In this document: positions 1-64,000 of the stretch, in pieces
How positions within the stretch are numbered: the first letter of the stretch is position 1
Layout of the letters: every line of letters starts with the position of its first letter
Assembly (NCBI GenBank): GCA_030673965.1
Contig: JAUTCN010000002.1
Coordinates: forward strand, 248,001-312,000
Direction: 5' to 3'
Source: Fusobacterium sp. JB019
Lineage (GTDB): Bacteria; Fusobacteriota; Fusobacteriia; Fusobacteriales; Fusobacteriaceae
DNA: 64,000 nt
Made by a program: the position numbers and the translations under genes
The notes under the pieces: model-generated
The model's input: the letters and a program-made list of their open reading frames with translations, nothing else
Database searches by the model: none
Told to the model about the DNA's origin: nothing

Positions 1-23
1 AAATAAGATTAGGAGGGGTTCTC

Positions 24-500
24 TTGAAAAATAAGTATCACTTTTTTTACACGTGTTCCTTTGGTGACTTTTTAGTTATTCATTCTGAAGATAAAGTTTT
101 AGGTTTGAACTTTATTTCTCCAGAACATACTTATCTCCCTGAAGAATGTAAGAATGATTTTTCTGAAAAAATAATTTCTCAGTTAAATGAGTATTTTAAA
201 GGAGAAAGAAAACATTTTGATTTACCTTTAAAACCTTTAGGTACTGAATTTCAAAAAAGAGTTTGGAAGGCATTAATTAATATTCCATACGGAGAAACTA
301 AAAGTTATAAAGAAATTGCAATTGAAGTTGGAAGTCCAAAAGCCTGTAGAGCAGTGGGTTCTGCAAATAATAAAAATCCAATTCCAATTATAATTCCTTG
401 TCACAGAGTTATTGGGAGCACAGGAAAATTAGTTGGGTTTGCAGGTGGATTAAATTTGAAAGAAAAATTATTAAATTTAGAACAAAAGCAAAAAAACTAA
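24..500 (+). CDS. ogt: Methylated-DNA--protein-cysteine methyltransferase
   Basis: Repairs O6-alkylguanine and O4-alkylthymine in DNA by irreversible transfer of the alkyl group to its own cysteine. The 158-residue protein has the usual N-terminal RNase H-like half and the C-terminal DNA-binding half. The reactive cysteine lies in PCHRV (Cys126), preceded by the helix-turn-helix segment around YKEIAIEVGSPKACRAVG and followed by the GFAGG loop. Start is TTG with a good GGAGGGG site seven bases upstream; no better ATG exists. Length matches stand-alone Ogt, not the Ada fusion. Its upstream neighbour lies outside the window, so operon membership is unknown. Function is very likely. Confidence 0.93.
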   Translation: MKNKYHFFYTCSFGDFLVIHSEDKVLGLNFISPEHTYLPEECKNDFSEKIISQLNEYFKGERKHFDLPLKPLGTEFQKRVWKALINIPYGETKSYKEIAIEVGSPKACRAVGSANNKNPIPIIIPCHRVIGSTGKLVGFAGGLNLKEKLLNLEQKQKN

Positions 501-838
501 TAAATTACTTGCGTAATTTGGTATAATTTGTTATTATTATTTTAGTTAGTGTTTTATATGCTATAATATTCATTTTGAACTTTTACAAAAACATATGATT
601 GAGATATTGACAGAAATATAGGAATTGGTGAAATTAATATATGGACAAGATAATAGCTTAAAATATAAAAGCAAAAAAATCTAGTTGGTATCTTTGGTTT
701 GTAAATAGTATTAAAAACATATAAATTCCTAATAAATTTATATTATTTTATGTATATCGATCTACTTTGAGTTTATTATATAACTATTGTAAATGGAAAT
801 ATGCTTAAATATGTAGGATGATGTAAAGAGGAGAAGGA
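501..838. other. Intergenic region upstream of panC
   Basis: This 338-base AT-rich gap holds no convincing gene and no strong terminator hairpin for ogt. An extended -10 element (TGCTATAAT at 559-567) is the best promoter-like match seen. A TTGACA at 607-612 lacks a well-spaced -10. The ribosome binding site of panC (AGAGGAGAAGG) closes the gap. I see no riboswitch-like conserved sequence. The length is unusual for this compact region, so an untranslated leader or a decayed gene is possible. Confidence 0.4.
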
Positions 839-1687
839 ATGAATATCGTTTCAAAAGTTTCAAAAGTAAGAGGTTTAGTAAGAGGTTGGAAAAAAGAAGG
901 ATTATCAGTTGGATTAGTTCCAACTATGGGATATCTTCATGAAGGACATTTAAGTCTTATAAAAAAATGTAGAGAGGAAAACGATTTAGTTGTAGTTTCA
1001 ATTTTCGTTAATCCTACTCAGTTTGGAGAAAATGAAGATTTATCTTCTTATCCAAGAGATTTAAAAGCAGATTCTGCTTTATGTAAATCTGCAGGTGTTG
1101 ATTTAATTTTTAATCCATCACCAGAAGAAATGTATATAGATCCATGTGCTTATGTTAATATTAATGGTTTATCAAAAAATTTATGTGGTAAATCTAGACC
1201 AATTCATTTTAAGGGAGTTTGTACTGTTGTTTCAAAATTATTAAACATAGTTACTCCTGATAAAGCATACTTTGGTGAAAAAGATGCACAACAATTGGCT
1301 ATTATTAAAAAAATGGTAAAAGATCTAAATTTTGATGTAAAAATAGTTGGATGTCCTATTGTTAGAGAAAAGGATAATTTAGCTAAAAGTAGTAGAAATT
1401 TTTATCTTAATGAAGAGGAAAGACAAGCAGCACTTATTTTAAGTAAAGCTCTTGAATTAGGTAAAGATTATTTAAAAAAAGATAATAATGTAAATCATTT
1501 AAAAGAAGTTATTGTTAATAAAATTAATAGTGAACCTCTAGCAAAAATTGACTATGTTGAAGTAGTGGACAGTTTAAATATAGAGCCTGTTTCTGAAATA
1601 AAAAAAGATATTTTAGTTGCTGTGGCTGTATATATTGGAAATACTCGTTTAATAGACAATTTTACATTTAATGGAGGTAAAAGATAA
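839..1687 (+). CDS. panC: Pantothenate synthetase (pantoate--beta-alanine ligase)
   Basis: Condenses pantoate with beta-alanine using ATP to give pantothenate, the CoA precursor, in the cytosol. The 282 residues show the nucleotidyltransferase signature [13 protein letters not shown] near the N-terminus (the HxGH ATP site), the QFGENEDL pantoate segment, and the later GEKDAQQL and KSSRN (KMSKS-like) motifs. Length is normal for PanC. ATG is preceded by AGAGGAGAAGG. The stop codon overlaps the panD start (TAATG), so the two are translationally coupled. No panB or panE is adjacent. Confidence 0.96.
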
Positions 1688-2070
1688 TGGAATTAACAAT
1701 GCTAAAAGGAAAAATACATCGTGCTACAGTGAAACAAGCAGCTCTTGATTACGTTGGAAGTATTACTATTGATGAAGATTTAATGGATGCAAGTGGTATT
1801 ATTGAATATGAAAAAGTTCAAATTTCAGATGTAAATAACGGAAGTAGATTTGAAACTTATGTTATAGCAGGTGAAAGAGGATCTGGTTTAATTTGTTTAA
1901 ATGGATCTGCTGCTAGATGTGTAAGTGTGAATGATAAAATAATTATAATGTGTTATGCTAGTATGTCTGTTGAAGAAGCAAAAGCAGTTAAACCAAAAGT
2001 TGTTTTTGTAGATGAAGAGAATAAAATTAAAAGGGTTACTAGATATGAAAAACACGGACAGTTAGGATAG
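1687..2070 (+). CDS. panD: Aspartate 1-decarboxylase proenzyme
   Basis: Makes beta-alanine from L-aspartate for PanC. It is a pyruvoyl enzyme made as a proenzyme that cleaves itself. The self-cleavage site is visible as YVGSITID, with Gly24-Ser25 exactly where it sits in characterised PanD proteins, which supports this start codon. Ser25 would become the pyruvoyl group. The 127-residue length is standard. The start overlaps the panC stop by one base and panS follows eight bases after the stop, so panC-panD-panS form one operon. Confidence 0.96.
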
Positions 2071-2078
2071 GTGATAAA

Positions 2079-3017
2079 ATGAAAATCTTAGCTGCCTTTA
2101 CTAAAAATGTTGGAAAATTTATGGGATTAATTATAGTTATCATGTCAATAATAGCAATGTTTGAACCTAGTTTTTTTACATGGGCCACTCCATACATAGT
2201 TCCTTTATTAGGGATTGCAATGTTTGGAATGGGACTTACTTTAAGATTAGAAGATTTTAAATTAATTTTATTACGTCCAAGGGATATAATTATAGGAACT
2301 TTAGCACAATTTACTATAATGCCTTTACTTGCTTATGCACTGGCAGTAATATTTAAATTACCTCCAGATTTAGCAATTGGAGTCATATTAGTTGGAACTT
2401 GTCCAGGTGGAACAGCTTCAAATGTTTTAACTTATCTAGCTAAAGGAGATGTATCTCTTTCAGTTGGAATGACAATGTTATCAACTTTATTATCACCTAT
2501 ACTTACTCCATTAATAACTTATTTATTAATTGGAACATGGGTGAAAGTTTCTTTAATAGCAATGGTAATATCAGTATTAAAGATAGTTGCATTACCAATA
2601 TTCTTAGGAATATTAATTAATCATTTATTTTCAAAACAAATAGAAAAGACAAAGGACGTTTTACCTTTAATATCAATTACAACTATAGTTATATTAATTG
2701 GATGTATTATAGGAAATAATTCTTCTAAAATTTTGACTATGGGACTTACTGTAATATTAGTAGTTATATTCCATAATTTACTTGGATTATTACTTGGTTA
2801 CTCAGTTGGAAAAATGTTGAAGTTAGAAGATTATAAAAGTAGTGCTATATCAATTGAAGTTGGAACTCAAAATTCAGGACTAGCAGTTTCTTTAGCAGTT
2901 AGTAATTTTGCAGCAAATCCACTTGCAACAATTCCAGGAGCATTATTTAGTGTCTGGCATAATATTTCAGGGTCATTATTAGCAACATATTTTACAAGAA
3001 AAAAAGAAAAGATTTAA
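2079..3017 (+). CDS. panS: Bile acid:sodium symporter-family transporter, probable pantoate/ketopantoate importer PanS
   Basis: A 312-residue integral membrane protein of the BASS fold with about nine to ten hydrophobic segments. It carries the family signatures GTCPGGTASN (about residues 108-117) and, near the C-terminus, the EVGTQNSGLA motif of the second crossed helix. BASS members import bile acids, pyruvate or pantothenate precursors. One characterised branch, PanS, imports ketopantoate and pantoate. Its place directly behind panC-panD, with no panB or panE, favours that substrate. Substrate choice is inference from context; the fold is secure. Confidence 0.82.
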   Translation: MKILAAFTKNVGKFMGLIIVIMSIIAMFEPSFFTWATPYIVPLLGIAMFGMGLTLRLEDFKLILLRPRDIIIGTLAQFTIMPLLAYALAVIFKLPPDLAIGVILVGTCPGGTASNVLTYLAKGDVSLSVGMTMLSTLLSPILTPLITYLLIGTWVKVSLIAMVISVLKIVALPIFLGILINHLFSKQIEKTKDVLPLISITTIVILIGCIIGNNSSKILTMGLTVILVVIFHNLLGLLLGYSVGKMLKLEDYKSSAISIEVGTQNSGLAVSLAVSNFAANPLATIPGALFSVWHNISGSLLATYFTRKKEKI

Positions 3018-3023
3018 CAACTA

Positions 3024-3056
3024 ACCCTAGTAGATATTAACTACTAGGGTATTTTT
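3024..3056 (+). terminator. Hairpin after panS, before citD-like gene
   Basis: A ten-base perfect stem (ACCCTAGTAG / CTACTAGGGT) with a seven-base loop is followed by a short T-rich tract. It looks like an intrinsic terminator for the pan genes. Only about 16 bases separate it from the next ribosome binding site or start, leaving no space for a promoter, so it probably acts as a partial terminator or processing hairpin. Confidence 0.75.
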
Positions 3057-3075
3057 GTAGAAAAAAGGAGAAGTG

Positions 3076-3339
3076 ATGATAGGAAGTTGTGGAAATGAAA
3101 AAGATTCAGATGCTTTAGTTATTGTAGATTTGAAAAACAAAGGAAGAGATATTGAAATTAATTCAAAACTAAAGGATATGTTTGGAGAATATATGGAAAA
3201 AGCTATAATAGAAATCCTTGATGAAATGAAGATTAAAAATATTAAGGTTATCTTAAAAGATTATGGAGCTTTGGATTTTGTAATCAAAGCTAGAACTAAA
3301 GTTGCTATAAAAAGAGCTTTACAAGGAGGGGATAAATAA
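3076..3339 (+). CDS. Divergent citrate lyase acyl-carrier (gamma) subunit, CitD-like
   Basis: Small 87-residue protein that aligns along its length with citrate lyase gamma subunit: conserved pieces include DIEINS, MFGEYM, KDYGALDFVIKAR. In classical CitD a serine in the ESSD/ESGD segment carries the phosphoribosyl-dephospho-CoA group. Here the matching segment is GNEKDSD, which places Asp at the attachment position and a serine one residue later. Prosthetic-group attachment is therefore doubtful. ATG at 3076 has AAGGAG at a good distance; an in-frame GTG three bases upstream is too close. It overlaps the next gene by one base. Subunit family is likely; activity is uncertain. Confidence 0.75.
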   Translation: MIGSCGNEKDSDALVIVDLKNKGRDIEINSKLKDMFGEYMEKAIIEILDEMKIKNIKVILKDYGALDFVIKARTKVAIKRALQGGDK

Positions 3340-4055
3340 TGATGAGAAGTTTATTAATTTCATCGGTCACTCCAAAAATACTTGCAAATGCTCATTTGTA
3401 TGAAGCAGATTATTTAATATTTGATTTAGATAAGACTATATCTATAGAGGAAAAAGATTCTGCTAGAGAATTACTTGTACAGGCAGTTAAACATATGGAT
3501 TATAATTTAGATAATATTATAATAAATATTAATTTAATTTCATCTGATTATTGGAAGGAAGATATTAAAGATTTATTTGCTGCTGGAATAAGAAATTTTG
3601 GGATATATTTAGAAGAAGAAAAAAATATTAAAGAGATTGATGAATTTTTAAAAGCATTAGAAAATAAATCTAATGTGGAAGAGGGAAGTTCTAAAATTAT
3701 ATATTTTATAGGGAAACCATTTTTAATTATGAATATTCAAAATATAGTTATGAGTACAAATAGAATACTTGCTCTTTCTTTTAACAAAGAGGAGTTTAGA
3801 GGAAAGATAAAAGTAGAAAGACATAAAAATAATGAAGATCTATCTTTAGGTAAAAAAATGTTAGTTATGGGATCAGCACTTAAAGATATTTATTGTATTG
3901 ATAGTCCCTTTGAAGATTTATCTGATGAAGATAATTTTATAAAAGAAATTAAAAATAATATGAATATTGGATTTAATGGAAAAATTTGTTTTCATCCATC
4001 TCAAGTTAGAATAATAAATAACATTTATAAAGATAGTTATTATTATAAGGATTAG
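3339..4055 (+). CDS. Divergent, shortened citrate lyase beta-like protein (CitE/HpcH-aldolase fold)
   Basis: Resembles citrate lyase beta subunit, which normally splits citryl thioester to oxaloacetate and acetyl-carrier. Conserved landmarks are YLIFDL (27-31), EEKDSAR, and GFNGKICFHPSQ near the end. Functional positions differ: the RVN arginine segment reads ININ (62-65), the ESPLG metal glutamate segment reads GKPF (125-128), and the GAED aspartate segment reads NKEE. It is 238 residues against roughly 290-300 in CitE and stops soon after HPSQ, so it lacks the C-terminal lid. The frame is open and coupled to both neighbours, arguing against simple decay. It may be a repurposed or structural subunit. 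Confidence 0.75.
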   Translation: MMRSLLISSVTPKILANAHLYEADYLIFDLDKTISIEEKDSARELLVQAVKHMDYNLDNIIININLISSDYWKEDIKDLFAAGIRNFGIYLEEEKNIKEIDEFLKALENKSNVEEGSSKIIYFIGKPFLIMNIQNIVMSTNRILALSFNKEEFRGKIKVERHKNNEDLSLGKKMLVMGSALKDIYCIDSPFEDLSDEDNFIKEIKNNMNIGFNGKICFHPSQVRIINNIYKDSYYYKD

Positions 4056-4056
4056 T

Positions 4057-5547
4057 ATGAAAGGAGAAAAATTGAAGAATTCTAATGAAATACCCGATTT
4101 TATAAAAGGTTATGGAAAAGTTAAACTTTACACAGAAAATAAAGTTAATGAAAAATCACAGGACAAAGTTTTAAAAAATATAAAAGAAAGTATAATTAAA
4201 AGTAATTTAATAAGTGGGATGACTATTTCCTTTCAAACTAATCATAGAAATAATAATAATATCTTAAATTTAATAATTGAAGAAATTGATAAGTTAGGAA
4301 TAGAAGATATAAATTTAGTTGTTTCTTCCCTTGGAAAAATACACGAGCCTTTAATTAAATATATAAAAAAAGGAGTAATTACAAAAATAAGTACTTCTGG
4401 AATTAGAGGAGAAATAGCAAAGGAAATTTCAATAAATAATATATTAAAAAATCCTGTTATTTTTAGAAGTTCTGGAAATAAAGTTGATTCAGTAATTTCT
4501 GGAAAATTAAAAATAGATGTTGCCTTTTTAATTGCATCATCTTGTGATACAATGGGAAATTCTAATGGTATAGAAGGTAAATCAGCATTTGGTTCAACTG
4601 GTTATTCTATGACTGATATGAAATTTACAAATAAAGTTATTGTGATTACAGATAATATTGTGCCCTTTCCTTTGGAAAAAATTTCAATACCTATGGATTA
4701 TGTAGATTATATAGTTAAGATAAAATCACTGACTATTAATACTAATTTTTTAAATTCTATTAAATTAACTAAAAATCCAAGAGAATTAATAATTGCAGAA
4801 AAAGCTGCAGAAATTCTGATTAAATTAGGATATATTAAAAATGGGTATTCTATTCAACCAGGACCTGGTGGAGCATTTTTAGCAATAAGTAAATATCTTA
4901 AGGAATATATGAAGAAAAATGAAATTAAAGGATCTTTTCTAAGTGGTGGGATTTCTGCTTATTTAGTAAATTTATTAGAAGAGGGATATTTTGAAAATAT
5001 TTTTGATTTACAAAGTTATGATGTTATTTCTGCTAAATCTTTATTAAATAATGAGAAACATATGGAAGTTTCAGATGCTTCCTATGATAGAATTTTATCT
5101 GATTTGGATATAGCAATTGTAAATGCAACAGAAATAGATGTTGATTTTAATATAAATTTATTAACCGGATCAAATGGTGTGATAATGGGAGTTCCTACAG
5201 TGGCCCAAGATATTGCACATACTTCAAAAATTACAATTGCAATGTCTCCAAGCATGAGAAAAAGAATTCCTATAATAACTAAAAAAGTTACAAATACAGT
5301 TATTCCTGGTGAAGATGTTGACATACTAGTAACAGAAAGAGGAATTTGTGTAAATCCTAGGAGAAAAGATTTAATTAAAATTTTAAAGAAAGAAAATATA
5401 AAATTAACTAATATAAAAAAATTATACGAGACAGTTACTAAAATAACAGGAGTACCTAAGAAACCAACTTATACAGAAAATATAGTTGGAGTAATAGAAT
5501 CTTCAGATGGAAAAGTAATTGACATAATAAAACAAGTGAAAAAATAG
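4057..5547 (+). CDS. Divergent citrate lyase alpha-like protein (CitF-like, CoA-transferase fold)
   Basis: At 496 residues it is nearly full length for CitF, which exchanges acetyl for citryl on the acyl carrier. Well-kept segments include TSGIRG, SSCDTMGNSNG (161-171), TKNPREL, QPGPGGA, SGGIS, LQSYD, ATEIDVDFNINLLTGSNGV and VDILVTERGICVNPRR. Two normally conserved regions are changed: HH..R after the SF strand reads QTNHRN (60-65), and the SGGHxDTA loop reads PTVAQDIAHT (380-389). The parallel loss of motifs in all three subunits suggests a common change of substrate or role. The stop lies just before a strong terminator. No citC, citX or citG is nearby. Confidence 0.8.
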   Translation: MKGEKLKNSNEIPDFIKGYGKVKLYTENKVNEKSQDKVLKNIKESIIKSNLISGMTISFQTNHRNNNNILNLIIEEIDKLGIEDINLVVSSLGKIHEPLIKYIKKGVITKISTSGIRGEIAKEISINNILKNPVIFRSSGNKVDSVISGKLKIDVAFLIASSCDTMGNSNGIEGKSAFGSTGYSMTDMKFTNKVIVITDNIVPFPLEKISIPMDYVDYIVKIKSLTINTNFLNSIKLTKNPRELIIAEKAAEILIKLGYIKNGYSIQPGPGGAFLAISKYLKEYMKKNEIKGSFLSGGISAYLVNLLEEGYFENIFDLQSYDVISAKSLLNNEKHMEVSDASYDRILSDLDIAIVNATEIDVDFNINLLTGSNGVIMGVPTVAQDIAHTSKITIAMSPSMRKRIPIITKKVTNTVIPGEDVDILVTERGICVNPRRKDLIKILKKENIKLTNIKKLYETVTKITGVPKKPTYTENIVGVIESSDGKVIDIIKQVKK

Positions 5548-5557
5548 AAATAAAAGA

Positions 5558-5600
5558 AATAAATCTTCCTTAATTTATTAAAAATTAAGGAAGATTTATT
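5558..5600. terminator. Bidirectional terminator between citF-like gene and barrel protein gene
   Basis: A perfect 19-base stem (AATAAATCTTCCTTAATTT and its complement) closes a five-base loop and is flanked by A- and T-rich tracts. The two genes converge on it, so it can end transcription from both sides. Confidence 0.9.
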
Positions 5601-6223
5601 TAAATATTGAAATTATAACCAACAGAAAGAGTTACTCTTTTATAATCATTACTTTCTTTAAAATTAAATAATTTATTATTATATTTAACTTTAATTTTGC
5701 TTCTAGTTATACCATACATTAATTCAACAAAAAAATCATTATATTCTATTCCTCCCCCAAAAGCTGTATATAAACCATTTTCACTACTTGAATCAAGTTT
5801 AAGACTATTAAAACGAAGATCAGAAGAATTAATGTTAAAAGAATATCCAAGATTAGCTTTTAAATATAGAGTTAAATCCTTATAATTAATATTATAGTTT
5901 AAAGTTCCATATATAGGAATAGAATCATATTCCATTCCAAAAGTAGTTAATGTAGGATTGTATTTATAAAATTTTCTGTTATTGTGTTTTTGATAAGAAA
6001 TACCTAATCCAACTTTAAATTTATCATCAATTAACTTAAGTGCTTCAACAGAAAAATCATATGATTTTCCTTCTGTTTCATCAGTAAAATATTTTTGGGT
6101 ACCTATATACTCATATTTTGAGGATAAATCAGTCCCAAATTTCACTGAAATTTGATCTATACATGTTTTTTTAGCAAAGACTGAAGTGGATGTAATTAGT
6201 AAAAATAAAATAATTTTTTTCAT
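5600..6223 (-). CDS. Outer-membrane beta-barrel protein
   Basis: Has a clear Sec signal peptide (MKKIILFLLITSTSVFA, cut after Ala) followed by about 190 residues of alternating polar and aromatic strands such as FKVGLGISYQ, LTLYLKANLGYSF, YTAFGGGIEY and VTLSVGYNFNI. This is the pattern of a small eight-to-ten strand outer-membrane barrel of the OmpA/OmpW-like size class. ATG at 6223 is chosen because GGGAGG lies seven bases upstream; an upstream in-frame ATG has no such site. It shows the organism has an outer membrane. Specific function (porin, adhesin or structural) cannot be read from the sequence. Confidence 0.8.
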   Translation of the reverse strand: MKKIILFLLITSTSVFAKKTCIDQISVKFGTDLSSKYEYIGTQKYFTDETEGKSYDFSVEALKLIDDKFKVGLGISYQKHNNRKFYKYNPTLTTFGMEYDSIPIYGTLNYNINYKDLTLYLKANLGYSFNINSSDLRFNSLKLDSSSENGLYTAFGGGIEYNDFFVELMYGITRSKIKVKYNNKLFNFKESNDYKRVTLSVGYNFNI

Positions 6224-6273
6224 AACAAAACCTCCCATCATCTTTAAAAATAAGAAATTAAATCTACACTATA

Positions 6274-6302
6274 GTTATACAACATAAAAAAGTTAAAGGC
6301 AA
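6274..6302 (-). promoter_or_regulatory. Promoter of the barrel protein gene
   Basis: On the minus strand TTGCCT, a 17-base spacer and TATAAC form a sigma-70-like promoter about 50 bases ahead of the barrel gene start. Spacing is ideal; the -35 box is only moderately close to consensus. Confidence 0.6.
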
Positions 6303-6331
6303 GTTTTATATTTATTAATATTTATAAAATG

Positions 6332-7498
6332 TTATTTTATAAAATATTTATTTCTATTCTTATATTTCTGACTTCCTAAAAGTCCAAATTCTGAAAATTT
6401 TAAAACAAAGGAACGAATAGTTGCATAGGCAGCATTTCCAAAAGTTTTTTCTAATTCTTTTGTTGTAAATTCATTCTTTCCATAGTGAGACATAACAAAA
6501 TTCCATAATTCCTTTTCCTTTAAAGTTATTTCCCCTGCATTTAATTTTTCTAAAAATATATCAAAAATATTTTCTTCGTTTCCATTAAATTCTAGTTTAT
6601 TATATACATTTTCTATGAAATAGTTTATAAAAGGGGTCAGATCAATAACTTTTGATAGTTTTTCATTTTCTTCTATAATCTGAAAAGCTTTATAATAGTT
6701 ATTTTTACTTTCATTTATATATTTTGAAAAAGATACAAATAAAGAAGTTGGATATCCTTTTTGAACTAGAAACCATAAATGTAATAATCTTGACATTCTT
6801 CCATTTCCGTCAAAGTAGGGATGAATATATGCTAAATAAAAATGTATCATTATAGATTTTATAAAATCATCTATATTTGATTTAGCATTAATAAATTTTA
6901 TAAATTCATCCATATATTCAGGTAATTTTTCATAAGCTAATCCCTCATGAACTTCTTTTCCTCCAACAACAAATACTTTATCATGACGATAGAAATTGTT
7001 TGGTAAAAGTTTAGATTCATCTTTTAAATAATTGCCAATTGTTAAATCATATAAAATTTTTAAATTTTCTTTGTTTATTTTATTTGTGCTGTCACTTATA
7101 AAATCTAAACCTTTTTTTATTCCCATTATATGATTATCTTTATCATCATGTGTAGCATAACCCTTTAAAACATTTTCAATGTTTTTACGCTCTGAATGAA
7201 TATTTTCTATTTTCAAAGTAGAATAAATTTCCTCATTCATTGCTTTAAATCCATAATTATATTCTGTTAGGTTTGGTTTAATTAGATTTTTTATAGAATT
7301 AATATTTAATGAAACTTTACTTGGTATAAAGACAATATTATTATTTTTAAAATCTTTTAACTTAACTTCATTAAACATTGTCATCTTTAATATATCTACA
7401 CAATTATAAACAGCATCTTTAGAATATTTATATTTTAATTTTTTTAAGTTAAAGAAATCCTTATCATTTATTATATTAAAAAACAAAGTTGTTTCCAT
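6332..7498 (-). CDS. Fic-domain protein with C-terminal winged helix
   Basis: Fic enzymes transfer AMP or other nucleotide groups onto hydroxyl side chains of target proteins. The 388 residues contain the complete active-site motif HPYFDGNGRMSR (226-237, catalytic His226). A TLKIEN segment at 94-99 fits the autoinhibitory (S/T)xxxE(G/N) motif on the N-terminal side, so this looks like a class II, self-restrained Fic. Residues about 325-388 look like a winged helix, seen in Fic proteins that may bind DNA. The gene stands alone, with an operator-like repeat cluster just upstream. No separate antitoxin gene is adjacent. Target unknown. Confidence 0.88.
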   Translation of the reverse strand: METTLFFNIINDKDFFNLKKLKYKYSKDAVYNCVDILKMTMFNEVKLKDFKNNNIVFIPSKVSLNINSIKNLIKPNLTEYNYGFKAMNEEIYSTLKIENIHSERKNIENVLKGYATHDDKDNHIMGIKKGLDFISDSTNKINKENLKILYDLTIGNYLKDESKLLPNNFYRHDKVFVVGGKEVHEGLAYEKLPEYMDEFIKFINAKSNIDDFIKSIMIHFYLAYIHPYFDGNGRMSRLLHLWFLVQKGYPTSLFVSFSKYINESKNNYYKAFQIIEENEKLSKVIDLTPFINYFIENVYNKLEFNGNEENIFDIFLEKLNAGEITLKEKELWNFVMSHYGKNEFTTKELEKTFGNAAYATIRSFVLKFSEFGLLGSQKYKNRNKYFIK

Positions 7499-7514
7499 AG
7501 TTCCCTCCTTATCG

Positions 7515-7546
7515 ACTGATACTAACTGATACCAATATATATCAGT
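7515..7546 (-). promoter_or_regulatory. Operator-like repeats upstream of fic
   Basis: Two direct copies of ACTGATAC (7515-7522 and 7525-7532) lie ten bases apart, one helical turn, and an inverted copy TATCAGT follows at 7540-7546. The cluster sits immediately ahead of the Fic start. A regulator, perhaps the Fic protein's own winged helix, could bind here; this is inference from the repeat geometry. Confidence 0.5.
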
Positions 7547-7651
7547 TTACCATTAATTTATATATTTTTCAAGTAAATTAAAAAGAACTTAATTTCTTAA
7601 GTTCTCTCTAAAGTGATTGACTTTATCTTAAAAGATAGATAATAATATCTT

Positions 7652-8638
7652 TTAATTGTGTTTTAATATAACTCTTCCGATCATTTTTCCTGCAAGCATT
7701 TTATCTACTTCTTCAGAAATTCCATCAAGTCCAACTTCTTTAATTCCTGATTCTAGATTATGACCTTTCCATTCCATAGCTAATTTTTCCCAAACTGCTA
7801 ACCTTTTTTCCATAGGACATTGAACAGAATCAATACCTATAAATCTAACTCCTCTTAAAATAAAAGGATAAACATTTGCATGAGGAATATCTCCACCAGC
7901 AACATTTCCGCAACTAGTTATAGTTCCACCATATTTAAGACTTCTTATTCCAGTTGAAAGAGGATTTCCTCCAACAGTATCAATAATTCCAGCCCATCTT
8001 TGTTTTAATAATGCTTTTCCAGATTGATCATCAATTTCTTCTCTACTAAGAACTCCCTTAGCTCCTAATTCTAAAGCAAATTTTTCTTCCTCTGGATTGT
8101 TTATAGTTGCATAAACATTATATCCTAATTTAGTTAAGAATTTAACTGAATGACTTCCAACTCCTCCAGTTCCTCCTATTACTAAAATATCTCCATCTTC
8201 AGGTTTTGTTTCTCTAATTAATTCAAAAACTGATAATGCAGAAGTGAAACCAGCAGTTCCATAAATAACAGCTTCTTTTAATGATAAAGCTTCTGGTTTT
8301 TTAACAACCCAAGAAGCAGGAACTCTAATATATTCTCCAAATCCTCCATCAGTATTCATTCCTAAATCATAACCTGTAAGGATAACTTCTTCACCTTTTG
8401 TAAATGTATCAACTGTTGAAGATTCAACAATACCAGCTGCATCTATCCCTGGTGTATGAGGAAATTTTCTAGTAACTCCTCTATTTCCAGTACATGATAA
8501 TGCATCTTTATAATTAAGAGATGAGTATTTAACTTTTATAACTACCTCTCCTTCAGGTAAATCATTAATTTCTCTCTCTACTATTTTTCTAATAAATTTT
8601 CCATCTTCTTCAAAAATTCTTAAAGCTTTAAATAACAT
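7652..8638 (-). CDS. AcuI/YhdH-type zinc-free medium-chain reductase
   Basis: NADPH-dependent oxidoreductase of the YhdH/AcuI branch, which reduces acrylyl-CoA or quinone-like enones. It has the GroES-like N-terminal half (SSLNYKDALSCTG, FPHTPGIDAAG), no zinc-binding cysteine cluster, and a Rossmann half with VIGGTGGVGSHSVK. The final GRVILKH is typical. The start at 8638 gives a 328-residue protein and has AGGAGG at the right distance; the longer frame runs through the promoter. The gene has its own consensus promoter and palindrome and lies just after a marR gene on the same strand. Substrate specificity is not certain. Confidence 0.86.
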   Translation of the reverse strand: MLFKALRIFEEDGKFIRKIVEREINDLPEGEVVIKVKYSSLNYKDALSCTGNRGVTRKFPHTPGIDAAGIVESSTVDTFTKGEEVILTGYDLGMNTDGGFGEYIRVPASWVVKKPEALSLKEAVIYGTAGFTSALSVFELIRETKPEDGDILVIGGTGGVGSHSVKFLTKLGYNVYATINNPEEEKFALELGAKGVLSREEIDDQSGKALLKQRWAGIIDTVGGNPLSTGIRSLKYGGTITSCGNVAGGDIPHANVYPFILRGVRFIGIDSVQCPMEKRLAVWEKLAMEWKGHNLESGIKEVGLDGISEEVDKMLAGKMIGRVILKHN

Positions 8639-8660
8639 CGTTCCTCCTAAATTTTTAATT

Positions 8661-8676
8661 AGTACGAAACCGTACT
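8661..8676. promoter_or_regulatory. Palindromic operator in the acuI-like leader
   Basis: AGTACG-AAAC-CGTACT is a perfect inverted repeat with six-base arms. It sits about 15-30 bases downstream of the -10 box, in the transcribed leader, where a bound repressor would block elongation. The adjacent MarR protein is the natural candidate. Confidence 0.55.
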
Positions 8677-8692
8677 TTATTAAGATAAGGTG

Positions 8693-8721
8693 ATTATACA
8701 ATAAAGTATGAAGAATGTCAA
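8693..8721 (-). promoter_or_regulatory. Consensus sigma-70 promoter of the acuI-like gene
   Basis: Minus strand TTGACA, exactly 17 bases, then TATAAT: a perfect match to consensus at both boxes. It lies in the gap between marR and the reductase gene, so the reductase can be transcribed independently of marR. Confidence 0.85.
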
Positions 8722-8734
8722 ATTTTATTTATTA

Positions 8735-9169
8735 TTATTTTTCAAAGTTTCTTTTAACTTTACGAAGTAAGCTAACTAATAACTCTTTTTCTTCATCAGT
8801 AAAATCAAAATATGTTTTAGCTAAAAGATTATCACTTATTTCTTTAAATGATTCTTTAAATTTCCAACCATTCTCAGTAAGAACAATTTCAGTTATTCTA
8901 GCATCTTGTTTATTTTTTTCCTTAGATATATATCCCAATTTTTCTAATTTCTTAACCATATCTGTTATAGTAGATTTCCTTTTCCCTGTTTTACTAACAA
9001 TTTTATTAATTGTTAGTCTTCCTTCATTCATATACAATAAAGAAAATATAGTTCCATGAGAATTTATAATATCTGTAATATTATTTCTTTTTAATTCTTC
9101 ATTAATATATTGACTACTCTTCTCATTAATTGTTGAAATCAAACCTATTATAGTATTTGTACTTTTCAT
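8735..9169 (-). CDS. MarR-family transcriptional regulator
   Basis: A 144-residue winged-helix repressor of the MarR type: dimer helix at the N-terminus, then helix-turn-helix and wing in the segment LTINKIVSKTGKRKSTITDMVKKLEKLGYISKEKNKQDARI, with the DxR wing tip. MarR proteins usually sense phenolic or oxidant ligands. It starts 25 bases after the upstream lipoprotein gene and precedes the acuI-like gene that carries a palindrome in its leader, so that gene is the likely target. Ligand unknown. Confidence 0.88.
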   Translation of the reverse strand: MKSTNTIIGLISTINEKSSQYINEELKRNNITDIINSHGTIFSLLYMNEGRLTINKIVSKTGKRKSTITDMVKKLEKLGYISKEKNKQDARITEIVLTENGWKFKESFKEISDNLLAKTYFDFTDEEKELLVSLLRKVKRNFEK

Positions 9170-9193
9170 TCTCGCCCCTTCTATTTAATCTAA

Positions 9194-9904
9194 TTAATTT
9201 TTATTAAAATCTTTTAGGTACTCCTCTAATTCTTCCTTTGAAAATATAAACTCTGGCATTCCTGTTGAATAAGGTGCTAAAGTATAATGAGGATATTTTA
9301 CAATTAATTTATCTTCCTTAAAATAAATATTTGCATTTTTTAATCTTACTCCATCACTTTCTAAGCTATCTTGAAAATAAAATACTTTAGTGTCATCATT
9401 ATCTGATTTTTTAAAATCCTCTCTAATATTTTCTAATATTCTATTTTCAATATATGCCTTTCCCTCCTCTGTAAGAATGTCATTTACTTTTATTTCTTTC
9501 CCTGTTTTATTAGAATAATTATAAGAAACTATATTTGTTAATCCATGAGCTCCACCTTGATAATAATAATTATTTAATAAAATAGAAGTTAATCCAAAAT
9601 CATTTTCATAAGTTTCGTATGATATTTTTTCTTCATATTTAATAGAACTATTCATATTATCTTGTAAGTATTCAATTTCTTTTAATTCTTCCTGTAAATC
9701 ATTTTTTCCCTCTTCTATCATTTTTTTAAACTTTGCATTTTCCTTTGAAAAATCTTTATCTTTAAAAGAAAGTTGAGGAACAGAGTATTCATAAGAATAA
9801 TATTTATTCTCTGATTTTTCTTTTATATTTTTAATAACTATTTTTTTCTCTCCCATACAACCTATTGATGCAACTAATAAAAAAGTTGTTATTATTTTTT
9901 TCAT
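9194..9904 (-). CDS. Secreted or lipid-anchored DUF4163/DUF3298 protein
   Basis: The N-terminus is a hydrophobic signal ending in SIGC, a weak lipobox. The body resembles the RsiV/PdaC extracytoplasmic module: an N-terminal DUF4163-like half and a C-terminal DUF3298-like half with YYYQGGAHGLTN and the KEIKVNDIL strand. Such domains bind ligands such as lysozyme or cell-wall fragments in known relatives; that is family knowledge only. The gene has its own good promoter and is followed closely by marR. Role here is unknown. Confidence 0.75.
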   Translation of the reverse strand: MKKIITTFLLVASIGCMGEKKIVIKNIKEKSENKYYSYEYSVPQLSFKDKDFSKENAKFKKMIEEGKNDLQEELKEIEYLQDNMNSSIKYEEKISYETYENDFGLTSILLNNYYYQGGAHGLTNIVSYNYSNKTGKEIKVNDILTEEGKAYIENRILENIREDFKKSDNDDTKVFYFQDSLESDGVRLKNANIYFKEDKLIVKYPHYTLAPYSTGMPEFIFSKEELEEYLKDFNKN

Positions 9905-9943
9905 TTATATCTCCTTTCACAAAAACTAAAGTAATACCTATCT

Positions 9944-9972
9944 ATTATATTACTTTTAATGTAATTAATCAA
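9944..9972 (-). promoter_or_regulatory. Promoter of the DUF3298 gene
   Basis: Minus strand TTGATT, 17 bases, TATAAT, located about 40 bases before the start codon, followed by an AAAGGAG ribosome binding site. It probably also drives the marR gene downstream. Confidence 0.7.
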
Positions 9973-9980
9973 CAAAATAT

Positions 9981-10008
9981 AAAAAAGGGTAGATGTGTAT
10001 CTACCCTT
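9981..10008 (-). terminator. Terminator of the cdr-cyclase-rubredoxin unit
   Basis: Minus strand stem AAGGGTAGAT / ATCTACCCTT with a four-base loop, followed by a T tract, located 12 bases after the rubredoxin stop codon. Confidence 0.88.
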
Positions 10009-10019
10009 AGAAGAATCTT

Positions 10020-10199
10020 TTAATCAGTTAATATCTTTGTTAGCAAAGGTTCAAACTTGTCTTTTGTAGCTCCACAAATAGGACAAGTCCAATCATCAGG
10101 TAAATCTAAAAATTTTGTTCCAGGTTCAACATCAGTTTTAGGACTCCCCACCTCAGGATTATAAACATAGTTACAAAGAGTACATTTCCATTTTTTCAT
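10020..10199 (-). CDS. Rubredoxin
   Basis: Small iron electron carrier of 59 residues. The four iron ligands are in CTLCNY (Cys6, Cys9) and CPICGA (Cys39, Cys42), with the usual aromatic core ([17 protein letters not shown]). In anaerobes rubredoxin passes electrons from NAD(P)H oxidoreductases to peroxide- or oxygen-reducing proteins. It is the last gene of a unit with a CoA-disulfide reductase-like flavoprotein, a plausible electron donor. ATG has GGGGGGAAAT upstream. A C-terminal extension (LLTKILTD) is slightly longer than the classical 52-54 residue form. Confidence 0.95.
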
Positions 10200-10217
10200 A
10201 ATTTCCCCCCTTTTATA

Positions 10218-11006
10218 TTAGTGTTTTTTATGGTGCTTTTTTTGTTTTGAAGGAATTATAGCCCATACCCTTACTGGAAGCCCATTAGCTTCTGAAATTC
10301 TAGGGGCAGCTATAAATATTAAAGATCCAGTTAAAGGAACTTTATCTAAATTTGCAAGTAATTCAACTTGAAATTTGTCTTGAGCTAACACATATCTTTC
10401 TGCTTGTAAATCTCCAACAGCACAACTTGTAATAGGAGCATCAGTATCTAAAGTTTCGTGTCCTACTCCTGCTATATGTCTTTCTTCAAATAAATATTTT
10501 AATGTTTCTATTGTCCATCCAGGATAATGTTCTTTTCCATCATAGTCTGCATTTTCTAATAAAGTTTTATCTGGCCATCTTTTTCCCCAACCAGTTCTCA
10601 TGGCAACAAAACTATTTTCTGGAATTTTACCATGCTTAATTTCAAAATTAACAATATCTTCAATGTTTATTTCATAATCAAAATTATTTTCTACCTTCTC
10701 TGTAACATCTAATATAACTAAAGGAAGAATAGTATCTTTAATATGAAAATCATCTGAAGTTCTTCCCTCTTCTATAAAATGCCTTGGATAATCTATATGA
10801 GTTCCAAACTGTCCTGGAAATTTGAAACTTTGAATTTGTAAAGGCATTCCTTCTATATAGTTATAATCAACAAGATTAGTTCCTAACTCCACTGCATTCT
10901 CTGGAATCCCATCCCAAAAAGGACTTTCATTTGTTAATGAATGAGATAATTCTATCCATTCTAAAGATTTTAATTCACTTAATAACTTCCATAAATCATC
11001 TAACAT
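10218..11006 (-). CDS. Cyclase-family metal hydrolase (kynurenine formamidase-like)
   Basis: Belongs to the cyclase/KynB family (PF04199), metal-dependent amide or lactone hydrolases. The metal site signature is seen as FGTHIDYPRHF, and a further conserved block reads GHETLDTDA. The start at 11006 (MLDDLWK) is preferred because GGAGGTG sits five bases upstream; this gives 262 residues. The tail KKHHKKH is His/Lys-rich and could bind metal. It lies between the flavoprotein and rubredoxin genes. Neither kynurenine genes nor another substrate clue is present, so the substrate is unknown. Confidence 0.8.
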   Translation of the reverse strand: MLDDLWKLLSELKSLEWIELSHSLTNESPFWDGIPENAVELGTNLVDYNYIEGMPLQIQSFKFPGQFGTHIDYPRHFIEEGRTSDDFHIKDTILPLVILDVTEKVENNFDYEINIEDIVNFEIKHGKIPENSFVAMRTGWGKRWPDKTLLENADYDGKEHYPGWTIETLKYLFEERHIAGVGHETLDTDAPITSCAVGDLQAERYVLAQDKFQVELLANLDKVPLTGSLIFIAAPRISEANGLPVRVWAIIPSKQKKHHKKH

Positions 11007-11033
11007 AAACACCTCCATCATTATACAATACTA

Positions 11034-12728
11034 TTAAAACATATATTTTGTTACAATAGGTTCTCTTGATTGAGTTTTATCATTAAAGTATTCATAGTAA
11101 GAAAGTAAAGAGAAACCACAATCAACAGAGACAACATCTTTTATTCCTAAGCTTTGTAAAATTAATGCTCCATTATAACTAGTTAATCCAGTTTTACAAT
11201 GGATATAAACTGTTCTATCTTTAGGTATTTCATCTATTCTTTTTCTTATTTCACATATAGGAATATTAATAGCTCCTTTAATATGTACTTTTTCAAATAT
11301 TTCTGGAGGTCTAGCATCTATTATGTATTCTCCATTTTCTACTAATTCTCTTACTTTAGCAAATGAACAATGCTTATATGTATCGTTCATTAAGTTACTT
11401 GCTATATATCCTGCATAATTAACAACATCCTTTGCTGTTCCAAAAGGAGGAGCGTAACATAATTCTAAATCTTTCAAATCATAAATAGTTCCATTATATT
11501 TAATGGAAGTAGCTATTACATCTATTCTTCTAGCTACATCTCCCTTACCTATAGCTTGGGCTCCTAATATTTTTCCTGTTGGAATTTCATAAACTAATTT
11601 AAAATACATAGGATTAGAATTTGGCATAATACTTACACTATCATGAGCAACTAAAGCAACAGTGTCATAATCGACATTTAAATTCATAGCTTTAATAAAT
11701 CCTTCTGTCATCCCTGTGGAAGCACCATTATAATCAAAAACTTTTATAATAGAAGTTCCTATAAATCCTCTATTCTCAACAGGTAAATCATTAATATGAT
11801 CTGCAACTGCTCTTCCTTGTTTTTGAGCTGGTCCTGCTAATGCGAGTTTAAAATAGTCATGAAATAAAGGACTATAAACTTCAATTGCATCTCCAATGGC
11901 ATAAATATCAGAATCATTTGTCATATAGTTTTGATTTGTTCTTATTCCTCCCATTTTACCTATATCTAAGTTAGCATTTTTAGCTAATGTTGTTTCAGGT
12001 GAAACTCCAATTGCCATTAATACAAGATCTGTTTTTACTTTTTCCCCAGAAGAGAGAAGAACTTTATTTTCTTCAAAACCTTCTACTTTTTTATTTAAAA
12101 TTAAGTTAACTCCTTTATCCATTAACTCTTTGTGAAAAATTTGCACCATATCGTAATCGAAGGGTTTTAAAATCTGTGGCATAGCTTCAATTAAGGTAAT
12201 ATTATAGCCAATTTCTCTTAAATTTTCAGCTGTCTCTACTCCTATGAAGCCTCCTCCAATTATTGTTATTTCTTTTACTTCTTTATCATTTAAAAATTTT
12301 ATAATATTCATAACATCTACTACAGTTTTTACAGTAAAGACCTGTACTTTTTCTATTCCAGGAAACTTAGGTACAATTGGATTTGCTCCCGGAGATAAAA
12401 TTAATTTATCGTAAGTTTCCTCATATATTTCCTCTGTCTCTATTTTTTTTACCTTTACTTTGTTATTCTTTCTATCTATTTCAATAACTTCTTCATTTAT
12501 TCTAGCGTCAATATTAAAATTATTATAAAATTGTTTTGGAGTAGTTACAAATAAAGATTCTGTTTCTTTAATTACATTTCCTAGACGATAAGGTAATCCA
12601 CAACTAGAAAAAGAAACATGAGGTCCTCTTTCAAACATTATAATTTTAGCTTTTTCATCTAATCTTCTAAGTCTTGTAGCAGCAGAAGCACCTCCAGCTA
12701 CACCACCAATAATAACAATTTTTTTCAT
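11034..12728 (-). CDS. CoA-disulfide reductase-like flavoprotein with C-terminal rhodanese domain
   Basis: FAD/NAD(P)H oxidoreductase of 564 residues. The N-terminal dinucleotide motif is IIGGVAGGASAATRLRR; the redox-active cysteine is Cys43 in FSSCGLPYRLG, the single-cysteine arrangement of CoA-disulfide reductases and NADH oxidases. A second NAD motif (TIIGGGFIGVETAENL) follows. Residues about 460-550 form a rhodanese domain with an intact active loop HCKTGLTS (Cys511), as in CoADR-RHD proteins that reduce CoA disulfide, CoA persulfide or polysulfide. It heads a unit with a cyclase-family hydrolase and rubredoxin. The exact electron acceptor is undetermined. Confidence 0.88.
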   Translation of the reverse strand: MKKIVIIGGVAGGASAATRLRRLDEKAKIIMFERGPHVSFSSCGLPYRLGNVIKETESLFVTTPKQFYNNFNIDARINEEVIEIDRKNNKVKVKKIETEEIYEETYDKLILSPGANPIVPKFPGIEKVQVFTVKTVVDVMNIIKFLNDKEVKEITIIGGGFIGVETAENLREIGYNITLIEAMPQILKPFDYDMVQIFHKELMDKGVNLILNKKVEGFEENKVLLSSGEKVKTDLVLMAIGVSPETTLAKNANLDIGKMGGIRTNQNYMTNDSDIYAIGDAIEVYSPLFHDYFKLALAGPAQKQGRAVADHINDLPVENRGFIGTSIIKVFDYNGASTGMTEGFIKAMNLNVDYDTVALVAHDSVSIMPNSNPMYFKLVYEIPTGKILGAQAIGKGDVARRIDVIATSIKYNGTIYDLKDLELCYAPPFGTAKDVVNYAGYIASNLMNDTYKHCSFAKVRELVENGEYIIDARPPEIFEKVHIKGAINIPICEIRKRIDEIPKDRTVYIHCKTGLTSYNGALILQSLGIKDVVSVDCGFSLLSYYEYFNDKTQSREPIVTKYMF

Positions 12729-12819
12729 AATATCTCCCCCTTTTTCTTTAGAAAAAAAACAAAATAAAAAAAATAACCTATATCCTATTAGACTTAGATT
12801 AAAGCGATTTGGTTATAAA

Positions 12820-12855
12820 AAAATAAAATAAAAGAACTACGCATTAGTAGTTCTC
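12820..12855 (-). terminator. Terminator after nagB
   Basis: Minus strand stem AGAACTAC / GTAGTTCT with a six-base loop, followed by a long T-rich tract. It closes the queH-radical SAM-rpiR-nagB operon. Confidence 0.85.
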
Positions 12856-12877
12856 TTAGAATTAAAATTATATGTCT

Positions 12878-13708
12878 TTATTTTTTATATTTATTATAAA
12901 ATTCTTCTAGCAATTTATCTGTATCTAAATTTTTAGATTCAATATCTTTAAAATATCTATATGTTCCCACTGTTAATTCATTAGTTGCTCCTTCATCTGA
13001 AACAATAATTCCTTTATTATGCATTTGAAGAGTTGAGATTGTCCACATATGATTTATTCCCTCTTCTACGGCGTGGCGAAGTGCTCTTGCTTTTTTTTCT
13101 CCGTTTACAATTATTAATACTTCTTTAGCATCCATAATTGTTCCCACCCCTACAGTTAATGCAAGTTTTGGAACTTTTTCTAAATCTCCACCAAAATATC
13201 TTGAATTTGCTATAATTGTATCCATAGTTAATTCTTTATCTCTTGTTCTTGAAGTTAAAGATGATCCAGGTTCATTAAAAGCAATATGTCCATCAGGACC
13301 AATTCCTCCAACAAATAAATCTATTCCCCCATAAGATTCAATCTTATCTTCATATCTTTTGCATTCCTTCTTAAGATCTTTAGCCATCCCATCTAAAATA
13401 TTTATATTTTCTTCTTTCATATCAACATGATTAAATAAATTTTCATGCATATATTTCCAATAACTTTGATCATCTTCCTTACTAAGCCCTACATATTCAT
13501 CCATATTAAAAGTTACTACATTTTCAAATGAAATAATACCTTCCTTATAAAATTCAACTAATCTTTTATACATATCAATAGGTGTTCCCCCTGTAGGTAA
13601 ACCTAATACAAATGGTTTTTCTTTAGTTGGATTAGCTTGTAATATTCTTTTAGCAATATGAATTGCTGCCCAGTCACAAAAACTTTTGTTTGTTATAATT
13701 ACTCTCAT
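12878..13708 (-). CDS. nagB: Glucosamine-6-phosphate deaminase
   Basis: Converts glucosamine 6-phosphate to fructose 6-phosphate and ammonia in amino-sugar catabolism. The 276-residue protein is full length and shows [13 protein letters not shown] (phosphate loop), NMDEYVGL with catalytic Asp, and [17 protein letters not shown]. No nagA, nagE or sialic-acid genes are adjacent. It is 21 bases downstream of an RpiR-family regulator gene and at the end of a four-gene operon. The regulator probably responds to an amino-sugar phosphate. Confidence 0.97.
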
Positions 13709-13729
13709 TTATTCCTCCTAATAAAATAA

Positions 13730-14587
13730 TTAATCAATTTTAAAATCACTTACTATTTTTAGAGCATCTCCTATATATTTTTCAGCAAGTTTTTTATTTC
13801 TTGTAATTAATGCCACATATATAATATCAACTATTGTTAATTGAGAAATTCTTGAATATAACGCAGTTGATCTAAAATTATTTTTTTCAACAACAGTATG
13901 TAAATTTACATCAGATAGCTCACTTATTGGATTTTTTGCCATTTGAGTAATAGAAATTATCTTAATATTTTTTTTCTTAGCTTCTTTTACTAAATTATAT
14001 ATATCTAAAGTTTTACCACTTTGAGATATTACAAATAACAAATCTTCTTCTCCTAGAGTGGAAATTGTAGATAATTGCATATGATAGTCAGATTCAAAGA
14101 AAGCCATTATTCCAAGTTCTCTAAGTTTATATTGTAAATCTCTTGCTATAATTCCAGAATAACCAGCACCAATAATCATAATTTTTTTAGCCTTTGTAAT
14201 CATTGTAATGCTATCCACAATATCCTCTGTACTAATTATAGAATAAGTATCTTGTATTATATTACTATTAACATATACAACTTTTTTTACCATATCTTCC
14301 ATTTCGTTTCCGCCTTTTAAATCTTCGTAAACAAAATTAACTTTTTCCTTTGCTTCTCTTCTCCCCATATCCTTTCCAAAATCAACCTTAAATTCAGGGA
14401 AACCAGAATATCCCATTTTTTTAGCAAATCTAACTACAGAAGCTTGACTTGTTTCACATTCTTCTGCTATTTCATAGGTATTCATATGCATTATCTTATC
14501 TAAATTATCTAGTATGTATTTGCTGATCTTCTTTTCCTTTTTAGTAAACATACCTTGCATTTTATTTAATTTGGATATTACACTCAT
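13730..14587 (-). CDS. RpiR-family regulator (HTH plus SIS domain)
   Basis: A 285-residue regulator with an N-terminal helix-turn-helix (ECETSQASVVRFAKKMGYSGFPEFK, about residues 43-68) and a C-terminal SIS sugar-phosphate domain with MIIGAGYSGIIARDLQ and FVISQSGKTLDI. RpiR members sense phosphosugars such as N-acetylmuramic or glucosamine phosphates. Position just ahead of nagB makes amino-sugar phosphate the likely ligand. Its start overlaps the end of the radical SAM gene by 26 bases. Whether it activates or represses cannot be told. Confidence 0.9.
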   Translation of the reverse strand: MSVISKLNKMQGMFTKKEKKISKYILDNLDKIMHMNTYEIAEECETSQASVVRFAKKMGYSGFPEFKVDFGKDMGRREAKEKVNFVYEDLKGGNEMEDMVKKVVYVNSNIIQDTYSIISTEDIVDSITMITKAKKIMIIGAGYSGIIARDLQYKLRELGIMAFFESDYHMQLSTISTLGEEDLLFVISQSGKTLDIYNLVKEAKKKNIKIISITQMAKNPISELSDVNLHTVVEKNNFRSTALYSRISQLTIVDIIYVALITRNKKLAEKYIGDALKIVSDFKID

Positions 14588-15497
14588 TTCTTTTCGCCCC
14601 CTGGAAAGTATCTTTTAATTTTAGATTCTTATGTATATCATTTAAAACTCTTCTTTTATTTAGTGTCCAAGTTGGTAATAACAATTCTTCTTTTTTTGCA
14701 TCACCAGTTAATCTATGTATAACTATATTCTTATCTAATCTCTCTATAAGTTCAATAACTGTTTCAACATATTCTTCTTCACTATATATTTTAAATTCTT
14801 CTTCATTATAGTATTCTTCTAATTTGCTATCTTTTAAAATATAAAGCATATGTATCTTTATTCCCCAGGACTTAACTTCGTTTATAAGATTAACAGTATC
14901 ATATAAATCCTGCTTTTCTTCCTTTGGAAGAGATATTATCATATGAGTTACAAATTTAATATTTAATGCTCTTAAATTTTTAGCGGTTTTTATATATTTT
15001 ACTGTATCATAACCTCTATTTATTATTTTTCCTATATTATCATTAGCAGTTTGTAATCCTAATTCTATCCATAAAAAATAATCCTTATTAATTTCTTCTA
15101 ATAATTGTAAAACTTCTTTATTCATGCAATCAGGTCTTGTTGCAATAGCTATACCTATTACCTTTTCATGAGAAAGAGCTTCATAATATATCTTTCTTAA
15201 ATAGTTTATATCACCATATGTATTTGTAAAATTTTGAAAATAAGCAATTACATTATTATCTTTATTTTTAGATTTTATAAATTCTAGTTGTTCATCTATC
15301 TGACTAGTAATACTTTTAGTTCTAGACCCTGCAAATTCTCCACTTCCAGCATCACTACAAAAAATACAACCTTGTGAAGAAATGGTTCCATCTCTATTAG
15401 GACATGTAAAGCCTCCATCTAAAGAAACCTTATATATCTTATGAAGAAATTTTTCTTTTAAATAATTATTTAGAGAATAAAATCTATCATTATTCAT
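14562..15497 (-). CDS. Radical SAM protein of the YhcC/TIGR01212 type
   Basis: A 311-residue radical SAM protein. The N-terminal cluster site is seen in FTCPNRDG...GCIFCSDAGSGEF; the first cysteine lies well before the CxxC pair, as in the YhcC/YtqA group rather than the common CxxxCxxC. Other family blocks are YFQNFTNTYG, IATRPDC and WIELGLQT. The biochemical function of this group is not firmly established; a tRNA or protein modification role is often assumed. It overlaps queH upstream by eight bases, consistent with co-translation with a tRNA-modification gene. Confidence 0.85.
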   Translation of the reverse strand: MNNDRFYSLNNYLKEKFLHKIYKVSLDGGFTCPNRDGTISSQGCIFCSDAGSGEFAGSRTKSITSQIDEQLEFIKSKNKDNNVIAYFQNFTNTYGDINYLRKIYYEALSHEKVIGIAIATRPDCMNKEVLQLLEEINKDYFLWIELGLQTANDNIGKIINRGYDTVKYIKTAKNLRALNIKFVTHMIISLPKEEKQDLYDTVNLINEVKSWGIKIHMLYILKDSKLEEYYNEEEFKIYSEEEYVETVIELIERLDKNIVIHRLTGDAKKEELLLPTWTLNKRRVLNDIHKNLKLKDTFQGAKRNECNIQIK

Positions 15498-16164
15498 GAA
15501 TCCCTTCCTTTTCTAACTTCTCTTTTCTATGATTTTCCATTTCCACTTTAGAAAATATACATCCACAATAATCTTGTCTATATAAATCATATTCCTTAGA
15601 AAGTTTAATAGATTCTTGATATCTTCCTTTTTTCTTAAAATCATTATAAAAATAATTAATAGAATATTTCTTTTGTAAATTTTTCCCTATTTCATTTATC
15701 CACTGGGCATTCTTTAAAGGGCTGATCGTTAAAACACTTGCAAAATAATCATAATTATTTTCCCTTGCATATTTTGCTGTTTCTTCTAAACGAATAGTGT
15801 AACATAGATAACATCTTTTTCCACCTTCCTTTAAATCTTCCATTCCTTTAACTTTATCAAAAAAATCTTCTTTAGGATTATATCTTCCCTCTTCTATGAA
15901 AATATTATAATTTCTCTTTTTTATATATTCTTTTAATTCTTCTAATCTCTTATAATACTCAGATTCTTCTGTTGTATTAGGATTATAATAAAATAAAGTA
16001 ATATCAAAATAATCCATTATAGCTTCTAATACAGCTGAACTACAAGGAGCACAACAAGCTTGTAAAAGTAATTTTGGTTTTTTATCTTTTGTTTGTATAT
16101 CTTTTATTTGATTTTGCATTTCTAATTCATAGTTAATTTTTATTTTATTCCCTCTATTTTCCAT
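15490..16164 (-). CDS. queH: Epoxyqueuosine reductase QueH
   Basis: Carries out the last step of queuosine biosynthesis, reducing epoxyqueuosine in tRNA, as the non-cobalamin alternative to QueG. The 224-residue protein has the diagnostic ACCAPC pair, YYNPNTTEESEY, GGKRCYLCYTIRLEETA and the C-terminal YCGCIFS; these cysteines hold an iron-sulfur cluster and a second metal. First gene of the operon, with its own promoter. Other queuosine genes are not in the window. Confidence 0.93.
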   Translation of the reverse strand: MENRGNKIKINYELEMQNQIKDIQTKDKKPKLLLQACCAPCSSAVLEAIMDYFDITLFYYNPNTTEESEYYKRLEELKEYIKKRNYNIFIEEGRYNPKEDFFDKVKGMEDLKEGGKRCYLCYTIRLEETAKYARENNYDYFASVLTISPLKNAQWINEIGKNLQKKYSINYFYNDFKKKGRYQESIKLSKEYDLYRQDYCGCIFSKVEMENHRKEKLEKEGIHE

Positions 16165-16181
16165 AATTACACCTCACTTAT

Positions 16182-16210
16182 ATTCTAATATACTTTTGAC
16201 TTAATTTCAA
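16182..16210 (-). promoter_or_regulatory. Promoter of the queH-nagB operon
   Basis: Minus strand TTGAAA, 17 bases, TAGAAT, about 20 bases before the queH start. The operon's coupled starts (overlaps of 8 and 26 bases, then 21 bases) imply that this promoter serves all four genes. Confidence 0.65.
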
Positions 16211-16255
16211 GAGATAATTCAAAAAAATGAATTTTTAAATCAAAAATTATCCAAA

Positions 16256-16280
16256 TAAAAAAGGCATATAAATGCCTTTT
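16256..16280 (-). terminator. Terminator of yjdM
   Basis: Minus strand stem AAAAGGCAT / ATGCCTTTT with a four-base loop, followed by T-rich sequence, five bases after the yjdM stop. Confidence 0.85.
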
Positions 16281-16284
16281 CATA

Positions 16285-16623
16285 TTAACCTTTTTTAACA
16301 ACAGATGTTTTTAATTGCATTGGTCCAAAACCAGGAACTTTACAATCAATATCATGATCTCCATCAATAAGTCTTATATTTTTTACTTTAGTTCCTCTTT
16401 TGATAACTCCAGAACCACCACCAATTTTTAAATCTTTGATAACAGTTACAGTATCTCCGTCAATTAATATATTTCCATTTGCATCTTTATATACTTTTTC
16501 TTCCGCTTCTTCTTTAATACTATTTTCAGACCACTCATAAGCACATTCTGGGCAAACAAATAAAGCTCCGTCTTCATAAGTGTAATCAGATCCACATTCT
16601 GGACAATTTGGTATTGTTTTCAT
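16285..16623 (-). CDS. yjdM: YjdM (PhnA) family zinc-ribbon protein
   Basis: A 112-residue protein with an N-terminal zinc ribbon ([13 protein letters not shown]...CPECAYEW) and the C-terminal PhnA domain ([32 protein letters not shown]). Despite the old name PhnA it is not a proven phosphonate enzyme; its role is uncertain. ATG at 16623 follows AGGAGG at five bases; an upstream in-frame ATG lacks a site. It is a single-gene transcript with its own promoter and terminator. Confidence 0.92.
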
Positions 16624-16659
16624 TAAGCCTCCTAATAATAATTTGATATATTCCTGCAC

Positions 16660-16688
16660 ATTGTACTATGTTTTTTATCCTTTGTCAA
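16660..16688 (-). promoter_or_regulatory. Promoter of yjdM
   Basis: Minus strand TTGACA, 17 bases, TACAAT, about 40 bases ahead of the yjdM start. Five of six -10 bases and all -35 bases match consensus. Confidence 0.75.
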
Positions 16689-16692
16689 TTTA

Positions 16693-18642
16693 TTAATTAA
16701 TACATATTATTCCCTGACTTTTAATACCCTGCTTTATTTTCCCCTCTTCTTTTAGTTCTTCTATTAATTTTCTGACTCTGTATTCACTTATATCATAGGT
16801 CTTTGAAAGCTTTTTAAAAATCTTAATTCTTCCTATAGAATAATTATTTTCATAAGCTTCTTTTATTATATATATAATATCTTTTTTTATTTGTTTTTTA
16901 TTAATTTTCTTTAATTTTATTTTTTCCTTAGCTTTTATCTTATCTCTTAGAAAATCATTTTTAAGTAGAGTTTCTAAAGTTATAGTATTATACTCACTTA
17001 ATACTATAGCATAAGAAATAGTATTAAGTAGCTCTCTTACATTTCCTTCCCATATATAATTTTTTAAAAAGTTCATTGCTTCCTTGGATATTATATAATT
17101 TTCATAGGCATTTTTCATTAAAAAATCCTCTATAATAGTTTCTATATCTTCTTTTCTTTCTCTTAGAGGGGGGATTCTCAAATAACCATTTCTTAATCTA
17201 TAATATAAATCTTTCCTAAATTTGTTTTCTTGGCACATTTGATATATATCCTTATTAGTAGCTGCAATAATCCTAATATCTATGGGGATTATTTTTTCTC
17301 CCCCTAGTCTAACAACTTCCTTTTCTTCTAATACTCTAAGTAATCTTGATTGGATTTTAGGACTAATATCTCCTATTTCATCAAGAAATATTGTTCCTCC
17401 CTCAGCAAGTTCAAAAAATCCTTTCTTACCACTAGTACTTGCCCCTGTAAAAGCTCCCTTCTCATAACCAAAAAGTTCACTTTCTATAATAGTCTCATTC
17501 AATGAACTAAAATTAATAGGGATGAAGGGTTTATTTTTTCTAGGAGAAGAATTATGGATAGCTGAAGCAAATAGTTCTTTTCCTGTTCCTGTCTCCCCTT
17601 CTAATAAAACAGTCATTTCAGTTTTAGCTAGTTTTTCTATTTTATTTTTTAGTTCTCTTATCTTTTGTGATTCTCCTATTATATCTTTTAAAAGATATTT
17701 TCCTTTAAAATTACTTTCAGATCCCTTTTTTTCTCTTTTTATATTTATATATGTGAAATCTTGAAATTTACTTTTTTCTAATATAAATTTATTATTTTCC
17801 ATTAAAATAATTTTAACTAAATCATTTTTTTCTTTTAAAAATTCCATTATATCTTTTTGTTTAAGATGTTTTTCTGACTCTTTATATTTTATTTCTAGGT
17901 TCATATCTTTAATAATATCATTTTCCAATGAAAAATCCTTGAATTTGTCCTTATAAAATAGTACATAATTTTTTCCTAAAGTTTCTATTAGATTATATAG
18001 ACTATCTAATTTTTCTTTTTCTTTATTTAAATTTTTATATTTTTCTTCATTTAATTTAACTATTTTATTTAAAAATTTATTTGAAATTCTGTTGGTATTT
18101 AAAGAAAGTAAGTCCAATTCATTTAAAATTAACATCAATGTTTCTGTTTCAATAAGCCTAGAACCAATATCATATATTTTTTCAACAAATGGAGGTACCT
18201 TGTCCACTTCTCCAGGGGTAATAGCAATCTTAAACTTATCTATTATTCCTGGCTTTTCAGGATAATATGGAATAAACTTTAAATGTTTTACACCTATGTC
18301 TTTTAGTGAAGAAAGAGCTTCATAGGTAGAAGCTTTGGAATCATTTACAAAAAGAACCTCCTCTTTGTACTTAATATTGAACAAAATATCTATATTGTTA
18401 TAATTTATTGTTCTCTTAGCTACAATAAATTTATCTAAAGGAAAACTTATTTTTCTTTTTTTTACTTTTTCAAGGGCAGAATTACTTGAAAACAATATCA
18501 AATCTCCCTGAATTTCATTTTCTCCTAACTCATCCAATGAATATCCATTGATAATGACATCTTCAAATAAAAATTCCTTAAGTTGTTTTAATAAATTAGT
18601 TTTAGTTACATACGTACCTGCTATTAAAGTTATAATCTTCAT
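16693..18642 (-). CDS. Sigma-54-dependent transcriptional activator
   Basis: A 649-residue enhancer-binding protein. Residues 1-305 are an N-terminal sensory region I cannot assign with confidence (a PrpR-like or receiver-like start, then a helical segment). Residues about 318-560 are the AAA+ domain: Walker A GETGTGKE (349-356), the sigma-54 contact loop GAFTGA (396-401) and Walker B TIFLDEIGD (417-425). The C-terminus, about 590-649, looks like a winged helix rather than the usual Fis helix. It is divergent from nhaC-iadA, whose upstream region holds a sigma-54 promoter, so that operon is the probable target. Confidence 0.92.
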   Translation of the reverse strand: MKIITLIAGTYVTKTNLLKQLKEFLFEDVIINGYSLDELGENEIQGDLILFSSNSALEKVKKRKISFPLDKFIVAKRTINYNNIDILFNIKYKEEVLFVNDSKASTYEALSSLKDIGVKHLKFIPYYPEKPGIIDKFKIAITPGEVDKVPPFVEKIYDIGSRLIETETLMLILNELDLLSLNTNRISNKFLNKIVKLNEEKYKNLNKEKEKLDSLYNLIETLGKNYVLFYKDKFKDFSLENDIIKDMNLEIKYKESEKHLKQKDIMEFLKEKNDLVKIILMENNKFILEKSKFQDFTYINIKREKKGSESNFKGKYLLKDIIGESQKIRELKNKIEKLAKTEMTVLLEGETGTGKELFASAIHNSSPRKNKPFIPINFSSLNETIIESELFGYEKGAFTGASTSGKKGFFELAEGGTIFLDEIGDISPKIQSRLLRVLEEKEVVRLGGEKIIPIDIRIIAATNKDIYQMCQENKFRKDLYYRLRNGYLRIPPLRERKEDIETIIEDFLMKNAYENYIISKEAMNFLKNYIWEGNVRELLNTISYAIVLSEYNTITLETLLKNDFLRDKIKAKEKIKLKKINKKQIKKDIIYIIKEAYENNYSIGRIKIFKKLSKTYDISEYRVRKLIEELKEEGKIKQGIKSQGIICIN

Positions 18643-18672
18643 ATCTTCCCCTCTTCTTTGGATTTGTTTAGG

Positions 18673-18690
18673 TGTTATATTAGTATAACA
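18673..18690. promoter_or_regulatory. Candidate activator site 1 (perfect palindrome)
   Basis: TGTTATA-TTAG-TATAACA, seven-base arms, lies about 110 bases upstream of the -24 element, the usual distance for a sigma-54 enhancer. It is also just ahead of the activator gene on the other strand and contains a TATACT on that strand, so it could mediate autoregulation. Confidence 0.6.
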
Positions 18691-18745
18691 TAAATAAAGG
18701 AAAAATATATTATTTTTTAAATGAAGTTTACATCCCTCATGTGTA

Positions 18746-18763
18746 TTATATTAGTTTATTTAT
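18746..18763. promoter_or_regulatory. Candidate activator site 2 (imperfect copy of site 1)
   Basis: TTATATTAGT at 18746-18755 repeats the core of the palindrome at 18675-18684 exactly, with a degenerate right half (TTATTTA). The two cores are 71 bases apart, close to seven helical turns, and this copy is about 45 bases from the -24 element. Confidence 0.5.
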
Positions 18764-18797
18764 CGTGATTTTGTTCTAATAAAGGAAAAAATAAGTT

Positions 18798-18813
18798 TGG
18801 CATAAAAATTGCT
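18798..18813 (+). promoter_or_regulatory. Sigma-54 (-24/-12) promoter of nhaC-iadA
   Basis: TGGCAT-AAAAA-TTGCT matches the sigma-54 consensus TGGCAC-N5-TTGCW with a single mismatch. GG and GC are exactly 12 bases apart. It lies about 40 bases upstream of the nhaC start and faces it. The divergent gene encodes a sigma-54 activator. Confidence 0.88.
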
Positions 18814-18853
18814 TTATAAGTAATCAAATAAAATTTATAAAGGAGAGATATTT

Positions 18854-20305
18854 ATGAAAAACACGTTAAAAAGAAAACCCACGCTGATGGAGGGATTATT
18901 CCCTATTTTATTTATGATTTTTGCCTTGTCTATAGGTTATGGATATTTAAGATTTAGAACAGAACCTATTCTTATTTTATCTAGTTTTGTAGCAGGAGTC
19001 TTAGCTTTAAGACTTGGATACAATTGGGAAGAAATGCAAGAAGCAATTATTCAAAAAATTGCAAAGGCAATGCCTGCAACATTAATATTATGGAGTGTAG
19101 GATTTTTAATTGGTGCTTGGATGTTTTCAGGAACAGTTCCAATGATAATATATTACGGAGTACAAATAGTTAATCCTAAATTCTTATTAGTAACTGCATT
19201 TTTAATAACTGCAATAGTTTCAACAGTTACTGGAACTTCTTGGGGAAGTGCAGGAACTATAGGTGTTGCTTTAATGGGAATAGCAGGTGGACTTGGTGTT
19301 TCTTTACCTGCAACAGCAGGAGCTATTGTTGCTGGAGCATATTTTGGAGATAAAATTTCTCCTCTTTCAGATACTACTAACTTAGCACCAATTGCAGCAG
19401 GAAGTGAATTATACGAACATATAAAACATATGCTTTATACAACAATTCCAGCAGCATTAATATCAATAGTTATATATTTATTTGCAGGACTTAACGCAAC
19501 TGGACAAGTAGCAACTCCTGAAAAAGTTACAATGTTATTAACACAGTTAGATAGTATGTTTAACTGGAATATTATTTTAATTCTTCCGGTTTTATTAATT
19601 ATAATTGGTTCTGTTAGAAAATGGCCTTCAATCCCTACTATGCTAGGAACAAGTATATTTTCAATTGTCTTAGGTGTTTTAATTCAAGGATTTACTTTAA
19701 AAAATGGATTGACATCTTTAGTAAAAGGATTTAATATTAATATGACAGGCTTTGAAGGAACAGTTATGCCAGATGTTATTAGATTAATAAATAGAGGTGG
19801 AGTTGTATCAGTTACTGGAACTACTGTTTTAGTATTCTGTGCTATGGGATTTGCTGGAATTATTAGTGTATCAGGAATGCTTGATGTTGTTCTAGGAGAA
19901 ATTCTTTCTAGAGTAAAGACTACTGCAGGTATTATTACTTCTACTATATTATCTTGTTTCACAATGGCTTTTGTTACAGGAAGTTCTTATTTAACAATAC
20001 TTATTCCAGGAGAATTATTCCAAGACACTTATATAAGAAGAGGGTTACATCCTAAAAACTTATCAAGAACATTAGAAGATTCAGGAACAGTTTTAGTTCC
20101 ATTAGTTCCTTGGTCTGCTGCAGGTGCTTATATGACAGCAACATTAGGTGTTTCAACTTTTGAATATGCACCTTGGGCTATATTAAATTATTTAGGAATA
20201 ATCGTAGCTATTATACTAGCTTTCACTGGATTTGGAATTGCTAAATTATCTTTAGAAGAAAAGACAGCATTTATGGAAAAATTAAATATTAAAGAGGAGG
20301 AATAA
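18854..20305 (+). CDS. nhaC: NhaC-family Na+/H+ antiporter-type transporter
   Basis: A 483-residue membrane protein with about twelve hydrophobic segments of the NhaC family. Typical blocks are GTSWGSAGTIGVAL, AGAYFGDKISPLSDTTNLAP and TGSSYLTILIPGELF. Members exchange Na+ for H+, but several transport organic anions or amino acids. Control by a sigma-54 activator and co-transcription with isoaspartyl dipeptidase suggest the substrate here may be a dipeptide or aspartate-related compound, not only sodium. That is inference. AGGAGAG precedes the ATG; iadA begins seven bases after the stop. Confidence 0.87.
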   Translation: MKNTLKRKPTLMEGLFPILFMIFALSIGYGYLRFRTEPILILSSFVAGVLALRLGYNWEEMQEAIIQKIAKAMPATLILWSVGFLIGAWMFSGTVPMIIYYGVQIVNPKFLLVTAFLITAIVSTVTGTSWGSAGTIGVALMGIAGGLGVSLPATAGAIVAGAYFGDKISPLSDTTNLAPIAAGSELYEHIKHMLYTTIPAALISIVIYLFAGLNATGQVATPEKVTMLLTQLDSMFNWNIILILPVLLIIIGSVRKWPSIPTMLGTSIFSIVLGVLIQGFTLKNGLTSLVKGFNINMTGFEGTVMPDVIRLINRGGVVSVTGTTVLVFCAMGFAGIISVSGMLDVVLGEILSRVKTTAGIITSTILSCFTMAFVTGSSYLTILIPGELFQDTYIRRGLHPKNLSRTLEDSGTVLVPLVPWSAAGAYMTATLGVSTFEYAPWAILNYLGIIVAIILAFTGFGIAKLSLEEKTAFMEKLNIKEEE

Positions 20306-20312
20306 GTAGAGA

Positions 20313-21464
20313 ATGTTTATACTTATAAAAAATATTCAAGTTTACTCTCCTGAGAATATAGGGGAAAAGGATGTATTAATATGTAATGATAAGATTGTAG
20401 AGATTGAAGAGAATATATCTTACGCTTTAAAAGATTTAAAAATAATTGACGGTACAGGAAAAAGGTTAGTTCCTGGTATAATGGATCAACATATTCATGT
20501 TATTGGTGGTGGAGGAGAAGGAAGCTTTAAAACTAGAGTTCCTGAAGTTAATCTTTCTGATCTAATAAAAGGTGGAGTTACTACTGTTGTTGGATTACTT
20601 GGAACAGATTGTCTTACTAGAAGTGTTGAAAATTTAGTTGCTAAAACTAAAGCTCTTAAAGAAGAGGGGATTAATGCATATTGCTTAACAGGGGGATATG
20701 AATTTCCATCTCCTAGTCTTACTGGAAATGTAAAAAAAGATATAGTATTTATAGATGAAATTATTGGTATAAAACTAGCTCTTTCTGATCATAGATCATC
20801 AATAGTAACAAATAGCGAGTTAGCTAGACTTGCTTCAGAAGCAAGAGTTGGAGGAATGCTTTCTGGAAAAGCAGGTTATGTAACTTTACATATGGGAAAC
20901 GGAGCTAGATCTATAAAACCAATATTTGAAGTACTTAAGGATACTGATATTCCTATTAATCATTTTAGACCTACTCATGTTGGAAGAAAAAAAGAATTAT
21001 TCTATGACTGTATTGAATTTAATAAAATGGGAGGTTACATAGATATAACTGCTGATGATAGAGGAAATATTATGAAAGTAACTGAACTTTTTAAAATTTT
21101 AATAGAAAACAAAGGAGATTTATCTAAGGTAACTTTAACTTCTGATGGAAATGGAAGTTGGTCTAATTATGATAGCTCTGGAAAAATGATAGAAATTGGA
21201 GCTGCTAAATGTAATGTCGTTTTGGAAAAGATTATTGAATTAGCAAAGGAAGATATATTTTCTTTAGACCAAGCTCTTAAATTTGGTACTTCTAATGTTG
21301 CAGATGCTCTTGGTATTTCTAATAAAAGAGGATATATTAAAGAAGATTATTTTGCAGATTTAGTTATATTAGATGAACATTTAGAACTTGACGGGGTTAT
21401 AAGTAACGGAAGAATAATGATGGAAGATAAAGAAATCCTTGTTAAAGGAACATATGAGAAATAA
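20313..21464 (+). CDS. iadA: Isoaspartyl (beta-aspartyl) dipeptidase
   Basis: Zinc amidohydrolase that cleaves beta-aspartyl dipeptides arising from damaged proteins or from diets containing isoaspartyl peptides. The 383-residue length matches E. coli IadA (about 390). Metal-site motif DQHIHVIGGGGEG is near residue 60; further blocks are GGVTTVVGLLGTD, TLHMGNG, NHFRPTHVGR and TLTSDGNGSW. It is the second gene of the sigma-54-controlled unit. Together with the upstream transporter it would let the cell take up and use such dipeptides for aspartate. Confidence 0.93.
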   Translation: MFILIKNIQVYSPENIGEKDVLICNDKIVEIEENISYALKDLKIIDGTGKRLVPGIMDQHIHVIGGGGEGSFKTRVPEVNLSDLIKGGVTTVVGLLGTDCLTRSVENLVAKTKALKEEGINAYCLTGGYEFPSPSLTGNVKKDIVFIDEIIGIKLALSDHRSSIVTNSELARLASEARVGGMLSGKAGYVTLHMGNGARSIKPIFEVLKDTDIPINHFRPTHVGRKKELFYDCIEFNKMGGYIDITADDRGNIMKVTELFKILIENKGDLSKVTLTSDGNGSWSNYDSSGKMIEIGAAKCNVVLEKIIELAKEDIFSLDQALKFGTSNVADALGISNKRGYIKEDYFADLVILDEHLELDGVISNGRIMMEDKEILVKGTYEK

Positions 21465-21507
21465 AATAATAAATTTAACTTAAACAGATGAATTTACTCC
21501 ACTTTAG

Positions 21508-21516
21508 TGCTATAAT
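21508..21516 (+). promoter_or_regulatory. Extended -10 promoter before the CoA-transferase gene
   Basis: TGCTATAAT is a perfect extended -10 box about 36 bases ahead of the start codon; no convincing -35 box is present. It suggests the CoA-transferase gene can be transcribed independently of iadA. Confidence 0.55.
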
Positions 21517-21551
21517 AAAGTATATTTAATTTTTTGAAAGGAAGTGGAAAC

Positions 21552-22736
21552 ATGGGAGCTTTAACTGGATTAAAAATACTAGATTTTTCAACATTATTAC
21601 CTGGACCCTATGCAACTTTAATGCTTGCAGATTTAGGAGCTGAAGTTTTAAAAATAAGTTCTCCTACTAAGGGAGATATTGTAGCAAACTATCCTCCATT
21701 TATAGAAGATAGTAGATTATCTGCAAATCAAGCTTGGCTTGGAAGAAATAAAAAAAATATGTTTTTAAATCTAAAATCAGAAGAGGGAATAAATATAGTT
21801 AAAAAATTAGTTGAGGATTATGATATTGTAGTTGAACAATTTAGACCTGGAGTTATGAAAAGATTAGGACTTGATTATGAAACTTTAAAAAGCATTAATC
21901 CAAGACTTATTTATTGTTCTCTTACTGGTTACGGGCAAACAGGACCTATGAAAAATAATGCAGGGCATGATATCAATTATCTTGCTAGAAGTGGAAATAT
22001 GTCATATTCAGGAAGAAAATCCACTGGACCTGTTTTAACAAATATGCAAATAGCTGATATTGGAGTTGGTTCTCTTCACTCTGTTGTAGGTATTCTTGCA
22101 GCAGTTAATTATAGAAATACTACAGGAAAAGGTCAATATATTGATGTTGCCATGTTTGATGGATTAATCCCTTTCCATGCAATGGAAGGAGCGAGCTTTC
22201 TCGCAACTGGAGTAGAATCTAAAAGGGAAGAAACTAGACTTAATGGTGGAAGTATGTATGATTTCTATGAAACAAAGGACAATAGGTACTTAAGTGTTGG
22301 ATCTCTTGAACCTAAATTCTGGAAGAATTTTTGTGAATGTATTAATTTAACAAATCTAATAGAACTTACAGTTATGCCTGAGAATGTCTCTGAAATAAAA
22401 GAAATTATAAAAAATAGATTAAAAGAAAAAACTCTTAATGAATGGATGGATATATTTAAAGGAAAAGATGTATGTGTTGAACCTGTTTTAAATATGAAAG
22501 AAGCTTTAATAGATGATGAACAAATAAAAGCTCGTGAAATGGTTGTTGAGGTAAAGGTTCCAAATACTGAAAAACTAAAAATAAAACAAATGGGTTCTCC
22601 TATAAAATTATCTGAATGTCCTGTTAAATACTATGAAGGTGGATATCCTTTAGGATATCATACAAAGGAAGTTTTAGTAAAACTTGGATATAGTGAAGAT
22701 GAAATTAAAAAGTTATTAAAAGATGAGATTATATAA
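21552..22736 (+). CDS. Class III CoA-transferase (CaiB/BaiF family)
   Basis: Transfers CoA between carboxylic acids with a catalytic aspartate. N-terminal landmarks are KILDFSTLLPGPYATLMLADLGAEV and the later YCSLTGYGQTGP; the catalytic Asp is expected in the segment GHDINYLA. ATG at 21552 has AAAGGAAG eight bases upstream, giving 394 residues, normal for the family. Substrate cannot be read: carnitine, bile acid, formyl/oxalate and amino-acid fermentation enzymes share this fold. It follows iadA after 87 bases with its own weak promoter. Confidence 0.88.
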   Translation: MGALTGLKILDFSTLLPGPYATLMLADLGAEVLKISSPTKGDIVANYPPFIEDSRLSANQAWLGRNKKNMFLNLKSEEGINIVKKLVEDYDIVVEQFRPGVMKRLGLDYETLKSINPRLIYCSLTGYGQTGPMKNNAGHDINYLARSGNMSYSGRKSTGPVLTNMQIADIGVGSLHSVVGILAAVNYRNTTGKGQYIDVAMFDGLIPFHAMEGASFLATGVESKREETRLNGGSMYDFYETKDNRYLSVGSLEPKFWKNFCECINLTNLIELTVMPENVSEIKEIIKNRLKEKTLNEWMDIFKGKDVCVEPVLNMKEALIDDEQIKAREMVVEVKVPNTEKLKIKQMGSPIKLSECPVKYYEGGYPLGYHTKEVLVKLGYSEDEIKKLLKDEII

Positions 22737-22750
22737 TCTCATCTTTTTTT
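22721..22750. terminator. Palindromic terminator overlapping the CoA-transferase stop
   Basis: AGATGAGATTAT and its exact complement form a 24-base palindrome whose loop region contains the TAA stop, followed by seven T. It serves the CoA-transferase gene and lies opposite the end of the converging SDR gene. Confidence 0.85.
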
Positions 22751-23471
22751 ATGCATCTTGTTTAGTTGGGGCAATGACTAATTCTCTAATATTTACTTCT
22801 TGAGGCATTTCATACATAAACTTAACTGACTTAGCAACATGTTTAGGATCCATAGATTTTCCACCCATAGTTTCTTTCCACTGGTTATATCCATCTATAA
22901 TTTCAGAGTCTGTTGTATGAGATAATAATTCTGTTTCAGCTGCTCCAGGTTCTACTGTCATTATACGTACATTTGTATTTGCAACTTCTCCTCTAATTGT
23001 TTCACTTAAAGCTGATACTCCATATTTTGAAGCGCAGTAAGCAGCGTGATTTGGAAATGGTTTAATTCCAGCTATTGAAGATATGTTTATAATAGTACCT
23101 TCATTTCTTTTAGTCATATCTTCTAAAACTATCTTCATTCCATTTAAAACTCCCATTACATTAACATTTAACATACTTTGCCATTCTAAAGGATCTTGTT
23201 TTTTTATATTTCCAAGTAACATTATTCCTGCGTTATTTACTAATAGATCTGCCTTTCCATATCTTCCCTCTGCTTCTCTCACTGCTTTTTCAAATTCTTT
23301 ATAATCTGTAACATCTACTTTTTTAACTAAAGTATTAGATAAATTATAACCTTCCATAATTTCAGTTCTTCTTCCTATTAATAATAAAGGATAGCCAGCT
23401 TTATTAAATAAATATGCCATTTCTCTACCAAAACCACTACTTGCTCCTGTAATTATAACTAATTTTTTCAT
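22749..23471 (-). CDS. Short-chain dehydrogenase/reductase
   Basis: A 240-residue NAD(P)-dependent oxidoreductase. Cofactor loop TGASSGFGREM, NNAG motif (LLVNNAGIM), catalytic serine segment NISSIAG and the YCASK (YxxxK) pair are all present. The sequence is most like the broad NADP-preferring classical SDRs that act on 3-hydroxy acids or small carbonyls; substrate not determined. It is divergent from an HxlR-type regulator, a frequent arrangement for redox- or aldehyde-responsive genes. Confidence 0.9.
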   Translation of the reverse strand: MKKLVIITGASSGFGREMAYLFNKAGYPLLLIGRRTEIMEGYNLSNTLVKKVDVTDYKEFEKAVREAEGRYGKADLLVNNAGIMLLGNIKKQDPLEWQSMLNVNVMGVLNGMKIVLEDMTKRNEGTIINISSIAGIKPFPNHAAYCASKYGVSALSETIRGEVANTNVRIMTVEPGAAETELLSHTTDSEIIDGYNQWKETMGGKSMDPKHVAKSVKFMYEMPQEVNIRELVIAPTKQDA

Positions 23472-23616
23472 TTTATCTCCTTTACACTTATATTTTTTAA
23501 TGCTATAATTCTTTAAATCATTATGTAAATAATAACAAGTTACTTTACTAAAAACAAGTACGGTATTTATGTTAGTTACTGAAAAAAATGTTAGTATTAT
23601 TAAAATTAGGAGGGTT

Positions 23617-23967
23617 ATGGAAAAGATAAAAATAGGCTATGAAATAGAAGTTACATTACATATGATAGGAGGAAAGTGGAAAGGCTTAATTCTTTATCAT
23701 TTAATAGAAAATGGAAGTGAGAGATTTAATGCTCTACATAGATTTATTGGAAAAACTTCTCCTAGAACTTTAACAAATCAACTTAGAGAACTTGAAAAAG
23801 ATGGCTTAATAAATAGACAAGTATTTGCAGAGGTTCCACCTAGAGTAGAATATTCAGCTACTGAAAAAGGAAAATCTTTATATAAAATACTAGAATTAAT
23901 GTGTGAATGGGGCTATGAAAATAAAGATGAGAGGTTTGAAATTTTAAATCCTCAATGTAAAGATTAA
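23617..23967 (+). CDS. HxlR-family transcriptional regulator
   Basis: A 116-residue winged-helix regulator of the HxlR type: IGGKWKGLILYHL, FNALHRFIGKTSPRTLTNQLRELEKDGLI and VEYSATEKGKSL. Members often sense aldehydes or oxidative stress through a cysteine; here C109-like residues lie only near the C-terminus (MCEWG, PQCKD). ATG at 23617 with AGGAGG just upstream is preferred to a longer frame starting 48 bases earlier. It is divergent from the SDR gene, its likely target. Confidence 0.88.
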   Translation: MEKIKIGYEIEVTLHMIGGKWKGLILYHLIENGSERFNALHRFIGKTSPRTLTNQLRELEKDGLINRQVFAEVPPRVEYSATEKGKSLYKILELMCEWGYENKDERFEILNPQCKD

Positions 23968-24064
23968 AAATTGTTGCATAAGCAACAGATAACTAATAAA
24001 AAATGTCTTATAATTATATTGTAAAGAAAAAGAAATAACATTAATTATAAGGATGGTTGATATT

Positions 24065-24766
24065 ATGAAAAATGAGAAAATTGTATGGATGAACAAAGCA
24101 GATAGTTTTGAGGTTATAGATGTAAGAAAAGCAAGTGGTAACTTTTTAACTGGTATGTTAAATAAAGGAAAAGAAAAAGAAGTAGGAGAAGGAATAATTG
24201 TAATTCAGTCCTTTGAGCCAAAACCTTTGTATAAAGCTTACGAAGATTTAGGATATGAATATTATACTGAAAAAATTAATGAAACAGAATACAAAACATA
24301 TTTTTTTAGAATATCTAAAAAAGAAATGAGTCAAAAGAGTGGAGACATGCCTTTTAAACCAACTTCAATACTTAATTATAAAGAAGTTGATAGTAGATTA
24401 GCTGATACAGTTGTTAATTTCTGGGAATTTATTTGGGAGAAAGAAAATCCTGCCATTGATTTAAAAACAAAATTATTACTTTCTTTAGCAAATGCAGTTG
24501 GAGCAGGAAGATATAGACAAGCTACTAGAGAACTTATAAAAGCTTATTCAATTGGTCTTAAAACAGAAGAATTAGATGAACTTTTCTCTTTATTTGCTTG
24601 GAATCAAGGGATTGGATATTTTTCATCAGAAATAGGACCTTCTACTTTATTTAAAACATATAAATTTATAAAAGGTCAAGAAAAATTAGGAAAAGATAGA
24701 AGTGAAATTATGAAAAAATTAGTTGAGTTATTTGGAGATAAAAATCCAGATGTTAAGACTATTTAA
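24065..24766 (+). CDS. DUF2249 domain fused to a carboxymuconolactone decarboxylase-like domain
   Basis: About 233 residues. The first 85 match DUF2249, seen as FEVIDVRKASG and QSFEPKPLYKAYEDLGYEY, a small domain found with redox or nitrogen-oxide proteins. The C-terminal part resembles the CMD/AhpD all-helical fold (LANAVGAGRYRQATRELIKAYSIGLKTEELDEL), but the CxxC thiol pair of AhpD peroxidases is absent, so peroxidase activity is unlikely. ATG at 24065 gives better spacing from AAGGATGG than the earlier ATG. Function unknown. Confidence 0.7.
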   Translation: MKNEKIVWMNKADSFEVIDVRKASGNFLTGMLNKGKEKEVGEGIIVIQSFEPKPLYKAYEDLGYEYYTEKINETEYKTYFFRISKKEMSQKSGDMPFKPTSILNYKEVDSRLADTVVNFWEFIWEKENPAIDLKTKLLLSLANAVGAGRYRQATRELIKAYSIGLKTEELDELFSLFAWNQGIGYFSSEIGPSTLFKTYKFIKGQEKLGKDRSEIMKKLVELFGDKNPDVKTI

Positions 24767-24796
24767 AAAGAAGCGAGCATTTGCTTGCTTCTTTTT
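24765..24796. terminator. Bidirectional terminator
   Basis: AAAAAGAAGCGAGCA pairs with TGCTTGCTTCTTTTT, one G-T wobble, two-base loop. It lies between the converging DUF2249 and DUF523 genes; A and T tracts flank both sides. Confidence 0.85.
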
Positions 24797-25697
24797 ATCT
24801 TGATGGCTTATAATCTATTGGAGCTGTTCCAAATAAATATTCTTCTTGTTTTAATAATCTTTCTAAAAGTAACATTTTTTCTGCGATTCTTCTCATACCT
24901 CTAATATCATCAAAATCCGCATCTAAAGATAAATCAAATCTTTTCCTTAAAAAGGAATAGTTCTTTTTAAGACTTCCCTTAATTCTTTCTAAAGAAGAAG
25001 GTTTTCTTAAACAAAAAAGAATCTCTTTTTTTAAAACTTGCAAATCATAATTTGTTAAATCTCCTATTTTATGTCCAAAATCACGAGCCCATTCATTATC
25101 TAGTTCTTGACATAAAAATTTTAAAATATGCCAAACTTCATAAAGATCCTTTGGTTTTTCTATATTTTGCCTTTTTAGCCATACAAAAGCTTGCAATCTT
25201 CTTCTTGAATCCCACCATTTTACTGGGCTTTGAAGATCTGAAGAGGGAATTAAGAATATCTCTTGATCTAATAACATTGCTCCAAATAATCCAGGTGGAT
25301 GACCTAATCTTTTATTTTTTAATGTAGTTCTGTAAACACCACAGCTAGGACTACCTTCCATATAAATAAATACTTCTACATTACCATTTTTAAGAGTTTC
25401 TATGCAAGCATTAGATCCAGCTAAAAGTTTATCTGTTAAAACTCTTCCATGTCTATTTTTTATCTGAGATCGTCCATTTAAAACATCAAAACCATTTCCT
25501 CCAACAATCCTTATAGGTTCCCTTGGAACTCCCATCCCAGACATAACTTCAGGACATACAGGATGCCAAATATAATCTGCTTTTTCCCTTTCTAAATATC
25601 CAAGCATATCATAACCTTTAACATTATATCTAACTTTAGCACCAATTTGACAAGCAGAAATACCAATATTTATTCTTTCTTTTAATTTAAAATCCAT
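24795..25697 (-). CDS. DUF523 (TudS-like) protein with extra C-terminal domain
   Basis: Residues 1-155 are a DUF523 domain: GISACQIGAKVRY, HPVCPEVMSGMGVPREP and YMEGSPSCGVYRT. The three cysteines match those that hold the iron-sulfur cluster in thiouracil desulfurase TudS, a member of this family. Residues about 165-300 are an added helical domain (WLKRQNIEKPKDLYEVWHIL and RRIAEKMLLLERLL) that I do not recognise; it does not look like the DUF1722 partner seen in E. coli YbgA. The exporter gene upstream might handle released sulfur species. Function is tentative. Confidence 0.78.
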   Translation of the reverse strand: MDFKLKERINIGISACQIGAKVRYNVKGYDMLGYLEREKADYIWHPVCPEVMSGMGVPREPIRIVGGNGFDVLNGRSQIKNRHGRVLTDKLLAGSNACIETLKNGNVEVFIYMEGSPSCGVYRTTLKNKRLGHPPGLFGAMLLDQEIFLIPSSDLQSPVKWWDSRRRLQAFVWLKRQNIEKPKDLYEVWHILKFLCQELDNEWARDFGHKIGDLTNYDLQVLKKEILFCLRKPSSLERIKGSLKKNYSFLRKRFDLSLDADFDDIRGMRRIAEKMLLLERLLKQEEYLFGTAPIDYKPSR

Positions 25698-25807
25698 ATT
25701 TCCTCCTTGAACTATATCTATATTTAATTATTATAAATAAAACTTTCCTTAATTCAAGTGTACCCCTTTAATTTCTAAATGTCAAAAGATAGATTAGATA
25801 CTTATTC

Positions 25808-26587
25808 TTATAAAAATTTTTCAATTATTAATTTAGTTACTGTTATTGTACATACTACCATAAAAATAGGTCTTACAACTTTAACTCCGTTTTTTATAGC
25901 AAATTTTGCTCCTATTTGACCTCCAATAAACATGATTATACTTAATGGAATAGCGTATATATATACTACTTTTCCTAAAATTATAAATCCAATAACAGCT
26001 GCAATGCAAGCAAATAAATTAGTTACCTTTGTATTAGCTGAAGCTGTAACAAAATCAAATCCATAAATTTTTATATAAGCAAATAATAAAAATGATCCTC
26101 CTCCAGGTCCAAAGAATCCAATATAAAAACTAACTATAAAAGTAGCGAGCCAACCATAAATTTCAGTTTTTCTATCTAAAACTTTAAATGTATTTTCAAA
26201 TCCTATTTTCTTATTTAAAAAAGTATAAACTGTTAGAAGGAACAAAAGAATAACAACTACAGGTTCTAAAAATTTATCATCTATTCTACTAACTGTATAA
26301 ACTCCTAACGAGGAAGCAAAAAAAGAAATTATTGCAGGATATTTTATAACAGAGATATTAATTTTACCTGAAACTAAATATCTTAAAGAACTACCTAAAC
26401 ATAAAAAAACAGAAGAAAATTTATTAGTACCTAAAGCAAAATGAATAGGCATTCCTGTAAAAATATAAGCAGGAACAGTTATAATTCCACCACCCCCAGC
26501 AATAGCATCAACAAAAGCTCCCGTAAAACAAGCTACACTTAAAAATAAAAATTTTCCCAGTGAAAAACTTAAAAACATATCCTCCAT
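25808..26587 (-). CDS. TauE/SafE-family membrane exporter
   Basis: A 259-residue membrane protein with about eight hydrophobic segments in two halves. The family repeats are clear: GAFVDAIAGGGGIITVPA near the N-terminus and GFFGPGGGSFLLFA in the second half. Members export sulfite, sulfoacetate or related organosulfur anions. It is 110 bases upstream of the DUF523 gene on the same strand. Start at 26587 is supported by GGGGGAG four bases ahead. Substrate is not determined. Confidence 0.85.
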   Translation of the reverse strand: MEDMFLSFSLGKFLFLSVACFTGAFVDAIAGGGGIITVPAYIFTGMPIHFALGTNKFSSVFLCLGSSLRYLVSGKINISVIKYPAIISFFASSLGVYTVSRIDDKFLEPVVVILLFLLTVYTFLNKKIGFENTFKVLDRKTEIYGWLATFIVSFYIGFFGPGGGSFLLFAYIKIYGFDFVTASANTKVTNLFACIAAVIGFIILGKVVYIYAIPLSIIMFIGGQIGAKFAIKNGVKVVRPIFMVVCTITVTKLIIEKFL

Positions 26588-26723
26588 AATTCTCCCCCTG
26601 ATTTTTTCATTATATTAAAGATAGTAGCATAGTAAGACACTATAAAACAATATAAAATAATAATAACTTTTATTTAAATATGTTATATAATGATATTATA
26701 TACTAACTATAAGGGAGATTTTT

Positions 26724-28091
26724 ATGGAAACTGATAATTTAACAAAAGATTCAATTTTTAAACTCATAAAAAATATTGCTATTCCTGCAAGTACAGGATT
26801 AATTTTTAATACTTTTTATAATGTTGTAGACACTTATTTTGCAGGGAAAGAAATAGGTACAGCTGCTCTAGCTGGAATAACTATTGGTTTCCCTATTTAT
26901 TTTATTTTAATTGCTATAAGCACTGGTATTGGAAATGGTACTACTGCCTTAGCTTCAATTGCTCTTGGAAGAAAAGATAGAGAAACTTATCATTCTCTCG
27001 CACTTAATTCCATGGTTATAGGTTTTGTTTCAAGTCTACTTATAGCTTTATCTATAAAGAATTTAGTTCCTTTTTTATTCAAATTTTCAGGAGCTAGTGG
27101 AACAGAGTTAAATTATGGGATAGATTATATAAATACTATTTTTATAGGTTCTATTTTCTTTATAATTAATTCGATTTTAAATGCTCTTTTAGTAGCTTAT
27201 GGAGATACTAAATCCTATAGAAATTTCTTAATTATTGGATTCTTTTTAAATATCCTATTAGATCCTCTATTTATTATGGGTTGGTTTGGCCTTCCTAAAC
27301 TAGAAACAATAGGAGTAGCTCTTGCCACTGTTTTAGTTCAAATGACAGGAACAATATACCTTGGAAAAAGACTTTATCAAAATCATATTTTTAAATTTGA
27401 ATTATTTAAAAGATGTAATTTAAGACTTAAAACAATTTTAGAATTATTAGAACAAGGTATTCCCTCTGCTTTAACTACAGCTACTACAGCTCTTGGAGTA
27501 TTTGTAATTAATTATTTTATCTTGAAAATTATGCCAGGTCCTGTTACAATAGCAGCTTACGGAGCTGCCATGAGAGTTGAGCAATTAGCTTTAATTCCTA
27601 CAATGGGATTAAACACTGCTGCTATTACAATTTCAGGTCAAAATTTTGGTGGAAAAATATATTCTAGAGTTATTGAAGTTAAAAATAAGACTTTATTAAT
27701 AGGAACTACTTTTATTACTCTTGGAGGGATAATTATTTATCCCTTTATTTCTTCTTTAATTGGAATCTTTGCATCTGATATTAATGTAATAAATGCAGGA
27801 ACTCATTATTTACAAATAGAGATTTTAGCTCTTCCTACATATATAATACTTGGCTTATATTTAAGCGTATTACAAGGAATCAAAAAACCAAATTGGGCTG
27901 TTTTCATAGGAACATTTAGACAAATAATTATGCCTTTTGTTCTATTTAACATTTTTACCAAGGTTTTTAATATGGGAATTACAGGTATTTGGATAGGAAT
28001 AGTTATTGTAAATTGGTTAGCTGTTATTTTAACTTATTTTTACGGAGAATATACTCTAAAAAGAATATTATTATTAGGAGATGAAAAGTGA
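26724..28091 (+). CDS. MATE-family multidrug/toxin exporter (first of tandem pair)
   Basis: A 455-residue twelve-helix transporter of the MATE family, DinF/NorM-like bacterial branch. Two homologous halves begin with LIKNIAIPASTGLIFNTFYNVVDTYFAG and LLEQGIPSALTTATTALG; the QNFGGK block closes the loop region. MATE proteins export organic cations or conjugates using Na+ or H+. The stop overlaps the next MATE start (GTGA), so the two are translationally coupled and could assemble or act together. A regulator gene is not adjacent. Confidence 0.9.
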   Translation: METDNLTKDSIFKLIKNIAIPASTGLIFNTFYNVVDTYFAGKEIGTAALAGITIGFPIYFILIAISTGIGNGTTALASIALGRKDRETYHSLALNSMVIGFVSSLLIALSIKNLVPFLFKFSGASGTELNYGIDYINTIFIGSIFFIINSILNALLVAYGDTKSYRNFLIIGFFLNILLDPLFIMGWFGLPKLETIGVALATVLVQMTGTIYLGKRLYQNHIFKFELFKRCNLRLKTILELLEQGIPSALTTATTALGVFVINYFILKIMPGPVTIAAYGAAMRVEQLALIPTMGLNTAAITISGQNFGGKIYSRVIEVKNKTLLIGTTFITLGGIIIYPFISSLIGIFASDINVINAGTHYLQIEILALPTYIILGLYLSVLQGIKKPNWAVFIGTFRQIIMPFVLFNIFTKVFNMGITGIWIGIVIVNWLAVILTYFYGEYTLKRILLLGDEK

Positions 28092-29425
28092 GCAGAGGAA
28101 AAAATTTAACAGAAGGTAATATTTTAAAGATTCTTATTTCTTTGGCCTTGCCAATTATAGGAACATCTTTTTTACAAATGACCTATGGACTTGTGGATAT
28201 GGTTTGGATTGGAAAATTAGGAAGTAAAGCTGTAGCTTCAATAGGAACAGCATCCTTTTATATTGGTATGGGTTATTCCATAAATTCTATTATTGTTATG
28301 GGAGGAGGAATAAAAACAGCCCACTCAATAGGAGCTAATAATAAAAAAGATTTACATGAATATATTAACTCAGCTTTTACTATAAATATAGTAATTTCTA
28401 TAATGTATTTTATTTTTTTATATTTATTTAGAGGTCCATTAATTAAATATTTTAATTTGAATGATGTTCAAGTTGAAATGGACGCTATTAAATATTTAGT
28501 TATTGCAGGATTTAGTCTAATATTTTTATTTGAAAATATGCTTTTTATGAGAATTCTAAATAGTTTTGGAGAAACTAAACTTCCCTTTAAAATAAGCGCT
28601 TTTGGAATTGTTTTAAATATAATATTAGATCCTTTATTCATATTTATATTAAATTATAAAGTTACAGGAGCTGCTATTGCAACCTTGTTGTCTCAAGGAG
28701 TAACTACACTTCTTTATATTAAAGTTTCTAAAAAATATTTTTCCTTATCTTCACTTTTTAAAATATATATTGATAAGATAAAAAATATTTTTAAATTAGG
28801 AATTCCTGGTGGTATCCAGCGTATTATATTTACAAGTATTAGTATTGTTATTGGAAGAGTTGTTTCAAGTTTTGGACCTGAAGCAATTGCTGCTCAAAAG
28901 ATAGGAGTTCAAATAGAATCTATTTCCTACATGACAGCTTGGGGACTTTATGGTGCCATGTCTGCATTTGTTGGTCAAAATTTTGGTGGAAAACAATTAT
29001 TTAGAATAAAGAAAGGATTTAAAATAGCAAGCGTATTATCCATTTGTCTTGGACTTTTCACATCTATTTTATTTGTTTTCTTCCCAGATATGTTAATGAG
29101 AATATTTATAAAAGATCCACAAACAATTGCAATAGGAAGAAATTATTTAATCATTTTAGGATATACTCAAATATTTATGTGTATTGAGATTGTTTCAAGC
29201 GCTTCTTTCCATGGTATTGGAGCTCCAAACATTCCTTCCTTTGTAAGTATTATTTTTACAGCTTCTAGAATTCCAGTTGCATATTATTTATCTTCAATTT
29301 ATGGAATTAACGGAGTTTGGATAGCAATAAGTTTATCTATGTTAGCTAAGGGATTAATCACACCAACAGCTTTTACATTTAAATTAAAAAGTTTAATAAA
29401 TAAGAATGGAGGAATTTATGAATAA
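28088..29425 (+). CDS. MATE-family exporter (second of tandem pair)
   Basis: A 445-residue MATE transporter starting at GTG within the stop of the preceding MATE gene, with AGGAG ahead of it. Halves are seen in ILISLALPIIGTSFLQMTYGLVDMVWIGKLG and IFKLGIPGGIQRIIFTS, with the conserved QNFGGKQ. It differs clearly from the first MATE, so this is an old pair and not a fresh duplication. The stop overlaps the gshF start by eight bases (ATGAATAA), tying export to glutathione synthesis in one transcript. Confidence 0.9.
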   Translation: MSRGKNLTEGNILKILISLALPIIGTSFLQMTYGLVDMVWIGKLGSKAVASIGTASFYIGMGYSINSIIVMGGGIKTAHSIGANNKKDLHEYINSAFTINIVISIMYFIFLYLFRGPLIKYFNLNDVQVEMDAIKYLVIAGFSLIFLFENMLFMRILNSFGETKLPFKISAFGIVLNIILDPLFIFILNYKVTGAAIATLLSQGVTTLLYIKVSKKYFSLSSLFKIYIDKIKNIFKLGIPGGIQRIIFTSISIVIGRVVSSFGPEAIAAQKIGVQIESISYMTAWGLYGAMSAFVGQNFGGKQLFRIKKGFKIASVLSICLGLFTSILFVFFPDMLMRIFIKDPQTIAIGRNYLIILGYTQIFMCIEIVSSASFHGIGAPNIPSFVSIIFTASRIPVAYYLSSIYGINGVWIAISLSMLAKGLITPTAFTFKLKSLINKNGGIYE

Positions 29426-31757
29426 AATAAATTTTAAAAACATCATTAGAGATAACGACCTATCTGATTTTTTTAATCAAGGAAATTTTGGACTTGAAAA
29501 AGAAAATTTAAGAACTGACCTACTAGGAAATCTTGCATTAACAGATTTTCCTAAAGACTTTGGAGATAAAAAAACTAATCCCTATATAACTGTTGATTTT
29601 TCAGAAAGTCAAATAGAAATGATAACACCCTCTTTTAATAATTTAGATAAAACATATAATTTTTTAAAAAATTTAAATGATATTGTTACAACAAGTCTTA
29701 AGGATGAATATCTTTGGCCTCAAAGTATTCCTTGTATTATACCAGAAGAAAATATGATACCAATTGCTAAATTTTCAGGAGAAGAGGGAAGAAAATCAGA
29801 AGAATATAGAAAAGGATTAGCTGAAAAATATGGAAGAAAGATTCAGCTTATTTCAGGGATACATTATAATTTTTCTTTTTCCAATGATTTTCTAGAGCTT
29901 TTACATAAAAAATCTAAATCTAAATTAAGCTATAAAGATTTTAAAAATGAACTGTATCTTAAAACAACTAGGAACTTTTTTAAATATGGTTGGCTTATTA
30001 TTTATCTTCTAGGAGCTAGTTCCACAGTACATAAATCATATAGGCGAACTTGCATTGAAAATATGGAAAAATTAAATCAGAACTCTTTTTATTTCGATGG
30101 AACTCTTTCCTTTAGAAATGGAAAATGTGGTTATAAAAATAAAGATAAATTTTTCATTTCTCATGATCTAGTTGAAAATTATGTTAATGATATTAAAGAA
30201 TTGATAAAATTAAACATATTAGATGGAGCAAGGGAATATTATAGTCCAATAAGATTAAAATCAAAGGACCCTCATAATATTCTTGATTCTCTTTTGAAGG
30301 ACGGCATTGAATACTTAGAAATTAGAACAATTGATATTAATCCTTTTTCTCAAACTGGAATTAATCTAGAAGATTTAAAATTTATACATTTACTTATAAA
30401 ATATTTTGTTCTTAAGGAAGAAGATCATGAATTTAATGAAAATGATTATACGAGATTTTTAAAAAATCAAGAATTAATTGCCAATGAAGGAAGAAATCCT
30501 AATCTTGAAATTAATTGTTGTAAAGATAATCCTATAAAAATAACTGATTATGCACTTGAATTATTAGAAGATATTAAGACTAATTTAAAAGATATTAATT
30601 TATTTTCAGCTGAAGATTTAGATATTTTAAATTTTCAAAAAAATAAAATAGAAAATCCTGAAACTCTTTATGTTAATAAATTATTAGAAGAAGTTAGTAA
30701 AAAAGGATATGTTGAATTTCATCTTGATCAAGCAAAAAAATATTTAGCTGAAAGTAAAAATAAAAGTTTTGCTTTAAAGGGCTATGAAAATCTAGAACTT
30801 TCTACACAAATACTATTAAAGGAAGCTATCAAAAGGGGAATTAAATTTGAAATTTTAGATGAAGCAGAAAACTTTATTTATTTTAATAAAGATAATCATG
30901 AAGAATATGTAAAGCAAGCTACAAAAACCTCCCTAGATTCATATGTAACAATGCTTATTATGGAAAACAAGGTTGTAACTAAAAAGGTTTTAGAAAAAAA
31001 TAATATTGCTGTTCCTAAAGGTCTTAATTATTCAAATGAAAAAACTGCTATAAATGATTTTTATAAATATGATAAGCATCCAATTGTAATTAAACCTAAA
31101 TCTACAAATTTTGGATTAGGTATCAGTATATTTAAAGAAAATTATACATTTGAAGATTATAAAAAAGCTATTGATTTAGCATTTAAAGAAGATTCTTCTA
31201 TTTTAATTGAAGAATTCATATCTGGAAAAGAATATAGATTTTTTGTTATTGGAGATGAAGTTGCAGGTATATTACATAGGGTTCCTGCCAATATTACTGG
31301 AGATGGAAAATCTAATATTTATAAATTAGTTGAAGAAAAAAATAAAAATCCATTAAGAGGAAAAGGTTATAAAACTCCACTTGAAAAAATTAATTTAGGA
31401 GAAGCTGAAGAGTTATTTTTAAAAGGACAAGATAAAACCTTTGATTATATTCCTAAAGATGGAGAAGTGATATATTTAAGAGAAAATTCAAATATTAGTA
31501 CAGGGGGAGACAGTATTGATTATACAGATGACATTTTAGATATTTATAAGGAAATTGCTGTTTGCGCTGCAAAATCTGCAAATGCTATAATTTGTGGTGT
31601 CGATATGATGATTAAAAATTTAAAAAATCCTAATCCTAAGGATAATTATAGTATTATTGAAATTAACTTTAATCCAGCGATTCATATACATTGCTATCCT
31701 TTTATTGGTAAAAATAGACATTTAGGAGAAAAAATATTAGATGTTTTAGGATATTAG
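29418..31757 (+). CDS. gshF: Bifunctional glutamate--cysteine ligase/glutathione synthetase
   Basis: A single 779-residue protein that makes glutathione from glutamate, cysteine and glycine. Residues about 1-470 are the glutamate-cysteine ligase half (GNFGLEKENLR, YITVDFSESQIEMITPS, SGIHYNFSF). Residues about 490-779 are an ATP-grasp domain (HPIVIKPKSTNFGLGISIF, LIEEFISGKEYRFFVIGD, ENSNISTGGDSIDYTD). ATG at 29418 follows GGAGG at five bases; the ATG twelve bases upstream has no site. It is translationally linked to the MATE genes before it. Confidence 0.95.
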   Translation: MNKINFKNIIRDNDLSDFFNQGNFGLEKENLRTDLLGNLALTDFPKDFGDKKTNPYITVDFSESQIEMITPSFNNLDKTYNFLKNLNDIVTTSLKDEYLWPQSIPCIIPEENMIPIAKFSGEEGRKSEEYRKGLAEKYGRKIQLISGIHYNFSFSNDFLELLHKKSKSKLSYKDFKNELYLKTTRNFFKYGWLIIYLLGASSTVHKSYRRTCIENMEKLNQNSFYFDGTLSFRNGKCGYKNKDKFFISHDLVENYVNDIKELIKLNILDGAREYYSPIRLKSKDPHNILDSLLKDGIEYLEIRTIDINPFSQTGINLEDLKFIHLLIKYFVLKEEDHEFNENDYTRFLKNQELIANEGRNPNLEINCCKDNPIKITDYALELLEDIKTNLKDINLFSAEDLDILNFQKNKIENPETLYVNKLLEEVSKKGYVEFHLDQAKKYLAESKNKSFALKGYENLELSTQILLKEAIKRGIKFEILDEAENFIYFNKDNHEEYVKQATKTSLDSYVTMLIMENKVVTKKVLEKNNIAVPKGLNYSNEKTAINDFYKYDKHPIVIKPKSTNFGLGISIFKENYTFEDYKKAIDLAFKEDSSILIEEFISGKEYRFFVIGDEVAGILHRVPANITGDGKSNIYKLVEEKNKNPLRGKGYKTPLEKINLGEAEELFLKGQDKTFDYIPKDGEVIYLRENSNISTGGDSIDYTDDILDIYKEIAVCAAKSANAIICGVDMMIKNLKNPNPKDNYSIIEINFNPAIHIHCYPFIGKNRHLGEKILDVLGY

Positions 31758-31778
31758 ATATTTAGGAGGTGTCTTTTT

Positions 31779-32519
31779 ATGAAAAAATTATTAAAATTTA
31801 GATGGGTTTTTCAATTATTTTTTATTTTCTTAGCTACATTTTCAATGCATAATGGAAATGAAAAATTATTAAAAACTTTTATTATTTTAGGTATGATTGT
31901 TTTAATTGGTCCTATCTTCTGTGGATGGATGTGTCCTTTTGGGTCTGTTCAAGACTTTTTATTTAAAATTAATGAAAAAACTTTTAAAAAGAAAATTACA
32001 GTTCCTGATTCTTTAGAAAGATTATTAAAATGGTTAAGATATATAATTTATTTTTCATCAGGATATGCCATTATTAAATTAATAGATTCTAGAAAAGCTT
32101 TTACCTTTCTTCTTAAAGGAAAACCAGTTTTAACTACTACTCTTATAATAATGGTTATATTCATGATATTATCTTTATTTATTCATCGAATATTTTGTAG
32201 ATATTTTTGTCCCCTAGGTGCTAAATATGGATTAATTTCTTTGACAAGAATATTCACAATAAAACGTGACATTGATGAATGTATTGATTGTAAATTATGC
32301 GACAGAAATTGTCCTATGCAAATAGAAGTATCTAATGATAAAGCTGTAAACTCTCCCCAATGTATTTCTTGCGGAAGATGTATCCTTTCTTGTCCTAAGA
32401 AAAAAGCTTTAAAAATTGGAATAAGAGAATTTAAAAAACCTAAAACATATATATTTATGGGAGTAGGAATCTACTTTTTAATAATAACTATTCTTTTTAC
32501 ACTAAGTAAATTTAAATAA
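31779..32519 (+). CDS. NapH/NosR-like membrane 4Fe-4S ferredoxin
   Basis: A 246-residue membrane protein with about five hydrophobic segments. Two CxxxCP motifs (FCGWMCPFG, FCRYFCPLGA) lie in membrane loops, and two ferredoxin clusters follow: CIDCKLCDRNCP and CISCGRCILSCP. This arrangement passes electrons across or from the membrane to a redox partner in NapH, NosR and RnfB-like systems. AGGAGG precedes the ATG. It is last in the MATE-MATE-gshF transcript and ends exactly where the converging acylphosphatase gene ends. The electron partner is not in the window. Confidence 0.85.
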   Translation: MKKLLKFRWVFQLFFIFLATFSMHNGNEKLLKTFIILGMIVLIGPIFCGWMCPFGSVQDFLFKINEKTFKKKITVPDSLERLLKWLRYIIYFSSGYAIIKLIDSRKAFTFLLKGKPVLTTTLIIMVIFMILSLFIHRIFCRYFCPLGAKYGLISLTRIFTIKRDIDECIDCKLCDRNCPMQIEVSNDKAVNSPQCISCGRCILSCPKKKALKIGIREFKKPKTYIFMGVGIYFLIITILFTLSKFK

Positions 32520-32789
32520 TTAATATCTCAAATCAAAACTAGAGCATTCTTTCATTTCAAGGATGCTCTTTTTTACTTCTATTACTTTTCCGTAAGGAGA
32601 TCCTTTTTCTATATATTTTTCAGCACGGATCAATTTATCTTCTTTTATTTGGATTATAACTTCAACATCTCCATTATCTAAATTTTTAACATATCCTTTA
32701 GCTCCTAGCTTTTTCAATCTTAACCCAACATAAAATCTATATCCAACTCCTTGTACTCTTCCTTTCACTATATATTTAAAACTTTTCAT
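32520..32789 (-). CDS. acyP: Acylphosphatase
   Basis: Hydrolyses the carboxyl-phosphate bond of acyl phosphates. The 89-residue protein has VKGRVQGVGYRFYV with the catalytic arginine, then GYVKNLDNGDVEVIIQ with the catalytic Asn. ATG at 32789 follows GAGGTG; an in-frame GTG nine bases upstream lies inside that site. The end of the gene contains a hairpin that probably terminates the converging ferredoxin gene. Confidence 0.92.
   Translation of the reverse strand: MKSFKYIVKGRVQGVGYRFYVGLRLKKLGAKGYVKNLDNGDVEVIIQIKEDKLIRAEKYIEKGSPYGKVIEVKKSILEMKECSSFDLRY
32541..32574 (+). terminator. Terminator of the MATE-gshF-ferredoxin transcript inside acyP
   Basis: AGAGCAT / ATGCTCT with a 15-base loop and a T tract on the plus strand. 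It lies within the last coding bases of acyP on the other strand, so the two convergent genes share sequence. Confidence 0.65.
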
Positions 32790-32810
32790 ATTAATCACCT
32801 CATTTTTATA

Positions 32811-32842
32811 AAAAAAAGTAGCAGAAATATTTCTGCTACTTT
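32811..32842 (-). terminator. Terminator after crr
   Basis: Minus strand stem AAAGTAGCAGAAA / TTTCTGCTACTTT, short loop, followed by a long T tract, 17 bases after the crr stop codon. Confidence 0.9.
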
Positions 32843-32858
32843 TGAAATTAATAGTTAA

Positions 32859-33350
32859 TTATTTTAAAGTTACTTTCATTAAAAGATCTCCAACTTTAAC
32901 GTCACCCTTTGCAACCACTTCTATATTATCTACTATATCCATGCTTGTAATTATTATTGGAGTCTTTGTTGATTTTGCATTTTCTTTAATATATGCTAAA
33001 TCATATTCTACTAATTTGTCTCCTACAGAAACTTCATCAGCAGTAGCAACTCTTTTTAATCCTTCACTATTTAACTTAACTGTATCAATACCAAAGTGAA
33101 CAATCATTTCTAATTCGTCTTTAGTTTCAAAACTAACAGCGTGATTTGTATCAAAGATATCAATTTCAGCGTTAACTGGTGCATATATAGCTCCTTCAGT
33201 TGGATCTATTGCGCATCCATCTCCTATCATTTTTTGAGCGAAAGCTTCATCAGGTACTTCTTCTAAAGGTATTACCTTTCCGTTAAGTGGTGAAAAAATT
33301 TCAACTACATTTTGTTTCTTTTTCCCTTTAAACATATCAAAAAATCCCAT
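32859..33350 (-). CDS. crr: PTS glucose-type enzyme IIA
   Basis: Cytosolic phosphocarrier of the sugar phosphotransferase system. The 163-residue protein shows the full IIA-Glc fold: FSPLNGKVIPLEEVPDEAFA, GDGCAIDPTEGAIYAPV and the phosphorylated histidine in VHFGIDTVKLN. A short amphipathic N-terminus (MGFFDMFKGKKK) resembles the membrane-tethering tail of known IIA-Glc. It stands alone with its own promoter and terminator; no ptsH or ptsI is near. It probably serves several sugar permeases. Confidence 0.95.
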   Translation of the reverse strand: MGFFDMFKGKKKQNVVEIFSPLNGKVIPLEEVPDEAFAQKMIGDGCAIDPTEGAIYAPVNAEIDIFDTNHAVSFETKDELEMIVHFGIDTVKLNSEGLKRVATADEVSVGDKLVEYDLAYIKENAKSTKTPIIITSMDIVDNIEVVAKGDVKVGDLLMKVTLK

Positions 33351-33392
33351 ATCATTCTCCTTATCCTTAATTTATTTTTATCTTACGTTAAC

Positions 33393-33421
33393 ATTATTTC
33401 ATATTTCTTAAAATAAATCAA
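33393..33421 (-). promoter_or_regulatory. Promoter of crr
   Basis: Minus strand TTGATT, 17 bases, AATAAT, about 40 bases ahead of the crr start. Moderate match with ideal spacing. Confidence 0.55.
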
Positions 33422-33501
33422 TAACTTTTTTGACAAAATTTATTATTATTTTTGAGCCTTTTTTTTAAAAGAATTATAATATCCAACTGAAAAATATGTT
33501 T

Positions 33502-34002
33502 TTAGAACATCAAATCAGAAAGTTTCTTATAAATCAATACAGAATCAGGAATATCTTTCATACAAATTCCATTAAACTTTTTACAAGATTTTTTTCCCTT
33601 GTGATTAGCTAGTAAGATATTACCAAGCTCAGTCCTATTTTGAAAAATATTCATTTTTAGATTAACTTCTGCTACATCTTTAAAAAAGATTTTTTTAGTT
33701 CTCAAATTAAACAAGCCTTTTTTATACTCTATTCTATCTTTATATATGTAGTACTGTGTATTAGAATAGCTACTTTTACAATATAAAAGAGTAACCACAG
33801 GGAATAAAATAAAGGTGACTATTCCAATTCCAATGCCTAAATATAAAGGCGCTATTATACTTGTGATTTTATGCGCGACTATTCCTGAAAAAAATCCCAA
33901 CCATAAACTTATAAAGGCATGAATAGGCAATAATCTCAAAAAAATAATCTTTTTATTAAATTTAGGTTTAATTTTAAAAATAAATTTTTTATTGCTCAGC
34001 AC
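33502..34002 (-). CDS. Small membrane protein with bacterial PH-like domain
   Basis: A 166-residue protein starting at GTG with GGAGGG eight bases upstream. Residues about 22-75 form two hydrophobic segments (PIHAFISLWLGFFSGIVAH; LYLGIGIGIVTFILFPVVTLLY), and the C-terminal half resembles the bacterial PH domain of YdbS/YdbT-type proteins (YYIYKDRIEYKKGLF, IFFKDVAEVNL, GNILLAN). Such proteins are linked to membrane stress or bacteriocin tolerance in some species. Function here unknown. Confidence 0.68.
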   Translation of the reverse strand: MLSNKKFIFKIKPKFNKKIIFLRLLPIHAFISLWLGFFSGIVAHKITSIIAPLYLGIGIGIVTFILFPVVTLLYCKSSYSNTQYYIYKDRIEYKKGLFNLRTKKIFFKDVAEVNLKMNIFQNRTELGNILLANHKGKKSCKKFNGICMKDIPDSVLIYKKLSDLMF

Positions 34003-34090
34003 ATTTTTTCCCTCCTTTTCATTTATTATATATATATTTAATTATATAATGTATTCTTAAAAAAAACAATTGTTTTCCATAAAAAACCTC

Positions 34091-34119
34091 TTGACAATAT
34101 GAAAAAAAAGGGGTATCAT
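34091..34119 (+). promoter_or_regulatory. Promoter of clpB
   Basis: TTGACA, 17 bases, TATCAT. It is followed eight bases later by the CIRCE operator, the standard arrangement in HrcA-controlled heat-shock genes. Confidence 0.85.
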
Positions 34120-34126
34120 TTTATTG

Positions 34127-34153
34127 TTAGCAGACAAGAGCTAAGAGTGCTAA
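34127..34153 (+). promoter_or_regulatory. CIRCE operator (HrcA binding site) of clpB
   Basis: TTAGCAGAC, nine bases, GAGTGCTAA. The consensus is TTAGCACTC-N9-GAGTGCTAA; the right arm is perfect and the left arm has two mismatches. It overlaps the expected transcription start, so HrcA repression of clpB is expected. hrcA itself is not in the window. Confidence 0.85.
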
Positions 34154-34173
34154 AGAAGAAAAAGGAGGTTTTT

Positions 34174-36735
34174 ATGAATCCAAATATGTTTACTGAAAAT
34201 TCAGTATTAGCTTTAAATGACGCGAGAGCATTGGCCATGGAATATAAGCAATCAAGTATTCGTCCAGAAATAATTGCTCTAGCATTACTTTTAAATAAGG
34301 AAGGTTTGATTCCTAGAATTATAGAAAAAATGGGGTTAAATTTAAACAATATAGTTTTCTCTCTAGAAAATGAAGTTAAATCTTATGCTACAGTAGAGGG
34401 AAATAACCAAATAGGACTTGATAATGACAGCAATAAGGTTCTTATGGAAGCAGAAAAAGAAATGAAAAAAATGGAAGACTCTTATATAAGTGTTGAACAT
34501 ATTTTCATAGCTTTATTAAATAATTGCAAAGCTTTAACTAAAGCTGGAATTAAAATAAAAGAGTTTAAAGAAGCTTTAAAAGAAATTAGAGGAAATCAAA
34601 AAGTTGATTCTCAAAATCCTGAAGATAAATATGAGGTATTGGAAAAATATGCTAGGGATTTAGTTGAATTAGCAAGAGAAGGAAAAATAGATCCTATTAT
34701 AGGTAGAGATGGAGAAATAAGAAGAACTATTCAAATTATTTCTAGAAGAACAAAAAATAATCCTATTTTAATAGGAGAACCTGGAGTAGGTAAAACTGCA
34801 ATTGCAGAGGGACTGGCACAAAGAATACTTAACGGAGATGTTCCTGAAACTCTTAAAAATAAAAAAATATTCTCTCTTGATATGGGAGCTTTAATTGCAG
34901 GAGCTAAATTTAGAGGTGAATTTGAAGAAAGATTAAAAGCAGTGTTAAAAGAAGTTGAACAATCTGATGGAAAAATAATTCTGTTTATTGATGAAATTCA
35001 TACTATAGTTGGAGCAGGTAAAACAGACGGGGCAATGGATGCAGGTAATTTATTAAAACCAATGCTTGCAAGAGGAGAAGTTAGAGTTATTGGTGCTACA
35101 ACAATTGATGAATATAGAAAATATATTGAAAAAGATCCAGCCCTTGAAAGAAGATTCCAAACAGTATTAATTAATGAACCAACTGTTGAAGATACAATTT
35201 CTGTATTAAGAGGACTTAAAGAAAAATATGAGGTTTACCATGGAATTAGAATTAGTGATGGAGCGATAGTTTCTGCTGCTGTTTTAAGTGATAGGTACAT
35301 CAGTGATAGATTTTTACCTGATAAAGCCATTGATTTAATTGATGAAGCTGCAGCTATGATAAGAACAGAAATTGATTCAATGCCTAGTGAATTAGATGAA
35401 CTTACAAGAAAATCTATGCAGCTTGAAATTGAAAAGCAAGCTCTAAAGAAAGAAAAAGATGATGCTTCTCAAGAAAGATTAAAAGCTTTAGAAAAAGAAT
35501 TATCTGAAATTAATTCTAAAAAAGATATTTTAAAATCTCAATGGGATGTTGAAAAACAAGAAGTTGAAAAGGTTAAAACTTTAAAAGCTGATATTGATAA
35601 GACAAAACTTGAAATTGAAAAAGCTGAAAGAGACTATGATTTAAATAAATTAGCAGAATTAAAATATGGTAAATTAGCTAATTTACAAAAAGAATTAAAA
35701 GAACAACAAGAAATAACAGATAATAAATTTGATCATGCATTATTAAAATTAGAAGTTAATGAAACAGAGGTTGCAGATATAGTTTCTAAATGGACTGGAG
35801 TTCCTGTAAATAAATTGATTGAAAGTGAAAAAGAAAAAATATTAGGACTTGAAAATTCTTTAAACAATAGAGTAATCGGTCAAAATGAAGCAGTTAATCT
35901 AGTTGCAAATACTATACTTAGAGCAAGAGCTGGATTAAAGGATAAAACAAAACCTATAGGATCTTTTATTTTCTTAGGTCCTACAGGAGTAGGTAAAACA
36001 TATCTTGCTAAATCTCTAGCTTATAATTTATTTGACGATGAAAATAATATGATAAGAATAGATATGAGTGAATATATGGATAAATTCTCAGTAACTAGAT
36101 TAATCGGAGCCCCTCCTGGATATGTTGGATATGAAGAAGGTGGACAACTTACTGAAGCTGTTAGAAGAAAACCTTATTCTGTAATTTTATTTGATGAAAT
36201 TGAAAAAGCTCATCCTGATGTTTTTAATACTTTCCTTCAAATACTAGATGATGGTAGATTAACAGATGGTAAAGGTAAAGTTGTAGATTTTAAAAATACA
36301 TTAATTATCATGACTTCAAATTTAGGAAGTAACTTTATATTAGAAGATCCTGATTTAAATGAAGAAACTAGAGGAAAAGTTAATCAATTAATGAAGCAAT
36401 CTTTTAAACCTGAATTCTTAAACAGAGTGGATGATGTAATCTTATTTAAGAGCCTTAACTTTGAATCTATTAGAAGAATTGTTAAAGCTTTACTTAAAGA
36501 AACAGAAGAAAAACTAAAAGATAAATATATAAAAATATCATTTAGCGATTCTGTAGTTGATTATCTAGCTAAAAACTCTTATGATCCTCATTATGGAGCA
36601 AGACCTTTAGGTAGATTTATACAAAAATCAATTGAAACTAATTTAGCAAAAGAAATCCTTGCAGGAAAAATAAAGGAAAAAGATAATGTATTAGTTGATT
36701 TAATAAATAATGAAATTGAATTTAAAATAGCTTAA
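34174..36735 (+). CDS. clpB: ATP-dependent disaggregase ClpB
   Basis: Hexameric AAA+ chaperone that pulls proteins out of aggregates with DnaK. The 853-residue protein has the N-domain repeats, first AAA+ domain with GEPGVGKTA near residue 200, a long coiled-coil M-domain (about 395-520, rich in Glu/Lys heptads) and the second AAA+ domain with GPTGVGKTY near 602. The M-domain marks it as ClpB and not ClpA/ClpC. ATG at 34174 follows AAGGAGG; the longer frame would run through the CIRCE operator. Controlled by CIRCE. Confidence 0.97.
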
Positions 36736-36756
36736 TCACTCCCTGATTAAAATAAA

Positions 36757-36789
36757 AAAAGAGTTGGAATATATATTTCCAACTCTTTT
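36757..36789. terminator. Bidirectional terminator between clpB and LTA-synthase-like gene
   Basis: AAAAGAGTTGGAA / TTCCAACTCTTTT, 13-base perfect stem, flanked by A and T tracts. The genes converge on it. Confidence 0.9.
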
Positions 36790-36792
36790 ACT

Positions 36793-38805
36793 TTATTTAA
36801 CATTTCCAAAAGAACCTTCTTTTTCCTGTCTAATGGTTAATTCATAATAAGTATTTAATGCTTTTTTATATTTTTCTTCTAATTCATTTGAAATCTTTAT
36901 TTTTTTATTATCTGATTTTCTTCTAGTTAGATATTTTTTTGTTTCCATATTCTTAACAAAAACATTATCATTATCTATAAGCCCAATAAATCCATGCTCA
37001 ATTATATAAACAAAATCATTTTTACTTTCCTTTAAAAATAAATTTTTACCCCAAGAAGAATTTATATATTTGCCTCCAAGAATATTCATTAAACTAGGTA
37101 ATAAATCTACTTGAGATCCTAACTTTTCAAAAGTTCCAGGTTCTATCTGCCCTCCTGGAGTCCATATTAATAAAGGATTTGTAAATTTCTTCCAATCAAC
37201 TTCAACTTTTTCTCCCCTATGCTCTCCGTGATCAGCTACAAAAACAAATACTGTATTTTGAGCCCATTTTTTATCTTTTACTAAATTTACAAATTTACCT
37301 ATTGAATAATCAGCAAAGGCAAAAGCATTATACCTTTCATAATTCTTATATTCTTTTTCTGTATATTTTTTAAATTCTTCAGGAATATCAAAAGGTGCAT
37401 GGTTACTCAATGTAAAAATTTCACAGAAAAAAGGTTCCTTTAATTTACTTAAATAATCATCTGTAAAAGTTAAAACTTTATCATCTGGAACTCCCCATTT
37501 AATACTTCTATCTTTTAAAGGAAAATCATCCCTAGAAACTAAATTATCTATTCCATTTAAAGTTAAGAATCCTTTCATATTATCAAATTCTATATCTCCA
37601 CCATAAATAAAATTAGTATTATAACCTCTTTTCTTTAAAATTGAACTTAATGATACAAAGGGCTTTTGAGCAATGGATTTTTTTAAAATAGATTTTCCAT
37701 ATTGAGAAGGAAAACCTGTTAACACGCTTAACATACCACGATTAGATCTATTCCCATTTGAATAAAAATTGTTAAAAATTAAACCTTTAGAAGCTAATTT
37801 ATTATATTCAGGAGTTATATCTGGATTTCCTCCAATAGCTCCAACTGTATCTCCCATAAAACTTTCCATTAAAACAATAACTACATTATATTCTTTTTCT
37901 TCTTTTTTTGTATCAGTTTCTCTTAGTACTATATTCTTATCAGATATAAACTTATCTTGAGAAGTTCCTATATAGCCTCTTATGTTATTTTTAATCTCTT
38001 CTTTAGAATAAATAAAATTAATATCTTTGGCCGATTTATTTTTTTCTTTTCTATCTATATCTATACTTTTAAACAAAGTAAAAACTCCATTTAAGGCTGT
38101 TTGATTAGCAAAATAATTTTCACTAAAATATGCTCTCCCCCAATTTAATGTTCCTTGAGAAAATCCACCCCTTGCTCCAAAAATACAAAATATTACAACC
38201 GTTAAACATAAAACTATTTCTAAAATAAAATCTATAATTCTTTTAGTAAAAGAAACTTTAAAATTAAAATGATATTTATTTTTAAGCTCTTTTTCATCTA
38301 TTTCTAATGTTCTAAAAAGTTTAAAACTAATAATTAAATAAATTATTTCTACTAAAATAAACATGATAAATAAAACAATAGATAATCTATCTGCCAAAAC
38401 AGTTAATATTATTTCATTTGGATTACTTGCATAATCTAATATAGTTGACGTTAAATGAGAATTAAACTGTTTAAAATATCTTATATCTGCAAACATTATT
38501 CCAAATATCAATGTAGACATTATTACTTTATAAATTTTTAAAAAAACTTTCCCAAATATTCCTAGATATATTGACTTAAAGAATCTAAACAAAATAAAAC
38601 ATAATATAAATCCTATTAAATAATAACTAGTTATAGAAGTATCAAAAACTAAACCATGTAAAAAACTTCTTAGCATCAAGTTAAAATTTATATTTTTAAC
38701 TCCTTCTAAATTAACAAATGAAAACAATCCCCTTATTCCTGTCATAATTAACATAACCGTTAAATACTCTTTAATAAAATAAAACAAAATCTTTAACTTT
38801 TTCAT
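36793..38805 (-). CDS. LTA synthase/OpgB-like membrane sulfatase-fold phosphotransferase
   Basis: About 670 residues. The N-terminal third has five hydrophobic segments; the C-terminal part is an extracytoplasmic sulfatase-fold domain: VLMESFMGDTVG (metal ligand Glu), NRSNRGMLSVL (nucleophile position, Ser instead of the usual Thr), FTLSNHAPFD and VADHGEHRG. Relatives polymerise glycerol phosphate on lipoteichoic acid or transfer phosphoglycerol to glucans or LPS. In an outer-membrane organism the latter is more likely. ATG at 38805 is chosen by its GGAG site and because a terminator hairpin lies just upstream of it. Confidence 0.82.
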   Translation of the reverse strand: MKKLKILFYFIKEYLTVMLIMTGIRGLFSFVNLEGVKNINFNLMLRSFLHGLVFDTSITSYYLIGFILCFILFRFFKSIYLGIFGKVFLKIYKVIMSTLIFGIMFADIRYFKQFNSHLTSTILDYASNPNEIILTVLADRLSIVLFIMFILVEIIYLIISFKLFRTLEIDEKELKNKYHFNFKVSFTKRIIDFILEIVLCLTVVIFCIFGARGGFSQGTLNWGRAYFSENYFANQTALNGVFTLFKSIDIDRKEKNKSAKDINFIYSKEEIKNNIRGYIGTSQDKFISDKNIVLRETDTKKEEKEYNVVIVLMESFMGDTVGAIGGNPDITPEYNKLASKGLIFNNFYSNGNRSNRGMLSVLTGFPSQYGKSILKKSIAQKPFVSLSSILKKRGYNTNFIYGGDIEFDNMKGFLTLNGIDNLVSRDDFPLKDRSIKWGVPDDKVLTFTDDYLSKLKEPFFCEIFTLSNHAPFDIPEEFKKYTEKEYKNYERYNAFAFADYSIGKFVNLVKDKKWAQNTVFVFVADHGEHRGEKVEVDWKKFTNPLLIWTPGGQIEPGTFEKLGSQVDLLPSLMNILGGKYINSSWGKNLFLKESKNDFVYIIEHGFIGLIDNDNVFVKNMETKKYLTRRKSDNKKIKISNELEEKYKKALNTYYELTIRQEKEGSFGNVK

Positions 38806-38830
38806 AATCAAAACAACTCCTAAAAAATTA

Positions 38831-38856
38831 AAAAGAGGGAATTTAGACCCTCTTTT
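38831..38856 (-). terminator. Terminator between the small basic gene and LTA-synthase-like gene
   Basis: AAAGAGGG / CCCTCTTT with an eight-base loop followed on the minus strand by a T-rich tract. It lies about 80 bases after the small gene's stop and just upstream of the enzyme start. Confidence 0.75.
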
Positions 38857-38936
38857 AATATTAAATTTAAACACTATATATTTTAGCATTTTTTTATTTG
38901 TTTTTCATTATTTTTTTCTTAATTTTTTCTTAATTT

Positions 38937-39092
38937 TTAATATTTTTCAATTCTAACTTTTTTATAATTTTCTAACATCTTACATTCAAAAGTATCTTTT
39001 TTCCTTTCTTCTAAAGCTCTTTGATAATCTTCATCATATTTTTTTACTATTTTTCTTAATATAGCCTTTCTCTTGTTTGTTGTCATTCCCAT
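38937..39092 (-). CDS. Small basic protein of unknown function
   Basis: A 51-residue reading frame with AAAGGGG at a good distance from ATG at 39092 and a terminator downstream. The protein is highly charged (about 15 Lys/Arg and 10 Asp/Glu) and predicted helical: KRKAILRKIVKKYDEDY and ALEERKKDTFECKM. A single cysteine is present. I recognise no family. It lies 21 bases after the transporter gene's stop, so it may be co-transcribed with it. It is likely a real gene on signal and codon pattern, but function cannot be given. Confidence 0.6.
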   Translation of the reverse strand: MGMTTNKRKAILRKIVKKYDEDYQRALEERKKDTFECKMLENYKKVRIEKY

Positions 39093-39113
39093 AGATATTC
39101 ATCCCCTTTAATA

Positions 39114-39989
39114 TCATTTTTTATTTGTTAAATTAAATAACATTAACCCACTTAAAATAATAGTTCCTCCTATATATGTAGCTGCAGAAGGATATTCATT
39201 AACAAGTATACAACCCATTATACCAGATAATAACGGAGTTACAAACATAAAATTTGTAACTTCACTAGTTACTTTAGCAACAGACAAGGCTCTACTCCAC
39301 CAAATATAAGCAATAGCACTTGGAAATATTCCAAGATAAGCTATTATCCACCAAGCTTTTATTGGAGCTTTCATAATTTGAGCGGTTGATTCAGGAACAA
39401 AAATAGAAAGCAAAATTGTTCCTCCTATAATACTATAAGTTGTAGATTGAAAAGCAGTATAAGTCTTAGTATATTCTCTTTGAGTAATATTATAAATTGC
39501 TAGAACAACAGCCGCACCTATCATCCATAAAACTCCAATATTCAAAGAAAATTCTCCGTCCCAAAGAGTTAAAAATAATATTCCAACAAATTCCATGGCA
39601 ATGGCTATCCAACCATATACATTAATTTTTTCTTTTAATAATAAATTTGACATTAAAGCAGTTAGTATTGGAGCTATAGCTATAATAATGCTGCTTGTTG
39701 CCGAAGTTAAGTAAATTGATCCTGTATTGAAAGTTATCATATACATAAAAAATCCCATTCCACCTGAAAATAAAAATTTGGGTATATCTCTTGTTCTAGG
39801 AAGTCCTATTTTCTTTATATATCCTATTAAAAGCAAACAAATAGTTGCTGCTAAATATCTTACAAGTCCCAAAGTTTGTGGGGTAAAATAGGAAAGAGCT
39901 ATTTTTGTAACTGGAAAAGCTGAAGCCCATAAAAAAATAGTTCCAAAAGCAAAACACTTGCTCTCATTATTTTTAATAAAGTTATTCAT
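39114..39989 (-). CDS. EamA/DMT-family transporter
   Basis: A 291-residue membrane protein with ten hydrophobic segments in two EamA repeats (GTIFLWASAFPVTKIAL at the start of the first, MIGAAVVLAIYNITQRE in the second). Members export amino acids or metabolites. ATG precedes a hydrophilic eleven residues; ribosome binding site GGGGGGAG is close. A nested palindrome cluster lies upstream. Substrate not determinable. Confidence 0.85.
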   Translation of the reverse strand: MNNFIKNNESKCFAFGTIFLWASAFPVTKIALSYFTPQTLGLVRYLAATICLLLIGYIKKIGLPRTRDIPKFLFSGGMGFFMYMITFNTGSIYLTSATSSIIIAIAPILTALMSNLLLKEKINVYGWIAIAMEFVGILFLTLWDGEFSLNIGVLWMIGAAVVLAIYNITQREYTKTYTAFQSTTYSIIGGTILLSIFVPESTAQIMKAPIKAWWIIAYLGIFPSAIAYIWWSRALSVAKVTSEVTNFMFVTPLLSGIMGCILVNEYPSAATYIGGTIILSGLMLFNLTNKK

Positions 39990-40009
39990 TGTAATCTATC
40001 TCCCCCCTA

Positions 40010-40045
40010 ATACATTTAAATATTTATTTTTGAAAATAAATGTAT
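40010..40045. promoter_or_regulatory. Nested palindromes upstream of the EamA transporter
   Basis: An outer inverted repeat ATACATTTA / TAAATGTAT encloses an inner perfect one, TTTATTTT-TG-AAAATAAA (40023-40040). They sit about 20-55 bases ahead of the transporter start. In such AT-rich DNA chance is not negligible, but the nested geometry suggests an operator. Confidence 0.4.
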
Positions 40046-40137
40046 CTTATATATATAATTATACCTAAATTACTACATAAAAACAACCTAAAAAAAGTAA
40101 AAAAATCAAATTAAAGATTTTAAAAAATTTGTTTCTA

Positions 40138-40166
40138 TTGCTTTTTTACAGTTTTTAAGTTATAAT
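40138..40166 (+). promoter_or_regulatory. Promoter of the methyltransferase-rnmV operon
   Basis: TTGCTT, 17 bases, TATAAT, about 48 bases before the methyltransferase start. The -10 is perfect. Confidence 0.6.
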
Positions 40167-40213
40167 TTTTGGTAGATTAAAATTAATCATAAATAGTTTT
40201 GTAAGGAGTTTTA

Positions 40214-41428
40214 ATGAAAGTAAATGAAGAAAAAATAAACTTACTTATAGATGATATTTTCAGAAATAAGAAATTAGTAAAATGCATTTTTTCTAATATG
40301 AAAGGAAATTATCCCTATACTAAAGTTAATATAAAACCTATTTTAATAAAAAATGAATTTTTTTATCAGTTTGAAGAATTTCAAAATAACAAAGCTTATC
40401 ATTCAAATTTAAATATTGAAGATACATTAGATAAGCTTCCTTTATTAATTGAAAACTTTAAACAATATATGATATTCACAAAGGAACAAGATATTCAAGT
40501 TTTAAAAAATAAGAAAGGTTTTAAAATTAAAGAAACAAAAAATATAAAAGGAGAAGTTTCTTTAGAACACAATAAGAATAAAAATTATATTTTAAAAGAA
40601 GGAGCCCCAATCCCATTCTTGGTTAAGCTTGGAGTTATGGGTGAAAATGGAAAAGTATTTAAAAAAAGTTATGATAAGTTCAAACAAATAAATAAATATT
40701 TACAATTTATAGATGAAACAATTTGTGAGATGCAATCTAAAAAACTAATAACTGATTCCATTAAAGCAATAGATTTTGGATGTGGAAAATCATACTTAAC
40801 TTTTGCATTACATTATTATTTCCAAATAAAAGATAATTTAGATTTTAAAATTATAGGTCTAGATTTAAAGGAAGATGTTATAGAAGAATGTAATAATATA
40901 GCAAAAGAACTTGATTTAAAAAACATAGAATTTTTAACAGGAGATATTAAAGATTTTGACAAACTAAATGATGTTGATCTTATCTTTTCTCTTCATGCTT
41001 GTAATAATGCAACAGATTATTCTTTATTAAAAGCAATGGAACTTAATGCTAAAGCAATTTTAGCTGTCCCTTGTTGCCAGCATGAATTTAATGAAAAAAT
41101 TTCATCTAATAAGAATAGTTCTTTTCATGAAAATGAATCTTTAATTGGAAAGCATGGAATATTACTTGAAAAATTTTCTTCTATTGCAACTGATGCTTTT
41201 AGAGCACAAGCTTTAGAATTATGTGGGTTCAAAACTCAAGTTATAGAATTTATAGATTTAGTTAATACTCCTAAGAATGTACTTATTCGTGGAATCAGAG
41301 AAAAAACTACTAAGGATTCTCTTGATAAAAAACTAAAGGAATATAATACTTTTAAAAATTTCTTAGGAATAGAGCCTATTTTAGATACACTACTTAAACC
41401 ATATTTTTTAACTAAGGAGAACAAATGA
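40214..41428 (+). CDS. SAM-dependent methyltransferase (Methyltransf_32/METTL25-like)
   Basis: A 404-residue protein. The SAM-binding core starts at about residue 185 with AIDFGCGKSYLTFALHYYF, followed by IIGLDLKEDV and the family-specific HACNNATDY and AVPCCQHE. This pattern fits the Methyltransf_32 family, proposed to act on RNA or proteins. Residues 1-180 are an extra N-terminal domain without a clear match. The stop overlaps the RNase M5 start by four bases (ATGA), so it is co-translated with an rRNA maturation enzyme, suggesting an rRNA substrate. That last point is inference. Confidence 0.75.
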   Translation: MKVNEEKINLLIDDIFRNKKLVKCIFSNMKGNYPYTKVNIKPILIKNEFFYQFEEFQNNKAYHSNLNIEDTLDKLPLLIENFKQYMIFTKEQDIQVLKNKKGFKIKETKNIKGEVSLEHNKNKNYILKEGAPIPFLVKLGVMGENGKVFKKSYDKFKQINKYLQFIDETICEMQSKKLITDSIKAIDFGCGKSYLTFALHYYFQIKDNLDFKIIGLDLKEDVIEECNNIAKELDLKNIEFLTGDIKDFDKLNDVDLIFSLHACNNATDYSLLKAMELNAKAILAVPCCQHEFNEKISSNKNSSFHENESLIGKHGILLEKFSSIATDAFRAQALELCGFKTQVIEFIDLVNTPKNVLIRGIREKTTKDSLDKKLKEYNTFKNFLGIEPILDTLLKPYFLTKENK

Positions 41429-41970
41429 AAAGAATTAAAGAAGTTATAATAGTAGAAGGAAGAGATGATATTACTGCTGTAAAAAGAGCTGTCGATGCTG
41501 AACTTATTCCAGTTCATGGATATTCAGTAAAGAAAAATTTAGATAAAATACAAAAAGCTTACGATAATAATGGTATAATTATATTAACAGATCCAGATTT
41601 TGCTGGAGTTCAAATTAGAAGAATTATTACTGAACGTTTTCCTGAAGCAAAACAAGCATATATAAATAGATATGAAGGAATTAAAAATGGAAATATTGGA
41701 GTTGAGAACGCTTCTCCTGAATCTATTATAAAAGCTTTAGAAAAAGCAAAATACGAAACATTAGAATCTGAAAAAGTTTTTACAGTTGATGATTTATTAG
41801 AGTATCACTTAACAGGTTTTTCAAACTCTAAATTATTAAGAGAAAAACTTGGAGAAAAATTAGGTATAGGATATTCTAATGGAAAACAACTTCTTGTTAA
41901 ATTAAATCACTATGGAATTTCAATGGAAGAATTTGAAAATGCCATGGATGAAATAATTAAAAGCTTATAA
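41425..41970 (+). CDS. rnmV: Ribonuclease M5
   Basis: TOPRIM nuclease that trims 5S rRNA precursor. The 181 residues carry VIIVEGRDDITAVKRAVDAE (catalytic Glu), ILTDPDFAGVQIRR (acidic pair) and the C-terminal extension with GIKNGNIGVENASPE that defines M5. In Bacillus-type bacteria rnmV is next to ksgA; here the partner is a different methyltransferase. Terminator follows directly. Confidence 0.94.
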   Translation: MKRIKEVIIVEGRDDITAVKRAVDAELIPVHGYSVKKNLDKIQKAYDNNGIIILTDPDFAGVQIRRIITERFPEAKQAYINRYEGIKNGNIGVENASPESIIKALEKAKYETLESEKVFTVDDLLEYHLTGFSNSKLLREKLGEKLGIGYSNGKQLLVKLNHYGISMEEFENAMDEIIKSL

Positions 41971-41990
41971 TTAAATATTTACTTCTAAGG

Positions 41991-42020
41991 TCCTTCAGCA
42001 AAATGTTGAAGGATTTTTTT
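41991..42020 (+). terminator. Terminator of rnmV
   Basis: TCCTTCAGCA pairs with TGTTGAAGGA (one G-T wobble) around a three-base loop, followed by seven T. Confidence 0.88.
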
Positions 42021-42040
42021 CACCTAAGGAGGGGATGATA

Positions 42041-43408
42041 ATGGATGTTTTAGAAGAAATGAAAACTTATTATTACACTGGGGAAACAAAGGATATTTCA
42101 TTTAGAATCAATCAATTATTAAAATTAAAAGAAGTTATATTAAACAATGAAGATAATATTATAAAGGCTTTAAATTTAGATTTAAGAAGACCCGCCTTTG
42201 AAAGTTATATATCTGAAATTGGAGTTATCTTAAATAGTATAACTTACACTATTAATAATTTAAAAAAATGGAGTAAATTAAAAAAAGTTAGAACTCCAAT
42301 GACTCAATTTAGAGCTAGTAGTTATATTCAACCAGAACCTTATGGAGTTGTTTTAATAATTTCTCCGTTTAATTTTCCTTTTAATTTATGCATAGAACCT
42401 TTGATTGGAGCTATTGCAGCAGGAAATTGCGCTGTAATAAAACCTTCTGAAGAAACTCCAAATGTTTCTAAAGTTATTGAAAAAATGTTTTGTGAAAATT
42501 TTCAAAAAGAATATATACAGGTTATACAAGGAGGAAAAGAAGTTATTAGTGAACTAATTCATAGTTCTTTTGATTATATTTTCTTTACTGGAAGTGTTCC
42601 TGTGGGAAAAATAGTTATGAAAGCTGCTAGTGAAAAACTAACTCCTTTAACTTTAGAGCTTGGAGGAAAAAGCCCTTGTATAATAGACAAAGATGCAAAT
42701 TTAAAAATAGCTGCTGAAAGAGTTGCCTGGGGAAAATTCTTCAATGCTGGACAAATCTGTATTGCTCCAGATTATTTATTAGTTCATGAAGCTGTTCAAC
42801 ATGATTTTATTCAAGAATTAAAAGATATTATCAAAAGATTTTATGGTGATAATATCCATGAATCTCCTGACTTTTCAAGAATTATAAATAAGAAACATAC
42901 AGAAAGATTAATTGAAATTTTAAAAGAAGATGAAGATAAAATTGTCTACGGAGGAAATTATATTTTAGAAGAAAAATATATTGAGCCAACTATATTAGAC
43001 AATGTTTCTTGGGAAGATAAATGTATGGAAGATGAAATTTTTGGGCCAATACTACCAATAATTCCTTTCACTGATATTGATAAAATTATAAGTATAATAA
43101 ATTCTAAACCAAAACCTTTAGCTTTATATATCTTCACAGAAAATTCATATCTTCAAAATAGAATTATAGATAGAACTAGTTCTGGAGGAGTTTGTATAAA
43201 TGATGTTATCAATCATTATAGCAATCATCATTTACCATTTGGTGGAGTGGGAAGTTCTGGTATTGGAAGCTATCACGGAGAAGATAGTTTTAAAACTTTT
43301 TCTCATATGAAGGGAATTCTTAGTAAATCTACAAAAATAAGTAATACTTTAATATTCCCTCCTTATAATCTAAAGAAACTTCATGCTATTAAAAAAGTAT
43401 TAAAATAA
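42041..43408 (+). CDS. Aldehyde dehydrogenase (class 3-like)
   Basis: NAD(P)-dependent oxidation of an aldehyde to the acid. The protein is about 455 residues, short as in class 3 ALDHs. Visible are the cofactor segment GVVLIISPFNFPF, FTGSVPVGKIVMKAA, the catalytic glutamate in LELGGKSP and the catalytic cysteine in FFNAGQICIAPDY. The C-terminus (LKKLHAIKKVLK) is basic. ATG at 42041 is preferred over one six bases earlier because AGGAGG is then eight bases away. Substrate unknown. Confidence 0.92.
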   Translation: MDVLEEMKTYYYTGETKDISFRINQLLKLKEVILNNEDNIIKALNLDLRRPAFESYISEIGVILNSITYTINNLKKWSKLKKVRTPMTQFRASSYIQPEPYGVVLIISPFNFPFNLCIEPLIGAIAAGNCAVIKPSEETPNVSKVIEKMFCENFQKEYIQVIQGGKEVISELIHSSFDYIFFTGSVPVGKIVMKAASEKLTPLTLELGGKSPCIIDKDANLKIAAERVAWGKFFNAGQICIAPDYLLVHEAVQHDFIQELKDIIKRFYGDNIHESPDFSRIINKKHTERLIEILKEDEDKIVYGGNYILEEKYIEPTILDNVSWEDKCMEDEIFGPILPIIPFTDIDKIISIINSKPKPLALYIFTENSYLQNRIIDRTSSGGVCINDVINHYSNHHLPFGGVGSSGIGSYHGEDSFKTFSHMKGILSKSTKISNTLIFPPYNLKKLHAIKKVLK

Positions 43409-43421
43409 AATATAATATAAT

Positions 43422-43457
43422 AAAGGACTAGCTGTATAATTAATACACTAGTCCTTT
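43422..43457. terminator. Bidirectional terminator after ALDH
   Basis: AAAGGACTAG-C-TGTA pairs with TACACTAGTCCTTT with one bulged base, between two converging genes. Confidence 0.85.
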
Positions 43458-43462
43458 AATAT

Positions 43463-44674
43463 TTAAATTAGAATACTTCCATCTTCTTTCAAATAAATTT
43501 CTTTTGGTGGAAGTTGTGATGAAAATTGAAAAGGTGTTAGTACTGCTGCGTAACATCCAGCATTTGTCATTACTACTAGATCTCCTATTTTTATTTTTGG
43601 TAACTCTATATCTTTAGCTACTAAATCTGTAGAAGTGCATAGATTTCCATATATGTTAACTTTTTCTAATTCTTTTTCATCAGTTAATACAATATACTGG
43701 AAGGCTCCTTTTTTAGTAAATAAAGGCTCATTCATTTTTGGCTCATCTGAATAAAATTTAACAAACTCTATTATTGATGGTCTTATAAATCCATTAAAAG
43801 TATTTTTTAATATAACAAACTTTTTTCCTCTTGAAACTTTTGTATCCATTACTTTTGTAACATACACTCCACTAAGTCCACATAAATAACGACCAGTTTC
43901 TATATAAATTTGAACATCTTTAATTTCTTCTTTAAATTCTTTACATAAAGAATTTAATTCTTTTCCTAAACTTTCCACATCAACAGGTTTATCTTCTAAA
44001 GAAAAAGGAATTCCTATTCCAGATCCTAAATTAACAAATTTTAGTTTTAAGTTTAATCCTTCTTTAACTTTCTTTGTTAAATCAAACATATTTTTATAAT
44101 AATTTTTTAATATTTCTGTATCCAATTCTTGACTGCTAGAATGAACATGTATTCCTATTATTTTTATATTTTTAAAAGAATTTAATAATTCTAAATTTCC
44201 CATTAATATTTCTTCATCTATTCCAAATTTAGTAGGAACTCCTAAGTCACTATAATGAGTAAAATTTGGATTAATTCTAATCCCAATCTCCATTATTTTA
44301 TTTTTTTGTTTTCCTAGTTCATCCAATAGTTTAATTTCATTAATGCTATCTGCAGTAAATATACATTTATCAAAAGCTATTTCAATATCTTTAATTGATT
44401 TTCCTGGAGCTGAATAAATTATTTCTTCTTTGTTTACATTATTATCAAAAGCTTTTAAAACTTCATTGCTACTAGCTGCATCTGCTCCTATTCCTTGAGC
44501 AAATATTGTTTTTAGCATTTCAGGATGGTGATTTGATTTTACTGAATATAAAAACTTAACATTTGGAAAACTTTTCTTTAATCTAGCTATATTTTCCAAA
44601 ATAATTTTCTCATCATAAAGATAAAAACTATCATACTTTTTTCCTTGTTCTAATACCACTTCTCTGTTAAACAT
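43463..44674 (-). CDS. PLP-dependent group IV decarboxylase (LysA/ornithine decarboxylase fold)
   Basis: A 403-residue fold-type III PLP enzyme. The PLP lysine is in FLYSVKSNHHPEML; the barrel motif VHVHSSSQ-like segment (IIGIHVHSSSQ) and the glycine-rich LGSGIGIPF follow; the C-terminal catalytic pair is in NLCTSTDLVAKD and NAGCYAAVL. Compared with diaminopimelate decarboxylase the HxGS motif reads HSSS and CESGD reads CTSTD, so it is not classical LysA. Relatives include PvsE and BtrK-type enzymes that act on carrier-bound or unusual amino acids. No siderophore genes are next to it. Substrate unknown. Confidence 0.78.
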   Translation of the reverse strand: MFNREVVLEQGKKYDSFYLYDEKIILENIARLKKSFPNVKFLYSVKSNHHPEMLKTIFAQGIGADAASSNEVLKAFDNNVNKEEIIYSAPGKSIKDIEIAFDKCIFTADSINEIKLLDELGKQKNKIMEIGIRINPNFTHYSDLGVPTKFGIDEEILMGNLELLNSFKNIKIIGIHVHSSSQELDTEILKNYYKNMFDLTKKVKEGLNLKLKFVNLGSGIGIPFSLEDKPVDVESLGKELNSLCKEFKEEIKDVQIYIETGRYLCGLSGVYVTKVMDTKVSRGKKFVILKNTFNGFIRPSIIEFVKFYSDEPKMNEPLFTKKGAFQYIVLTDEKELEKVNIYGNLCTSTDLVAKDIELPKIKIGDLVVMTNAGCYAAVLTPFQFSSQLPPKEIYLKEDGSILI

Positions 44675-44710
44675 AAAACATCTCCTTTTCCTTTTATTTT
44701 GTATATTACT

Positions 44711-45538
44711 TTAATTGCAATTAACTTCTTCTACGGGAATTTGAATTTCTGTTATATATTCATCTTCGTTTTCTGTTATATGAACCTCTATATGATATAT
44801 CTCTAAAATTTCACCAATAACTTTATAATTATTTTCAAGAATATAATCCTTTAAAATTTTATAGTACTTAGGGCTATTTTCATAACTACCTTTAAAAATT
44901 AAACTTAAATAATATCCTTCATCTAATTTTTCTCCCTTTTCCTCATTTATAATAAATGTTCCTGAAAATGTTTGGTATTCTTTTTTATAAAAATTATCTT
45001 TAGATATAAAAGCACCAACCTCATTATTAGTTAATAATATATCATCTTTATATGTTGTTTTTTTATTTAATATTTTTATCTCAAAATCTATCTCCCAGTC
45101 TTTTTTTAAAATTCCTTTAGATTTTAAAATCTTTCTTTCAGGAATATATTTTAATACTGGTTTTTCAAAGTCTTTAAATCCTTTGAAAAAATTTATATTT
45201 TCAATTTTATTATTAATTTCTTCTCTTAATTCCTCTAATTTATTTATTTTTTCAGAGATAACATTTAATTGAAATTCAAGCATTTCTTCAGCATTCTTAG
45301 TATTTCTTTCATATAAAAATGCTTTTATATCCTCTAAACCTACCCCTAAATTTCTTAAATTACGAATACTATTTAATTTCCAAATCTGTTTCTTAGAATA
45401 ATATCTATATCCATTTTCTCCTATAAAATCCGGTTTCACAAGGCCAATTTTATTATAATATCTTAATATGTCACTGCTTACTCCATATAATTTGCTGATT
45501 TCTCCTATTTTATAAAATTTCTTTTTTTGAGAATTCAT
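44711..45538 (-). CDS. MerR-family regulator with effector-binding domain
   Basis: A 275-residue BmrR-type regulator. Residues 8-75 are the MerR DNA-binding domain (KIGEISKLYGVSSDILRYYNKIGLV, GYRYYSKKQIWKLNSIRNLR), then a coiled-coil dimer helix to about 120, then a GyrI-like ligand domain (YLSLIFKGSYENSPKYYKILKDYILE). MerR proteins of this type activate multidrug transporters upon drug binding; the MATE gene 700 bases away is a possible target. Starts with GGAGGG upstream. Confidence 0.85.
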   Translation of the reverse strand: MNSQKKKFYKIGEISKLYGVSSDILRYYNKIGLVKPDFIGENGYRYYSKKQIWKLNSIRNLRNLGVGLEDIKAFLYERNTKNAEEMLEFQLNVISEKINKLEELREEINNKIENINFFKGFKDFEKPVLKYIPERKILKSKGILKKDWEIDFEIKILNKKTTYKDDILLTNNEVGAFISKDNFYKKEYQTFSGTFIINEEKGEKLDEGYYLSLIFKGSYENSPKYYKILKDYILENNYKVIGEILEIYHIEVHITENEDEYITEIQIPVEEVNCN

Positions 45539-45743
45539 AAATATCCCTCCATGTAACCATTTATAATATTATAACATAAATATAAAAAACTATTGATTTA
45601 AATTTCCAAAAATGTTATTTCTTTATCTCTAAAAATAAAAATAATATATCGATGTTTTATCGGACTATATAAATATATGGAAATTATTATTATAAAAGAG
45701 TACAATATTAATATAATTTATCTATTATTTTAGGAGGTTTCTC

Positions 45744-46229
45744 ATGGAAAATAATAAAGAGTTTTTACCTTTATTTATCAGTTTAGAAAATAAAAAGGTT
45801 CTTGTACTTGGAGCTGGAAGAATAGCTTTTAGAAAAGTATCCACAGTTGCTCCCTATAAAGCTAATATAAAAATTCTTACAACTAAAGTTGTGGATCCTA
45901 GATTCAGCGATTTAATTCTTGAAAACAATTTAATTAAATTAAGTATTGGAGAATTTGATAAAAAGTTTATAAAAAAAGAATGCCTTGATAGTTTCCTTGT
46001 TATTCTTGCCACTGATAATGAAAAATTAAATGAAGAACTAGCTAGTTATTGTGATAAAAACAACGTTCTAGTGAATAATATTACATCAAAAACTGAAATG
46101 AATACAAGATTTCCTAGTATCTTAAAACAAGGGGATTACACTATTGGAATCTCTGCAAATGGAGATCCTAAAAAATCTAAAGCCTTAAAAAATAAGCTTT
46201 CTTCTCTTGACCTTGGAACTATTCTATAG
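45744..46229 (+). CDS. Precorrin-2 dehydrogenase-like protein (SirC/Met8 type)
   Basis: Oxidises precorrin-2 to sirohydrochlorin using NAD+. The 161 residues show LPLFISLENKKVLVLGAGRIAFRKVSTV (NAD loop), VILATDNEKLNEELASYCD and TRFPSILKQGDYTIGISANGDPKKSKALKNK. It is shorter than classical SirC/Met8 (about 200-270), lacking most of the C-terminal chelatase-like region. AGGAGG precedes the ATG and a MATE gene follows 28 bases after the stop. No other cobalamin or siroheme genes are nearby. Confidence 0.82.
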   Translation: MENNKEFLPLFISLENKKVLVLGAGRIAFRKVSTVAPYKANIKILTTKVVDPRFSDLILENNLIKLSIGEFDKKFIKKECLDSFLVILATDNEKLNEELASYCDKNNVLVNNITSKTEMNTRFPSILKQGDYTIGISANGDPKKSKALKNKLSSLDLGTIL

Positions 46230-46257
46230 TTTATAATATCCTCAGGAGAGTGATATT

Positions 46258-47595
46258 ATGAAACTTGATTTAGGCAAAGATAGCCTCACCAAGATTATTT
46301 TTAAGTACGGTTATCCTTCAGTGATAACCATGTGGATTTTTTCTTTATATACAATTGTTGATGGAACATTTATTGGAAGATATTTAGGAGCTAAAGAAAT
46401 AGCTGCTGTAAATATTGTAATGCCATATGTTAACCTGTCCTTTGCTTTAGGAATTATGATTGCAATAGGTAGTTCAACAATAATTGCCATTAATTTGGGC
46501 GAAGGAAATAAAGAAAAAGCAAACAAAATTTATAGTTTATCCCTAGAGTTACTATTTCTATTTGGATCCTTACTAGGAATCCTAGGAATACTTTTCCCTA
46601 AAAAAATAGTTGCATTCCTTGGAGCTAATGACATTATCTTAAATGATGCTGCTACTTACTTATTTTATTTATCTTTTTTCACACTTTTTTATTTATTATC
46701 TTATGGTTTTGAAGTTTTTGTTAGAATAGAAGGATGTCCTTCATATTCTATGATTTGTTTATGTATAGGTGCTGCTTTAAATATTATTTTAGATTATTAT
46801 TTTATATTACATTTAAATTTAGGAATACAGGGAGCTGCCTTAGCTACTGGAATTGCACAATTTGGAACTGCCCTATCTTTATTTATGTATCTTGTATTTA
46901 AATCTAAAAAATTAAAGTTTTCCCCTATAAAACTAAGCTTTATAAATTCTATAACTATTTGTTATAAAGGTTTATCTGAATTTGTAACTGAAATTGCTAC
47001 TGGAATAGTTATTATGGCATTCAATATTGTTATTATGAGAATCATGGGAGAAAAGGGAGTATCTGCATTTGGAATAATTGGATATATCTCAACCCTTGTT
47101 ACAATGACTATGATTGGTTTTTCTCAAGGAATACAACCAGTTATAAGTTATAACTATGGAGCTTTAAATTTTAAAAGAATAAAAAATATATTAAAAATAG
47201 AACTAGTTACTGTTCTTATATTAGGAGCTTTATTTTATATATTTATAAATACATATGTAGGAAATATAATTTCTATATTTATAACTGATGATAAAACTAT
47301 TTATAATATTACTAAAAAAGCCATTAATATCTATAGTTTTACTTATTTGCTAGTGGGAATAAATATAATTATCTCAGCTTTCTTTACAGCTATTGAAAAT
47401 TCATTTGTTTCAAGTATTTTAAGTACTATTAGAGGTTTTATTATAATAAATCTCTTACTCTATACTTTCCCTTCATTTTTTCATGAATCAGGGATATGGC
47501 TATCAGCCCCAACAAATGAATTTTTAACCTTAATAATTTCAATTTCAATATTCATAAATATTGGACTTAAAAGCATAAATAAAAAATATATTTAA
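46258..47595 (+). CDS. MATE-family exporter (third)
   Basis: A 445-residue MATE transporter of the MepA-like group: IIFKYGYPSVITMWIFSLYTIVDGTFIGRYLG and the second-half helix IVTEIATGIVIMAFNIVIM-type segment, with GFSQGIQPVISYNYGA. It follows the precorrin-2 dehydrogenase gene. The MerR regulator on the other side could control it. Confidence 0.9.
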   Translation: MKLDLGKDSLTKIIFKYGYPSVITMWIFSLYTIVDGTFIGRYLGAKEIAAVNIVMPYVNLSFALGIMIAIGSSTIIAINLGEGNKEKANKIYSLSLELLFLFGSLLGILGILFPKKIVAFLGANDIILNDAATYLFYLSFFTLFYLLSYGFEVFVRIEGCPSYSMICLCIGAALNIILDYYFILHLNLGIQGAALATGIAQFGTALSLFMYLVFKSKKLKFSPIKLSFINSITICYKGLSEFVTEIATGIVIMAFNIVIMRIMGEKGVSAFGIIGYISTLVTMTMIGFSQGIQPVISYNYGALNFKRIKNILKIELVTVLILGALFYIFINTYVGNIISIFITDDKTIYNITKKAINIYSFTYLLVGINIIISAFFTAIENSFVSSILSTIRGFIIINLLLYTFPSFFHESGIWLSAPTNEFLTLIISISIFINIGLKSINKKYI

Positions 47596-47600
47596 ATACT

Positions 47601-47628
47601 AGGTGGATTCTTATTTGAATCCACCTTT
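47601..47628 (+). terminator. Hairpin after the third MATE gene
   Basis: AGGTGGATTC / GAATCCACCT, ten-base perfect stem, six-base loop. The T tract is short (TTTGACTTT), so termination may be partial. Confidence 0.65.
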
Positions 47629-47655
47629 GACTTTATTGTCTCTTTGTGACATAAT
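47627..47655 (+). promoter_or_regulatory. Promoter of gltS-like gene
   Basis: TTGACT, 17 bases, CATAAT. It starts at the end of the preceding hairpin and lies about 34 bases before the start codon. Confidence 0.7.
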
Positions 47656-47688
47656 AGTCCTAAATTTTATTAAAGGAGAGTTTTACAA

Positions 47689-49035
47689 ATGCCTATACTT
47701 TATTACTTGTCGTTCATCAGTTTACTTACTTTACTTGGAATATTTATTAAATCTAAGTCTCACTTTTTAAATAAATTTTTTATCCCTTCCTCGATTATTG
47801 GAGGATTAATTGGATTGATTTTAGGACCAGAAATTTTAGGAAGATTTTATGAAATTGTACCTTTTGAATGGTATCATAATATAAAATCCATTCCCAGTGT
47901 TCTTATTATACCTTTAACAGCTTCTATCCCAATTGGTTTAAAGCTAAAAGGATCTAAGAAAAATAATAATTCTAGCATTAATATGACTTTGATATTATTT
48001 ATGGTTACCTTTCTTCAACTTTTAGTAGGTTTTCTAGTTAATCATTTTTATACTATTTTTAATCCAAGTGCAATATATGAATCATTTGGATCTGAACTTA
48101 ATGCCGGATTTGCTGGAGGTCACGGAATAGCAGGGATTATGGGACTTATTTTAAAAGATTTACATTTAAAGTACTGGAATCTTGCTCAAGGAGTAGCTGC
48201 TTCAATGGCCACTTTTGGACTTGTTTTTGGAATTTTATTTGGAATAGTATTAATAAATATTGAAAAAAGAAGAGTAAAAGTTTATTCTAAAAATGAAATA
48301 GAAATAATTAATGGAAATATCAGTGAAAAAGAAGAAACTTATAAAAGCTCTAACCAAAACAAAAATTTAAGATCTAATAAATTAGTGGTTTATTTTGCTC
48401 TTGTTTTCTTTGCATGTGGGGTTGCCTTTGTTCTTTCTAATCTCTTTAGAAAATACGATATTTTTATATTATCTAATATTTCCTCTTGGTCTTTAGCTAT
48501 GATTATAATGTTTGTTCTTTGGAAATACGTTAAAAACTATAGTATTTCTGAAGGAGTTGATTTAGAATTAAGAAATATGGTCTCTGGATTATTAATTGAA
48601 TATGCAGTAGTTTCAGCTGTTGCAACCTTACCTCTAAGAGCTGTTTTCACATATATTACTCCTATATTAATCACTGCAACTCTTGGGATATTTTCAACTT
48701 GGTTTTTCATTAATATACTTTGTAAAAGATATTTTAAAGATAATTTTAGGTTTCAAAGAAGTATCACCATGTTTGGAACTTCAACTGGAATATTTATAAC
48801 TGGTTTATTACTTCTTAGAGTTTGTGATCCTGAGCTTAAGACTCCTGTTTTAAAAGATTATTCCTTAGGTTTTTCTATTGTGGCAATACTAGGACCTATA
48901 TTTAATTTAATATTTTATTCTACTAAATTAAGAGTAGAATATAATTCAATAGCCCCTATCTTACTTTTGATATTTATGATAATCCTAGGATTTTCAATAC
49001 TTGAATACTTTAATCACAATAAAATAAAAAATTAA
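47689..49035 (+). CDS. GltS-family sodium:glutamate symporter
   Basis: A 448-residue membrane protein of the ESS family. Conserved blocks are the GGHGIAGIMG loop, LAQGVAASMATFGLVFGI and MFGTSTGIFITGLLLLRVCDPELKTPVLKDYSLGFS. It has about eleven hydrophobic segments and a central hydrophilic loop (about 200-230) of Lys/Asn-rich sequence. GltS imports glutamate with Na+. It lies alone between the MATE gene and the riboflavin operon; glutamate is a major fermentation substrate in the proposed lineage. Confidence 0.88.
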   Translation: MPILYYLSFISLLTLLGIFIKSKSHFLNKFFIPSSIIGGLIGLILGPEILGRFYEIVPFEWYHNIKSIPSVLIIPLTASIPIGLKLKGSKKNNNSSINMTLILFMVTFLQLLVGFLVNHFYTIFNPSAIYESFGSELNAGFAGGHGIAGIMGLILKDLHLKYWNLAQGVAASMATFGLVFGILFGIVLINIEKRRVKVYSKNEIEIINGNISEKEETYKSSNQNKNLRSNKLVVYFALVFFACGVAFVLSNLFRKYDIFILSNISSWSLAMIIMFVLWKYVKNYSISEGVDLELRNMVSGLLIEYAVVSAVATLPLRAVFTYITPILITATLGIFSTWFFINILCKRYFKDNFRFQRSITMFGTSTGIFITGLLLLRVCDPELKTPVLKDYSLGFSIVAILGPIFNLIFYSTKLRVEYNSIAPILLLIFMIILGFSILEYFNHNKIKN

Positions 49036-49046
49036 TGAAAGAACTA

Positions 49047-49076
49047 TTGACAGAGAAGCACTATATATTGTATAAT
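49047..49076 (+). promoter_or_regulatory. Promoter of the riboflavin operon
   Basis: TTGACA, 18 bases, TATAAT, about 40 bases upstream of the riboswitch core. Confidence 0.85.
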
Positions 49077-49114
49077 TCAGTTGTTAGTACAAAAGAATAA
49101 TTTAAAAATGTAAA

Positions 49115-49222
49115 ACTTCAGGGCAGGGTGAAATTCCCGATCGGCGGTAAAGTCCGCAAGTGATTTATCACAGACTTGGTTAAATTCCAAGACCGACAGT
49201 TAAAGTCTGGATGGAAGAAGAT
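49115..49222 (+). ncRNA. FMN riboswitch (RFN element)
   Basis: Contains the invariant strings GGGCAGGGTGAAATTCCCG, CGGCGGTAAAGTCCGC, ACCGACAGT and AGTCTGGATGGAAGAAG in the right order. It lies between the rib promoter and a terminator hairpin 90 bases downstream. FMN binding favours that terminator, shutting off riboflavin synthesis. Confidence 0.97.
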
Positions 49223-49309
49223 TACAATATATGCTTTTTTTCGTGATTAAAATTATTGAAATTATATTTTGATTGTTTTTAGTTCGAGAAAAATTAGTAA
49301 TTGTAACCA

Positions 49310-49338
49310 AACCTGAAATTTTGTTTCAGGTTTTTTTT
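49310..49338 (+). terminator. Riboswitch-controlled terminator
   Basis: AACCTGAAA / TTTCAGGTT with a five-base loop and eight T. It lies upstream of ribH and so acts as the expression platform of the FMN riboswitch. Confidence 0.9.
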
Positions 49339-49379
49339 ATGTCCCTGCAAGCTTAAAAAAATAATTTTAGGAGGCAGAA

Positions 49380-49841
49380 ATGAAAGTATTAGAAGGAAAT
49401 TTTAGTGGTAAAGGTTTAAAAGTAGGAATCGTAGCAGGAAGATTTAATGAGTTTATAACTTCAAAATTAATAGGTGGAGCAGAAGATGCTTTAAGAAGAC
49501 ATGAAGTTAATGCTGATGACATCACTTTAGCATGGGTTCCAGGAGCTTTTGAAATTCCTTTAGCTGTTAAAAAAATGGTTGAATCTAAAAAATATGATGC
49601 AGTTATCGCATTAGGTGCTGTAATAAAAGGAGCTACTCCACATTTTGATTATGTATGTTCTGAAGTTTCAAAGGGATGTGCTACTATAGGTCTTGAAAGT
49701 GGAATGCCTGTAATGTTTGGTGTCTTAACAACTAACAGCATTGAAGAAGCAATTGAAAGAGCTGGAACAAAAGCTGGAAATAAAGGATTCGACGTTGCTA
49801 ATGGTGCTATAGAAATGTGTAACTTACTAAAGGAGATGTAA
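49380..49841 (+). CDS. ribH: 6,7-dimethyl-8-ribityllumazine synthase
   Basis: Joins the pyrimidine intermediate with dihydroxybutanone phosphate to give lumazine. The 153-residue protein shows [28 protein letters not shown] and [18 protein letters not shown], with the catalytic His. AGGAGG precedes the ATG. It is first in the operon here, whereas ribD is first in many relatives. Confidence 0.97.
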
Positions 49842-49845
49842 TATC

Positions 49846-51234
49846 ATGGACCAAAAGTACATGAATTTAGCCCTTAAACTTGCATTAAAAGGAGAAGGTC
49901 ATGTTAATCCAAATCCACTGGTTGGGGCTGTTGTAGTAAAAAATGACAAAATTATTGGTGAAGGCTATCATAAGTTTTTTGGTGGTCCCCACGCTGAGGT
50001 TTATGCTCTTAATCAAGCAGGAGAAAATGCAAAGGATGCTACTATTTATGTAACTTTAGAGCCTTGTTCTCATCAAGGTAAAACTCCCCCTTGTGCTGAA
50101 AAAATAAAGAAAATGGGAATTAAAAAATGCGTTATTGCAACTTTAGACCCAAACCCTTTAGTTTCAGGAAGGGGAAAGAAAATACTAGAAGATGCTGGTA
50201 TTGAAGTTGTTGTTGGAATATTAGAAGAAGAAGCTAAAAACTTAAATAAAGTTTTTATGAAATATATTCAAAGCAAAAAACCATATTTGTTCTTAAAATG
50301 CGCTATTACCTTAGATGGAAAGATAGCAACTAATTCAAAGGATTCAAAATGGATTACTAATGAATTAGCTAGAGAAAAAGTTCAAAGATTAAGAAATAAA
50401 TATGCTGGAATTATGGTTGGAATAAATACTCTTCTTAATGATAATCCTAGATTAACAGCTAGAGTTGAAAATGGTAATGATCCATATAGGATAGTTATTG
50501 ATCCTCATTTGAAAACTCCTCTTAATTGTAATTTTGTAAATATGAAAGATGAAAAAAGCATAATTGTTACATCAAAACATAATATAATTGATTATAAAAA
50601 AATAGAGTTATTTGATCAAATAAGATCCTTAACTAAACCTAATTCTTTTGAAGAAATTGATAATATAAAAAGATTAGAAAAAAATTCTAACCTATGTAAA
50701 TTGTTAGAAAATTTTGATGATATAAATCAAACTGAAGCTTTTAAAACTATTAAAAAACTAAACATCCTAGAAAATTTAAAAAGTTTAAACAAATATGAAT
50801 TATCTAAACTTTTAGATGAAGAAAAATATTATAGACTTCAAATTCTTAGGGAAATAGATGCTTTAGAAAAAAAATTAGATTTTGATAATTTAAAGAAAAT
50901 ATATGCAAAAACTGAAGCCCTAAATAAAAAAAATATTAAATTTATTTATTTAGACGGCTATGATTTTACTGTGGATGAAATTTTAGATGAGATTGGGAAA
51001 TTAAATATTGATTCTGTCTTACTTGAAGGAGGATCTTTCCTTATTTCAAAAGCTTTCTCAGAAAATAGAATTGACGGTGGAGAAATCTTCATCGCTCCTA
51101 AAATACTTGGAGGAGGACTTCCATTTATAGACGGCTTTAATTTCAATACTGTAAAAGAAGGTTTTCATCTTGAAAATGTTAAATTCAATGTTTTCAATGA
51201 TAATATTTCTATAGAATTTAATCAAAATAAATAA
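49846..51234 (+). CDS. ribD: Bifunctional riboflavin deaminase/reductase with large insertion
   Basis: Catalyses deamination and side-chain reduction of the pyrimidine intermediate. Residues 1-145 are the deaminase with zinc ligands in HAEVYAL and PCSHQGKTPPC; residues 146-462 are the reductase (KCAITLDGKIATNSKDSKWI, LLEGGSFLISKAF, GGGLPF). At 462 residues it is about 100 longer than usual. The extra piece, about residues 248-358, is a Leu/Lys/Asn-rich, predicted helical segment between two strands of the reductase fold. The frame is unbroken, so it is a real insertion. The function of the insertion is unknown. Confidence 0.93.
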   Translation: MDQKYMNLALKLALKGEGHVNPNPLVGAVVVKNDKIIGEGYHKFFGGPHAEVYALNQAGENAKDATIYVTLEPCSHQGKTPPCAEKIKKMGIKKCVIATLDPNPLVSGRGKKILEDAGIEVVVGILEEEAKNLNKVFMKYIQSKKPYLFLKCAITLDGKIATNSKDSKWITNELAREKVQRLRNKYAGIMVGINTLLNDNPRLTARVENGNDPYRIVIDPHLKTPLNCNFVNMKDEKSIIVTSKHNIIDYKKIELFDQIRSLTKPNSFEEIDNIKRLEKNSNLCKLLENFDDINQTEAFKTIKKLNILENLKSLNKYELSKLLDEEKYYRLQILREIDALEKKLDFDNLKKIYAKTEALNKKNIKFIYLDGYDFTVDEILDEIGKLNIDSVLLEGGSFLISKAFSENRIDGGEIFIAPKILGGGLPFIDGFNFNTVKEGFHLENVKFNVFNDNISIEFNQNK

Positions 51235-51248
51235 GAGAGGTGAGTAAG

Positions 51249-51905
51249 ATTTTTACTGGATTAGTTGAAGAAATGGGTGAAGTTATTTCCATTAAAAGTG
51301 GTGATAAATCTGTACAAGTTAAGATTAAATGTACTAAAGTTTTAGAAAATGCCAAATTAGGAGATAGTATTGCAACTAATGGTACTTGCCTTACTGCAGT
51401 TGAAATTGGTTCTAACTATTTTGTTGCTGATTGTATGCATGAAACTGTTAAAAGAACTAATTTAAAGAGACTGAAAGCTGGTAGTATAGTAAATCTTGAA
51501 AAATCAATTTCTCTTGCTACTCCTCTTGGAGGACATTTAGTAACTGGAGATGTTGATTGCGAAGGAAGAATAAAATCTATAACAAAAGACGGAATAGCCA
51601 AAATATACGTTATAGAAATAGAACATAGATTTATGAAATACGTTGTTGAAAAAGGAAGAGTTAGTTTGGACGGAGCTAGTCTTTCTGTTGTAGGATTTGA
51701 AGGGGACACATTATCTGTATCTCTTATCCCACACACTCAGGAAATGATTACACTTGGACGTAAAAAAGTTGGAGACTATATAAATATAGAAACTGATTTA
51801 ATTGGAAAATATATAGAAAGATTTTTAACTTTTCAAACTGAAGAAAAGGAAGATAAAAAATCAAAATTAACTAAAGAATTCTTAGCATCAAATGGATTCT
51901 TTTAA
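51249..51905 (+). CDS. ribE: Riboflavin synthase alpha chain (apparent ATT start)
   Basis: Dismutates two lumazines to riboflavin. Two lumazine-binding repeats are seen, beginning FTGLVEEMGEV and the later HLVTGDVDCEGRI block, and the length (218) is standard. The family N-terminus is MFTG. Here FTG follows an ATT codon that has GAGGTGA at five bases, while the nearest ordinary start is a GTG nine bases earlier with no suitable site ahead of it, overlapping that GAGGTGA. An ATT start is therefore the better reading, though the GTG cannot be ruled out. Confidence 0.88.
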   Translation: MFTGLVEEMGEVISIKSGDKSVQVKIKCTKVLENAKLGDSIATNGTCLTAVEIGSNYFVADCMHETVKRTNLKRLKAGSIVNLEKSISLATPLGGHLVTGDVDCEGRIKSITKDGIAKIYVIEIEHRFMKYVVEKGRVSLDGASLSVVGFEGDTLSVSLIPHTQEMITLGRKKVGDYINIETDLIGKYIERFLTFQTEEKEDKKSKLTKEFLASNGFF

Positions 51906-51923
51906 AAATCGGAGGAAATAATA

Positions 51924-53138
51924 ATGTTAAATACAATAGAAGAAGCTTTAGAAGACTTAAGACAAGGAAAAAATATATTAGTTATAGATGATGAAGATAG
52001 AGAAAATGAAGGAGATGTAATCTGTGCTGCAGAATTTGCAACTCTTGAAAATATAAACTTCATGGCAACACATGCAAAGGGATTAATCTGTATGCCTATG
52101 TCTAGTGGATATGTTAAAAAATTAAACTTACCACAAATGGTTACAAATAACACTGATAATCACGAAACTGCTTTTACAGTATCTATTGATCATGTTGATA
52201 CTACAACTGGAATTTCTGCTTTAGAGCGTTCTGTTACTGCTATAAAAGCTGTTGAAGATGATGCTAAACCTGAAGATTTCAGAAGACCTGGACATATGTT
52301 CCCACTAAAAGCTAAAGACGGAGGAGTTTTAGTTAGAAACGGTCATACTGAAGCAACTGTTGACTTAGTTAGATTAGCTGGATTAAAACCAATGGGACTT
52401 TGTTGTGAAATCATGAAAGAAGATGGAACAATGTCTAGATTAGAAGATTTATTAAAATTTGCTAAAGATTTTGATTTAAAAATAATCTCAATAGAAGATT
52501 TAATTACTTATATAAAATCTCATGATGAACTAGTTAAAGTTGAATGTACTGCAAAACTTCCTACTACTTCGGGAGACTTCACTATAGTTGGTTTTGATAA
52601 TAAATTAGATGATAAAGAACATATTGCCCTTGTTAAAGGAGATGTTTCTGGAAAAGAAAATGTTCTTGTAAGAATACACTCTGAATGTTTTACTGGAGAT
52701 ATATTAGGATCTCTTAGATGTGACTGTGGTTCTCAATTACATAGAGCTATGAAAGAAATTAATGAAGATGGAGAAGGAGTAGTTGTTTACTTAAGACAAG
52801 AAGGAAGAGGAATCGGGCTTGTTAATAAAATAAAAGCTTATAACCTTCAAGATCAAGGATTAGATACAGTTGATGCTAACTTAGAACTTGGATTTGAAGC
52901 TGATGAAAGAGATTATGCTGTAGCTGCTCAAATGTTAAAATCTTTAGGAGTAAAATCAGTTAGACTTATGACTAACAACCCTGCTAAAATCAATGGTCTT
53001 GAAACTTACGGAATGAAAGTTGTAAAAAGAGAAGAAATTGAAATAGCACCTAACAAAGTTAATGAATGTTACTTAAAAACTAAAGAACAAAGAATGGGTC
53101 ATAAATTACATTTATGTGACTGTTCAAAAGAAAAATAG
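51924..53138 (+). CDS. ribBA: Fused 3,4-dihydroxy-2-butanone-4-phosphate synthase/GTP cyclohydrolase II
   Basis: Supplies both substrates of the pathway. The 404 residues split into RibB (about 1-200: [31 protein letters not shown]) and RibA (about 205-404: [23 protein letters not shown] with zinc cysteines, [17 protein letters not shown]). CGGAGG precedes the ATG. It closes the operon and is followed by a strong terminator. Confidence 0.97.
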
Positions 53139-53147
53139 AATAAATAC

Positions 53148-53180
53148 AAAGGGTGCTGATTAAAAGGCACCCTTTGTTTT
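53148..53180. terminator. Terminator between ribBA and hisK
   Basis: AAAGGGTGC / GCACCCTTT around a ten-base loop with a T-rich tract; acts for converging ribBA and his operon. A nearly identical 32-base copy is found at 61598-61629. Confidence 0.9.
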
Positions 53181-53991
53181 ATATTTTTATAAATGTTACT
53201 TTTCTATTTTTAAATTGTGCAATATGTTTAAAACCAATTTTTTTTAGTAACTTGATACCCTCTTTAAAATCTGCACATAAATCATTAGCACTATGTGCAT
53301 CTGAACCTAAGGTTATAATCCTCCCACCTAATTCAAAGTATCTTCTTAAGATATCTCTATTAGGATGCATTTCTCCTAAATTATATCTTAAACCTGAAGT
53401 ATTTAATTCAATACCCTTTCCTTTTTTTATAATTAAAGTTAAAATATCATCTATAATTTCTTTAAAATTGAAGTAATCTATTTTTTTATTTATAAAACCT
53501 CCATATCTAACTACTGCGTCTAAATGTCCATAAACATCAAAAGCAGTAAAATCTTCAATGGATTTTTTTATAGTTTTAAAATAACTTATGTAACTTTCTC
53601 TTTGAGTTTTTCCTTTGAAAAAGTCTCCATTATAAAAGTCTAATCCATCACAAGAATGAATGGAACATATTACAAAATCAAAGGGGTAAGATTTTATAAA
53701 TTTATCTAACCTTTTATTTAAATGTGGTTGATATCCTATTTCAACTCCCATTAAAATATCAATATGAGGATAAGTATTCCTTAAAATTCCAAGTTTTCTC
53801 ATGTAATCAATATAATTTATTTCATAGGAAAATATTTCCTCAGGACTATCAAAATCAACATGATCTGTAAACACTACTTGTTTCAGTCCTAATTTAACAG
53901 CTCTTTTAATAATATCAATCATATTAGAACTTGAATCAGGAGAAAACTCTGTATGAACATGACTATCCATAATTAAATTTATATTCTTCAA
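53179..53991 (-). CDS. hisK: Histidinol-phosphatase, PHP family
   Basis: Removes phosphate from histidinol phosphate. The 270-residue PHP-domain enzyme has DSHVHTEFSPDSS (metal site), FTDHVDFDS, GVEIGYQP, ICSIHSCDG, DVYGHLDAV and LGSDAHSA. It replaces the HAD-type phosphatase found fused to HisB in E. coli; HisB here is dehydratase only. It is the last gene of the his operon. Confidence 0.93.
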   Translation of the reverse strand: MKNINLIMDSHVHTEFSPDSSSNMIDIIKRAVKLGLKQVVFTDHVDFDSPEEIFSYEINYIDYMRKLGILRNTYPHIDILMGVEIGYQPHLNKRLDKFIKSYPFDFVICSIHSCDGLDFYNGDFFKGKTQRESYISYFKTIKKSIEDFTAFDVYGHLDAVVRYGGFINKKIDYFNFKEIIDDILTLIIKKGKGIELNTSGLRYNLGEMHPNRDILRRYFELGGRIITLGSDAHSANDLCADFKEGIKLLKKIGFKHIAQFKNRKVTFIKI

Positions 53992-54009
53992 TTTTTTTCT
54001 CCTTATAAT

Positions 54010-54648
54010 TTATTTTCTTCTTTTAATAAGTTCTTTTTTTATATCTTCAATGGAAACCCCTTGATTGATCATAAGAACCATAAGGTGATAAACTAAATCA
54101 CTTATTTCATAAATCATTTCTTCCTTACTTTCATTTTTAGAGGCTATAATAACTTCTGCTGATTCTTCACCAACTTTTTTTAAAATTTTATCAATTCCTT
54201 CTCTAAATAAATAATTTGTGTAAGAACCTTCCTTTGGATTATTTTTTCTATCTGTTATACTTAAATATAGTTCTTTTAAAACATCTTCTTTGTTTTCAAT
54301 AGTCTTATCTTCAACCTCATTTAAAACTTCATTAAAAAAACAAGAATAATTTCCAGTATGACAAGCAACTCCAATTTGTTCAACTTTAATTAAAATAGTA
54401 TCCTTGTCACAGTCATAGTAAAATTCTTTTATTTTTTGGATATTTTTTGTTGTCTCTCCTTTTTTCCAAAGTTCCTGTCTACTTCGGCTGTAATAATAGG
54501 CTATTTTTTCCTCTAATGTTTTTCTAATTGCATTTTCATTCATATAAGCGAGCATTAAAACTTTACCAGTAACCACATCTTGAGCTATGGCTGGTACTAA
54601 ACCCTTACTATCAAATTTAATTTCATTTATTATATCATTAATATTCAT
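54010..54648 (-). CDS. hisIE: Phosphoribosyl-AMP cyclohydrolase/phosphoribosyl-ATP pyrophosphatase
   Basis: Steps 2 and 3 of histidine synthesis in one protein. The N-terminal HisI half has [52 protein letters not shown] (zinc cysteine). The C-terminal HisE half has [17 protein letters not shown]. The 212-residue length is standard for the fused form. Confidence 0.96.
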
Positions 54649-54657
54649 GCTAACCTC

Positions 54658-55416
54658 CTAAAGTCTAATTTCTATTTTTTTATTTTTTAAATATTTTTTA
54701 AGATCTTTAATTTTAATTTCTCCAAAATGAAATACTGATGCAGCAAGTAATCCATCAACATTGGCATATTGTATAGCTTCATAAAAATTTTCCAAAGTTC
54801 CTGCACCACCAGAAGCAATTACAGGAACAGTTACAGCAGCAGTTATTTTTTGAAGTAGTTCCACATCATATCCTCTTTTCATACCATCTTCATCAATGCT
54901 ATTTATAACTATTTCTCCTGCTCCAAGAGCTACTCCTTTTATAGCCCATTTTATAGCATCTAAACCCGTATCTTCTCTACCACCTTTTACATATACATTC
55001 CAGGAACCTTTATTATTTTTTTTAGCATCTATGGATAGTACTACACATTGAGCACCAAATTTTAAAGATGCTTCCTCTATCAATTGCGGATTTTTAACAG
55101 CAGCAGAATTAATAGAAATCTTATCTGCCCCCTTTCTTAAAATATTTGTAAAATCATCAATTGAAGAAACTCCTCCTCCCACAGAAAAAGGAATGTTTAT
55201 ATTTTTTGCAACCTTTGAAACAAATTCTAAAGAAGTTTTTCTCTCTTCATTTGAAGCAGTTATATCATAAAATACAAGTTCATCAGCACCACAATCACTA
55301 TAATATTTTCCAAGGCTTTCAGGACTATCAACATCCTTTAAATTTTTAAATTTCATACCTTTAACAACTCTTCCATTCTTAACATCTAGGCATGGTATTA
55401 TTCTTCTGGCAAGCAT
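54658..55416 (-). CDS. hisF: Imidazole glycerol phosphate synthase, cyclase subunit
   Basis: TIM-barrel partner of HisH forming the imidazole ring. Seen: [39 protein letters not shown] and [13 protein letters not shown]. The 252-residue length is standard. Its start overlaps the end of hisA by 19 bases. Confidence 0.97.
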
Positions 55417-56117
55417 TCTATCACATCCTTTAATTTCAAATTTTCATTATAAAGAGCTTTCCCAATTATTGCACCATAAAGGTCCATTTCATTAAGCTTT
55501 TTAATATCATCAATTGAGGTAATTCCCCCTGAAGCAATAATGTTTAATGAAGTTTTTTTAGATAGTTCTTCATATATTTCAAAATTAGGTCCTTGAAGCA
55601 TCCCGTCTTTTGATATATCAGTATAAACTATAGTCTTTACACCTATTATTTCAAGTTCTTTGCAAAGATCTAAAGAGTTTACTTCACTTATAACTTCCCA
55701 ACCTCTAAGAGCTACCTTACCATCTTTAGCATCTATGGATACTATTATTTTATCTTGATATTTTGAAACTAATCTTTTTAATAATTCTTTATTTTCAATT
55801 GCAATAGTTCCTACAATAACCCTTTGAACTCCAATCTTAAGTAATTCTTCAACTCTTTTTTCAGATCTAATTCCTCCACCAACTTGGATAGGTAAATCTA
55901 TATTTTTTGCAATTTTTTCAATTGATTCTCTATTAATGATTTCCTCATTTCTAGCACCATCTAAATCAACTAAATGAAGAAATTTTCCTCCTTGATTTTT
56001 CCATTTAACAGCCATATTAAATGGATCATTGGAATAGACATTAATTTTATTAAAATCTCCTTGAGAAAGTCTCACGCTTTTATTATTTTTTATATCAATA
56101 GCAGGAAATATTATCAT
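55398..56117 (-). CDS. hisA: ProFAR isomerase
   Basis: Isomerises the aminoimidazole carboxamide intermediate, step 4. The 239-residue barrel shows [21 protein letters not shown] (catalytic Asp8), [28 protein letters not shown] and [12 protein letters not shown]. It overlaps hisH by four bases. Confidence 0.97.
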
Positions 56118-56716
56118 TTTATCATCTCCCCATATGCTTTTAATATATTCAGACCAACATCTGAACTTTTTTCAGGATGAAATTGAATACCATAAATATT
56201 ATTTTTTCTAACTATTCCAGGTACTACTTGTCCATAATTACTATAAGCTATAAGCTCCTCATTAGATGAATTAGCATAATATGAATGCACAAAATAAACA
56301 TAAGCATCTTCATTTATATATTTTAATATTTCATCATCTTTTTTAAATTTAAGGCTATTCCAACCCATGTGAGGAATTTTTAGACTTGTATTAAGCTTTT
56401 CAATACTCCCTTCAATTAAACCTAATCCTTCATATTCTCCATTTTCATAGCTTTTTTCATAAAGAAGTTGCATTCCAAGACAAATTCCCATTAAAAATTT
56501 TCCTGATTTTATATGATTTTTTATTAAAGGTATTAAGTTAGTTTCTTTTAATGCAGTTATAGCATCTCTAAATGCTCCTACTCCAGGAAGAATAAGAGAA
56601 CTAGCATTAGATATTTCTTTAGGATCATTTGAAATTTTAGTTTCTATTCCAAGATTTTCAAAAGCTTGAAATACAGATTCTAAATTTCCTAGTCCATAAT
56701 CTATTATAATATTCAA
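56114..56716 (-). CDS. hisH: Imidazole glycerol phosphate synthase, glutaminase subunit
   Basis: Glutamine amidotransferase delivering ammonia to HisF. The nucleophile cysteine is in GICLGMQLLYEKS; the His/Glu pair is in GIQFHPEKSS. The 200-residue length is standard. Start directly abuts the hisB stop. Confidence 0.97.
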   Translation of the reverse strand: MNIIIDYGLGNLESVFQAFENLGIETKISNDPKEISNASSLILPGVGAFRDAITALKETNLIPLIKNHIKSGKFLMGICLGMQLLYEKSYENGEYEGLGLIEGSIEKLNTSLKIPHMGWNSLKFKKDDEILKYINEDAYVYFVHSYYANSSNEELIAYSNYGQVVPGIVRKNNIYGIQFHPEKSSDVGLNILKAYGEMIK

Positions 56717-57295
56717 TTATAAAACCCCCTTTGATGACGGTATTTTATCAGATACAATTTTAGTTCCTTCGCTCATTGTTCTTGAAAAGGCTTTAAATAT
56801 AGATTCTATTTTATGATGATCATTTTCTCCATATAAAAGCTTAACATGAAGAGTTATACCTGCTTTATTAGTAAAAGCTTTAAAAAATTCTTTGAAATTT
56901 TCAGTACTCATATTTCCAAGATTTTCCCTTTTAAAATCAACATCAAATACAAGATAAGGACGATTGCTTATATCTAAAACAACATGACTTAAGGCTTCAT
57001 CCATAGGAATAAAAATACTAGAATATCTTTTTATTCCTTTTTTATCTCCTAAAGCTTTATTAAAAGCCTCTCCTAAAGCAATTCCTATATCTTCAACTGT
57101 ATGATGATCATCAGCATAAATATCTCCTATACAATTTATATTCATATCAAAGGAACCGTGGAAAGCCATTAACGTAAGCATATGATCTAAAAAACCTATA
57201 CCTGTATCAATATTACTTTCCCCTCTTCCATCAAGATTAATTTCCACTATAATATCTGTTTCAAGAGTTTTTCTTTCTACTTTAGCTATTCTCAT
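56717..57295 (-). CDS. hisB: Imidazoleglycerol-phosphate dehydratase
   Basis: Dehydrates IGP to imidazole acetol phosphate. The 192-residue monofunctional form shows GIGFLDHMLTLMAFHG, DDHHTVEDIGIALG and GENDHHKIESIFKAF with the metal histidines. No phosphatase half is present, consistent with the separate hisK. It overlaps hisC by 14 bases. Confidence 0.97.
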   Translation of the reverse strand: MRIAKVERKTLETDIIVEINLDGRGESNIDTGIGFLDHMLTLMAFHGSFDMNINCIGDIYADDHHTVEDIGIALGEAFNKALGDKKGIKRYSSIFIPMDEALSHVVLDISNRPYLVFDVDFKRENLGNMSTENFKEFFKAFTNKAGITLHVKLLYGENDHHKIESIFKAFSRTMSEGTKIVSDKIPSSKGVL

Positions 57296-58328
57296 ATTTT
57301 ATTACCTCCTTTAAATTTTCAATAAAAATTTTATTTTCAATTTTATTTCCAACCGAAACTCTATAATAACCTTTAAGATCTTCATTAAATTTTCTTATCA
57401 ATATTCCTTTAGCTACAAGTTTTTCATATAAATTTTCTATATCAGAATTAAAAAATATAAAGTTTCCAGAAGAAGGATATACTTTAATACCTAAATTTTT
57501 TAGCTGAGAATATAAAAATTCTCTTTCATCTTTAACTTCTTTAATATAATTGAAAATTTTATTTTTATTTTTCAAGGCTTGTACCCCTATATATTGAGTA
57601 ATTGAATTTAAATTATACGGAGATTTAACTCTATTTATTATTTCAAGAATATCTCTATTAGCCACCATATAACCAAGTCTGATACCTGCAAGTCCTAAAG
57701 CCTTTGATAATGTTCTTAAAACTATTAACCTTTTATACTTAAATATTTTTTCAATCATTGAACCTTCTGCAAATTCCATATAGGCCTCATCAATTACTAT
57801 AATTGCATTAGTATTTAAAATAAGTTTTTCAATATCGTTTGTATTTAATAAAAATCCTGTTGGATTATTAGGATTGCATATAAATATTACCTTTGGATTA
57901 ATTTCAATTGCTTTTTGAATAATTTTATCCATATCTATTGAAAAATCTTCATTACAAGGAAGACCTATAAAAGTAGCTGAATAAATCTGACTAAATATTG
58001 AATACATACTAAATGAAGGTATAGGGCTTACAATAATTTCATCTTTATCTACAAATGCTTTTATAACAAGCTCAATCATTTCACTAGATCCATTCCCAAC
58101 TATAATATTTTCACTTGGAATATTTACATATTTGCTTATTTCATTTTTTAAAAGATGAGCTTCATTATCTGGATAATAATTTAAATTAAAACTTCCATTA
58201 AATTTTAAACCTTCTTTAATTATATTTTCTAATAAAATATTTTTTCCTTCATTTGCATCAAGTTTTATAGTAAAAGGCAAATTACATGTTTTATACCCAG
58301 TTAAATTTTTTATGCTATTTTTCATCAT
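57282..58328 (-). CDS. hisC: Histidinol-phosphate aminotransferase
   Basis: PLP enzyme converting imidazole acetol phosphate to histidinol phosphate. The 348 residues have IVGNGSSEMIELV, FICNPNNPTG, VIDEAYMEF and the PLP lysine in RTLSKALGLAGIRLGY. It has GGAGGG ahead of two consecutive ATG codons. Confidence 0.96.
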   Translation of the reverse strand: MMKNSIKNLTGYKTCNLPFTIKLDANEGKNILLENIIKEGLKFNGSFNLNYYPDNEAHLLKNEISKYVNIPSENIIVGNGSSEMIELVIKAFVDKDEIIVSPIPSFSMYSIFSQIYSATFIGLPCNEDFSIDMDKIIQKAIEINPKVIFICNPNNPTGFLLNTNDIEKLILNTNAIIVIDEAYMEFAEGSMIEKIFKYKRLIVLRTLSKALGLAGIRLGYMVANRDILEIINRVKSPYNLNSITQYIGVQALKNKNKIFNYIKEVKDEREFLYSQLKNLGIKVYPSSGNFIFFNSDIENLYEKLVAKGILIRKFNEDLKGYYRVSVGNKIENKIFIENLKEVIKYENS

Positions 58329-58347
58329 TTTTATAATCCCTCCTTTT

Positions 58348-59634
58348 TTATTTATTTTCTACTCTAACTTTTATAGAGTTTGCATGTCCTGTAAGACCCT
58401 CCTCATTTGCAATTCTTATAATAGGATCTTTTGCTTCCATAAGAGCTTTTTTACTGTAGTAAATCAAAGAAGTTTTTTTTAGAAAATCATCTACTCCTAA
58501 GGGAGAAGAAAATTTAGCAGTGGAACTAGTAGGAAGAATATGATTTGTTCCTGCAAAATAATCACCTAATGGTTCAGGAGAAAATTCACCTAAAAAAATT
58601 GCACCTGCATTATTAATTTTTGGATATACTTCAAAGAAATTTTTTGTTAATATTTCCAAATGCTCTGGGGCAATTTCATTAGCAATATTTATTGATTCAT
58701 CCAATGAATTTGTTAATATTATTGCTCCATAATTATCAAGAGATTTTTTTATTATTTCTTTTCTTTCAAGATATGAAATTTGTTTTTCTAGTTCTGTTAT
58801 TACTTTTTCTGAAAGAGTTAAAGAATCAGTAATTAGTATGGAAGCCGCCATTTCATCATGTTCTGCTTGAGAAATTAAATCAGCAGCTATATATTTAGGA
58901 TTTGCATCTTTATCTGCAATTATTAGAATTTCACTAGGACCTGCAATCATGTCAATTCCAACATAACCAGAGACTTTTTTCTTTGCTATTGTGACAAAAA
59001 TATTTCCTGGACCTACTATCTTATTTACCTTAGGAATACTTTCAGTTCCATAAGTTAATGCCCCTATTCCTTGAGCACCTCCAATTTTATAAATTTTATC
59101 TACACCTGCAATATAAGCAGCAACAAGTATAGAATCTTTTATTTTACCTTCTTCATTTGGTGGGGAAATCATTATTATCTCTTTAACCCCTGCAAGTTTA
59201 GCAGGTACTCCGTTCATTAAAACAGTTGATGGATAAGAAGCACTTCCACCAGGAACATATATTCCAACTTTTTCTATAGGTTTAATCAGTTGACCTAAGA
59301 TAATATCTTTATTATTAGAAATTTCATAGGATTTTTTAATTTGTTTTTTGTGATAAATTTCAATGTTTTCTTTTGCTTTAATAAGACTTATCTTTAAGTC
59401 TTCATCAATATTATTTAATGCATTTTCTATTTCTTCCTTTGATACAAGAAAGTTATTTATTTTTATGTTGTCAAATTTTAATGTGTATTCTTTCAAAGCC
59501 TCATCTTTTCTGATTTTAACATCATTTAAAATTTCACTTACTATTTTATTTATATCTTCATACTCAAATTGATTTCTATCTAAAAGATTTTTTAAAAATA
59601 TATTTTCTTTTTGAGAATCTATTATTTTAATCAT
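58348..59634 (-). CDS. hisD: Histidinol dehydrogenase
   Basis: Oxidises histidinol to histidine in two NAD-dependent steps. The 428-residue protein has GIYVPGGSASYPSTVLMN, GAQGIGALTYGT, GPGNIFVTIAKK, GIDMIAGPSEILI and the zinc site SQAEHDE plus GDYFAGTNHILP. Length is typical. Confidence 0.97.
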   Translation of the reverse strand: MIKIIDSQKENIFLKNLLDRNQFEYEDINKIVSEILNDVKIRKDEALKEYTLKFDNIKINNFLVSKEEIENALNNIDEDLKISLIKAKENIEIYHKKQIKKSYEISNNKDIILGQLIKPIEKVGIYVPGGSASYPSTVLMNGVPAKLAGVKEIIMISPPNEEGKIKDSILVAAYIAGVDKIYKIGGAQGIGALTYGTESIPKVNKIVGPGNIFVTIAKKKVSGYVGIDMIAGPSEILIIADKDANPKYIAADLISQAEHDEMAASILITDSLTLSEKVITELEKQISYLERKEIIKKSLDNYGAIILTNSLDESINIANEIAPEHLEILTKNFFEVYPKINNAGAIFLGEFSPEPLGDYFAGTNHILPTSSTAKFSSPLGVDDFLKKTSLIYYSKKALMEAKDPIIRIANEEGLTGHANSIKVRVENK

Positions 59635-59647
59635 GATATTCCTCCTA

Positions 59648-60271
59648 TTATAAATTTATTTCTAATAATTTAATGATATTTTGAATTCGCTCATAATTGA
59701 ACCTATAGCTTATTCTATTACATATAAGCCTAGCACTAATGTTAAACATATCTTCTATTGTTTCTAATCCGTTTGCTTTTAATGTGTTACCAGTCTCAAC
59801 TAGATCTACAATTACATCTGCTAGTCCAACTAAAGGTGCTAATTCCACTGAACCATTAAGTTTTATTATTTCAATTTTTTGTTGCTTATTTTCAAAATAT
59901 TTTTTTGTTATTTCAGGATATTTAGTGGCAACTTTTAAAACATTATTTTTACTATAGATCTTTTGTTCTTTTATGCTTGCTATTGAAAACTTACATTTTC
60001 CAAATTTTAAATCTAAAACTTCATAAACATCAGTATTGCTTTCTAAAATATTATCTTTTCCAGCAATTCCTAAATCAGCAACACCTTTTTCAACATACGT
60101 AATTACATCAGAAGGTTTTACATAGATATAATTTATTTTATTTTTTTCATCTTTAAAAATTAATTTTCTTGAATCTAAATCTATAGCATCTCCCATATTC
60201 ATTTTATTTAATATTTTATGTGTTTGCTTTCCTAATCTTCCCTTTGAAATAGCAATTGTTATAAAATCCAA
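59648..60271 (-). CDS. hisG: ATP phosphoribosyltransferase, short form
   Basis: First committed step, joining ATP and PRPP. At 207 residues it is the short HisG without the regulatory domain, which requires HisZ. Segments: IAISKGRLGKQTHKIL, GVADLGIAGKDNI, ELAPLVGLADVIVDLVETGNTLKANGL. It follows hisZ by two bases, so the two subunits are made together. Confidence 0.96.
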   Translation of the reverse strand: MDFITIAISKGRLGKQTHKILNKMNMGDAIDLDSRKLIFKDEKNKINYIYVKPSDVITYVEKGVADLGIAGKDNILESNTDVYEVLDLKFGKCKFSIASIKEQKIYSKNNVLKVATKYPEITKKYFENKQQKIEIIKLNGSVELAPLVGLADVIVDLVETGNTLKANGLETIEDMFNISARLICNRISYRFNYERIQNIIKLLEINL

Positions 60272-60273
60272 TT

Positions 60274-61233
60274 TTATTCACCCTCCTTATAAAATATTTT
60301 AATTAGTTCATCTAAATTTATAGAAAATCCTATGCCAGGGCTATTAATATTAAATATTTGTGTTAAAAGATTATACCTTCCACCACGAATAATTTCTGCA
60401 TAAGAATTTTCATAATAGCCTTTAAATATTAATCCATCATAATAATCTAGTTCTGTAATTAAAGATAAATCAAGATGTATATATTTTAAATAATCATATT
60501 CTTTCACTATTTTTTTAAAATTTTTAATTTCTGCTATAGAATTTTTCATAGCTTGATTCATATAGAACTTTTCTGCTTTAATTATTACTTCCTCCATATT
60601 TCCTTGGAAATCTAAAATATTGAAAAGTAAATTTTTAATTTCTTTTTTTAAATTTAAATTACTAACGTATTTAATTAGTTCGTTTTTATTTTTTTTATAA
60701 ATTAAATCTTTTAATTTTAATTTTGAACTTTTTGTTAAATAAGTCTCATCTAATAATCCATTGATATATTTGCTATTCCCTATTTCTAACAGAAAATTTT
60801 TATTATATTTTTTTAAAATTTTAAAAACCAGTTGAATAATTTCTATATCAGCATCTATGGAATCCTCTCCTAAATACTCAACCCCCATTTGAGAAAATTC
60901 TTTAATATTAGTATTTGACTCATTTACAAAAATTGAAGAATTATAAAACAATTTAACTTTAATATCATCTTCCCATCTAGGTATTAATTTTTTAATTATA
61001 TTCATTGTAATATCAGGCCTTAAAATTAAAATTTTTGAATTACTATTAATAACCTTAACTATTTTTTCTTTTTTTATTCTCTGATTAATTGAGGTAAAAT
61101 CATCATAATCTTCAAAAATCGAGGGTTCTAATTTTATATATTTAAAATTTATAAATATATCCTCTATTTCTCTTGTTAATTGATATTTTTTAGATGAATA
61201 GTTCAATTCATCTTTAATTTGTGTAAATTTCAT
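60274..61233 (-). CDS. hisZ: ATP phosphoribosyltransferase regulatory subunit
   Basis: HisRS-like protein without tRNA charging activity that forms the octamer with short HisG and senses histidine. The 319 residues carry the class II synthetase-like pieces ILRPDITMNI and IIRGGRYNLL. Start at 61233 follows AGGTGGTG; a longer frame would run into the attenuator hairpin. First structural gene of the his operon. Confidence 0.9.
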   Translation of the reverse strand: MKFTQIKDELNYSSKKYQLTREIEDIFINFKYIKLEPSIFEDYDDFTSINQRIKKEKIVKVINSNSKILILRPDITMNIIKKLIPRWEDDIKVKLFYNSSIFVNESNTNIKEFSQMGVEYLGEDSIDADIEIIQLVFKILKKYNKNFLLEIGNSKYINGLLDETYLTKSSKLKLKDLIYKKNKNELIKYVSNLNLKKEIKNLLFNILDFQGNMEEVIIKAEKFYMNQAMKNSIAEIKNFKKIVKEYDYLKYIHLDLSLITELDYYDGLIFKGYYENSYAEIIRGGRYNLLTQIFNINSPGIGFSINLDELIKIFYKEGE

Positions 61234-61255
61234 TATGTCACCACCTAAGTAAAAA

Positions 61256-61301
61256 TAAAATAAAAATAAAAAAGCCATATAGGTTATCCCTATATGGCTT
61301 T
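61256..61301 (-). terminator. Attenuator terminator of the his operon
   Basis: A perfect 13-base stem (AAAGCCATATAGG and complement) with a five-base loop is followed on the minus strand by a T-rich tract. It lies between the leader peptide and hisZ, so it would stop transcription when histidine is plentiful. Confidence 0.85.
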
Positions 61302-61312
61302 ACAGTATGTAA

Positions 61313-61412
61313 ATCATCATAGACATAATCCCGAAATTCAGTAACAAAATTTGGGATTGTATCTATGAACTATTTTATGTTCATTATTACAAACCCTTAT
61401 CTTTATGATGAT
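61313..61412 (-). promoter_or_regulatory. Alternative RNA pairings in the his leader
   Basis: On the RNA the segment over the His codons (61404-61412) can pair nine bases with 61313-61321. The second segment is also part of a competing 15-position stem between 61353-61367 and 61318-61332 (one wobble and one mismatch). This is the switch architecture of classical amino-acid attenuators. I could not identify the exact antiterminator by eye. Confidence 0.6.
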
Positions 61413-61482
61413 GGCTATGAAATTGTAAAGCTAGATTTTTGACAAATTGTAAATTTAATTCTTTAAAAAGTAGTGTTTTCAT
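61387..61482 (-). CDS. hisL: His operon leader peptide
   Basis: A 31-residue reading frame with AAAGGAGAG upstream of ATG at 61482. Near its end it reads HSHHH (residues 22-26), four His codons in five, in a short peptide directly ahead of a terminator and the complete his operon. In enterobacterial hisL seven consecutive His codons do this job. Ribosomes stalled here by lack of charged His-tRNA would change the downstream RNA folding. It has no role as a protein. Confidence 0.88.
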   Translation of the reverse strand: MKTLLFKELNLQFVKNLALQFHSHHHKDKGL

Positions 61483-61536
61483 TATAATCTCTCCTTTGCT
61501 TGCTTTACTTGTTATTACTTTAAAAGTATTTCGAAG

Positions 61537-61565
61537 AGTATAACATTTTTATTTCTAATTTTCAA
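61537..61565 (-). promoter_or_regulatory. Promoter of the his operon
   Basis: Minus strand TTGAAA, 17 bases, TATACT, about 55 bases before the leader peptide start. Confidence 0.85.
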
Positions 61566-61597
61566 GAAAATTTATGAAAAAATTAAAATAAAAAAAA

Positions 61598-61629
61598 GGT
61601 GCTGATTAACAGGCACCCTTTGTTTTATA
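61598..61629. terminator. Terminator of the RidA-like gene; copy of the ribBA/hisK terminator
   Basis: Differs in one base from 53152-53183. On the minus strand GGTGC / GCACC with a T tract ends the RidA-like gene. Both copies are in the same orientation and border the his operon on each side. Confidence 0.75.
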
Positions 61630-61634
61630 GAAAA

Positions 61635-62003
61635 TTAACCATTAAAGCCAAGATAAAAAGTTATTTCTATCTTGGCTAAAATATCTTCTTTTAATTTACA
61701 AATTTGTATTTCTAATTTTTGATCTATTTCATCTAAAAAGTAAACTTTATGTATATCAAAAACAGTATTTTTGCCCTCAATATCTGATAAAGTAATTTTA
61801 GACCGCACTATATTTTTAGGTTCAATTTTTGCTATTTTTAATATCTTTAATGAATCGTCTAATGTTTGTTTTATTTGTTTTGCTAAATAATCTTTCACAT
61901 TATTTTTTGATTTTTTTTCCTTATAAATCACATTATAAACTACTAGTATATCTCCTATAATCTTTGTTTTCGGATAACTATTATTTGGATTTGACTGTAC
62001 CAT
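61635..62003 (-). CDS. Divergent RidA (YjgF)-family-like protein
   Basis: A 122-residue protein whose order of segments fits RidA: GDILVVYNVIY, LDDSLKILKIAKIEPKNIVRSKITLSDI, then HKVYFLDEI and ILAKIEITFYL. RidA proteins hydrolyse reactive enamines/imines using an Arg in an ARS motif; the matching segment here is DQKLEIQI and lacks that Arg, so deaminase activity is doubtful. It follows tctA by 15 bases and is probably co-transcribed with the transporter, perhaps with a role in that pathway. Similarity is weak; a search is needed to confirm. Confidence 0.55.
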   Translation of the reverse strand: MVQSNPNNSYPKTKIIGDILVVYNVIYKEKKSKNNVKDYLAKQIKQTLDDSLKILKIAKIEPKNIVRSKITLSDIEGKNTVFDIHKVYFLDEIDQKLEIQICKLKEDILAKIEITFYLGFNG

Positions 62004-62018
62004 TATTTTCTCCTTATA

Positions 62019-63500
62019 TTACTTTCTTTTTTTTATATTTTTTATAATAGGCATCATTATAAATAACATAGATAATAAGAATAGCCCTATAGAAATCCCA
62101 CTTGATAAGAATATTTTAAAATTATAATTAGAAATAGTTAACGCTTGAATAAAATTCTTTTCCATCATACTACCAAGTATCATACAAAGAATAAGTGGCG
62201 ATAAAGGCAAAGATATTTTATTAAACAAATATCCTAAAATACCAAAGAAAATAGTCAAATAAATTGCAAAAACACTATTTAATATAGCATATGATCCTGT
62301 AACACATAATATAGTTACTACAACTGCTAATATATCTTTAGGTAAATTTAAAATTATACCTGCAAAATGTCTACAAAATATTACGCCTAAAGGAAACATT
62401 ATTATATTAGCCACTAAAAAACTAACCATTATATGAAAAGCTACACCAGGATAATCTGTAAATAATGCAGGACCTGCTTTTACACCTTGAATTGTTAAAG
62501 CTCCTAAAAATAAAGCTGAACTTGAATTTCCTGGTATCCCCAAAGATAACAAAGGTACCATTGAACTTGCTACAACAGAATTATTTGCAGATTCTGGAGC
62601 TGCTATTCCTTCATCTATACCTGTTCCAAATACTTTATTTTTTAATCTTTTCATTGTTAAATCATAAGACATAAATACTGCCATAATGAAACCTGCTCCT
62701 GGAAGTACTCCGCATCCACTTCCTATTAAACTAGATGTTATCCATGTAGGCAAAAGCTTCTTTGCCATCTTTTTACTTATTAAAACAGAACCAATCTTTC
62801 CTGGCTTCTTAATTTGTTCTTGTTTCATCCCTATATTCTCAAGAATATTTAATAATGATACCACTCCAAATAAACCGATTAACGCTGGAACAAAAGGAAC
62901 GCCTGAAAATAAATTATAATTTCCAAAAGTAAATCTTGTAGTACCAGTTTGAGCACTTATACCAACTAGTGATATAAATAACCCTACAAATAAACTAATT
63001 ATATTTTTCATAATATCTTTTGTAGCCATTCCTAGTACACTACTTATTCCTAATACACCTAACATAAAGTATTCTGGAGGGCCAAACTTTAAAGCTTGAT
63101 TTGCTAAAATAGGAGCAAAAAATAGTAATATCAATGAACTAAATATTCCTCCAAAAACTGAACTAGAAATAGATATTCCTAAAGCTTGATTTGCTTCTCC
63201 TCGTTCTGTCATAGGATATCCATCTAATGTAGTTACTAATGATGCTGCTGTACCTGGTATTTTTAATAAAATTGCAGGAATAGATCCACCATAACAAGAA
63301 GCTGTATAAACTCCTACCAACAAACATAATGCAACATGAGGAGCCATTCCAAAAGTAATAGGAATTAAAACTGCCATTGTTATTGTGTCATTTAATCCTG
63401 GTAAAGCACCTACAAGCATTCCTAACATAACTCCAAATGTTAATACTAGTAAATTTGTAGGATTTAAAACACTTGAAAAACCTAATAATATATGTTCCAT
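62019..63500 (-). CDS. tctA: Tripartite tricarboxylate transporter, large membrane subunit
   Basis: A 493-residue protein with about twelve hydrophobic segments. Family signature GALPGLNDTITMAVLIPITFGM is at the N-terminus, with GGSIPAILLKIPGTAAS and GIPGNSSSALFLGAL later. With TctB and a periplasmic binding protein it imports citrate or other carboxylates using an ion gradient. AGGAGG precedes the ATG. The binding protein TctC is not in the window; it probably lies just beyond 64000 on this strand. Confidence 0.94.
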   Translation of the reverse strand: MEHILLGFSSVLNPTNLLVLTFGVMLGMLVGALPGLNDTITMAVLIPITFGMAPHVALCLLVGVYTASCYGGSIPAILLKIPGTAASLVTTLDGYPMTERGEANQALGISISSSVFGGIFSSLILLFFAPILANQALKFGPPEYFMLGVLGISSVLGMATKDIMKNIISLFVGLFISLVGISAQTGTTRFTFGNYNLFSGVPFVPALIGLFGVVSLLNILENIGMKQEQIKKPGKIGSVLISKKMAKKLLPTWITSSLIGSGCGVLPGAGFIMAVFMSYDLTMKRLKNKVFGTGIDEGIAAPESANNSVVASSMVPLLSLGIPGNSSSALFLGALTIQGVKAGPALFTDYPGVAFHIMVSFLVANIIMFPLGVIFCRHFAGIILNLPKDILAVVVTILCVTGSYAILNSVFAIYLTIFFGILGYLFNKISLPLSPLILCMILGSMMEKNFIQALTISNYNFKIFLSSGISIGLFLLSMLFIMMPIIKNIKKRK

Positions 63501-63509
63501 TTTTCCTCC

Positions 63510-63938
63510 TTAAAAAATACTTGGTAATGGGACCTTTAATACAAAACTAAATAAACTATATACTATAATTGTTGTACCTAAGGATACAATAACAGTTCTT
63601 TTTAAATTAACTTTTTCTGATAACATAAAAAGAATTAAAGCACATAAAATAAATGTTGATATCAAATAACCTGCATATTCTATAGCTATTGAATACACTA
63701 TTAAAGATATAATCATTATTCCTACAACTTTATAGTTTTTATCTTTTAATTTCTCATTATTATTTTCTTTCAATGTAACTAATAGCAAAATAATTGATGT
63801 TAAAATAACTCCGCCACCTATTAAGTAAGGAAATATACTTTCTATTCCTACTACACTGTTTTTAGTACCTACGCATATATATATTCCAAATAATATACCT
63901 AAAATACTAAGAATAATATCAATAATTTTTTTATTCAT
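63510..63938 (-). CDS. tctB: Tripartite tricarboxylate transporter, small membrane subunit
   Basis: A 142-residue membrane protein with four hydrophobic segments (IIDIILSILGILFGIYICVG, LIGGGVILTSIILLLV, VVGIMIISLIVYSIAI, VIVSLGTTIIVYSLFSFVL). TctB proteins are poorly conserved in sequence; the position nine bases ahead of tctA and the size make the call. The upstream hairpin suggests it is expressed by read-through from the next gene. Confidence 0.85.
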   Translation of the reverse strand: MNKKIIDIILSILGILFGIYICVGTKNSVVGIESIFPYLIGGGVILTSIILLLVTLKENNNEKLKDKNYKVVGIMIISLIVYSIAIEYAGYLISTFILCALILFMLSEKVNLKRTVIVSLGTTIIVYSLFSFVLKVPLPSIF

Positions 63939-63960
63939 ATTTTCTTCTCCTTTTTAAAAA

Positions 63961-63985
63961 TCAAGGAGAGATAAACTCTCCTTGA
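63961..63985 (-). terminator. Hairpin upstream of tctB
   Basis: TCAAGGAGAG / CTCTCCTTGA with a five-base loop, T tract on the minus strand. Probably ends or attenuates the gene beyond the window, likely tctC, which is usually made in excess of TctA and TctB. Confidence 0.7.
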
Positions 63986-64000
63986 TAATAAGAACTATTT

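What the first reader, a model, noticed from the sequence alone, without database searches (positions are those of the whole stretch)
3076..5547. Diverged citrate-lyase-like CitD-CitE-CitF complex with altered catalytic motifs in all three subunits
All three genes are intact, tightly coupled and clearly related to citrate lyase subunits. Yet each lacks hallmark residues: CitD-like has GNEKDSD in place of the ESSD/ESGD serine segment; CitE-like lacks the RVN arginine, the ESPL glutamate and the GAED aspartate, and is about 50 residues short; CitF-like has PTVAQDIAHT in place of SGGHxDTA, and QTNHRN instead of HH..R. Accessory genes citC, citX and citG are absent. Coordinated change without frame damage suggests selection for another reaction or for a carrier or regulatory role, not decay. 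Motif comparison is from my memory of family sequences.
Basis: partly seen in the sequence, partly recalled or inferred. Interest (0 to 1): 0.78.

Follow-up and report, generated by a model that had tools for sequence, protein, structure and literature searches.

The report
Inactive citrate lyase copy under selection
Next to vitamin B5 genes, this Fusobacteriaceae genome keeps a second copy of the citrate-splitting enzyme whose two catalytic subunits have lost their active sites but are still protected by selection, and both its copies belong to a little-noticed class of citrate lyases that appears to work without the family's special attached cofactor.

Summary
The genes are real and in frame at the stated place. 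CitE' has lost every catalytic and metal-binding residue of the CitE superfamily plus its C-terminal lid. CitF' has lost 18 of 84 otherwise near-invariant positions. A sister species shares these losses, keeps both genes under purifying selection (omega 0.06-0.09), but has deleted citD'. So CitE'/CitF' are maintained, probably non-catalytic subunits, not decay. The CitD claim is misread: 'GNEKDSD' is the normal CitD motif of this lineage, and citG/citX/citC are missing from the whole genus, including genomes whose only citrate lyase has intact active sites. Following that lead showed a wider pattern: CitDs lacking the carrier serine occur only where citG is absent (14 of 14 genomes with that type alone) or where a second, classical set exists (10 of 10). 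Classical sets always had citG (27 of 27 genomes). At least three supported, independent transitions are implied. The likely reading is a carrier-less citrate lyase that uses free CoA, of which the window's trio is a fast-evolved pseudoenzyme paralogue. The carrier-less chemistry and the role of CitE'/CitF' are inferred, not shown.

The parts
839..1687 (+). panC, pantoate-beta-alanine ligase; first gene of the block that carries the cit' genes
   Evidence: Pfam PF02569 E 8.5e-112; in the genus only here and in G005
1687..2070 (+). panD, aspartate 1-decarboxylase
   Evidence: TIGR00223 above cut-off
2079..3017 (+). BASS-family transporter, nearest to PanS (ketopantoate/pantoate/pantothenate) but below that model's cut-off
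   Evidence: PF01758 E 4e-48; NF047939 297 bits, cut-off 400
3024..3050 (+). terminator-like hairpin (10-bp stem, then ATTTTTG) between the transporter gene and citD'; absent in G005
   Evidence: (z -3.3); deletion in G005
3076..3339 (+). citD' (gamma-like subunit); GNEKDSD segment normal for the lineage, no classical carrier serine
   Evidence: PF06857 E 2.4e-18; 61-64% identical to lineage CitDs; deleted in G005
3339..4055 (+). citE' (beta-like subunit): TIM barrel without catalytic or metal-binding residues and without the C-terminal lid
   Evidence: PF03328 E 1.1e-26; AlphaFold2 pLDDT 93.6; Foldseek to malyl-CoA lyase/CitE-like structures; omega 0.088
4057..5547 (+). citF' (alpha-like subunit): CitF fold with 18 of 84 near-invariant positions changed, among them HH and GG motifs
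   Evidence: PF04223 457.7 bits; AlphaFold2 pLDDT 89.8; Foldseek to 2hj0/1xr4, TM 0.91; omega 0.057

Best explanation
The trio is a duplicated, very fast-diverged paralogue of the genome's own citrate lyase. CitE' and CitF' are stably folded, selectively maintained pseudo-subunits that no longer cleave or activate citrate (shown at sequence and model level, not biochemically). Most likely they act through binding: by assembling with each other, with CitD' or with the canonical CitD/E/F subunits, and so modulating citrate lyase or CoA-linked acid metabolism in step with the pantothenate genes they lie beside (inferred). The ancestor and the intact copy belong to a class of CitDEF complexes whose CitD lacks the prosthetic-group serine and whose genomes lack citG/citX/citC. 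In these CitD is probably only a structural bridge, and free CoA serves as the acyl carrier (acetyl-CoA + citrate to citryl-CoA + acetate by CitF, then citryl-CoA to acetyl-CoA + oxaloacetate by CitE) (inferred).
For: Own canonical citDEF present. CitF' lies inside the Fusobacteriaceae clade on a stem of 1.41 substitutions per site, against mostly 0.02-0.4 on neighbouring branches, followed by tips of 0.05-0.07. All six CitE catalytic features are lost; PMC3832036 reports the Arg, the Glu/Asp magnesium ligands, the Glu-Asp pair and (with one subgroup exception) the lid Asp as conserved across the CitE-like superfamily. Losses are shared with G005. Purifying selection. Confident folds. Carrier-less class. 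CitD-type subunit as a bridge in malonate decarboxylase: PMC5534430.
Against: No direct evidence of interaction between CitE'/CitF' and any partner. Only two species carry the pair. The dN/dS estimate rests on one species pair whose block has low dS, probably through recombination. A new catalytic activity is not excluded. The catalytic roles of the CitF residues are inferred from conservation.
Confidence: 0.5

Rival explanations
1. Repurposed enzyme: CitF' acts as a CoA or acyl transferase on another acid, perhaps one imported by the neighbouring BASS transporter (pantoate-like), with CitE' as a non-lyase partner.
For: CitF' keeps 66 of 84 near-invariant positions, a confident CoA-transferase-type fold and strong constraint; it is encoded directly downstream of a BASS transporter and panC/panD.
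Against: Invariant HH, GG, His and Arg positions are replaced. CitE' has no metal site. A terminator-like hairpin separates citD' from the transporter gene. No substrate is indicated.
Confidence: 0.25
2. Slowly decaying duplicate with residual constraint.
For: citD' is deleted and the transporter's C-terminus altered in G005; restricted to two species; long stem branch.
Against: omega of 0.06-0.09 in the interval after the active sites were lost, with no stops or frameshifts in citE'/citF'.
Confidence: 0.15
3. Functional citrate or citramalate lyase whose canonical residues sit at shifted positions.
For: Overall family matches are strong.
Against: Alignments are unambiguous around every motif; none reappears nearby, and the lid is missing.
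Confidence: 0.03

Closest known systems
Citrate lyase CitDEF (K. pneumoniae/E. coli type)
   Same: Gene order D-E-F, folds, 457.7-bit CitF match
   Different: CitE' and CitF' lack the active-site residues; the lineage's CitD lacks the carrier serine; citC/citX/citG absent
Canonical citDEF of the same genome (contig C5)
   Same: Closest family; 57% (CitF), 36% (CitE) and 61% (CitD) identical
   Different: Has intact CitE and CitF motifs and the full-length CitE lid; different location, next to a lactate/malate dehydrogenase-like gene
Malyl-CoA lyase and stand-alone CitE-like enzymes
   Same: CitE' model superposes on them; they use free CoA thioesters (PMC3832036)
   Different: CitE' lacks the Arg, Mg ligands and lid Asp that PMC3832036 reports as conserved
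Malonate decarboxylase MdcA/MdcC
   Same: Homologous transferase and carrier; MdcC bridges the complex (PMC5534430)
   Different: MdcC carries the prosthetic group on Ser25; the lineage's CitD has no such conserved serine

Membership tests
Citrate lyase, catalytic (for cit') | CitE Arg, Mg-binding Glu and Asp, Glu-Asp pair, lid Asp | tested here: not met
   All changed or deleted in CitE' of both species
Citrate lyase, catalytic (for cit') | Near-invariant CitF positions (HHH, GGxxD, GGR, others) | tested here: not met
   18 of 84 changed
Citrate lyase, catalytic (for cit') | CitD carrier serine with citG/citX/citC in the genome | tested here: not met
   Serine column is Asp; no citG or citX, citC-family hit is CoaD
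Citrate lyase subunit families (homology only) | Curated family models | tested here: met
   PF04223, PF03328 and PF06857 above cut-off; NCBIfam equivalog cut-offs narrowly missed for CitF and CitD, far missed for CitE
Selectively maintained pseudoenzyme | Catalytic residues lost, fold kept, purifying selection | tested here: met
Carrier-less CitDEF class (proposed here) | Serine-less CitD segment and no citG unless a second classical set exists | tested here: met
Carrier-less CitDEF class (proposed here) | CoA-dependent citrate cleavage without prosthetic group | not testable with these tools
   Needs biochemistry

The most novel reading that the evidence does not exclude
A class of bacterial citrate lyases has dispensed, several times independently, with the hallmark phosphoribosyl-dephospho-CoA prosthetic group: CitD lost its carrier serine, citC/citX/citG were lost, and free CoA carries the acyl groups. 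In two Fusobacteriaceae species a paralogue of such an enzyme has become a conserved, non-catalytic CitE'/CitF' pair tied to the pantothenate genes.
Probability: 0.5. Interest if true: 0.75.

Novelty: new variant of a known kind. Interest (0 to 1): 0.6.

Why it matters
The covalently bound cofactor on CitD is a textbook feature of citrate lyase. A natural class without it would show that the acyl-carrier cycle can be replaced by free CoA, explain why citDEF genes occur without their maturation genes, and correct annotation of these organisms as unable to mature the enzyme. The inactive paralogue would be a rare case of a bacterial metabolic complex with a conserved pseudoenzyme copy.

Tried and rejected
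Shifted canonical residues: rejected. Neutral decay: rejected for citE'/citF' over the testable interval. Conserved three-gene unit: rejected, since G005 lacks citD'. Accessory-gene absence as a mark of this copy: rejected. Riboswitch near the block: no Rfam match. A first named-genome scan with CitF' alone found nothing. No further cit' set in 61 Fusobacteriaceae genomes. Literature searches found no report of serine-less CitD or of a citrate lyase pseudoenzyme, in an open-licence library only. The independent-pairs test has 3-4 pairs, all in one direction, too few for significance; one classical row in that test (L116) had not itself been searched for citG and is left out of the 27 genomes counted here.

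Full report
WHAT IS THERE. The window holds panC (839-1687), panD (1687-2070), a BASS-family transporter nearest to PanS (2079-3017), a terminator-like hairpin (3024-3050), then citD' (3076-3339), citE' (3339-4055) and citF' (4057-5547), all on the + strand. The homologous start of CitD' is the ATG at 3076, not the GTG at 3073. A canonical citDEF lies on another contig of the same 2.27-Mb genome; it appears twice, at both ends of contig C5 in inverted orientation, which is probably an assembly artefact.

CITE' AND CITF' HAVE LOST THEIR ACTIVE SITES. Against 112 canonical sets (88 with classical CitD, 24 without), CitE' has E42D, D43K, R74N, E137G, D164E (own-canonical numbering) and no lid, so the conserved lid segment GKM.D.P with its aspartate is gone. 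A structural study states that the Arg, the two Mg ligands and the Glu-Asp pair are conserved throughout CitE-like enzymes, the lid Asp with one subgroup exception, and that the lid closes the neighbour's active site (PMC3832036). CitF' differs at 18 of 84 near-invariant columns, including H77, H78, G83, D84, H156, G158, R159, G405, G406 and R507. The catalytic role of these CitF residues is inferred from conservation only. AlphaFold2 gives confident folds for both (pLDDT 93.6 and 89.8), matching malyl-CoA lyase/CitE-like structures and CitF structures; these models were built on alignments of canonical homologues, which favours the family fold.

THEY ARE MAINTAINED. Of 61 relatives and of the 61 family genomes held, only one other species, G005 of the same genus, has the set, at the same place. 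It shares the losses. Codon-model estimates for the pair are omega 0.088 (citE') and 0.057 (citF'), rejecting omega = 1 (p = 7e-14 and 2e-38); panC, panD and the transporter give 0.05-0.13, canonical citE/citF 0.016-0.025 (counting method: 0.17 and 0.16). dS of the block (0.12-0.27) is below that of the other genes compared (0.37-1.1), and the panC upstream region is nearly identical, so the block was probably exchanged recently between the species. panC is absent from the other five genomes of the genus, and the transporter from four of them (the fifth has a 46% relative). In a CitF tree the pair sits inside the Fusobacteriaceae clade on a stem of 1.41 substitutions per site followed by short tips (0.05-0.07): rapid change, then constraint.

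CITD' IS NOT PART OF A COORDINATED CHANGE. GNEKDSD is exactly the segment of canonical CitDs in G001, G003, G006, G018 and G027; the window genome's own canonical CitD has GNEKSSD and G005's has GNEKNSD. G005 has deleted citD', the hairpin and the end of the transporter gene, leaving citE' coupled to the transporter frame.

A WIDER PATTERN. The aligned serine of classical CitD (AGT.ES.D; Ser14 as the attachment site is my knowledge, and PMC5534430, gives the equivalent serine in MdcC) is replaced or unconstrained in one Fusobacteriaceae clade and in several other lineages (TDKND, DEKQD, DKPQD, EKKND, ERPQD). No such locus has citC, citX or citG beside it. Whole-genome citG searches: classical sets 27 of 27 genomes positive; genomes with only serine-less CitD 0 of 14 positive (G000, G001, G003, G004, G005, G006, G011, G016, G023, G027 and those of L078, L093, L098, L137; several are drafts or MAGs; one Megasphaera MAG, L103, with a 41-residue fragment was left out). 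Ten genomes with a serine-less CitD do have citG, and each carries a second, serine-bearing CitD set. G011 and G023 share an operon with G054, but G054 has AGTLESSD with citC and a citX/citG gene upstream, whereas G011 and G023 have AGTTDKND and neither gene; the tree nests them within classical sets. The tree needs at least six changes of the trait; three independent pairs on starred branches (four in all) go the same way, too few for a significant sign test. The CitE and CitF motifs remain intact in these sets. G010 has a clade-A CitEF with a serine-bearing CitD (VESND) and citC/citXG in one cluster.

INTERPRETATION. The wider pattern suggests citrate lyases without the prosthetic group, working with free CoA; CitD would stay as a bridge, as MdcC does in malonate decarboxylase (PMC5534430). 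This is inference from gene content. The window's trio descends from such an enzyme and has become a non-lyase. A binding or regulatory role in assemblies is the best guess (about 0.5); a new CoA-linked reaction of CitF' is the main rival (0.25).

LIMITS. Two species only; one pairwise dN/dS; no multimer modelling; organism unnamed; literature search restricted to an open-licence library. No biochemical claim here is tested.

Noticed in passing
G000 contig C5, 1-9899 and 195000-204898 (L052, L053): Both ends of the contig carry the same genes, canonical citDEF included, in inverted orientation; probably an assembly artefact, so the canonical set is likely single-copy.
   Followed up: partly
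window 501-838: Intergenic region upstream of panC is nearly identical between the window genome and G005 although flanking genes have high dS; recent recombination of the block is likely. No Rfam match.
   Followed up: partly
window 3024-3050: Strong terminator-like hairpin between the transporter gene and citD' with only about 20 bases to the citD' ribosome-binding site; how citD'E'F' is transcribed is unclear. G005 lacks the hairpin.
   Followed up: partly
L182 7637-10377, L183 7362-10102, L184 5989-8770: Same oxaloacetate decarboxylase/citDEF operon with and without citC and citX/citG; serine loss in CitD coincides with loss of these genes.
   Followed up: yes
L176 (G010:C19) 3692-8759: Clade-A CitE/CitF with a serine-bearing CitD (VESND), citC and citXG in one cluster: an apparent intermediate between the classes.
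   Followed up: no
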